Source of the DNA: Myxococcota bacterium
Lineage (GTDB): Bacteria; Myxococcota_A; UBA9042; DTJE01
DNA length: 33,854 nucleotides
Assembly: GCA_017994695.1 (NCBI GenBank)
Contig: JAGOKF010000040.1
Location: 1 to 33,854 of the forward strand
Direction of reading: 5' to 3'
Of the stretch, positions 1 to 33,854 are shown piece after piece. The notes under the pieces are model-generated. The model was given only the letters and a program-made list of their open reading frames with translations, searched no databases and was not told where the DNA came from. The position numbers were made by a program, and so were the translations under genes. How positions within the stretch are numbered: position 1 is the stretch's first letter; each line of letters starts with the position of its first letter.

Positions 1-2
1 TC

Positions 3-311
3 GACGCCCGGTCCGCCCGCCACGAACTGGTGGACTCCCGCCATGAACTGGAGGACCTGCTCGGGGAGCCGGTGACATTGCTGGCCTATCCCTACGGCAC
101 GCCGGGTACCGTCTCGGCCCGGGACCGGGCCCTGGCCTCCCTGTCGGGCTACGAGGCGGCGTTCATGGCGGTCACCGGGCCCCTGCACCGGGACGACCCC
201 CGTTTTTCCCTGCGGCGATGCAAGGTCCTGGGCACCGATCCCTTCGAAACCTTCCAGGCCATGCTGGAGGGTCGGCTCGATCTCTGGCAGTGGATGGAAC
301 GATCCCATTGA
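3..311 (+). CDS. Polysaccharide deacetylase (NodB-type), C-terminal part
   Basis: This is the 3' end of a gene whose start lies before the window; the frame is open from position 3. The visible ~102 residues contain LLAYPYG followed by a Phe/Tyr-rich tail, the usual ending of NodB-fold (CE4) deacetylases, where F/Y-xYPxG precedes the last strands. Such enzymes remove N-acetyl groups from polymeric amino sugars. The catalytic Asp and His motifs lie outside the window, so activity cannot be judged. Its TGA overlaps the TTG start of the GH9 gene (TTGA), which puts it in the same operon. Family assignment is fairly safe; substrate is unknown. Confidence 0.75.
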   Translation, partial: DARSARHELVDSRHELEDLLGEPVTLLAYPYGTPGTVSARDRALASLSGYEAAFMAVTGPLHRDDPRFSLRRCKVLGTDPFETFQAMLEGRLDLWQWMERSH

Positions 312-2995
312 ACAGGCTTCCGAACAGGGTCTGCGCGATCCTCGTCCTGCTCTGGGCCTGCGTGCTGCCGCCCGGGGAGGCCGAGGCGAAGGGACCCGCG
401 TCGCCGGCCCCCCTGGACCCCCGGCTCCGGACGGACGGACCTGCGCCGCTGGCGGTGCCTCCCGTGGGCGCCTGGGAGGTCCGGGCCGTTTCGCAAAGGG
501 TCCTCCAGGTCCTGCTGGTCCAGACCGCGGCTCCCGACCGGTGGCCCGAGTCCTGGGACTTCGCCCGGGAGGGGTCGGCGCGGCTTCCCCCGGCGTCCTC
601 CTTCCAGGTCACCGTCCAGGGACGGACCGTCGCCGTGACCCGGGTCGGCTTCCGCCGGCGACCGGTCTTCGGCCCCCGGGGGCGACGGGACCTCCGCCTG
701 GAATCGGTGCTGACGCTGCACCTGGCCTCGGACCTGCCGGACCGGGGAGAGGCCCTGCTGGCGAATCCCGGGGGCGAGGCCTGGGCCCGGGACCGGACCC
801 TCCGGGCGACGCTGGACCTGGAACGCCCGAGCCCGGCGATCCATCCCCCCGACGGCGGATTCCATCCCCGGGAGCCCAAGCGCATCCCCGTGGGCCTCTG
901 GCTGGGATCCTCGGGGGAACTGCCCATCCCCGAGGGCACTCCCTTCCAGGTTCGGAACGAGCGGGGAGAGATCGTCCTCCATGGCCATCTGGCGCCACGC
1001 CGGGAACGGGGGTTCGAGGACATGACCCCGCCGTACCGGGAGGTGCGGGAGGCGGACCTCACGGCGTTGACCGCCGAGGGGACCTACCGCCTGTCCGTCC
1101 CCGGCCTGGGAACCTCCCGTCCCTTCCGGGTCCACCGGGGGGCGGCGGCCCGCCTGGCCCGGACGCTGGCCCTGGGCCTCCACCACCAGCGGTGCGGCAC
1201 GGCGCTGGAAATGCCCTGGACCCGGTTCGTCCACGGCACCTGCCACCCGCCGCCGGTGCTGGTGCCGCCGGACGACGACCCCTTCTTCCGGGATTCCCTG
1301 GAAGGGCTGTCGGAAGACCGGAAGGCGGAGCCGGGGGAGGCCCCGGTGCTGGACCGGCCCGGACGCGCCCTGTTCCCGGCCGTCCGGAGGGGGCCCCGGC
1401 CGATCTTCGGGGGACACCACGACGCCGGCGACTACGGGCGCTACACCAGCCAGGGAGCCGCCCTGGTCCACGCGCTGGTTCTGGCGGTGGACGCCCTGCC
1501 GGGGGTCGCGGACCTGGACGACCTGGGTCTGCCCGAAAGCGGGGACGGCGTGCCGGACCTCCTCCAGGAGGCCGCCTGGGAGGCGGATTTCCTGCTGCGG
1601 ATGCAGGACGAGGACGGGGGCTTCTTTTCGATGATCCGTCCCCGGGGCCGGGCCTACGAGGACGACGTGCCCCCGGACCCGGGCGACCCCCAGATGGCCT
1701 GGCCGAAGAACACCTCCAGCACCGCCGCGGCGGTGGCGGCCCTGGCCCAGGCCGGGTCCTCCCCGGTCGCCCGGCGCCACCTGCCCGCGAAGGCCGACGC
1801 CTGGCTGCAGGCCGCCCGGAAGGGGTGGTCCTTCCTGGAGGAGGCATGGAAGCGCCACGGTGCCCGGGGGGCCTACCAGCGGGTCTTCCACTACGGGGAT
1901 TTCGACGGGGACGCCGACGAGGCCGCCTGGGCCGCCATGGAGATGCTGCTGGCCACCGGCGAGGACCGGTTCGCCCGCTTCCTCCAGGAACGGGGCTTCG
2001 TTCCCACCGATGCCCGGAGATTCCGCAAGTGGCAATGGGTGCCCCTGACGGAGGGCTACGGCAACGCCACCCGGTCCTGCGCCCTGTCCGGGGTCACGGG
2101 ACGCCCCGGACGGTCCGCCCTGCCGCCGTCCCTGGGCGAGCAGTGCCGCAAGGAGATGGACACCGTGGGGGACGAACTGGCCTCCTGGTCCCTGGCCTCG
2201 GCCTACGGGACCTCCTTCCCCCTGGAGGCGAAGCGCCACCGGACGGCCGCCTGGTACTTTTCGGCCGAGCAGGCCTTCGACCTGGAACTGGCCGCCGTGG
2301 GCCGCCGGCGCCCGGACCTCCAGGAGGCCGCCCTGGCGAACCAGCACTACACGCTGGGGGCCAACCCGGTGGACGTCTGCTTCCTGACGGGCCTGGGCGC
2401 CCGGAGGCCCCGGAACATCGTGCACCAGTGGACGCTGAACGACTGGCGGCGACTGCCGATGGCCGGGATCCTGGTGGGGGACGTGACGGCCGGGTTCTCC
2501 TGGACCCCGGAGTACGGCCGGGACCTGGGGCGGTTGATCTTCCCCCCGGACGGGGACCGGGAGACCCGGGACCCCTACGCCTGGTACGACCGGTACGGAG
2601 ACGTCTGGAACGTCCAGACCGAGTCCACGGTGGTGGCCCAGGCCCGGGCCCTGGCGGCGGCCGCGGCCCGGATGGCGAGGCTCCGGACCCTCGACCCAGG
2701 ACAGGCCAAGGACGCACCGCCGGAGGTCCGCATCGAAGGGCTCGTTCCCCGGATGCGGCCCGGCCAGGAACAGGCGGCCCGGGTCCGGACCGGAGGATGC
2801 CCGGAACCGCCGGAGATCCTCTGGGAGGTCGAGGGCCAGGAACCCTCCCAGGGGCCCGACCGGCGCCTGAAGTGGAACCGCCCGGGACGCTACCGGGTGG
2901 AAGTGGAAGGCCTCTGCCCCGACGGGCGCCGGGGGTATGATTCCCGGCAGGTGGAGGTCGCGGAGCCGCCGGCGACGACCGGCACCCCCCCTTGA
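308..2995 (+). CDS. Secreted glycoside hydrolase family 9 (cellulase-like)
   Basis: A protein of about 895 residues that probably hydrolyses a beta-glucan-like or related polymer outside the cytoplasm. An N-terminal signal peptide is visible (hydrophobic VCAILVLLWACVL, then a small-residue cleavage zone). A beta-rich segment follows (about 45-180), then a CelD_N-type Ig domain (about 190-277), the (alpha/alpha)6 GH9 domain, and an Ig/PKD-like tail (about 800-890). GH9 signatures are GGHHDAGDYGRY with the nucleophilic-water Asp pair D372/D375, and NVQTES with the probable acid Glu E772. All three catalytic carboxylates are kept. I chose the TTG at 308 because it overlaps the upstream stop and places the signal peptide at the N-terminus; ATG 218 and GTG 290 would put unrelated residues ahead of it. 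It is followed 12 nt later by a GT4 gene. A role in trimming the operon's own glycan is inference. Confidence 0.88.
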   Translation: MNRLPNRVCAILVLLWACVLPPGEAEAKGPASPAPLDPRLRTDGPAPLAVPPVGAWEVRAVSQRVLQVLLVQTAAPDRWPESWDFAREGSARLPPASSFQVTVQGRTVAVTRVGFRRRPVFGPRGRRDLRLESVLTLHLASDLPDRGEALLANPGGEAWARDRTLRATLDLERPSPAIHPPDGGFHPREPKRIPVGLWLGSSGELPIPEGTPFQVRNERGEIVLHGHLAPRRERGFEDMTPPYREVREADLTALTAEGTYRLSVPGLGTSRPFRVHRGAAARLARTLALGLHHQRCGTALEMPWTRFVHGTCHPPPVLVPPDDDPFFRDSLEGLSEDRKAEPGEAPVLDRPGRALFPAVRRGPRPIFGGHHDAGDYGRYTSQGAALVHALVLAVDALPGVADLDDLGLPESGDGVPDLLQEAAWEADFLLRMQDEDGGFFSMIRPRGRAYEDDVPPDPGDPQMAWPKNTSSTAAAVAALAQAGSSPVARRHLPAKADAWLQAARKGWSFLEEAWKRHGARGAYQRVFHYGDFDGDADEAAWAAMEMLLATGEDRFARFLQERGFVPTDARRFRKWQWVPLTEGYGNATRSCALSGVTGRPGRSALPPSLGEQCRKEMDTVGDELASWSLASAYGTSFPLEAKRHRTAAWYFSAEQAFDLELAAVGRRRPDLQEAALANQHYTLGANPVDVCFLTGLGARRPRNIVHQWTLNDWRRLPMAGILVGDVTAGFSWTPEYGRDLGRLIFPPDGDRETRDPYAWYDRYGDVWNVQTESTVVAQARALAAAAARMARLRTLDPGQAKDAPPEVRIEGLVPRMRPGQEQAARVRTGGCPEPPEILWEVEGQEPSQGPDRRLKWNRPGRYRVEVEGLCPDGRRGYDSRQVEVAEPPATTGTPP

Positions 2996-3007
2996 GGGAA
3001 TCGAGGA

Positions 3008-4174
3008 ATGCGCATCGCGGTGCTCCCCTTCGGATGCGATGGAGGCCGATCGGGCATCGGCCGGTACGCCCGGTCCCTGCTGGAGCAGTGGGCCCGGGAC
3101 CCCCAGGGGCACCACTGGATGGTCTTCGTCCACCGGGCGGACTTGCCGGGACTGGTCCCCGACCCGGGATCCCTGGACCTGCGACCCCTGCCCTCCTGGT
3201 GGCCCCGGCAGCCCCTGCTGGAGGTCGCCTGGTACCAGGCCCTCCGGGGCCTGCTGGCGCCCTTCCGCCCGGACGTGGCGTTCCTGCCGGCCGGCAACCG
3301 GCGGCTGCCGGTGGCCCTCCCGTGCCCCGCGGTGGCCACCGTGCACGACTTCGCGAGCCTCCACGTCCCCGGGAAGTACGACCGGGCCCGGATGCTCTAC
3401 ATCCGCCGGGTGCTGCCCTGGCTGATGGACCGCCAGGACCTGCTGCTGACCCCCAGCGAGGCGACCCGCCAGGACGTGATCCGCTTCACCCGAGTCCCGG
3501 CGCACCGGGTCCGGGTCACGCCCCTGGGCGTGGACCACGGCTTCTTCGGTCCCGGGGCCCGGCGGCAGGTCCCGGCCCTCCGGGGTCGCCTGGGCCTGGA
3601 CGCCCCCTACCTGCTCTACGTCTCCCGGATCGAGCACCCGGGGAAGAACCACGTCCGGCTGATCGAGGCCTTTGAGGCTCTGGCGGGCGAGGACTTCCCC
3701 CACCACCTGGTCCTGGCGGGCCCCGACTGGTTCCGGGCCGAGGAGGTCCACCTCCGGGCAAGGTCCTCGCCCTGGTCGGACCGGATCCACCTGCTGGGCG
3801 CCTTCCCGGGGCAGGACCTGCCCGCCCTCTACGCCGGGGCGGACCTGATGGTCTTCCCGAGCCTCTACGAAGGATTCGGCCTCCCGGTCCTGGAGGCGAT
3901 GGCCTGCGGGACCCCGGTGGCCTGCTCCCGGGTGTCGAGCCTCCCGGAGGTGGCCGGGGAGGCGGCGGAATACTTCGATCCCCTGGACGCCCGATCCATC
4001 GCCCGGACGCTGGCCGAAACGCTGCGGAACCCCTCGCGGATGCGGCAGATGATCCGCCAGGGGCGGGAACGGGCGGCGGGCTTCCGCTGGGAGGCAACGG
4101 CGGACCGGACCCGGGAGGCCCTCGAGGAGGCCGCGGACGGCCGGATCCTGCCGCACGAGGAAACCGGACCATGA
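3008..4174 (+). CDS. Glycosyltransferase family 4 (GT-B)
   Basis: A 388-residue cytoplasmic or membrane-associated GT4 enzyme that transfers a sugar from an NDP-donor to a lipid-linked or nascent glycan. The N-terminal acceptor domain contains the glycine-rich GRSGIGRYARSLL segment and TVHDFASLHVP. The C-terminal donor domain has YVSRIEHPGKNH and the E-x7-E signature in YEGFGLPVLEAMACGTPV (about residues 287-305). Length is normal for the family. ATG 3008 has a GAGG just upstream and a second AGGGA further up. The stop overlaps the next GT4 gene by 4 nt. Sugar specificity cannot be read from the sequence. Confidence 0.92.
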   Translation: MRIAVLPFGCDGGRSGIGRYARSLLEQWARDPQGHHWMVFVHRADLPGLVPDPGSLDLRPLPSWWPRQPLLEVAWYQALRGLLAPFRPDVAFLPAGNRRLPVALPCPAVATVHDFASLHVPGKYDRARMLYIRRVLPWLMDRQDLLLTPSEATRQDVIRFTRVPAHRVRVTPLGVDHGFFGPGARRQVPALRGRLGLDAPYLLYVSRIEHPGKNHVRLIEAFEALAGEDFPHHLVLAGPDWFRAEEVHLRARSSPWSDRIHLLGAFPGQDLPALYAGADLMVFPSLYEGFGLPVLEAMACGTPVACSRVSSLPEVAGEAAEYFDPLDARSIARTLAETLRNPSRMRQMIRQGRERAAGFRWEATADRTREALEEAADGRILPHEETGP

Positions 4175-5358
4175 AGGTGCTCTGGATCCACCGTTCGGCG
4201 GCACTGCTGGGAGGGGCCGAGCGGGTGGTCCGGGACTCGGCGGGACTGCTGGCCCGGGGGGACCCGGCACACCCCGGGAAGGACCCGGCGGACCAGCACC
4301 TGCTGTACGACCCCGCCGTGCCGCTGGATCCGGCCTTTGCAGAGCCCTTCCGCACCGCCTTCCCCTGGGCGGACATCCCCCGGCAGATCGAGGCCCTGGA
4401 CCCGGACGTGATCTACCTGCACCAGGCCGATCTGCGGGAGGTGGAGGCGGTGGCCCGGTCGGGGCGCCCCTCGGTGCGCTTCCTGCACGACCATTCCCTC
4501 TTCTGCCTCCGGAGGCACAAGTACACCGCCCTGGGCCACCGGACCTGCACCCGTCCCCTGGGAATCCATTGCCTGCCCTGCCTGGGGTTCCTGGAGCGCC
4601 GGGAAGGCCCGCTGCCGGTGGGAATCCGGACCCTGGCCCGGGCCCGGGAGGAACTGGACGCCCACCGGGGCCTGACGGCCCTGGCCGTGGGATCCCGGTA
4701 CATGAAGGACCACGCGGTGATGCACGGCTTTCCCCCGGCGTCCGTGGAGGTGCTGCCCCTCTTCGTGCCTCCCCCGGAGGCCCCTGCCGCCCCATCGAGG
4801 GACCCGGATCTGCTGGTGTTCCTGGGCGCGTTGACCCGGGGGAAGGGGCTGGACCTGCTCCTGCGGGCGATGACCCGCCTTCCCCGGGAGGTCCGCCTGC
4901 GGGTGATCGGGTCCGGTCCACAGCAAGGCTGGTTGCAGGAAACGGCCGCCCGCCTGGGGGTCGATCCCCGGGTCGAGTGGTGCGGGTCGCTGCCCCGGGA
5001 GACCGTCGCGGACCACCTGGGGCAGTCCCTCTGCCTGGTGGTCCCCTCCCGGGAGCCGGAGACCTTCGGCCTGGCGGGGCTCGAGGCCTTCCGCCAGGGC
5101 ACGCCGGTGATCGCCAGCCGGGCCGGCGGCGTGGGGGAATGGCTGCTGGAGGGCCGGACCGGACTGGCCTTCCCTCCGGGCGACTGGAGGGCCCTGGCCC
5201 GGGCCATCGAGGAACTGCGCCGGGACCCGGAACGGGCCCGGGGGATGGGGCAGGCGGGACGGGAACTGCTGGAGCAGCGCTTCCTGCCGCAGCACCACGC
5301 CCGGGCCCTCCGGGACCTGCTGGAAAGGGTGGCCGCCACCGGGGGAAAGGCGCGATGA
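4171..5358 (+). CDS. Glycosyltransferase family 4 (GT-B), Cys-containing
   Basis: A 395-residue GT4 enzyme starting in an ATGA overlap with the preceding GT4 gene. The N-terminus KVLWIHRSAALLGGAERVV is the usual GT4 first strand and glycine-rich loop. The donor domain contains VFLGALTRGKGLDLLLRAM, and SREPETFGLAGLEAFRQGTP carries the E-x7-E pair. Between the domains there is a HDHSLFCLRRHKYT segment with further Cys residues (CTRPLGIHCLPCLG), a feature of a GT4 subgroup that may bind a metal or form a structural knot. Length is normal. The acceptor is unknown. Its last bases overlap the following nucleotidyltransferase-fold gene by 4 nt. Confidence 0.91.
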   Translation: MKVLWIHRSAALLGGAERVVRDSAGLLARGDPAHPGKDPADQHLLYDPAVPLDPAFAEPFRTAFPWADIPRQIEALDPDVIYLHQADLREVEAVARSGRPSVRFLHDHSLFCLRRHKYTALGHRTCTRPLGIHCLPCLGFLERREGPLPVGIRTLARAREELDAHRGLTALAVGSRYMKDHAVMHGFPPASVEVLPLFVPPPEAPAAPSRDPDLLVFLGALTRGKGLDLLLRAMTRLPREVRLRVIGSGPQQGWLQETAARLGVDPRVEWCGSLPRETVADHLGQSLCLVVPSREPETFGLAGLEAFRQGTPVIASRAGGVGEWLLEGRTGLAFPPGDWRALARAIEELRRDPERARGMGQAGRELLEQRFLPQHHARALRDLLERVAATGGKAR

Positions 5359-6590
5359 GGGCCGTCGGGCGCTACACGGCGATGGGGGGCCCCGGGGCCG
5401 AGGCCCGGGTGGCCGCGGCGGTGGAGGCCATCGGGGAGGTCGCCCGGAAGACCCTCCATTCCCGGGAGGTCCGGGCCCTGGTGCTGATCGGCGGCTATGG
5501 CCGGGGCGAGGGGGGCGTGGAGGTCCGGGACGGGGTCGAACGCCCCCACAACAACCTGGACGTCCTGGTCATCACCCGGCGGGCGGGACGGGCCCGGACC
5601 GAGGCCCTGCGCCGCCGGCTGTCGGAGGCCCTGGAAGACCTCTCCCGGGAGCACGGAATCGGCATGGACGTCGGCGCCGTGCCCGACTGGGTGCTCCGGA
5701 CCGACGTCTGCCGGGTGATGTGGTACGAGATGCGGTTCGGGCACAGGACGATCTGGGGCGACGAGTCCTTCGTCCCCGGCCTGGCCCGGTTCACGGCGGA
5801 CCGACTGCATCCCCCGGACCTCCGGGACCTGGTGGTCAACCGGGGGACCCTGCTGGTGATCAACGACGCCATGGCGGAACTTCCCGAATTGCCAGAGGAA
5901 TCCCGGCGGGCCTTCCGGCGGCACCTGGTCAAGGGGGTCATCGGCATCGGGGACGGGCTCCTGTGGGCCCTGGGGGCCTACCACTGGTCGTACCTGGAGA
6001 AGCGGCGCAGGATGGCCGTCCTGCCCGGGGTGCCCGGCCCGCTGCGGGACCTCTACGACCGGGCGATGGCCTACCGGTTCCGGGCGGACCCGGCGATCTT
6101 TCCCGACGGGGACCTGGCCGCGGTCCAGCAGGAGACCCGGGAGGTCCTGGCGGAATCCCACCGCCTGTTCGAGTCCCGGCGCCTGGGGGTCCCGCTCCCG
6201 GACTGGCGGAACTACCTGGCCCTGGCCCTGCCCCGGGAGGTCGATTCCGGGTGGACCCGTCCCCGGGAGGCGGCCCGCCAGGGCCTCGCCCTCGCACGCA
6301 CGATCCGGGGCCGCAGCGACCTGGGCCGGGCCCCCCGGGGGTTCGGGCCGGCGGCATCCCTGCGATGGGCCCTCTGCCCCCCGCGGCAGCGCCTGGCTCT
6401 GGTGTTCCCGGCAGTGGCCTGGCAGGTCCAGGACGAGCCCTTCGCGTCCCAGGTCCGGGAGGTCCTCGGGGCGACCGGCGAAGCAGGGCTCCGGCGGGCC
6501 TTCCTCGGGGCCTTCGGCCGCATCGGGGATCCCAACTTCTTCCAGGCGGCGGCACGCCTGGCGATTCCCCTGGACCAGGAGGCGGGATGA
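5355..6590 (+). CDS. Nucleotidyltransferase-fold protein of the glycan operon
   Basis: A protein of 411 residues with a pol-beta-type nucleotidyltransferase signature near the N-terminus: LIGGYGRGEGGV followed by NNLDVLVI. The glycine-rich helix-turn motif is strong. In this fold two acidic residues (DxD) normally bind metal; here the first appears to be Asn (NNLDV), with a later GMDVGAVP as the possible third acidic strand. The C-terminal ~250 residues are helical and match nothing I recognise. Both ends are 4-nt overlaps with neighbours, so it belongs to the operon. It may nucleotidylate a sugar, lipid or protein, or be a non-catalytic relative. The ATG at 5355 is preferred over upstream in-frame codons because of the overlap and because the preceding GT4 clearly occupies that DNA. 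Confidence 0.72.
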   Translation: MRAVGRYTAMGGPGAEARVAAAVEAIGEVARKTLHSREVRALVLIGGYGRGEGGVEVRDGVERPHNNLDVLVITRRAGRARTEALRRRLSEALEDLSREHGIGMDVGAVPDWVLRTDVCRVMWYEMRFGHRTIWGDESFVPGLARFTADRLHPPDLRDLVVNRGTLLVINDAMAELPELPEESRRAFRRHLVKGVIGIGDGLLWALGAYHWSYLEKRRRMAVLPGVPGPLRDLYDRAMAYRFRADPAIFPDGDLAAVQQETREVLAESHRLFESRRLGVPLPDWRNYLALALPREVDSGWTRPREAARQGLALARTIRGRSDLGRAPRGFGPAASLRWALCPPRQRLALVFPAVAWQVQDEPFASQVREVLGATGEAGLRRAFLGAFGRIGDPNFFQAAARLAIPLDQEAG

Positions 6591-7411
6591 TCTGCGTCAC
6601 CGGCGACCTGCACCACCAGAGCCTGGGAACCGACAACCAGCGCCACAGCGATCGCCCCGAGATCCTCTGCGCCCGGGATGCCCTGGACCGGTTCCAGGAG
6701 GCGGGGATCAAAGTGACCTTCTTCGTGTCGGGCCTGGCCTTCGCCGAGGAATGGGACCGCCTGGAGCCCGTGGCCACGCACCCCCTGGTGGAGGTGGGAG
6801 GCCACAACTGGAACTGTCTGACCCCCACCTGGATGCACCGGGTCTTCGGCAAGGTCCTCCGGTCCTACAACGGCCCGGCCTGGTACCAGGACATCGACGT
6901 CCGCCTGACCCAGGAGGCCTGCCGCCGGCGGACCGGGCGGGAGATCCGGGCCTGGCGCAACCACATGTACATGCACGGTCCCCACACCGACCGGGTGCTG
7001 GCGGCCCGGGGCATCGTCGTCTGCAGCGACGGCGTGGACCGGTCCGCGACGGGCCCCAGGCGGCACCCGGCGGGACTGTGGCACTTCCCCCTGAACGTGA
7101 TGCCGGACCACGAGCACCTCTACCACGCCGAGCGGACCCGGGAGTGGGTCGCCCGGTGGCAGCGGCGCTACCGGTGGAGCGACGACTTCGGGCCCGAATC
7201 CTACGACCCCCCGGAGTGGACCGACCGGGTGCTGGATCAACTGGCGGCGAACGAGGACCGGGGGGCCGTCTCGTGCATGATCCTGCACCCCATCACGATG
7301 TACCTGGCGGACCGCTACCGGAGCCTCGACCGGATCATCCGCTTCCTGAAGGACCGCCAGACCGCCTGGATCACCGAGGCCCTTCCGTCGGCCCGGGAGG
7401 AGGTCCCATGA
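6587..7411 (+). CDS. Divergent polysaccharide deacetylase-like protein (NodB fold)
   Basis: A protein of 274 residues with the strand order of NodB domains: VTGDLHH (D7, motif 1), KVTFFVSG, VEVGGHNWNCL (motif 2), RAWRNHMYMHG (motif 3) and CMILHPITMYL (motif 5, H234). The usual metal-binding HxxxH is altered: H73 is present but its partner position is Cys in HNWNC. Motif 3 has R-N-H in place of R-x-P. It may be a distinct metal site or a non-hydrolytic relative. ATG 6587 overlaps the stop of the previous gene and the stop overlaps the next GT2 gene. Fold assignment is fair; deacetylase activity is uncertain. Confidence 0.75.
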   Translation: MICVTGDLHHQSLGTDNQRHSDRPEILCARDALDRFQEAGIKVTFFVSGLAFAEEWDRLEPVATHPLVEVGGHNWNCLTPTWMHRVFGKVLRSYNGPAWYQDIDVRLTQEACRRRTGREIRAWRNHMYMHGPHTDRVLAARGIVVCSDGVDRSATGPRRHPAGLWHFPLNVMPDHEHLYHAERTREWVARWQRRYRWSDDFGPESYDPPEWTDRVLDQLAANEDRGAVSCMILHPITMYLADRYRSLDRIIRFLKDRQTAWITEALPSAREEVP

Positions 7412-8322
7412 ACGGATCCCCGCCCCGGGTCAGCGTGATCCTGCGGTGCAAGAACAGCGAGGCCGAGATCGCCGTCGCCCTGAAGTCCCTGTTCTCCCAG
7501 GATTTCCAGGACTTCGAGTTGCTGGTCGCGGACTCGGGGAGCACCGACCGGACGCTCGAGATCGTCGCCCGGTGGCCCCACCGGCTGATCCGGATCGCCC
7601 CGGAGGACTACGTCCCGGGACCGGTCCTGAACCTGGCCTGCGGCGAGGCCCGGGGGGACATCCTGGTCTTCCAGAACTCTGACTGCGCGCCGCTGCACGA
7701 CCGGGTGCTGGGGCGGGTGGTGGGGGCCTTCGACGACCCGGAGGTGATGGCCGCCTTCTGCCGGCAGGTCCCGCGGCCCGAGGCCTGGGCCTGGGTCCGC
7801 CGGGAATACCGCCTGGCCTTCCCCGAGGGGCCCTCCGCGCCGCCCTGGCTGCCCTTCTCCCTGCCCTTCGCGGCGATGCGCCGGACGGCCTGGGAACAGC
7901 AGCCCTTCTACCAGGAGGCCTGGGGGTCCGAGGACACGGCCTGGGGCTTTCGGGCCCGGGCCCGTGGGTGGACGATCCGCTACCTCCCGGACTGCCCGGT
8001 CATGCACTCTCACAACTACACGCTGCGGCAGCTCTACGGCCGGAGGTTCATCGAGGGCGAGGCCGACGTCTTCATCCTGGACCGGGTCCCGTCCCTTCCC
8101 CGGCTGGCCCTCCGGGCCCTGGGGCAGACGATCCGGGACTGGCGGGAGGACCTCCGGGAGGGGGCCCTGTCGGACCTGCCGGTGGCCCCGATCCGCCGGG
8201 CCGTGGACGCCTGGGCCTACGGACTCGGGACCCGCCACGGCCTCCGGCGCCGCCGCCTGGGCGACCCCGACATCCGCCACGGCCAGCGCGTCGTGCTGCT
8301 CCGTCACCCGAGCCGCCGCTGA
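7408..8322 (+). CDS. Glycosyltransferase family 2, rhamnosyltransferase-like
   Basis: A 304-residue GT-A enzyme. VSVILRCKN opens the nucleotide-binding fold, LLVADSGSTDRT holds the UDP/TDP-binding acidic strand, and FQNSDCAP occupies the DxD position. EAWGSEDTAWGFRARARG is the ED motif thought to supply the catalytic base. HSHNYTLRQLYGRRF is typical of rhamnosyltransferase-like GT2 proteins. It is the last gene of the plus-strand operon and starts in an ATGA overlap. Donor sugar (dTDP-rhamnose or another deoxysugar) is a family-based guess. After the stop there is only a 50-nt gap before the convergent lipoprotein gene. Confidence 0.9.
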   Translation: MNGSPPRVSVILRCKNSEAEIAVALKSLFSQDFQDFELLVADSGSTDRTLEIVARWPHRLIRIAPEDYVPGPVLNLACGEARGDILVFQNSDCAPLHDRVLGRVVGAFDDPEVMAAFCRQVPRPEAWAWVRREYRLAFPEGPSAPPWLPFSLPFAAMRRTAWEQQPFYQEAWGSEDTAWGFRARARGWTIRYLPDCPVMHSHNYTLRQLYGRRFIEGEADVFILDRVPSLPRLALRALGQTIRDWREDLREGALSDLPVAPIRRAVDAWAYGLGTRHGLRRRRLGDPDIRHGQRVVLLRHPSRR

Positions 8323-8353
8323 AGCCTTCCCCGTCACCAGGCGCGGCTCCCCG

Positions 8354-8372
8354 CCCCGGCACGCCTCCGGGG
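8354..8372. terminator. Possible bidirectional hairpin between convergent genes
   Basis: CCCCGG and CCGGGG pair around a 7-nt loop in the short gap between the convergent GT2 and lipoprotein genes. There is no T-tract on either strand. In DNA this GC-rich such stems are frequent, so support comes mainly from position. Confidence 0.3.
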
Positions 8373-10088
8373 TCAGAATCGGAAGCGTTCCTGGAAGACC
8401 GTGACGTCCTGGGCCTGCGAGGCCAGGAACCCACCTTCGCTGCGTCCGACCTGGAAACTGGTGCCCCCCGGGCCGACCGTCGCCCCGACGTAGACGTCCA
8501 TCCCCCAGAGGTGGCCCGTGGGATCTCCCACCCCGACCCCGACCCGCAGACCGACGTCGTAGGACTCCAAGTCCACCGAGAACTGGGCGAAGGCCACCTC
8601 GCTGCTTAGCCGGAAGGACACCTGGCTCCCATCGACGCCCAGGCAGGCCAGGCCGTCCAGGCAGACGTTGAACCGGAGCGACAGGTCGACGGCCAGTTCG
8701 GCCGCCAGGGCCTTCGCCTCGGCCTCCCGAGCCCGCCGCTCCCGCTCTTCCTCGGCCCGGCGCCGCTGCTCGGCGATCTGGGCCTCCCGCTGGGCGTCCC
8801 GGCAGTCCTGCGGCAGGGCGCAGATCGGGTCCACCGCGAGGTTCGCCGAGAGGGGCGGCTGGACCAGGTTCGCGGTGGTGAGGGCCACGGCCTTGCAGTG
8901 CTGGGCCAGCAGGTTGTAGAGGTACGCCGCCGCCCACTCCATCGCGGCGGCCGAGGTCCCGCTCCGAGCCCGGAACAGGAATCGCTGGAGGGCGGTCTCG
9001 GTTTCCTGGAGGAGCCTCAGGCGTCCGGGCAGGTACTCCACCAGCGCGTCGAAGGACTCCGGCAGGACCTGCTGCCGGCTCAGGTCCACCATCCCTTCGC
9101 ACTGGTCCTGGAGACACGGGCAGCAGTGCCCCCCCTGGGCCGCGCAGCATGCGGCTTCCTGTTCCGTCAGGGCCGTGAAGCCGTCCGTCCAACGCCCGGT
9201 CACCCGGTCCAGGGCCTCCATCGCCGGGTCCTCGTATTCCGTCCTCGCCCGGGTTTCGTACTGCTCGTCGATGGCCGTCAGTTCATCGATGAAGCCGTCG
9301 GGCAGGTCCCCGGGGAGGCGCTGCACCAGCGACATCGCCTCCATCGCCAGGGTCTGGGATTCCTGCCCCTGTTCGGTCACGAAGCGGGACAGGTCGTCCA
9401 TCGTGGCCAGTTCCAGGGCGCCCCGGAGGTCCCGGTCACATGCCTCGGCGTGGGCCGGCTGCGACTTCAGCGCGTCGCCCATCACCCCCAGGAGGAACTC
9501 CCGGGTCGCCCGTTCCACCAGGGCCGACCGGGGCGCCAGGGCGGCGGCCTCCTCCAGGGCCTCGGCGGCCTCCACCTCCCGGCCCAGGCACGCAAGCGCC
9601 GAGGCCAGGCTCAACCGCAGCACGGCGCTTCGGTCCCCGTCCTCCCGGCGGCGGGCCGTCTCGAGCAGCCTCCGGGCCTCCTCGCACCGCCTCCGTTCGA
9701 TCAGCATCACGGCCAGTTGCTCCAGGGCCGCCGGGTCGGTCGGGGCCTGCCGGGCCGCCATGGCCGAGGCCCACACCCCGGGCCCGATCTTTCCCTGGAG
9801 CAGGGCCGTCACCCCGTACATCCGGTAGAGATGGGCCGCGTTCCGGGGGGCGATCGTCACCGTGTCCGGAACCTGCACCGCATGGACCGGCCCGGGGTTC
9901 CAGCCCTCCACGGCCGCCCGGATGTCATCCAGTTCCTGTCTCTGGGCCGCCGTGCAGGCGGCCTCGAACTCCTCGATCAGGCCGTCGCACAGCGCCGTCA
10001 CCTGGCCAGGGCTCATCGCCGAACCGGAATCGGAACCGCATCCACACAACCAACCGGCGCCGACAAGACAAAGGATCGCCCAACGCAT
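8373..10088 (-). CDS. TPR-containing lipoprotein with coiled coil and beta-rich C-terminus
   Basis: A predicted lipoprotein of 571 residues and unknown function. The N-terminus MRWAILCLVGAGWLCGC fits a signal peptide II with lipidation at C17. Residues about 90-220 show helical repeats resembling tetratricopeptides (AALEQLAVMLIERRRCEEAR, then RLSLASALACLGREVEAAEA). A Cys cluster (CCAAQGGHCCPCLQDQC) lies near residue 310. A highly charged coiled coil (about 433-466, REAEAK-rich) precedes a ~100-residue beta-rich tail (VSFRLSSEVAFAQF, YDVGLRVGVGVGD) ending FQERFRF, reminiscent of an outer-membrane beta domain. I chose ATG 10088 over TTG 10097 because AAGGAG sits 9 nt before the ATG and would touch the TTG. 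It is divergent from the next gene and probably monocistronic. I do not recognise a named family. Confidence 0.8.
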   Translation of the reverse strand: MRWAILCLVGAGWLCGCGSDSGSAMSPGQVTALCDGLIEEFEAACTAAQRQELDDIRAAVEGWNPGPVHAVQVPDTVTIAPRNAAHLYRMYGVTALLQGKIGPGVWASAMAARQAPTDPAALEQLAVMLIERRRCEEARRLLETARRREDGDRSAVLRLSLASALACLGREVEAAEALEEAAALAPRSALVERATREFLLGVMGDALKSQPAHAEACDRDLRGALELATMDDLSRFVTEQGQESQTLAMEAMSLVQRLPGDLPDGFIDELTAIDEQYETRARTEYEDPAMEALDRVTGRWTDGFTALTEQEAACCAAQGGHCCPCLQDQCEGMVDLSRQQVLPESFDALVEYLPGRLRLLQETETALQRFLFRARSGTSAAAMEWAAAYLYNLLAQHCKAVALTTANLVQPPLSANLAVDPICALPQDCRDAQREAQIAEQRRRAEEERERRAREAEAKALAAELAVDLSLRFNVCLDGLACLGVDGSQVSFRLSSEVAFAQFSVDLESYDVGLRVGVGVGDPTGHLWGMDVYVGATVGPGGTSFQVGRSEGGFLASQAQDVTVFQERFRF

Positions 10089-10097
10089 CGTCCGCAA

Positions 10098-10103
10098 CTC
10101 CTT
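10098..10103 (-). promoter_or_regulatory. Shine-Dalgarno that fixes the lipoprotein start
   Basis: On the minus strand this reads AAGGAG, 9 nt upstream of ATG 10088. It abuts the alternative TTG at 10097, which would leave no spacing, so the ATG is the probable start. Confidence 0.6.
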
Positions 10104-10229
10104 TTCCCCCAGGACCCGCAGGCCCGGGGAATTCTACACAGACATCCGACCGGAACCCCATCCGTCGTCCCGTCCGGTGGGCTTCGTCGCGGTGCCCCCG
10201 GTCCCCTCGATCGGGGCGGATGCGGTTCG

Positions 10230-10238
10230 TGGTAGAAA
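10230..10238 (+). promoter_or_regulatory. Possible extended -10 element (TGGTAGAAA)
   Basis: TGG followed by TAGAAA lies 18 nt before the GTG start of the downstream membrane gene and fits an extended -10 (TGnTATAAT, 4 of 6 in the hexamer). No clear -35 is seen. The 168-nt divergent gap holds little else: another AT-rich patch, GAATTCTACAC at 10131-10141, could serve the minus-strand lipoprotein gene as TAGAAT on that strand. Confidence 0.35.
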
Positions 10239-10256
10239 TCCGGCCCGGGAGGCCAC

Positions 10257-10807
10257 GTGACCATCCGCCTGGAAGAGTGGAACCGTCGTTGGGGCCCATG
10301 GGCATCCCTGGCCCTGGGCGTCGGGACGCTGGCCATCGTGCGCCGGGGGGCATCCGATGCCCCCGTGGCCGTTTCGACCCTCGCCCTGGCCTGGACCGCC
10401 GCCGCGGTGGCCGGCCTGGTGGCCGGGGCCCCCCTGGTGCCCCGATCCCGGATCCGCACCTGGGGGATCCCGGCGATCCTCGCCGCCGCCGGGGTGTCGG
10501 CGGGGCTGCTGTGGATCGCCGCACCCCTGCTGCCCCCGGTGCCCCTGATGTGCAAGGGCGCCGTCGCGGGGACCTCCATCCGGGATCGGGAGGCGGTCGA
10601 TCCGTCAAGAGATTTCGCACCCGGGACACCCCTCGTGTCCGCGTGGTTCTCGGTCGCGGCTCCGCCGCGGTTCCGCCAGCCCGTTCGCTTCACGTGGTTC
10701 CGGGACGGGCGGCCCGTCGGCGGAATCCCGAACCGGGCCGATGGCATGTGGACCTCCGGACGGAATCGGGGCTGCTGGTGGGCCGGGTGCGGTTCCGGGT
10801 CCGGTAG
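10257..10807 (+). pseudogene. Membrane protein with DUF2914-like tail, frameshifted
   Basis: The reading frame from GTG 10257 (GGGAGG 4 nt upstream) encodes about three hydrophobic segments (ASLALGVGTLAIV, LAWTAAAVAGLVAG, IPAILAAAGVSAGLLWIA). A soluble domain follows with TPLVSAWFSVA and VRFTWFRDGRPVG, the beginning of a DUF2914-like domain. After about position 10735 this frame degrades into Arg/Trp-rich sequence running into the asparaginase gene. The -1 frame carries the expected ending, RWHVDLRTESGLLVGRVRF, to a TAG at 10805-10807, 42 nt before the next gene. One missing base in the GGGCC run near 10738 would join them. Typical DUF2914 domains have more residues between the two halves, so an out-of-frame deletion of some 60-75 nt is also possible. 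Real mutation and sequencing error cannot be separated here. Function unknown; DUF2914 proteins are envelope-associated. Confidence 0.6.
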
Positions 10808-10849
10808 AATGCCCCGGTCGCCCCGGGCCGGGAATCCAGGAGGTCGTCC

Positions 10850-11836
10850 ATGGCGCGCAAGGTGCTGCTGGTCCACACGGGGGGCACGCTGGGGATGGCC
10901 CCGTCCGGCGATCCGACGTCGCTGTCGCCGGGGCCTTCGGTGGCCCGCATCCTGGAGCAGGTCCCGGAACTGGCCGAGGTGGCCGACCTGCACCTGACGG
11001 TGCCGTTCAACCGCGACTCGGCGACGCTGGAGCCGGAGGACGTCCTGGGCCTGGCCCGGGGCATCCGGGAACGGTCCGGGGACTGCGACGGCGTGGTGGT
11101 CATCCACGGCACCGACACGATGGCCTACACCGCCTCGGTGCTGGGCTTCCTGCTGGCGGACCTCGGGAAGCCGGTCGTCCTGACGGGGTCCCAGCGGCCC
11201 CTGGCCTACGTCCGGAGCGACGCCCGGGGCAACCTGGTGGACGCCGTCACGCTGGCGACCCGGGGCGTCGCCGAGGTGGGGATCTGCTTCGGGGAACTGT
11301 GGCTTCGCGGGGTGGCCGCCGAGAAGATGTCGGTCCACCGCTACCAGGCCTTCGACTCCCCCAACCTGCCGCCCCTGGCGGAACTGGGCCTCCACGTCCG
11401 GATGCATCCCCACGCGGGCCGATTCGAGCGCAGGGTGCCCCCCGGACTGGGCGGGCGCCTGGAAACGAACCTCGCGGTCTATGCCCCCTTCCCGGGCATG
11501 CCCTGGCGCCCGCCGGACGAGGCGACCCGGGGCGTGCTGATCGAGGCATACGGCGCGGGCAACCTGCCGATGAACCGGTCCGACCTGCGGGCCCTGATGG
11601 ACCACTGCCGCCGGCGCGGGATCCCCGTGGTGATCGGCAGCATCTGCACCTCGGGCGGGGTGGAACTGGAAACCTACGAACTGGGGCGAATCGCCGCCGG
11701 CCTGGGGGCCATCTCGGGCGGGATGCACACCCGCTGGGCGGCCCTGGCCAAGATGGGCCTGGTGCTGGGCGCCGGGGGCACCCGCGACGACGTCCGGGAG
11801 GCCTTCGGCACCTCCTGGGCCGGCGAGCCGACGTAG
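10850..11836 (+). CDS. ansA: Type I (cytoplasmic) L-asparaginase
   Basis: A 328-residue enzyme that hydrolyses L-asparagine to aspartate and ammonia. HTGGTLGM supplies the nucleophilic Thr (T13). HGTDTMAYTA supplies the T88/D89 pair, and K159 in the RGVAAEK segment matches the catalytic Lys of the family. The lack of a signal peptide and the GTLGM form point to type I rather than the periplasmic type II. GGAGG sits 7 nt before the ATG. A TAGAAT sequence at 10805-10810 could be a weak -10 but overlaps the upstream stop codon. It is followed by a hairpin and the strong promoter of the protease cassette, so it probably ends its own transcript. Confidence 0.93.
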   Translation: MARKVLLVHTGGTLGMAPSGDPTSLSPGPSVARILEQVPELAEVADLHLTVPFNRDSATLEPEDVLGLARGIRERSGDCDGVVVIHGTDTMAYTASVLGFLLADLGKPVVLTGSQRPLAYVRSDARGNLVDAVTLATRGVAEVGICFGELWLRGVAAEKMSVHRYQAFDSPNLPPLAELGLHVRMHPHAGRFERRVPPGLGGRLETNLAVYAPFPGMPWRPPDEATRGVLIEAYGAGNLPMNRSDLRALMDHCRRRGIPVVIGSICTSGGVELETYELGRIAAGLGAISGGMHTRWAALAKMGLVLGAGGTRDDVREAFGTSWAGEPT

Positions 11837-11842
11837 CCCCGC

Positions 11843-11870
11843 CCCGGCACCACCGGTGATCCTTGCCGGG
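11843..11870 (+). terminator. Possible terminator hairpin after the asparaginase gene
   Basis: CCCGGCA and TGCCGGG form a perfect 7-bp stem a few bases past the asparaginase stop, with a self-complementary CACCGGTG in the loop. No T-run follows. A second weaker stem (GGGAA/TTCCC) lies just after. The position before a new promoter supports a transcript end. Confidence 0.4.
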
Positions 11871-11927
11871 TCCGGGAAGCCCCGTTCCCCCCTGGGTTCC
11901 TTCCACCGATTCCAGATGTCCGCTTCG

Positions 11928-11936
11928 TGATATAAT
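11928..11936 (+). promoter_or_regulatory. Extended -10 promoter for the protease cassette
   Basis: TGATATAAT is an exact match to the extended -10 consensus TGnTATAAT, striking in DNA this GC-rich. The best -35 candidate (ATTCCA, 16 nt spacer) is poor, as expected for extended -10 promoters. Initiation near 11943 would leave a leader of about 25 nt containing GGAGAGGAGGGA before ATG 11969. Confidence 0.7.
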
Positions 11937-11968
11937 GTTGCCCCTTTCGAGCCTGGAGAGGAGGGACC

Positions 11969-13936
11969 ATGGCGGAATCTCGGCGATGGCGGATCGGGAC
12001 GGCGATCCTCGCCGCGACGTTCCTGGCGTCCTGGGGCTGCGACGCGGACCCGGACGACGGGCCGCTGGCACCGGAGGAGGAGATGTTCGCCCCGCTGTCC
12101 GAGCGGGATCCCCTCTGGGAAGGGGCCCCGGCGGCCGACGGGCTCCCAGAGGAAGGCAAGGCCGACGCGGTCTATCCAAAGCAGTTCGACCTGCTGCAGT
12201 GGCAGTCCCCGGTGCGCAACCAGGCCCGTCGGGGGGTCTGCTCGATCTTCGCCACGGTGGCCCTGATGGAGCACCTCTACCTCCGGGAGGGGACCATCCC
12301 GAACCCGGACTTCTCGGAGCAGTACCTCCAGTGGTCCGTGAAGACCGAGGTGGGAGCCTTCCGGGAGGAGGAGGGTTCCAACGCCTCGAACAACCTGGAG
12401 GCGATCTCCCGGTACGGCATCCCCTTCGAGTCGGCCTGGCCCTACGAGACCTCCCCCTGGACGGCCTCCAACGACGCCCGCTGCACCGGGGAGAAGCGCC
12501 CGACAGTCTGCTGGACCAACGGCGATCCCCCCGAGGCGGCCCGGAAGGCCCCGAAGTTCCGGCTGCCCCGGGGGCGCTACGTGAACCCCTCCGAGCGGTC
12601 CATCAAGGCCGTGTTGTCGGAGAAGCGCATCGGCGTGGTGGCGGGGCTGGACTTCTTCTACCAGGCCTGGAACCACGGCGCATCGGACCTGCCGGTGAAC
12701 CGGGGCTATTTCAGCGAGGGATACGTCCTCTACCCCAACGAGGCGGACCAGGAGGCCAGCCGCAAGAAGCCCGCGGGCCACGCGATCCTGCTGGTGGGAT
12801 GGGACGACGACCTGGAGGTTCCGATCCTGGACGGCCAGGGCAATCCGGTCCTGGGGAGCGACGGGAAGCCGAAGACCGAAAAGGGCTTCTTCCTGTTCAA
12901 GAACTCCTGGGGAACCGGCGGGTTCGGCATCCGGAACCGCTTCGGCCCGGGCTACGGGTGGATCTCGTACCGCTACGTCCGGGAGTTCGGAAACGTGTAC
13001 ACCTCCGACGTGCCGAAACTGGACCTGATGGAGGACTGCGGGAACCGGATCGACGACGACTACGACGGGGCGACGGACTGCGACGACCCCTCGTGCAGGG
13101 ACCATGCGTCGTGCCGCCCGGCGGGAAGCCGGTGGGAGAACACCTCGGCGCTGCCCATTCCCGACAACGGCACCGCGGTGTCCTCGGAGATCCGGGTCCC
13201 GGTCGAGGGCACCGTCGCCAAGGCCTTCGTGACGGTGGACATCCGGCACACCTACATCGGGGACCTGGTCGTGGCGCTGGTCTCCCCGGGAGGCCGGCGA
13301 GTGGTGCTCCACGACCGCCAGGGCGGCGGGGACGACGACCTGCGCACCACCTGGACCGTGGACGGCATGGCCGGCGAGGCGGCCCGGGGCGCCTGGAGGC
13401 TCGAGGTGACCGACAAGGCCCGGGCCGATACCGGGACCCTGACGTCCTGGGCCCTGGAACTCCAGGTGGAGGGCACGGTGCCCCCCGAGGTCTGCGACGA
13501 CGGGGTGGACAACGACGGGCGCAACGGGGCCGACTGCGCCGATCCGGCCTGCGCGGCCTTCCCGGCCTGCGGGAGCACCCGGAAGGTGACCCGCCAGGAC
13601 GCCCCGGACCTGCCGATCCCCGACGGAAAGGCCAGCGGGCTGCTCCGGGAGATCGACATCCCCGAGGACGGCACCCTGGTCGCCCTGGCCGTCGCGGTGG
13701 ACATCCGCCACCCCTACCGGGGGGACCTGCGGATCCGGCTGATGGGCCCCGACGGGCAGATCGCAACCCTCCTGGACCAGCAGGGGGACGACCAGGACGA
13801 CGTGGTGGAGACCTGGCATCCGACCCTCTGGGACGGAAAGGGCGTCCGGGGGACCTGGATGCTGGAGGTCGCGGACTTGAACTCCCTGGACCAGGGCCGA
13901 CTGAAGTCCTGGACCTTCGAGGCGACGGTGCGCTGA
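11969..13936 (+). CDS. Secreted papain-family (C1) protease with two P/Homo-B domains
   Basis: A 655-residue secreted or lipid-anchored cysteine protease. The signal region (TAILAATFLASWGC) could be lipidated at C24, though the lipobox is imperfect. The C1 catalytic domain spans about 70-345: oxyanion Gln in RNQARRGVCSIFAT with nucleophile C91, H271 in AGHAILLVGW and N312 in KNSWG. Residues 357-376 form a MopE-like linker (CGNRIDDDYDGATDCDDPSC). A P/Homo-B jelly-roll follows (about 388-500: LPIPDN, RHTYIGDLVVAL, LHDRQGG, TGTLTSWALEL), then a second linker (about 509-534) and a second P domain (about 545-655). P domains usually accompany subtilisin-like or metalloproteases, so pairing with a C1 protease is unusual. 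A substantial pro-region is not obvious. A strong promoter and Shine-Dalgarno precede it, and the next gene begins 19 nt downstream. Confidence 0.9.
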   Translation: MAESRRWRIGTAILAATFLASWGCDADPDDGPLAPEEEMFAPLSERDPLWEGAPAADGLPEEGKADAVYPKQFDLLQWQSPVRNQARRGVCSIFATVALMEHLYLREGTIPNPDFSEQYLQWSVKTEVGAFREEEGSNASNNLEAISRYGIPFESAWPYETSPWTASNDARCTGEKRPTVCWTNGDPPEAARKAPKFRLPRGRYVNPSERSIKAVLSEKRIGVVAGLDFFYQAWNHGASDLPVNRGYFSEGYVLYPNEADQEASRKKPAGHAILLVGWDDDLEVPILDGQGNPVLGSDGKPKTEKGFFLFKNSWGTGGFGIRNRFGPGYGWISYRYVREFGNVYTSDVPKLDLMEDCGNRIDDDYDGATDCDDPSCRDHASCRPAGSRWENTSALPIPDNGTAVSSEIRVPVEGTVAKAFVTVDIRHTYIGDLVVALVSPGGRRVVLHDRQGGGDDDLRTTWTVDGMAGEAARGAWRLEVTDKARADTGTLTSWALELQVEGTVPPEVCDDGVDNDGRNGADCADPACAAFPACGSTRKVTRQDAPDLPIPDGKASGLLREIDIPEDGTLVALAVAVDIRHPYRGDLRIRLMGPDGQIATLLDQQGDDQDDVVETWHPTLWDGKGVRGTWMLEVADLNSLDQGRLKSWTFEATVR

Positions 13937-13955
13937 CCCCCGGGAAGACGATCCG

Positions 13956-16472
13956 ATGCGGCGGCATGGTCGGGCAACGGTCCAGGAAGGCTTCGCCGCC
14001 GGGGCAGGCGGACTGCTCCCGGTCCTGGTCCTCTCCCTGGCGGCCGGGTGTGCCGGTGGAACCCGGGAGGTCCCGCCCAGGCTGCTTCCCATCCCGGCCC
14101 AGCGGACCGCGGTGGGCCGGACCCTGACCGTGGACCTGTCCGTCGAGAACCCCTCGGGGCTCCCGTTGACCTTCTCCTGGACCGGACCGGATCTCCCGGG
14201 CATGGCCGAGTCGGTGCACCTCTCGGCGACACCCTTCGGGGCCCGCTTCCTGTACACCCCCCTGGCCAGCCACACCGGCGACCAGGCCTTCGAGGTCCGC
14301 GTGGTCTCCCGGGCCGGGGAGGACCGGCAGGCATTCGTGGTCACCGTGGCGCCCGACGACACGACGGCCCCGTCGTTCCTGCGCCCGGGACCCGGGGCCA
14401 CCTTCGACCTTTCCCGGGAATCCTGCGTCCGGGTGGACGTCGAGGTCCGGGACGAGGACAGCCGGCAGGTGACGCTGGCCGCCACGGGGGACGTCCCACC
14501 CTCGGCGGAGTTCGTCCAGACGGGTCCCAAGACCGGGGAGTGGACCTGGTGCCCCGGAGCGGCCGAACTGGACCGGTCCCTGCAATGGCGGTTCTTCTTC
14601 GAGGCGGACGACGGGGACCATCCCCCGGTACGGCAGCCCTTCCTGGCCGTCCTGCTGCGACCCGGCAAGGACGACTGCCCCGGGAGCGCCCCGGAGGTCG
14701 CCTTCCTGTCCCCCGGGAAGGGGGAACGGGTCGCGTCGGTGACCGGGTATCCCGTCGCCATCCGGGTCACGGACGACCAGGGACTGCGGGATCCCCCGGC
14801 GGTGCTCTGGATGCGCGGGGAGCCCGAGGACACGGACCACCCGGACTTGGGGGAGTTCCAGGCGCTGTCGGTCCTGGCCGAGGGGGACCGGTTCGTCGCC
14901 CGGGTGCCGCACCTGGGCCTCGCCCCGGGGGCCGAGGAGGTCGTGTCGCTGCTGGTCGTCGCGACGGACAACGACGACGCCTCGGGGACCGCCTGCGACC
15001 ACCGGACCGTGTCCCGGGTCCACCGCTTCCTGGCGGTGGGGGGCGATTTTTCCCGGGACGCGGGAGGGACCTGCTCCCCCTGCGACCTCGCCGAGGCCTG
15101 CCATTCGGGGGTCTGCCTCCGGGGCGCCCTGGAGGGCCGATGCGTGCCTGCCTGCCCGGCCGATTGCCCCGACGGTCGGACCTGCGCCCGGGCAACGGCC
15201 CTGGACGGACGATCCGCCTCCGTCTGCGAGTCCCTCGAGGCCCTCTGTCCCTCGGAGGCCGGGCCTTCGTCCTGCGCCGACGACCCCGACGAGCCCGACG
15301 ACGGCATCGATCGGGCAGCCGCCTGGGACCTTGCCCCACGGGATCGCCGGATGTGCCCGGAAGACCGGGACTGGATGCGCCTTTCCGTCCCGGGCCCCGG
15401 GTGGCTGACCCTGTCCCTGCGCCCCGTCGCCTGGGAATCGGGGGACGCGGACCTGGTCCTGCGGGATGGACGCGGCCAGCAGCGGGCCATCGCCGCCGCG
15501 AACGGCCCCTCCGAGGACCTCCGGTTCTGCACCGACGCCGCCTCGGACTGGTTCGTCGAGGTGGCCGGCAACGCCGAGGCCCGGGGCTCCTGGCGGATCG
15601 CGGGGACCTTCCAGGGGGGATCCTGCTGCCAGGACGACCCCTTCGAGCCCGACGGCGGACCCGACGAGGCCCGTCCGCTCCCCTTCCCGGGCCTCGGGGA
15701 GGGGGTGATCTGCCCCTACGACAGCGACTGGTTCCGCCTGGAGGTGCCGTCGGTGGCGACGGTCGAGGTGACCCTGGTGTCGGAGGACCGGGGAGTGGAC
15801 CTGGACCTCCAGGTCTTCGGGCCGGCGGGAACCCTGGTGGCCTTCGGGGATGCCCTCGGGGACGAGACCATCGCCTGGGATGCCCGGCCGGGGACCCACT
15901 GGATCCGGGTCTTCGGCTACCAGGGGCACACCGACGCCTACCTGGTCGAAACGGACCTCTCCCCGGCCCCGTCCTGCGGCACCGATCGGGACTGCCCCCT
16001 GGGGACCTCCTGCTGGGACCGGTCCTGCGGCGAGTCCTTCTGCCGGAACGACGCCGACTGCCCCGGTGGGTCGGCCTGCCCGTTCCCAGGCCCCGGGGCC
16101 CTGGCGAGCCTCTGCGGCGCTCCTTGCACGAAGAACGCCGACTGCCGGGACGGAGAGGCCTGCAAGGCCTTCCCGGAGGGACGGTTCTGTGGCATCAAGG
16201 GAAGCGGTGCCAACGGCGACGCCTGCGACACGTTCCTGGACTGCGGCGGCCAGCGGGCCTGCCTCCCCTGGCCGGGGGGCTGCTGCGCCCGGGCCGGATG
16301 CCGCGGCCACGGGGACTGCGAGGGAGGAACCTGGTGCGTGGTTGTCCGGGAAACGCCCGCCTGCCTGCCTTCCTGCGATCCGGCCACGCCGGCCTGCCGC
16401 CAGTCCGAGGGCTATTCCTGCCGGGCCGTCCCCGACGGGGACGGGATCGATCGATGGGTCTGCGTCCCGTGA
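13956..16472 (+). CDS. Cys-rich lipoprotein with Ig-like and PPC domains
   Basis: An 838-residue predicted outer-surface lipoprotein. The lipobox LSLAAGC is good (C32). Residues about 40-130 resemble a cadherin/Ig-like repeat (ALPLTFSW-type turn as GLPLTFSWTGP, then GARFLYTPLASHTGD). Further beta-rich segments reach about 360. A Cys-rich patch (about 370-440) is followed by two pre-peptidase C-terminal (PPC) domains (about 443-555 and 560-668). Each opens DDP-xEPD, contains DxDW(M/F)RL and ends in an aromatic-rich strand. The last 170 residues hold CxxDxDCPxGxxC-type knots as in myxobacterial surface proteins. No catalytic motif is visible. It may be a substrate, chaperone or adhesin partner of the flanking proteases. 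The following gene overlaps its end. Confidence 0.82.
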   Translation: MRRHGRATVQEGFAAGAGGLLPVLVLSLAAGCAGGTREVPPRLLPIPAQRTAVGRTLTVDLSVENPSGLPLTFSWTGPDLPGMAESVHLSATPFGARFLYTPLASHTGDQAFEVRVVSRAGEDRQAFVVTVAPDDTTAPSFLRPGPGATFDLSRESCVRVDVEVRDEDSRQVTLAATGDVPPSAEFVQTGPKTGEWTWCPGAAELDRSLQWRFFFEADDGDHPPVRQPFLAVLLRPGKDDCPGSAPEVAFLSPGKGERVASVTGYPVAIRVTDDQGLRDPPAVLWMRGEPEDTDHPDLGEFQALSVLAEGDRFVARVPHLGLAPGAEEVVSLLVVATDNDDASGTACDHRTVSRVHRFLAVGGDFSRDAGGTCSPCDLAEACHSGVCLRGALEGRCVPACPADCPDGRTCARATALDGRSASVCESLEALCPSEAGPSSCADDPDEPDDGIDRAAAWDLAPRDRRMCPEDRDWMRLSVPGPGWLTLSLRPVAWESGDADLVLRDGRGQQRAIAAANGPSEDLRFCTDAASDWFVEVAGNAEARGSWRIAGTFQGGSCCQDDPFEPDGGPDEARPLPFPGLGEGVICPYDSDWFRLEVPSVATVEVTLVSEDRGVDLDLQVFGPAGTLVAFGDALGDETIAWDARPGTHWIRVFGYQGHTDAYLVETDLSPAPSCGTDRDCPLGTSCWDRSCGESFCRNDADCPGGSACPFPGPGALASLCGAPCTKNADCRDGEACKAFPEGRFCGIKGSGANGDACDTFLDCGGQRACLPWPGGCCARAGCRGHGDCEGGTWCVVVRETPACLPSCDPATPACRQSEGYSCRAVPDGDGIDRWVCVP

Positions 16473-18388
16473 CCCCCCTTCGGCATCTCCTGGCTCTCTG
16501 GCTGCTTCCCCTTGCCGCGAGCGCCTGCGCTCCTTCGGAGCGGGACGCCACGGACCCGGGGAGCCACGACGGGTCCCCGGAGGAGCCGGCCATCCTCCGG
16601 GAAATCCGCCACCCCTCTCCACTGCTCCCGGGCAGTCCCTTGATCCTGGTCGGCGATCGCCTGGGAAACCTGGGCAGTCCCCTGGAACTGGTCCTCGAGG
16701 ACACGCCCTGGGCGCTGGCCTGCGCCCTCCAAGGCGACCGGGAGGCCCGGGCCACGATGGAGGCCCCCGTCCTCCAGGCCCTCGGGCCCCGGTGGGACGG
16801 GAGGGTGCGGCTCCGGGGCCCCCGGGGCGTCACCGGCGCCGTGGCGGTGGAGTTCGACGCGGCCTGGTCCCTGGATCCCTCGGTGGACGGGTCCGGTCCC
16901 CCCGAGGTCCACCTGGAAGACCTCTGGGTCGTCCACGGGATCGGCATCCTGCTGCCCGGCGAGGGGGAGAACGGGCTCCGGTTCGAAGGGACCTGGACCG
17001 GCCCGCCGGGGACCGTCGAGGAGGTCGATCGGGTGGCGCCGGTGGCGTCCCTGGAAGCCCTGGACCGCACCCGGGGGATCCTCCGGTTCCCCCTCCTGGC
17101 GAAGACCCCGGGTCCCGGGCGTTTCCAGGGGAACCTCCGGCTGTGGACCCGGACGATCGGCGGCGTCGAGGGGACCTCGGATCCCTTCCCGGCGGACCTC
17201 CAGGTGACGGACCCGGAAATCCTCTCGGTCGAGCCGGCCGAGGGGGTCCTGGGCCAGCGGGTCCTCGTGCTGGGTGCCGGATGGCCCGGGGCCTCGGAGG
17301 GGTGGCCCGAGGGGATCTCCCAGGAGTCCCCGGGGTCCACGGTGTTCCGGATCCAGGGGGTCTTCCGGCCCGAGGCCGGAGGTCCCGACAGCACCGTGGA
17401 CCGGTGGCTCGTCCCGGAACTGTTCCGGGGCACCGAGGCCCGGCTGTGGGTCCGGGCCGAGGCCCGGGGAGACCGGCTGGTCAGCGACTGGTTCGGCGCC
17501 CGGAGCGGCGTCTTCGAGGGAACCATCCAGGCCGTCGTGACCCCCGCCGGGGGAAACGGGACTCCCTGGACCTCCCGGCCCCTCCCCTGGAGGTGGCCCC
17601 TGCGGACCACGGGACAGACCGTGGTGGTCCGCTTCCTGCCGGGGTTCGACCAGAGCCTGGACCGGTTCGGCCTGGCCTCCCTGGGACCCGAGGTCCGGCG
17701 GGCCATCCTCGAGACCATCGACGGGATCTACCGGGACTACGATCTCCGCGTGCTGGACCGGGCGCCCGAGGACCTGGACCCCAACCACGTGTCGGTGCTG
17801 GAGATCGGCGGACCGGACCCGAACGGGAGGGGTCTCCTGGGGCTCGACAACACCCCGGGCAAGGACGTGGGAAACCTGCGGCTCTTCGACCGGCTGGGAG
17901 GGGCCAACGCCGAGGTCCAGGCGGACGGATTCCCCGGCTATGGAGGCGTCTTCCTGGACTCCTTCCTCCAGTGGTCGGCCCACCCGCCCGGGGGGAGGCA
18001 GGCGCTGCCGGGCGGCGCCCCCGAGGCCGAGCCGGCCTTTGACGACGTCTTCGACCCCGTCCGCTCCCGATCGGCGACCCGGGAGGAGTGGGAGGGCGGT
18101 GGCGAGGGAAGGCGGGTGGCGCAGGTCCGGGAGGCCGTCCGGGTGCTCGGGCGGCTCGTGGGCGAGACGGCGGCCCACGAGATCGGCCACAGCCTGGGAC
18201 TCGCGGACCCCTACGGCCCGCCGACGTCCTACCACAACGCCACGGACGAGCCCGGGTGCCTGATGGACGCCGGCAATGCCCGGCCCTTCGCCGAACGGGC
18301 GGCCCTTCCAGGAGCCCCCGAGACCCGGTTCTGCCACGACCACCCGGCCTACCTGATGGACATCCTGGGCCCCCGACGAACCCGCTGA
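16454..18388 (+). CDS. Lipoprotein zinc metalloprotease (HExxHxxGLxD)
   Basis: A 644-residue secreted protein with a signal peptide ending in LAASAC (lipidation at C25). The first ~400 residues are beta-rich with at least one IPT/TIG-like repeat (DPEILSVEPAEGVLGQRVLVLG). The C-terminal peptidase contains HEIGHSLGLAD (H575, E576, H579, probable third ligand D585), a possible Met-turn (CLMDAG, M604) and two Cys near the end that could bridge. An Asp third ligand recalls snapalysins rather than classical metzincins, which use His. ATG 16454 overlaps the previous gene by 19 nt. GTG 16469, which would give a GTGA 4-nt overlap and 639 residues, is an equally plausible start. It is the last gene of the cassette, followed by a hairpin. 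Confidence 0.83.
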   Translation: MGLRPVTPLRHLLALWLLPLAASACAPSERDATDPGSHDGSPEEPAILREIRHPSPLLPGSPLILVGDRLGNLGSPLELVLEDTPWALACALQGDREARATMEAPVLQALGPRWDGRVRLRGPRGVTGAVAVEFDAAWSLDPSVDGSGPPEVHLEDLWVVHGIGILLPGEGENGLRFEGTWTGPPGTVEEVDRVAPVASLEALDRTRGILRFPLLAKTPGPGRFQGNLRLWTRTIGGVEGTSDPFPADLQVTDPEILSVEPAEGVLGQRVLVLGAGWPGASEGWPEGISQESPGSTVFRIQGVFRPEAGGPDSTVDRWLVPELFRGTEARLWVRAEARGDRLVSDWFGARSGVFEGTIQAVVTPAGGNGTPWTSRPLPWRWPLRTTGQTVVVRFLPGFDQSLDRFGLASLGPEVRRAILETIDGIYRDYDLRVLDRAPEDLDPNHVSVLEIGGPDPNGRGLLGLDNTPGKDVGNLRLFDRLGGANAEVQADGFPGYGGVFLDSFLQWSAHPPGGRQALPGGAPEAEPAFDDVFDPVRSRSATREEWEGGGEGRRVAQVREAVRVLGRLVGETAAHEIGHSLGLADPYGPPTSYHNATDEPGCLMDAGNARPFAERAALPGAPETRFCHDHPAYLMDILGPRRTR

Positions 18389-18397
18389 ACCGGACAG

Positions 18398-18421
18398 CCG
18401 GGGCTTTTCCGAGGGCCCCGG
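18398..18421 (+). terminator. Hairpin terminator candidate after the protease cassette
   Basis: CCGGGGC and GCCCCGG form a perfect 7-bp stem around a 10-nt loop containing TTTT, 10 nt past the metalloprotease stop. No T-tract follows the stem. Confidence 0.45.
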
Positions 18422-18427
18422 AGGGGC

Positions 18428-18433
18428 TATCCT
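18428..18433 (+). promoter_or_regulatory. Weak -10 candidate for the kinase gene (TATCCT)
   Basis: TATCCT (4 of 6) lies directly behind the hairpin and 44 nt before the kinase start, with TTTTCC at 18405-18410 as a poor -35 (17 nt spacer). Position favours a promoter here; the match alone is weak. Confidence 0.3.
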
Positions 18434-18477
18434 GCCTCGGTCCCGGATGTATCGTCCCGGTTCCGGAGGAGTCGCCG

Positions 18478-19596
18478 ATGCCCTTCTTCCGTCGCCCGCT
18501 CCAGGTTCACGGCAGCGGGGGTCCGGGCGAGGTCCGCCACTGCCCCTGGTGCCTGGAACCCACGCAGGAGCCCTTCTGTCCCCACGAGGAATGCCACTCC
18601 GCCGTGCCCCGCACGACCCGGGACGTGGTCCCCGACGAGCCATCCCCATTCCACCGCGTGCTCGTGGACTGGCGGTACCGGGTGACCAGGCACCTCGGCG
18701 GGGGAGGCTACGGAACCCTCTACCGCGCCTACGATCGCTTCGCCGACGTGATGGTCGCGATCAAGTTCCTCTGCGACCGCCCGGACGCCGAGGTGCCCGA
18801 AAGGACCCGCCGGTACCTGGAGCACGAGGCCGCGGTGCTCGGGAGGCTGCGACACCCGAACATCGTGTCGTTGCACGACGTCGAGAACCTGCGGGAAGGC
18901 CCCCCGTGCCTGATCATGGAACTGCTGGACGGCCACGACCTGGAGGAGGAACTGGGGACCCGCAGGCGCCGTTCTCCCCGCCAGGCCCTCGAATGGATGA
19001 TCCCCTCCTGCGACGCCCTCCAGCACGCCCACGATCGGGGCATCCTGCACCTGGACCTCAAGCCTTCGAACCTCTTCCTGCACCGGGATCCCGGCGGGCA
19101 GGTCGTCCTCAAGGTCCTGGACTTCGGCATCTCTCGGCTTCGGGGAATCCCGTGCCACGGGGAACCGGCGAAGTCGGGCCAGGTCATGGTCTATGGAACT
19201 CCCCACTACATGTCCCCCGAGGTCGCCCAGGGAAGGCCCCCGGATCGGTCCAGCGATCTCTATTCCCTGGGCGTGCTGCTCTACGAGATCCTGTCGGGAC
19301 AACGGCCTTTTGCCAGGGTGGAGGACCACAACGTGATGTCCGCCCACGTCCTGTCCCCGGTGCCCCCGCTGCCGCCCCTGCCCGACATCCCCGAGGATCT
19401 CCGGCGACTGGTCGCCTCGATGCTGGAGAAGAAGCCCCGGAAACGCCCCCAGTCCGCAGGCGAGGTCGCCGATCGCCTCCGGCAGATCCTGGACCGCCTC
19501 CCGGTGTCCGACCCCGTCCCGAGGCCTCCGGTCGTGCCGGGAGGACCCGAGCCCTCCGGTTCCGACACGGTCCAGGTCGCGCCTTTGGAGTCGTAG
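18478..19596 (+). CDS. Ser/Thr protein kinase with N-terminal zinc ribbon
   Basis: A 372-residue soluble Hanks-type kinase. Residues 22-39 hold CPWC and CPHEEC, a zinc-ribbon-like Cys set (C22, C25, C34, C39). The kinase domain spans about 66-335: glycine loop LGGGGYGTLY, VAIKF (K96), HLDLKPSN (catalytic D193; the usual HRD Arg is Leu), DFG at 215-217 and SPE at 246-248. SDLYSLGVLLYEILSGQRPF and RKRPQSAGEV are standard. The missing HRD Arg suggests activity may not depend on activation-loop phosphorylation. There is no transmembrane or extracellular sensor; the zinc ribbon may be the input or docking element. GGAGGA precedes the ATG by 8 nt. It stands alone between hairpins; substrate unknown. 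Confidence 0.9.
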   Translation: MPFFRRPLQVHGSGGPGEVRHCPWCLEPTQEPFCPHEECHSAVPRTTRDVVPDEPSPFHRVLVDWRYRVTRHLGGGGYGTLYRAYDRFADVMVAIKFLCDRPDAEVPERTRRYLEHEAAVLGRLRHPNIVSLHDVENLREGPPCLIMELLDGHDLEEELGTRRRRSPRQALEWMIPSCDALQHAHDRGILHLDLKPSNLFLHRDPGGQVVLKVLDFGISRLRGIPCHGEPAKSGQVMVYGTPHYMSPEVAQGRPPDRSSDLYSLGVLLYEILSGQRPFARVEDHNVMSAHVLSPVPPLPPLPDIPEDLRRLVASMLEKKPRKRPQSAGEVADRLRQILDRLPVSDPVPRPPVVPGGPEPSGSDTVQVAPLES

Positions 19597-19607
19597 CCTG
19601 GAGAGAC

Positions 19608-19628
19608 CCGGGCTGGACTCCGGCCCGG
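19608..19628 (+). terminator. Hairpin after the kinase gene
   Basis: CCGGGC and GCCCGG pair across a 9-nt loop, 11 nt past the kinase stop. The hairpin overlaps the proposed -35 of the adenylate kinase promoter. Confidence 0.3.
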
Positions 19629-19641
19629 TTCCCGATACAAT
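19614..19641 (+). promoter_or_regulatory. Promoter for the tandem adenylate kinase
   Basis: TGGACT (4 of 6 to TTGACA) and TACAAT (5 of 6 to TATAAT) are separated by 16 nt. Transcription would start near 19648, about 20 nt before the ATG at 19669, leaving GCGGGAGAG as ribosome binding site. Confidence 0.55.
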
Positions 19642-19668
19642 CGGCCCCCGGAAGGCGGGAGAGCCGGA

Positions 19669-20847
19669 ATGCTGAACATCGCGCTGTTCGGACCCCCGGG
19701 GGCCGGCAAGGGAACCCAGGCCGCCAGGCTGGTGGAGCGCTACCGCCTCCACTACATCTCCTCGGGGGACCTGCTCCGCCAGGAGATCCAGGAAGGCACC
19801 GACATCGGGATGGCCGTCAAGGACGTCATCGGCAAGGGAGGCCTGGTCTCCGACGAGATGATCGTCCGGCTCCTGGAGAAGACCATCCGGAAGATCCGGG
19901 AGCAGACCCCTGCCCAGGGCTTCCTCTTCGACGGCTTCCCCCGGACCTTCGTCCAGGCCTACATCCTGGAAGGCCTGCTGCTGAAGATGCACACCTCCCT
20001 GATGAACCTCTTCAGCATCGAGGTGCCCCCGGAGGTCTGCGCCCGGCGGCTCCTGGGCCGGGCCGAGGTCTCGGGGCGCACCGACGACACCCGGGAGGTG
20101 ATCGATTTCCGCCTGCGGGAATACGCCGAGAAGACCGCCCCGGTGCTGGGCTTCTACCAGGAGAAGGGCATCCTGGTCCCGGTGGACGGCACCCGGTCGG
20201 TGGACGAGGTCTTCGACCAGATCACCCGGGTCGTGGACCAGTCCCTGCGGCAGGTCCACCTGAACGTGGTGGTCCTCGGGGCTCCCGGGTCCGGGCGGAG
20301 CACCCAGGCGAAGCGCATCGCCGGCCAGTACAACCTGCACTACATCAACACCACGGACCTGCTCCGGGAGGTCGCCGGCCGCCCCGACGCCCAGGGACGG
20401 ATGGTCGCGTCGCTGATGGAGGAGGGGGCCCTGGTCCCCGACGAGATCGTGATCCGGGCCGTCGAGGGCTACATCCGGTCCCATCCGGACAAGAACGGAC
20501 TGATCTTCAAAGGGTTCCCCCGGACGCTGGTCCAGGCCTACATCCTGGACGGGCTGATGCGCAAGATCGGCCAGCGGGTGTCGTGCATCCTGGACCTGCG
20601 GGTCCCGACGCTGGAGCTCTTCCGGCGGCTGTCGGCCCGGGGGGCCAGCGAACGGGCCCTGCCCTACGACCAGGCCACCGAGGGGATCGTGCGGCGCATC
20701 GAGGCCCACGAGCGCCACGCCCCGGACATCCTGAGCTACTTCCAGAAGAGCCGTCGCCTCCACGTGATCGACGGCCTGGGGACGCCGGACGAGGTCTTCG
20801 AGCGGATGTCCGCCCGGGTGGAGGAGGCCTTCCGCCAGGCCCGCTGA
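19669..20847 (+). CDS. adk: Tandem adenylate kinase with degenerate second domain
   Basis: A 392-residue protein made of two adenylate-kinase domains. The first (1 to about 195) looks active: P-loop GPPGAGKGTQ with K14, AMP site SSGDLLR and DGFPRT, and a short lid with R131 and R137/DD. It should interconvert AMP + ATP and 2 ADP. The second (about 197-392) keeps the fold but has GAPGSGRSTQ, in which the P-loop Lys is Arg (R210). SGDLLR is NTTDLLR, and DGFPRT is KGFPRT. It is therefore probably inactive or altered. Both halves share FPRT-x-VQAYIL-x-GL, absent from typical Adk as far as I recall, so the tandem likely arose by internal duplication in this lineage. Ordinary Adk is about 190-215 residues. 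The gene has its own promoter and converges on the M24 gene. Confidence 0.88.
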   Translation: MLNIALFGPPGAGKGTQAARLVERYRLHYISSGDLLRQEIQEGTDIGMAVKDVIGKGGLVSDEMIVRLLEKTIRKIREQTPAQGFLFDGFPRTFVQAYILEGLLLKMHTSLMNLFSIEVPPEVCARRLLGRAEVSGRTDDTREVIDFRLREYAEKTAPVLGFYQEKGILVPVDGTRSVDEVFDQITRVVDQSLRQVHLNVVVLGAPGSGRSTQAKRIAGQYNLHYINTTDLLREVAGRPDAQGRMVASLMEEGALVPDEIVIRAVEGYIRSHPDKNGLIFKGFPRTLVQAYILDGLMRKIGQRVSCILDLRVPTLELFRRLSARGASERALPYDQATEGIVRRIEAHERHAPDILSYFQKSRRLHVIDGLGTPDEVFERMSARVEEAFRQAR

Positions 20848-20856
20848 CCGGGCCCC

Positions 20857-22053
20857 TCAACCCGCGACGACCTGGAGGTCGCGGGAACCGCGGGTCAGGC
20901 GCCGGACCCCGGACTCCTCCACCAGCCACGTGTCCTCGGTCCCGACCGCCCCGAGGTCCGGCAGCACCACCTTGGGCTCCAGGGCGAAGGTCATCCCCGG
21001 CTCCAGGAGGTCCTTGGCGAACCCCCGGGCCAGGAAGGGCCGCTCGTCCACCTCGATCCCCACGCCGTGGCCCACGAAGGCCACCTGGGCCCCGGGCGAT
21101 CCCATGAAGCATCCCCCGAGGCCCAGCCGTTCGGCCTCGGTCATGGCGGCCTCGTGGAGGGCGCCCCAGGGCGTTCCGGGACGGGCCAGGCGGATCACTG
21201 CGTCCTCGATGGCCCGGGTCGCGTCGTGAAGTTCCCGCAGTCGGGAGGAGGGCGTCCCCGGGCAGAAGGTCCGGGTCTGGTCCACCAGGTATCCTTCCAG
21301 GCAGATCACCAGGTCCACCACCACCGGATCCCCTTCCTGGATCGGCCGGTACCCCGCCCCCTGGGCCACCGCCGGCGACAGGCCCCGGCCGCCCAGGGGC
21401 GTGTCGAACCCCCCGGGCACCGCGCTGTCGGGACCGGCGAAGACGTGGCCGTAGAACATCTCGGCGTTGAAGGCCCGCATCCGCACGACGCCCTGGTGGC
21501 CCCTGCGCCGGGCCTCCCTCTCCAACTCGGCCGCCAGGGCCACCTCGGCGATCCCGACCCGGAGGTGGTCCGGGACCGTCGCGAAGACCTCCTCGGCCAC
21601 CTTCGCCGCCTCCTCCATCCGGGCGACCTCCCAGGGGGACTTGCACTGGCGGGCCTCCCGGATCACCGGGCTGCCGTCCACCGCCTCGGCCCCCTGGAGG
21701 GCCGTCTCCCACCGCCGGGCCAGCAGCACCGGCAGCACGTCCCATTCCATGCCCGCCCGGGCCACGGGCCAGGGCAGCCCCGCCCGAAGCACCGCCTCCC
21801 CCAGTTCCCGGGGGCTCCGGAGGGGTTCCACCCGGGTCAGGGGGCTCTCCTCCCGGGCCCGGCCCAGGTCCTTGCGGACCAGGAACAGGGGTTCCCCCTC
21901 CCGGGGCACCCAGAGGGCTCCCTGCTGGACCGTGCCGGTCAGGTAGAAGAGGTCCGCATTCTGGACCACCAGCAGCGCGTCGATCCCCTCCCGGCGCATC
22001 CCCCGGCGGACCCGTTCCATCCTCCAGGCCAGTTCCTCGACGGGCACCTTCAT
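20857..22053 (-). CDS. M24B metallopeptidase, Xaa-Pro aminopeptidase/dipeptidase-like
   Basis: A 398-residue cytoplasmic enzyme of the creatinase/pita-bread fold. An N-terminal creatinase_N domain (about 8-135, DALLVVQNADLFYLTG) precedes the catalytic domain. The dinuclear metal ligands are all visible: D247 (VVVDLV), D258 (YLVDQT), H329 (GHGVGIEVDE), E359 (ALEPKV) and E373 (GTEDT). The usual activity is cleavage of the bond next to proline in peptides. It is the last gene of a three-gene minus-strand unit with the Wzy-like and phosphatase-fold genes; that association has no obvious metabolic reason. GGGAGGAGG lies 6 nt before the ATG, inside a 32-bp tandem duplication that repeats the start region. 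Confidence 0.92.
   Translation of the reverse strand: MKVPVEELAWRMERVRRGMRREGIDALLVVQNADLFYLTGTVQQGALWVPREGEPLFLVRKDLGRAREESPLTRVEPLRSPRELGEAVLRAGLPWPVARAGMEWDVLPVLLARRWETALQGAEAVDGSPVIREARQCKSPWEVARMEEAAKVAEEVFATVPDHLRVGIAEVALAAELEREARRRGHQGVVRMRAFNAEMFYGHVFAGPDSAVPGGFDTPLGGRGLSPAVAQGAGYRPIQEGDPVVVDLVICLEGYLVDQTRTFCPGTPSSRLRELHDATRAIEDAVIRLARPGTPWGALHEAAMTEAERLGLGGCFMGSPGAQVAFVGHGVGIEVDERPFLARGFAKDLLEPGMTFALEPKVVLPDLGAVGTEDTWLVEESGVRRLTRGSRDLQVVAG
20861..20885 (+). terminator. Strong hairpin at the convergent end of adk
   Basis: CCCGCGAC and GTCGCGGG form a perfect 8-bp stem with a 9-nt loop, 13 nt past the adk stop and inside the last codons of the convergent M24 gene. It could end transcription of adk; no T-run is present. 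Confidence 0.4.
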
Positions 22054-22107
22054 CCCCTGCCTCCTCCCTCGACGGGCACCTTCATCCCCTGCCTTCTCCC
22101 TCGACGG
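22035..22107. repeat. 32-bp tandem duplication (about 2.3 copies)
   Basis: Copies at 22035-22066 and 22067-22098 differ only at one base (22063 C, 22095 T), and a partial third copy (9 nt) follows at 22099. Each full copy contains, on the minus strand, a Shine-Dalgarno region and ATGAAGGTGCCCGTCGAGG, the start of the M24 gene. The single difference falls in the Shine-Dalgarno: GGAGGAGG before the real M24 start, GGAGAAGG in the copy next to the Wzy-like gene. Confidence 0.9.
22050..22085 (-). CDS. 11-codon mini-ORF created by the duplication
   Basis: The upstream repeat copy carries a duplicate M24 start and reads MKVPVEGGGRG then TGA. Its ATG overlaps the stop of the Wzy-like gene (ATGA) and its TGA overlaps the start of the M24 gene (ATGA). 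It is probably a coupling relay rather than a functional peptide. Translation is inferred only from the arrangement. Confidence 0.4.
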   Translation of the reverse strand: MKVPVEGGGRG

Positions 22108-23425
22108 CCGAAGCCCCCGGGCGACCGGCGGACGGGCGCGCCATCGAGGCCAGCCCCACCGAGACGCCCGCGGTGATCAGGAACTGGTGGAAGATCGGGG
22201 TGATCCGAAACACCCACTCCAGGAACCCCGACAGGTGCAGGGCCCCCATGCCCAGCAGCAGGGCCCCCTGGAGAAGGCCCTCGAACCCCCTTCGCCGGAA
22301 GGCCTGCCAGCCCGCGACCGAAAGGAAGCGCAGCAGCAGCACGACGAAGAACGCCAGGCCCAGGTATCCCAGTTCGGCGGCCGTGAGCCAGTACACGTGG
22401 TGGCAGACCCCCTTCTGGCGCTCGGCGGCCATCACCACGATGTGGCGGCTGAAGTGGGGGTTGTTGGTCAGCACGTAGGAGAACTGGTTCACCCCGACCC
22501 CCAGGGGATGTTCCGAGGCCATCGCCCGGGCCGCCCGGTTGAACTCCTCCCGGGCCATGTGGGAGGACTCGGGGGCCTCCAGGAAGCGCTCGACGATGCT
22601 CCGACCCGTCAGGGCCAGCCCCCCGATCAGGCCCAGGGCGACCACCAGGGTCGCCACGGTGACCCTCCGGGAGGGGACCTTCCGGTAGGCCAGCCACACC
22701 GTTCCCAGCAGGACTCCCAGGGACAGGGTCATGCCCGCCCGGCTGAAGGTCATCACCACCGTCAGCAGCATCCCCAGGGCGATCACCAGGGTCGCCAGGG
22801 CCTGCCGGGGCTTCAGCCAGGGGGCCGCCAGGCCCATGGCCACCAGCACCGGGATCCCCAGGTTCAGGAACAGCGGCACGGTGTTGCTGTGGTCGAAGAA
22901 GGTCGGCACCCGGTAGATGCCCTGCCCGTACTTCTGGTAGAGGGCGAAGAGGATCATCGCCACGCCCGCCATCATCCAGCCCCGCCAGAGGGCCCGGAGG
23001 GGAACCCCGGTCCGGATCGCGTTGACGACGGTCCAGTACAGGAACCAGGCCTTCGCCCACTTGAACAGCGTGAAGACCCCCAGGAGGGGCGCCGGGGCGT
23101 CCAGCAGCGACACGGCCGCCAGCAGGAACAGGGCCAGGGCCCAGAAGGACCCGGCGGGCCAGAGGGAGATCCTCCCGGGGCGCCGCAAGGTGACCGCCGC
23201 CGCCAGGGACAGGGCCAGCAGGTCCGCCAGGGTCACCTCGAACCCCCGGTCGGGTCCCCGGTAGGTCTCGACGCTCAGGAAGTGGATGTTGGCCCGGTCG
23301 CCCAGCATCGGGGCGGCGACCATCAGCGAGAAGATCCATGACCGCCACCGCTCGGACCACCAGGCCAGGACCGCGAAGGTCGGGACCGCCAGCAACGCGA
23401 AGGCGATGAAGACGGCGTACTTCAC
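22082..23425 (-). CDS. O-antigen ligase/polymerase family membrane protein (Wzy-like)
   Basis: A 447-residue protein with about ten or more hydrophobic segments starting at YAVFIAFALLAVPTFAVLAW. The WzyC-type core is present: TLVIALGMLLTVVMTFSRAG, then a large periplasmic loop with GVGVNQFSYVLTNNPHF and HHVYWLTAAELGYLGLAFF. Such proteins polymerise lipid-linked repeats or ligate them to an acceptor in the periplasm. I chose GTG 23425 because it overlaps the stop of the upstream hydrolase gene by 4 nt and gives a membrane segment at once. The longer open frame upstream is the shadow of that gene. The C-terminal VEGEGRG end lies in the 32-bp duplication. Ligase and polymerase cannot be distinguished by sequence alone. 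Confidence 0.88.
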   Translation of the reverse strand: MKYAVFIAFALLAVPTFAVLAWWSERWRSWIFSLMVAAPMLGDRANIHFLSVETYRGPDRGFEVTLADLLALSLAAAVTLRRPGRISLWPAGSFWALALFLLAAVSLLDAPAPLLGVFTLFKWAKAWFLYWTVVNAIRTGVPLRALWRGWMMAGVAMILFALYQKYGQGIYRVPTFFDHSNTVPLFLNLGIPVLVAMGLAAPWLKPRQALATLVIALGMLLTVVMTFSRAGMTLSLGVLLGTVWLAYRKVPSRRVTVATLVVALGLIGGLALTGRSIVERFLEAPESSHMAREEFNRAARAMASEHPLGVGVNQFSYVLTNNPHFSRHIVVMAAERQKGVCHHVYWLTAAELGYLGLAFFVVLLLRFLSVAGWQAFRRRGFEGLLQGALLLGMGALHLSGFLEWVFRITPIFHQFLITAGVSVGLASMARPSAGRPGASAVEGEGRG

Positions 23426-24567
23426 CGGGTCGCTTCCCCCAGCAGGAGGCCCTTCAGGTCCCGGAGGGACGCCGGACGCGGGCCGTCCTCGACGCTGGTG
23501 CCGTAGAAGGCCACCATGTCCCCGTCGTCGGGACGGTAGCCGTGCATGCCCGCCAGGGGCCGCCTGCCCATGTCCGAGGGGACGATCAGGACCCCCGGGT
23601 CCGCCAGCCAGAACCGCTGGCCGTAGCGCTCCCCGGGGAAGTCGCACCCCCACTCCCGCAGGGTCTCCCCGGGGACCAGCGAGCCGCCCGGCAACGCCGC
23701 CAGCACCGCCTCGATGCGATCCCGGGCCCCCTCCCGGAGATACCAGAACCGCGCCATCGTCGAGTCGTACACCGCGGCATAGTCCCGCCCGAAGACCAGG
23801 CCGGTGCCTTCCACGGGCCCCCGGACGTCCACGGTCCGGGTCACGTCGGCCATCCCGTGGTCGCTGAACAGGTGCAGCCGGACCTCCGAGTGGGCCCGGT
23901 CGGCCAGTTCCAGCACCCGCCGCAGCCGCTCGTCGTACCAGGCCAGGTGCCGGCCCACTTCCGGGTGGCCGGTTCCGACCCGGTGCAGCACCCCGTCGAG
24001 ACCCCCCAGGAAGATCCATGCCAGCCGGCAGGTCCCCCGACGGGCCGCATCCTCCAGGGCCGAAAGGTTCTCCTCCTCGGACCTCCGCCAGTCCGACAGG
24101 TGGAACGGCAGGCCCGCCGCCCGGAGGTCGTCGAACAGCGTCCGCTGCCCGCCCAGGATGCCTCCGGGCTGGTAGAGGTCCCGCTTCTCGGTGTAGTCCA
24201 TCCAGGGGAGCCTCTGCCAGGGGACGGCGTAGAGCTGGAAGTACCCGGTGTAGCCCAGCAGCGGCGCCAGGGCCCGGCTGATCCATCCCCGGACCCGGCC
24301 CCGATCGACGACCGATTCGGGAAGCCACCGCATCCACCCAAGGCGCCGGAAGGGGGATCGGGCCGGGTCGAAGACGAAGAACGAGAAGTGGCCGTGGTCC
24401 CTGGGCGCCGCCCCGGTCAGGATCGTCGGGTCGCAGGTCGAGGAGTAGCCGAACTCGGTGCGCAGCGGGCCGGTCCACCGCAGCCGGTCCCGGAGGATGG
24501 GGTGCCTGGAGGCGATCCGGTGGCCGTAGCCGTCGATGAAGACCGCCAGGACCAGGCGCCCGCCCAT
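23422..24567 (-). CDS. Alkaline-phosphatase-superfamily phosphodiesterase/phosphatase
   Basis: A 381-residue protein of the type I phosphodiesterase/nucleotide pyrophosphatase fold. Visible metal-site motifs are VFIDGYG (D12), a likely Thr nucleophile in YSSTCDPTILTGAAPRDHG (probably T44), LGGLDGVLHRVGTGHP, LFSDHGMADV and a C-terminal LAGMHGYRP. No signal peptide is evident, so it may act in the cytoplasm, unlike most NPP enzymes. It heads the minus-strand unit with the Wzy-like gene, suggesting a role in glycan assembly such as removing or transferring a phospho-substituent; that is inference. Substrate unknown. Confidence 0.85.
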   Translation of the reverse strand: MGGRLVLAVFIDGYGHRIASRHPILRDRLRWTGPLRTEFGYSSTCDPTILTGAAPRDHGHFSFFVFDPARSPFRRLGWMRWLPESVVDRGRVRGWISRALAPLLGYTGYFQLYAVPWQRLPWMDYTEKRDLYQPGGILGGQRTLFDDLRAAGLPFHLSDWRRSEEENLSALEDAARRGTCRLAWIFLGGLDGVLHRVGTGHPEVGRHLAWYDERLRRVLELADRAHSEVRLHLFSDHGMADVTRTVDVRGPVEGTGLVFGRDYAAVYDSTMARFWYLREGARDRIEAVLAALPGGSLVPGETLREWGCDFPGERYGQRFWLADPGVLIVPSDMGRRPLAGMHGYRPDDGDMVAFYGTSVEDGPRPASLRDLKGLLLGEATR

Positions 24568-24647
24568 CGTCTTCCCCCTCGCGCCTTGACGCGCCGCGAC
24601 CGGATGGGCAACGATACCACAGCCCTTCCGGCGGAACAGGAGCCCCC
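24568..24647. promoter_or_regulatory. Divergent promoter region between two glycan operons
   Basis: The 80-nt gap separates divergent genes. On the minus strand TGG-TATCGT (hexamer 24616-24611) is a plausible extended -10 about 44 nt before the hydrolase ATG. On the plus strand TTGACG (24586-24591) is a 5-of-6 -35, but the best -10 at 18 nt (AACGAT) is poor. AGGAG at 24638-24642 is the ribosome binding site of the plus-strand TTG start. Confidence 0.45.
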
Positions 24648-26333
24648 TTGGAACCCGATCCCCCCGGCCCGGTGTCCCGGACCTTCCTGCTGTCGGTGGT
24701 GGTGGAGGACTACTTCCACCACGCCGCCTTCAGCCCCTGGATCCAGCCCGAGCGGTGGCGGCGCTTCGAGGCCCGGGTCGGCACCAACACCCGGCGGGTG
24801 CTGGACCTGCTGGACGAGTTCCACCTGAAGGCGACCTTCTTCACGCTGGGCTGGATCGCCGAAAAGGCCCCCGACCTGATCCGGGAGATCGCCCGGAGGG
24901 GGCACGAGGTGGCCAGCAAGGGCTTCTATCACCGGGGCCTCCGGGAGATGTCCCACCGGGAGTTCCGCCTGGACGTCCGGAGGTCCAGGGAGGTCATCGA
25001 GGCGGCCTCGGGGGTCCGCTGCCTGGGCTTCCGGATCCCCCAGGGCACCTTCACGCCCGACGATCTCTGGGCCCTGGACACCCTGGCCGAGGAGGGCTTC
25101 GCCTACGACTCCTCCTTCTACCCCAGGATGTGGGACGTGCGGACCGAGCCCTGGCGCCGGATGCCCCACCGGCACCACCACGCGGGCCGGGACATCTGGG
25201 AGGTCCCCCTCTCCACCGTCGGCCCTCCCTGGTTCAGCCTGCCGGCCGCCGGGGGCAACTACTTCCGCCAGGCCCCGGCCTTCCTGACCCGGCGCCTGCT
25301 GGAGTCCTGGCACCGGTTCCGCCCCGACCCCTTCTCGCTCTACTTCCACGTCTGGGAACTGGACCCCGACCTCCCGCGGATCGAGGCCGTGGACCGGCTG
25401 ACCCGGCTGCGGCAGTACCGCAACCTGGACCGGATGGAGCCCCTGCTCCGGGACCTGTTCCGGCGCTACTCCTTCAGTCCCATCGCCCGCTGGCTGGGCC
25501 TCGATCCCGGGGCCCCGGTCCCGGCCCTCCCGGGAGCGCCCGAGCCGCCCGCCCCCCGCGCCCGCCGGGGCAGGAAACGCCCCGCCAGTCCCGGGCTCCG
25601 GCCGGAACGCATCCCCATCACCATCGTGGTCCCCCTCTTCCAGGAGGAGCAGTCCCTGGGGTACCTTCGGAACACCCTGGAGGAGGCCCTGCCCCGGTTC
25701 GAGGAACGCTACGAGGTCCACTTCGTCTTCGTGGACGACGGCAGCACGGACCGGACCTGGGAGGTCCTGCGCCAGACCTTCGGGGACTGGCCCCGGGTGG
25801 AATTCCACCGGCTCCCGGAGAACCGCGGGGTCGCCGGCGCGATCCTGGAGGGCATCCGCCGGGCCCCCACCGAGGTGGTCTGCAGCATCGACGCCGACTG
25901 CACCTACGACCCCCGGCAGCTGCTCGAGATGATCCCCCTCCTGTCCGAGGACGTGGACATGGTGACGGCGTCCCCCTACCACCCCCAGGGACAGGTCCTG
26001 AACGTCCCGAAGTGGCGACTGACCCTTTCGAAGGGGCTCTCGTTCCTCTACCGCCGGGTCCTCCACAACCACCTGGCGACCTACACCGCCTGCGTCCGGG
26101 TCTATCGCCGGTCGGCCCTGGAGCGGGTCCAGGTCCGGGAGGGGGGCTTCCTGGGCGTGGTGGAGATGCTGGCCCGGATGGACCTGGCCGGGTCCCGGAT
26201 CGTCGAGTCCCCGGCGGTGCTGGAGGTCCGGATGCTCGGCCGGTCGAAGATGAAGATCCTCCGGACGATCAAGGGACACCTCCGGCTCTACCGGCAGATC
26301 GCCGCCGCCCGCTATCTGGGAAGGACGCCATGA
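24648..26333 (+). CDS. Pseudo-deacetylase/GT2 glycosyltransferase fusion
   Basis: A 561-residue two-domain protein. Residues about 12-285 match the exosortase-locus polysaccharide deacetylase family (NodB plus DUF3473): EDYFHHAAF, NTRRVLDLLDEFHLKATFFTLGW, GHEVAS, FAYDSSFYPR, GGNYFR and YFHVWELDPDLPR. Two key positions are changed. The motif-1 catalytic Asp (TIDVEDYF in the family) is Val18, and the first metal His of SHGYxH is Lys91 (ASKGFYH). After a Pro/Arg-rich linker (about 287-320) comes a GT2 domain (about 322-545) with ITIVVPLFQEEQS, VDDGSTDRT and DAD (D415/D417), like polyprenyl-phosphate glycosyltransferases. No C-terminal membrane segments are seen. The TTG start is set by AGGAG 5 nt upstream. 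The GT2 half looks intact; the NodB half may bind glycan without hydrolysis. Confidence 0.85.
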   Translation: MEPDPPGPVSRTFLLSVVVEDYFHHAAFSPWIQPERWRRFEARVGTNTRRVLDLLDEFHLKATFFTLGWIAEKAPDLIREIARRGHEVASKGFYHRGLREMSHREFRLDVRRSREVIEAASGVRCLGFRIPQGTFTPDDLWALDTLAEEGFAYDSSFYPRMWDVRTEPWRRMPHRHHHAGRDIWEVPLSTVGPPWFSLPAAGGNYFRQAPAFLTRRLLESWHRFRPDPFSLYFHVWELDPDLPRIEAVDRLTRLRQYRNLDRMEPLLRDLFRRYSFSPIARWLGLDPGAPVPALPGAPEPPAPRARRGRKRPASPGLRPERIPITIVVPLFQEEQSLGYLRNTLEEALPRFEERYEVHFVFVDDGSTDRTWEVLRQTFGDWPRVEFHRLPENRGVAGAILEGIRRAPTEVVCSIDADCTYDPRQLLEMIPLLSEDVDMVTASPYHPQGQVLNVPKWRLTLSKGLSFLYRRVLHNHLATYTACVRVYRRSALERVQVREGGFLGVVEMLARMDLAGSRIVESPAVLEVRMLGRSKMKILRTIKGHLRLYRQIAAARYLGRTP

Positions 26334-27706
26334 AGACGACCCCGCGGATCGGGATCATCGGCGGCGGGATGATGGGCCTGGCGATGGCCCACCGCCTGGC
26401 GGGCACCGGGGCCCGGGTCACCGTGATCGAGGCCGCGGCCGAGCCCGGGGGCCTGGCGGCCCCCTGGACCATCGGGGACGTGACCTGGGACCGGCACTAC
26501 CACGTCATCCTGGCCTCGGACCGGACCCTGCGAAGGCTCCTGGCGGAGGTCGGCCTGGACGGGACCATCCGCTGGGGCACCACCCGGACGGGGGTCTTCG
26601 GGGGCGGACGCCTCCACTCGATGTCCAACACGCTGGAATACCTGTCGTTCCCGCTGCTGTCGCCGCTGGACAAGGCCCGCCTGGGCCTGACCATCCTGGC
26701 CGCCGATCGCATCCACGACGGCCTGGCGATGGAGCAGGTCCCGGTGGAGGACTGGCTGGTCCGCTGGTCGGGACGCCGGACCTGGGAACGCTTCTGGCTG
26801 CCCCTGCTCCGGAGCAAACTGGGCGAGAACTGGAAGCGGACCTCGGCGGCCTTCATCTGGGCCACCATCCGGCGTCTCCACGCCGCCCGGGACGCGGGCC
26901 TGGAACGGGAGCGCTTCGGCTACGTCCCCGGAGGGTACGCCCGGATCCTCCGTCGCCTCGCGGAGGCGCTGGCCCGGGAGGGCGTGCAGATGCGCCTTTC
27001 CTGCCCCGTCCGCCGGGTCTCCTCGGCGGGGGGGCGGCCGAAGGTCCACTTCCCCGACGGCCGCACCGAGTCCTTCGACACCGTGGTGGTGACCCTGGCG
27101 GCGCCCCTGGCGGCCCGGCTCCTCCCCGACCTGCCCCCCGAACCGGCGAGGCGCATGGCCGAGGTTCCCTACCAGGGGATCGTCTGCGCCTCCCTGCTCC
27201 TCCGGCGGCCCCTCTCGGGCTTCTACGTCACGAACCTGCTGGATCCGTTCCCCTTCACCGGCATCATCGAGATGACGGCCCTGGTGCCCCCGGAGGAGAT
27301 GGGCGGCCGGCACCTCGTCTATCTTCCCCGGTACGTTCCCTCGGACGACCCCTTCCTGCGGGTGCCCGACGACGCCGTCCGGAGGGAGTTCCTCCAGGGT
27401 CTCCGGCAGGTCCACCCGGACCTCCGGGAGGACGACGTCGAGGCCTTCCGGGTCAGCCGCGTCTCCCACGTGATGGCCATCCCGACCCTCGGGGCCTCCT
27501 CGCGCCTGCCGCCGATCCGCACCCCGCTCCCGGGCGTCTATGCCGCCGGGTCCGCCCACATCGTCCACGGCACCCTGAACGTCGAGGAGACGGTTCGGCT
27601 GGCCGAGCGGGTCGCCCGGGCCCTTCCCCACCCGGACGCCTTCGGGGACGACGGCCTGCCCCGCGAACCCCGGTCATCCCCTCCTGGACAAGGAGACCCT
27701 CCATGA
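26330..27706 (+). CDS. FAD/NAD(P)-dependent amine-oxidase-like oxidoreductase
   Basis: A 458-residue flavoprotein of the amine oxidase/protoporphyrinogen oxidase-like superfamily. The dinucleotide fold is clear: GIIGGGMMGLAMAHRLAGTG with the acidic end VIEAAAEPGG, and a C-terminal FAD contact in GVYAAGSAHIVHGTLNVEETV. The central part (LPLLRSKLGENWKRTSAAFIW) is substrate-binding in this family. Such genes recur in glycan loci and some relatives are UDP-galactopyranose mutases, but I do not see enough to claim that activity. It overlaps both neighbours by 4 nt, so it works with the fusion GT2 and the next deacetylase. Confidence 0.85.
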   Translation: MKTTPRIGIIGGGMMGLAMAHRLAGTGARVTVIEAAAEPGGLAAPWTIGDVTWDRHYHVILASDRTLRRLLAEVGLDGTIRWGTTRTGVFGGGRLHSMSNTLEYLSFPLLSPLDKARLGLTILAADRIHDGLAMEQVPVEDWLVRWSGRRTWERFWLPLLRSKLGENWKRTSAAFIWATIRRLHAARDAGLERERFGYVPGGYARILRRLAEALAREGVQMRLSCPVRRVSSAGGRPKVHFPDGRTESFDTVVVTLAAPLAARLLPDLPPEPARRMAEVPYQGIVCASLLLRRPLSGFYVTNLLDPFPFTGIIEMTALVPPEEMGGRHLVYLPRYVPSDDPFLRVPDDAVRREFLQGLRQVHPDLREDDVEAFRVSRVSHVMAIPTLGASSRLPPIRTPLPGVYAAGSAHIVHGTLNVEETVRLAERVARALPHPDAFGDDGLPREPRSSPPGQGDPP

Positions 27707-28686
27707 AGCCCCCTGCGAGCCTCTCCCTGGACCTGGACAACCTCTGGTCCTACATGAAGGTCCACAACGACCCCGGCTGGGAGTCCTTCCCGACCTACCT
27801 CCCCGACGCGGTCCCGAAGATTTTGGACCTGCTGGAAGGCCTGGACCTGCGCCTGACCTTCTTCCTGGTGGGCCAGGACGCCGCGAAGCCCGAGAACGCC
27901 CAGGCGATGCGCCGGATCGCCGACTCGGCCCACGAGGTCGGCAACCACTCCTTCTTCCATGAGCCCTGGCTGCACCGCTATTCCCCGGCCCAGGTCGAGG
28001 AGGAGATCGCCCGGGCCGAGGAGGCGATCCTCCAGGCCACCGGCCGGCGACCCGAGGGCTTCCGGGGCCCGGGATACAGCCTGTCGGCCACCGTGATCCG
28101 GGTGCTGTCGGACCGGGGCTACCGCTACGACGCCTCCACCTTCCCGACCTTCCTGGGACCCGCCGCCCGGGCCTACTACTTCATGACCTCCCGCCTGGGC
28201 ACCAGGGAACGGGACGAGCGGGGAGCCCTCTTCGGGACCCTCCGGGACGGGCTGCGGCCCCTGACCCCCTACCGGTGGCGCCTGCCCGGCGGCCCCGGAC
28301 TGATCGAGGTCCCCGTGACGGTGATCCCGGCGGTCCGGATTCCCTTCCACCTGACCTACGTCCTCTATCTCTCCACCTTCTCGAAGGCCGCGGCCCGCCT
28401 CTATTTCCAGTCGGCGATGCAGGCCTGCCGGGCCTTCGGGGTGGAACCGTCGCTGCTCCTGCACCCCCTGGACTTCCTGGGGGGGGACGAGGCCCCGGGC
28501 CTGGCCTTCTTCCCCGGCATGAACCTCCCGGGGGAGGAGAAGCGCCGCCGCACCCGGCAGTACCTGGCCGACTTCGGGGCGACCTTCGACGTGCAGCCGA
28601 TGGGGGCCTACGTCCGGATCCTCGAGGGCCGCCCGGCCCTGCCCGTCCGGGATCCGGACTTCCCCCCCTCCCGGGAGTCCCCATGA
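27703..28686 (+). CDS. Polysaccharide deacetylase (NodB fold), motifs intact
   Basis: A 327-residue NodB-fold (CE4-like) protein with no signal peptide. Motif 1 is LSLDLDN (D10, D12), motif 2 is HEVGNHSFFH (H82, H86), and motif 3 is GFRGPGYS (R121). LLLHPLDFL supplies the late His. Metal-binding and catalytic positions therefore look complete, in contrast to the fused domain two genes upstream. It should remove N-acetyl (or another acyl) group from a sugar or lipid-linked sugar on the cytoplasmic side. CAAGGAGACCCTCC precedes the ATG. Both ends are 4-nt overlaps. Confidence 0.9.
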   Translation: MKPPASLSLDLDNLWSYMKVHNDPGWESFPTYLPDAVPKILDLLEGLDLRLTFFLVGQDAAKPENAQAMRRIADSAHEVGNHSFFHEPWLHRYSPAQVEEEIARAEEAILQATGRRPEGFRGPGYSLSATVIRVLSDRGYRYDASTFPTFLGPAARAYYFMTSRLGTRERDERGALFGTLRDGLRPLTPYRWRLPGGPGLIEVPVTVIPAVRIPFHLTYVLYLSTFSKAAARLYFQSAMQACRAFGVEPSLLLHPLDFLGGDEAPGLAFFPGMNLPGEEKRRRTRQYLADFGATFDVQPMGAYVRILEGRPALPVRDPDFPPSRESP

Positions 28687-30206
28687 GACCCCTGCCGAGA
28701 CTCCCCGGGTGGGTCCCCTGGGCGGCCTCGATGGCGGCGCTGCTGGCCATCCAGTTCCTCTGCTGGGGCACCCCCGTCCCCGCGGGCAACGAGGACCACT
28801 ACCTGGCGGTGCTGCGGCGGGTCGCCGACCCGTCCTTCCTGGCCGGGGACTGGACCTTCGGGCCCCGCCTGCCGGACCGCTGGGTCTTCGACACCCTGTT
28901 CGGGCACCTGGCTCGGTGGATCCCCCTGGAGGCCCTGGGATGGACCGGGCGAATCGCCACGTGGGTGGCCTCCCTGGCGGGCCTGGTCCGGATCGCCCGG
29001 GTCCTGGGCCTCGGAGCCGCCGGGACCACCGGGGCCCTGGGCCTGTTCCTGCTGCTGGGCCAGGCCCTGGTGGGCGGCGAGTGGATGCTCGGCTGGTTCG
29101 AGGCCAAGGCAGTGGCCTGGAGCCTGTGGCTGCACGGCACGGCCGACGTGCTCGGGGGACGGCGTTCCCGGGGGGCGCTGCTGGCGGGCCTGGCGGCGGT
29201 CTTCCACCCGGCGGTGGGCCTGGTGGCCGGGGCGGCCCTGGCGACGGCCATGCTGGCCACCGTCCGACCCTTGCGGTCGCTGGTCCGCCCCGCCGCGATC
29301 GGGAGCGCCGCGGCCCTGCCCGGACTGGCCCAGGCCCTGGCGATGATGGCCGCGTCGGGGGAGTCCTCCCCCGGGGACTGGGAGTTTCTGGCCCGGACCT
29401 TCCTGCGCATCCACCTGGACGCCTCGACCTTCGACCGCACCCTGGTGCTGGCCACCGGCATCGCGGCGGCCCTCGTCCTGTGGGAGGCCCGGCGCCATCC
29501 CCGCCAGGGTGCCTGGCGCCTCGCCCCGTGGCTGCTGGCCCTTCCGGGAGCCCTGTTCCTGGCGGGATGGGTGGCCGACCGGCTGGAGGCCTGGTCCCTG
29601 ATGGCCCTGACCCCCTACCGGATCCTCCCTCCCCTCGCCCTGCTGCTCGGCTGCCTGTCCGGGGCCTCCCTCCTCCGGCAACCCGACCCGGTGACCCGGC
29701 TGCGGGGAGGGCTGCTGCTGGCCGCCGCCTTCCTCCTCTGCCTGCCCCCCCTGCCCTGGCTGGTCCGGGACCGGCTGGCGGAATTCCGGTCGGCCTGGAA
29801 CTCCCCCGGGGATCCCTGGCAGGAGGCCTTCGACTGGGTCGCCGCCCACACCCCGGAGGACGCCCTGGTGCTGGCCCCACCCTGGCGGGGCGACGCGGCC
29901 CTCCGGATGCGCCGTCCCCAGGTGGTCCACGCGGCGATGCCCCGCTACGACCGCCTAGCCGAGTGGCACCGGCGGGTCGCCGACCTCCTGGGCGAGGACC
30001 TCCCGGACCGCCAGACCCGGGACCTGGGAGAGGTCTGGCGGAGGGCGAAGGCCCGGTGGGCCGTGATGCCCCCGTCCCGGGTCTCGGACCTGGCCGCCCG
30101 GTACGGCGCCGCCTTCATCGTCACTGACGCCCCCCTGCCCGGCACCCCGGCCTTCCGGTCCGGTCCCGTGGCGGTCCATGCCCTTCCCCTGGGCTCCGCT
30201 CCCTGA
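28683..30206 (+). CDS. Multi-pass membrane protein, GT-C/DUF6798-like
   Basis: A 507-residue protein with roughly ten hydrophobic segments across residues 10-360 and a soluble C-terminal domain (about 370-507, QEAFDWVAAHTPEDALVLAPPW). The early loop GNEDHYLAVLRRVADPSFLAGDW, with WMLGWFEAKAVAW and FHPAVGLVAG, recalls GT-C-like proteins annotated as DUF6798. No defined lipid-linked sugar transferase motif is certain. It is the last gene of its operon. It may add a sugar from a polyprenyl-phosphate donor on the periplasmic side, which would suit the GT2 fusion upstream as donor maker; that link is inference. Confidence 0.75.
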   Translation: MRPLPRLPGWVPWAASMAALLAIQFLCWGTPVPAGNEDHYLAVLRRVADPSFLAGDWTFGPRLPDRWVFDTLFGHLARWIPLEALGWTGRIATWVASLAGLVRIARVLGLGAAGTTGALGLFLLLGQALVGGEWMLGWFEAKAVAWSLWLHGTADVLGGRRSRGALLAGLAAVFHPAVGLVAGAALATAMLATVRPLRSLVRPAAIGSAAALPGLAQALAMMAASGESSPGDWEFLARTFLRIHLDASTFDRTLVLATGIAAALVLWEARRHPRQGAWRLAPWLLALPGALFLAGWVADRLEAWSLMALTPYRILPPLALLLGCLSGASLLRQPDPVTRLRGGLLLAAAFLLCLPPLPWLVRDRLAEFRSAWNSPGDPWQEAFDWVAAHTPEDALVLAPPWRGDAALRMRRPQVVHAAMPRYDRLAEWHRRVADLLGEDLPDRQTRDLGEVWRRAKARWAVMPPSRVSDLAARYGAAFIVTDAPLPGTPAFRSGPVAVHALPLGSAP

Positions 30207-30224
30207 CGTTCCCCCCGGGGGCCG

Positions 30225-30253
30225 TTGCATCCCCGGATCAAAGAATCTATTCT
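30225..30253 (+). promoter_or_regulatory. Promoter for the initiating sugar transferase
   Basis: TTGCAT and TATTCT are separated by exactly 17 nt in a locally AT-rich patch (CAAAGAATCTATTCTGAAGG) between the membrane protein and the sugar transferase. Transcription from about 30260 would give a leader of about 145 nt. Confidence 0.5.
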
Positions 30254-30323
30254 GAAGGCGAGTTTCCCGGGGAGGCCTAAAGAATTCCGGCACGCCGTCC
30301 GATGACTCTCCCTGGCCACCCGA

Positions 30324-30394
30324 CTGGCGGGATCCTTGGACGTCGCCAGAAACGCCTGGGGGAAGGCGGAAGGGGGGCCGTTCCTGGGAAACGG
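30324..30394 (+). promoter_or_regulatory. Leader with three successive small hairpins
   Basis: Stems CTGGCG/CGCCAG (30324-30349), CGCCT/AGGCG (30353-30368) and CCGTT/AACGG (30378-30394) precede the ribosome binding site GGGGGAAG (30393-30400). The last stem touches it. I see no match to a known riboswitch. Hairpins are common in this base composition, so regulation is only a possibility. Confidence 0.3.
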
Positions 30395-30403
30395 GGGAAG
30401 CCC

Positions 30404-31522
30404 ATGCTGTTCGCCGCACTCGCCCGGAGAGTCCGCGTCCGGAAGATGCGCCGGTCCGTGCCGCCGATGCCCGGACTGCTGCCCCAGGAGGAGTTCCACC
30501 GGCTGCTGGCCCGGGAGCGGTCCCGGGCCGACCGGAACTCCCATCCCTTCTCGATGGTGCAGTTCTCCACCTCGGACCTCCCGCCGGACCGCCTCCGGAA
30601 GGTCGCCCGGATCCTGCTGGACCACCGGCGCCTGACCGACGACGTGGGCGTGGTCCGGGACCTGGACCTGGGGACCGTGCTGCCGGACACCTCCGCCGAG
30701 GGAGCCCGGATCTACGCGGAACGGATCCACGGCGCCCTGCAGCGGCGGGGCTTCGACGTCGGGCACCGCATCTTCACCTACCCCGGCAACTTCGGTCCCG
30801 AGGCCCTGGAACTCCACCCGCCGCGACCCGGGGATTCCCAGGAAGCCGGAGGCGACCGGGAGGAGGCCCAGGCATCGCCTGCGACCGCCCGTGCCGAGAA
30901 CATGGAGACCTGGTTCCTCCAGCCGCTCCCGTGGTGGAAGCGGGCGATGGACGTCGTGATCTCCTCGGCCGCGCTGCTGATCCTGGCCCCGGTGATGGCC
31001 ACGGTGGCGGTAATCGTGAAGGCCACGAGCCCCGGGCCCGTGCTGTTCCGCCAGCAGCGGGCCGGGAGGGGGGGACGCCCCTTCACCTTCTACAAGTTCC
31101 GCACGATGGTGGTGAACGCCGAGGAACTGAAGGAGAAGTTGCGGCAGAACAGCGAGGTGGAGGGCCCGGTGTTCAAGATGGCCCGGGACCCCCGGATCAC
31201 CCCCGTGGGCCGCTGGCTCCGCCGCCTGTCCCTGGACGAACTCCCCCAGTTGTGGAACGTCCTGCGGGGCGACATGTCCCTGGTCGGTCCCCGGCCGCCG
31301 ACGCTGGACGAGGTGCAGAAGTACGCCCCGTGGCAGCGCCAGCGCCTGTGGCTGACCGGCGGGATCACCGGCATCTGGCAGACCAGCGGCCGCCACGAGG
31401 TGGGCTTCGTCGAGTGGATGCGGATGGATGCCCGGTACGCCCGGCGGCGGTCCTTCTGGATGGACGTGCGGCTGCTGGCCCGGACGGTCACCGCGGTGCT
31501 GACCACCCGGGGCGCCTCCTGA
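30404..31522 (+). CDS. Initiating sugar-phosphate transferase with degenerate GGDEF domain
   Basis: A 372-residue protein. Residues about 24-125 align with a GGDEF domain: EEFHRLLARERSRADRNSHPF at the start, then RRLTDDVGVVRDLDLGTVLP and AEGARIYAERIHGAL. The GGDEF signature is replaced by RDLDL (85-89), so it cannot be an ordinary diguanylate cyclase. After a linker (about 135-175) comes one membrane helix (about 184-206) and the polyprenyl-phosphate sugar-1-phosphate transferase domain: KRAMDVVIS, KFRTMVVNAE, RWLRRLSLDELPQLWNV (D278/E279), GDMSLVGPRP. It starts glycan assembly on undecaprenyl phosphate. The usual WbaP-type N-terminal helices are absent. ATG 30404 has GGGGGAAG nearby; the in-frame ATG 30302 lacks a ribosome site and would add Arg/Gly-rich sequence. 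Confidence 0.88.
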   Translation: MLFAALARRVRVRKMRRSVPPMPGLLPQEEFHRLLARERSRADRNSHPFSMVQFSTSDLPPDRLRKVARILLDHRRLTDDVGVVRDLDLGTVLPDTSAEGARIYAERIHGALQRRGFDVGHRIFTYPGNFGPEALELHPPRPGDSQEAGGDREEAQASPATARAENMETWFLQPLPWWKRAMDVVISSAALLILAPVMATVAVIVKATSPGPVLFRQQRAGRGGRPFTFYKFRTMVVNAEELKEKLRQNSEVEGPVFKMARDPRITPVGRWLRRLSLDELPQLWNVLRGDMSLVGPRPPTLDEVQKYAPWQRQRLWLTGGITGIWQTSGRHEVGFVEWMRMDARYARRRSFWMDVRLLARTVTAVLTTRGAS

Positions 31523-31530
31523 CGGCGCCC
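31510..31530. terminator. Hairpin enclosing the sugar transferase stop codon
   Basis: GGGCGCC and GGCGCCC form a perfect 7-bp stem whose 7-nt loop contains the TGA. It lies between convergent genes and, with GGATC-CCC-GATCC at 31549-31561, may end transcription in both directions. No T-run is present. Confidence 0.4.
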
Positions 31531-31573
31531 TCCTCCCCGGTTCCCCGAGGATCCCCGATCCCCGCGTCCCCGG

Positions 31574-33298
31574 TCACGCCGACAGGGCCTTGCGGACCAG
31601 CCGCGACTGGAAATCTTCCCAGGCGGGGACCGGATCGGGAGCCACGGGATCGGCCAGCACGCACCCGGTCGAACAGGTCCGGGCCAGGGCCTGCACCTCC
31701 GGGTAGCGCACCTCCTCGAAGGGCGTCGCAGCGTAGCGGGCGTTCAGGAAGTCGCACAGGCCCCGGACCTCCCGGGCGACCCCCCGCTCGACGGCCCGGA
31801 AGCCGCCGACCACGGCCTCCACCAGTCCCTCGGGCGGCGCCTGCCTGCCGCGACCGATCCCGGTGTAGGCCAGGCCCCGGCCCTCCACCTCGTCCCGGGA
31901 GGCCAGGTTGCAGGCATCGACCACCCCGGCCAGGGTCGGCGCCCCCTCGTCCAGGATCGCGCATAGGTCCCGGCGATAGACCCCGTGGCCGGTGCAGAGA
32001 AAGACCGCCTCGGCGCCCTCCATCGCCCGGATCCGGTCCCGGTGGAACGCCCCGTCCAGCCCGCTGCGCACCAGGTTCTGGTCGCCCTGCCGGACGTAGG
32101 GGTCCGACAGCCGCACCTCGCAGCCCTTCCGCCGCAGCAGGTTCCCTAAGACCAGCGTCGGCGAGTTGCGGGTGTCCTCCGAGTCGAACCGGTAGGCGAC
32201 CCCCAGCAGGGCCACCCGGCGGCCGTCCAGGGGTCCCAGGACCCCTTCGGCCAGCCGGAGAGTCGCCTCGGGGGACTCGTCGTTGATCCGCCGGGACTCC
32301 AGGATCAGGCTCGCCTCCCCGGGGTCCCCCGACTCCAGCCGGCGCCACCACAGCAGGATCCCGTCCTTCGGCAGGCAGTGGCCCCCGACCCCGAGCGTCG
32401 GCACCAGCAGCCCGCCCACGGGGACCGCCGTGGGGTTCCGGGAGGCCTCGTCGGCCTGCCCCAGGACCTCGTTGACCCGGTCCCGGAGCCGGAAGAAGTC
32501 GATGTCCCGGGCGTCGCACCACCGGGCCACCTCGGCGGCGTAGGCGATGCGCACGTCCCGGTAGGCGTTCTCCAGCGTCTTCACCACCTCGGCGGTCATG
32601 CTGCTGGCAGGGTACAGCCGCCCCTCGGTCACGATGTGCCCGTAGAGGCGCTGGACCAGCCGGGGCGTCTCGGGATGCAGTCCGGCGACGATCTTGTCGC
32701 TGGTCCGCACCCGTTCCACCAGGCGGCCCGGCATCACCCGGTTGGGGCTGTTGCCCAGCAGCACGTCCCGGCCGTCCTCGAGCCCGAACCGCCGGAAGTG
32801 GTCCCGGATCACGGTGGCCATCGTCGAGGGGGCCAGCGTGGACTCGAAGATCACCAGGGGGACCTGCCCCTCGGGCCTCGCCGCCAGGGTCGCGGCCAGG
32901 CCCTCCAGGGCCTCCATCAGCGGTCCGTAGTCCGGTTCCCGGCCCTTCTTGTCCGTCTGGACGCAGACCAGCACCACGTCTGCATCCCGAAGGTCCTCCA
33001 CGCGGTGGCTCGCCGACAGCAGGCCCTCCCGGACCCCCTCGGCGACCACCCGGTCCAGGTCCGGCTCGACGCCCCCGATGGGCGATTCCCCCCGGTTGAT
33101 CGCCCCGACCTTCCACCCGGAGGTCGGGGAGTCCCGCTGGACCACTACCACCCGGGCCGGGGCCTCGCCGCCGATCCGGACCCGGGCGTGGGCCAGCAGC
33201 GCCGCCATGGGCATCCCCACGATCCCCGGCCCGATCACCCCGATCTTCCGGACTTCCCACCGGGCCACGGTTCCCTCGCTCGTCCACTGCAGCGGCAT
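31574..33298 (-). CDS. UDP-sugar dehydrogenase (UDP-Glc/GDP-Man DH family), C-terminally extended
   Basis: A 574-residue NAD-dependent four-electron dehydrogenase that oxidises a UDP-hexose or UDP-HexNAc to the uronic acid. The NAD fold is GVIGPGIVGMP (about 20-30). The middle domain has AEVVKTLENAYRD (K240, N244) and the catalytic Cys C308 in GVGGHCLPKD. The C-terminal UDP-binding domain includes GVAYRFDSEDTRNSP and VFLCTGHGVY. The GGHC form and the ENAYRDV helix favour a UDP-ManNAc/HexNAc dehydrogenase over UDP-glucose dehydrogenase. The family is normally about 430-450 residues; here about 90 extra residues (485-574, FLNARYAATPFEEVRYPE and later CSTGC) match nothing I know. It lies 10 nt after the AsnB-type gene. 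Confidence 0.88.
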   Translation of the reverse strand: MPLQWTSEGTVARWEVRKIGVIGPGIVGMPMAALLAHARVRIGGEAPARVVVVQRDSPTSGWKVGAINRGESPIGGVEPDLDRVVAEGVREGLLSASHRVEDLRDADVVLVCVQTDKKGREPDYGPLMEALEGLAATLAARPEGQVPLVIFESTLAPSTMATVIRDHFRRFGLEDGRDVLLGNSPNRVMPGRLVERVRTSDKIVAGLHPETPRLVQRLYGHIVTEGRLYPASSMTAEVVKTLENAYRDVRIAYAAEVARWCDARDIDFFRLRDRVNEVLGQADEASRNPTAVPVGGLLVPTLGVGGHCLPKDGILLWWRRLESGDPGEASLILESRRINDESPEATLRLAEGVLGPLDGRRVALLGVAYRFDSEDTRNSPTLVLGNLLRRKGCEVRLSDPYVRQGDQNLVRSGLDGAFHRDRIRAMEGAEAVFLCTGHGVYRRDLCAILDEGAPTLAGVVDACNLASRDEVEGRGLAYTGIGRGRQAPPEGLVEAVVGGFRAVERGVAREVRGLCDFLNARYAATPFEEVRYPEVQALARTCSTGCVLADPVAPDPVPAWEDFQSRLVRKALSA

Positions 33299-33308
33299 GT
33301 TCCCCCCG

Positions 33309-33854
33309 TCAACGGCCCGTTTCGGGCGCGTCCAGAAAGGTCTGGAACCACAGTTCCAGGTTCAGGATCCCCCACAACCGTCGCCCGAAGGCATGCTCCC
33401 GGTCCAGGAGCGCCTCGATGGCCGGGAGGTTCCACATTCCCCGGTCCCGGGCCGCCCGGGATAGCAGCACGTCCCGGAAGAAGTCCCGGACCGGCCCCCG
33501 GCGGGCCCACAGGTGCAGCGGCACCGGGAAGCCCTTCTTGTCCTTCCGGTTCCGCACGACCTCGGGGATCAGGTCCCCCGCGGCCGCCCGCAGGGCATAC
33601 TTCGGCTCGGCCCCCCGGAACTTCATCGCCGGCGGCATCGCGGCCACCAGGTCCACCAGGCGCCGGTCCAGCAGCGGCACCCGGGACTCCAGGGAATGGG
33701 CCATGCTGACCCGGTCCTCGACATGGAGCAGCGCCGGGAGCCCCGCCACCAGGTCGAAGTGGGTCATCTTGTTGATGTAGGACCGGGTGTCGGGATGGTG
33801 GAAGACCTTCTGGAACCGGGCGAAGGTCCCCTCGGGCTCCCAGGACGCCAGGAC
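33309..33854 (-). CDS. Asparagine-synthase-type amidotransferase (AsnB), C-terminal part
   Basis: The 3' end of a minus-strand gene that begins beyond the window; the frame is open to the last base (181 residues visible). SYINKMTHFDLVAGLPALLHVEDR, continuing SMAHSLESRVPLLD, is the conserved acceptor/synthetase part of AsnB-family enzymes. KYALRAAAGDLIP and RKDKKGFPVPLHLW are also typical. Family members in exopolysaccharide loci amidate sugar carboxylates or similar acids, which suits the adjacent UDP-uronate-forming dehydrogenase; true asparagine synthesis is the alternative. The glutaminase and PP-loop regions are outside the window. Confidence 0.88.
   Translation of the reverse strand, partial: VLASWEPEGTFARFQKVFHHPDTRSYINKMTHFDLVAGLPALLHVEDRVSMAHSLESRVPLLDRRLVDLVAAMPPAMKFRGAEPKYALRAAAGDLIPEVVRNRKDKKGFPVPLHLWARRGPVRDFFRDVLLSRAARDRGMWNLPAIEALLDREHAFGRRLWGILNLELWFQTFLDAPETGR

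Follow-up and report, generated by a model that had tools for sequence, protein, structure and literature searches.

A degenerate GGDEF-fold domain fused to an initiating phosphoglycosyl transferase in an exopolysaccharide locus: a candidate receptor for c-di-GMP

The fused gene and its locus

We analyzed a 33,854-nucleotide stretch of DNA from a Myxococcota bacterium (the window). Near its right end, one gene joins a GGDEF-like domain to a monotopic phosphoglycosyl transferase (PGT). The gene, its parts and its neighbors are listed below; residue numbers are those of the fused protein.

27703..28686, + strand: polysaccharide deacetylase (PF01522), a conserved neighbor
28683..30206, + strand: predicted membrane protein with a DUF6798 match, the conserved immediate upstream neighbor (start codon inferred)
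30404..31522, + strand: gene for the fused protein, 372 amino acids (GGDEF-like domain, linker and monotopic PGT)
30404..30457, + strand: residues 1-18, short basic helix with a net charge of +7 and zero acidic residues (modeled helix 2-14, pLDDT 61-69)
30464..30781, + strand: residues 21-126, degenerate GGDEF-fold domain (the N-domain), from the fold model and sequence profiles
30566..30586, + strand: residues 55-61, site of the cyclase metal/GTP loop DxDxFKxxNDxxGHxxGD, with Ser for the metal Asp and helix alpha-1 deleted
30629..30640, + strand: residues 76-79, RLTD, the inhibitory-site (I-site) RxxD motif, its R and D identical in 43/43 fused domains
30656..30670, + strand: residues 85-89, RDLDL instead of GG(D/E)EF
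30722..30724, + strand: residue R107, 28 residues past the I-site Asp, a spacing as in 3ign
30806..30883, + strand: residues 135-160, low-confidence linker (pLDDT about 50)
30890..30916, + strand: residues 163-171, short modeled strand and helix directly preceding the transferase
30932..31027, + strand: residues 177-208, hydrophobic transferase helix, a predicted monotopic membrane anchor (model and structural matches to PglC and WbaP)
30938..31501, + strand: residues 179-366, Bac_transf (PF02397) catalytic domain with an invariant Asp278-Glu279 dyad
31574..33298, - strand: UDP-glucose/GDP-mannose dehydrogenase family protein, a conserved convergent neighbor
33309..33854, - strand: asparagine synthase-like protein, a conserved neighbor cut by the end of the window

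The frame starts with ATG at 30404, ends with a stop codon at 31520-31522 and reads 372 amino acids. In two related loci (L009 and L010) the protein also starts with ML followed by a basic stretch, in agreement with the start codon, coordinates and reading in the initial annotation. The basic N-terminal helix recurs among close relatives and could possibly rest on the membrane. A sequencing or frame artefact was ruled out as the source of the fusion because full-length relatives have the same fusion.

The gene order was kept in L009 and L010: FAD oxidoreductase, polysaccharide deacetylase, membrane protein, fused transferase, convergent UDP-sugar dehydrogenase and asparagine synthase. We read the locus as one for exopolysaccharide, and from the type of enzyme we infer a pathway of the Wzx/Wzy type. 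The source genome has 15 GGDEF, 1 EAL and 14 PilZ matches, indicating that c-di-GMP signaling is present.

Several other features were noted in this DNA and genome. A 392-amino-acid open reading frame at 19669-20847 (+ strand of the window) has two PF00406 stretches, that is, a tandem double adenylate kinase. At 11969-13936 and 13956-16472 (+ strand) lie genes for a papain-like protease that has proprotein-convertase P-domains and, after it, a PPC-domain protein; both products are probably secreted. Elsewhere in the source genome there is another degenerate GGDEF domain (L130 1017-2501; G000:C76:5072-5476; E 1.9e-4), with RTMD at the I-site and without GGEEF.

The fusion was found beyond the source genome. 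Among the listed matches in 189 sampled genomes of its own phylum, those reaching well into the N-domain came only from its own family, of which a separate search yielded additional members. Matches extending into the N-domain were also found in about 15 of 392 sampled Planctomycetota genomes, to which the profile search added others, and the fusion was present in one Spirochaetales bin (L073). N-domain identity to counterparts in other phyla was 21-33%. We collected 41 fused open reading frames and built a tree of 175 transferase domains, which include those of the 41 fused proteins and that of L121. In L121 (G012:C136) the GGDEF-like and transferase parts are in different frames, unlike in its close relatives, probably because of a sequencing or assembly error. 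The transferase domains of 38 of the 41 fused proteins, plus L121, formed one clade of 39 (support 0.988), and the three others (L073, L198 and L199) formed a second clade. The fusion is thus ancient and stably maintained, having arisen once or twice or been passed on by transfer.

Some relatives differ from the window protein in their makeup. The source genome has a second, paralogous fusion of a GGDEF-like domain to a sugar transferase (L124 6059-7414; G000:C157:20316-21410). The linkers of L124, L093, L094, L119 and L125 have a conserved cysteine pattern, CGQxxCxGxC, that is absent from the window protein; the pattern suggests a metal site or a disulphide. A stand-alone GGDEF-like domain, a 145-residue frame without a transferase, adjoins a J-domain-like frame in another genome (L126 1136-1570; G004:C61).

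A GGDEF homolog that has lost its catalytic site

The N-domain gave only a trace in a search with the Pfam GGDEF model. The first 149 residues matched PF00990 with an E value of 0.19 and 11.9 bits, under the gathering cut-off of 23.8, and a GGDEF assignment therefore required independent tests.

We built a profile from 20 transferase-fused N-domains, L121 among them, that included no GGDEF proteins, and searched 7,464 open reading frames from the loci of relatives, which had been gathered by tblastn-type searches. This profile matched bona fide GGDEF domains with whole-sequence E values of 2e-17, 2e-16, 5e-12 and up to 1e-3. A profile of 12 domains matched solved GGDEF domains in the PDB (E 2.7e-13 and weaker). 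The best of these was 3ign, a diguanylate cyclase solved with c-di-GMP; PelD and PleD were matched weakly.

Structural models gave the same answer. In the full-length AlphaFold model, mean pLDDT was 92-97 over residues 21-120, and a model of the N-domain alone had a pLDDT of 93.2. The modeled elements are, in order, a helix (28-45), a strand (49-54), a helix (61-74), two strands (80-83 and 89-94), a helix (98-114) and a strand (121-126). The whole 114-residue model aligned to GGDEF chains with Z scores of 12-15 and an rmsd of 2-3 over 110-114 residues (6khu, 15.0; 3ign, 14.0; PleD and WspR, about 13). Foldseek agreed on the GGDEF fold, and PelD (4eu0, E 3e-4) was among its matches. In addition, the short strand and helix at residues 163-171 fall within the structural alignments to GGDEF domains. 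Judged by the model, they may complete the GGDEF sheet by packing against it.

By profile homology and predicted fold, we regard membership of the N-domain in the GGDEF superfamily as secure. Chance resemblance was ruled out by the GGDEF-free profile together with the structural matches, and the same evidence overturns a dismissal of the domain on its Pfam score alone. The initial annotation had described a GGDEF pattern from the first helix to AERIHGAL, and both correspondences were correct. It had also named, beforehand, two outcomes that would count against a GGDEF domain: a predicted structure of another fold, and homologs with an unrelated N-terminus. Structure prediction returned the GGDEF fold, and all 41 fused open reading frames keep the same N-domain.

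The residues needed for cyclase activity are gone. Helix alpha-1 and the loop DxDxFKxxNDxxGH were deleted in 43/43 fused domains, with the N, D, G and H columns of the metal/GTP loop gapped in every one. The metal Asp was kept in only 8 of the 43 and is Ser in the window protein. GG(D/E)EF was lost in all 43. Without the metal/GTP loop, and with RDLDL in place of GGEEF, the N-domain cannot be a diguanylate cyclase, and we ruled out an active cyclase on these grounds. Thus, the domain is dead, as had been proposed from the RDLDL loop; every fused homolog lacks the metal, GTP and GGEEF residues as a set. The initial annotation had overlooked that helix alpha-1 is deleted and that an intact RxxD lies just upstream of the signature loop.

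The transferase half is complete. PF02397 matched residues 179-366 (E 1.1e-65), and the Asp278-Glu279 dyad was invariant. This half structurally matched WbaP and PglC. It also matched the EpsZ model NF041877 (E 7.5e-78) and TIGR03025 (E 3.7e-83), the latter with 280.2 bits against a cut-off of 295.55 and only over model positions 256-444. By these models (TIGR03025, EpsZ and WbaP), its sequence places the transferase in the large-PGT lineage. The first about 255 positions of the large-PGT models were unmatched, and no transmembrane-like or hydrophobic stretch was found before residue 180 of the window protein. Because only the C-terminal part of these models was matched, the GGDEF-like domain occupies the place of the transmembrane bundle and cytoplasmic DUF, as the initial annotation had it when it spoke of a replaced membrane or CoA-binding-like N-terminus.

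The I-site motif and possible roles of the domain

In cyclases, and in receptors with a dead GGDEF domain, c-di-GMP is held at the I-site RxxD (PMC2170427). We compared 43 fused domains, which come from the family of the source genome, from Planctomycetota and from the one Spirochaetales bin, to intact cyclases, mostly from related genomes. RxxD (R76 and D79) was present in 43/43 fused domains and in 32/39 intact cyclases (Fisher p 0.004, a value that ignores relatedness). Nine intact cyclases of the same lineage share a set of invariant positions, of which only R44, R76, D79 and A101 persist in at least 90% of the 43 fused domains. Ordinary GGDEF domains often have RxxD as well, so structural needs may account for part of its retention. 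The initial annotation had suggested a c-di-GMP sensor or a dimerization domain as possible roles, and the invariant motif sharpens the first of these readings beyond what that annotation could tell.

Other candidate ligand residues are less uniform. The position of R107, which has the 3ign spacing from D79, was R in 7 and K in 9 of the 43 fused domains (R/K in 16/43), mostly in members of family f1, and was D in 11. Judged from its place in the sequence, R107 would serve as a third c-di-GMP ligand residue in the window protein. The position of R41, which we take to correspond to the PleD secondary-site residue R313 (PleD numbering), was R in 34/40 fused domains.

By analogy to PelD and BcsE, the most likely role of the dead GGDEF domain is that of a c-di-GMP receptor fused to the initiating enzyme, which it would regulate. 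We give this an even chance and no more, because binding is read from the motif and the third arginine varies. In such a receptor, c-di-GMP would be supplied by the many intact cyclases of the genome and would bind RxxD (R76 and D79), aided in the window protein by R107 and R41. The bound form would probably be an intercalated dimer able to link two chains. Binding would then alter the packing of the N-domain on the transferase, or the oligomeric state of the chains, through residues 163-171, which may couple the two halves of the protein. Transfer of sugar-1-phosphate to undecaprenyl phosphate would thereby be switched, most likely on at high c-di-GMP. The broader proposal is that this is a multi-phylum PGT family with a built-in c-di-GMP receptor that gates, in cis, the initial, lipid-linked step in the making of Wzx/Wzy-type exopolysaccharide. 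We hold that proposal tentatively, at somewhat worse than even odds.

The main rival is that the domain binds no ligand and is a structural or dimerization module replacing the cytoplasmic DUF of large PGTs, with R76 and D79 kept to hold the fold. The GGDEF-fold domain sits at the position of that DUF, which in WbaP forms most of the dimer interface (PMC12802240). Moreover, the third I-site residue varies, and the non-ligand positions E38, G82 and L93 are as invariant as RxxD in the fused domains. However, a purely structural role poorly explains a strict R and D at the I-site when 7/39 intact cyclases tolerate change there. We consider this explanation less likely than the receptor, although it is the strongest of the alternatives.

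It is less probable again that the domain has a different ligand, such as an alarmone, the NDP-sugar substrate or some other nucleotide, or that it responds to a partner protein, for instance a cyclase or another exopolysaccharide protein. The Asp at the R107 position in 11/43 relatives indicates that the pocket may differ between branches. But the GTP-binding A-site is deleted in every member, so that a nucleotide would have to bind at the face of the I-site or in some new pocket, and we identified no alternative ligand motif in the N-domain. A decaying remnant without function, to which the low identity to counterparts in other phyla (21-33%) might point, is very improbable: 43 domains keep the layout, the invariant R/D/G/L set and the fusion over two to three phyla, which decay would not do.

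If the c-di-GMP receptor reading is correct, the messenger may directly control the enzyme by which undecaprenyl phosphate is committed to polysaccharide. This would be a direct control point, and one distinct from the c-di-GMP control of synthase-dependent systems. The N-domain would in addition provide a soluble sensor amenable to assays on its own, both in a cyclase-rich lineage and in Planctomycetota. To our knowledge, polysaccharide regulation in Planctomycetota has been little studied.

Comparison with known systems

Receptors with a dead GGDEF domain are already known from the control of polysaccharides, and small PGTs that carry extra regulatory domains have been mentioned before. A literature search, incomplete in coverage, found no description of a GGDEF domain fused to a PGT, Bac_transf or sugar transferase, and we do not claim priority.

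Among receptors, a close parallel is PelD, in which the RxxD motif of a degenerate GGDEF domain binds c-di-GMP and which depends on c-di-GMP for production of Pel (PMC2170427, PMC8461298). Like the N-domain of the fused protein, PelD has a dead GGDEF fold that has lost its signature motif and kept RxxD, and it is linked to an exopolysaccharide. In contrast, PelD is a membrane protein in its own right, of GAF-GGDEF architecture, and acts on a synthase complex, whereas the domain in the window is fused in cis to an initiating PGT. PelD also needs a third I-site arginine, R402 (PMC2170427), whose equivalent, the R107 position, is not conserved across the fused family. The degenerate GGDEF-like domain of BcsE, a regulator of cellulose, has been reported to use an I-site for c-di-GMP binding (PMC8461298). 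This domain too is catalytically dead, but BcsE is a separate regulator of a synthase-dependent pathway and is not fused to an enzyme.

Among transferases, the large PGTs EpsZ, WbaP and WcaJ (NF041877, TIGR03022, TIGR03023 and TIGR03025) have a catalytic domain of the same lineage as that of the window protein. Unlike them, the window protein has no transmembrane bundle and no DUF, and has the GGDEF-like domain there instead. Small monotopic PGTs of the PglC type (fold matches 8e37 and 8g1n, Z about 19) have a single membrane helix, as here, but PglC lacks a regulatory domain. Other small PGTs are reported to carry extra regulatory domains, for example receiver domains (PMC12802240). EpsZ itself, an initiating PGT, is activated by a bound regulator, the single-domain response regulator EpsW (PMC12802240). 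EpsW and EpsZ resemble our proposal in that the first step of polysaccharide synthesis is controlled post-translationally. EpsW, however, is a separate receiver-domain protein that works in trans and is not a fused GGDEF fold.
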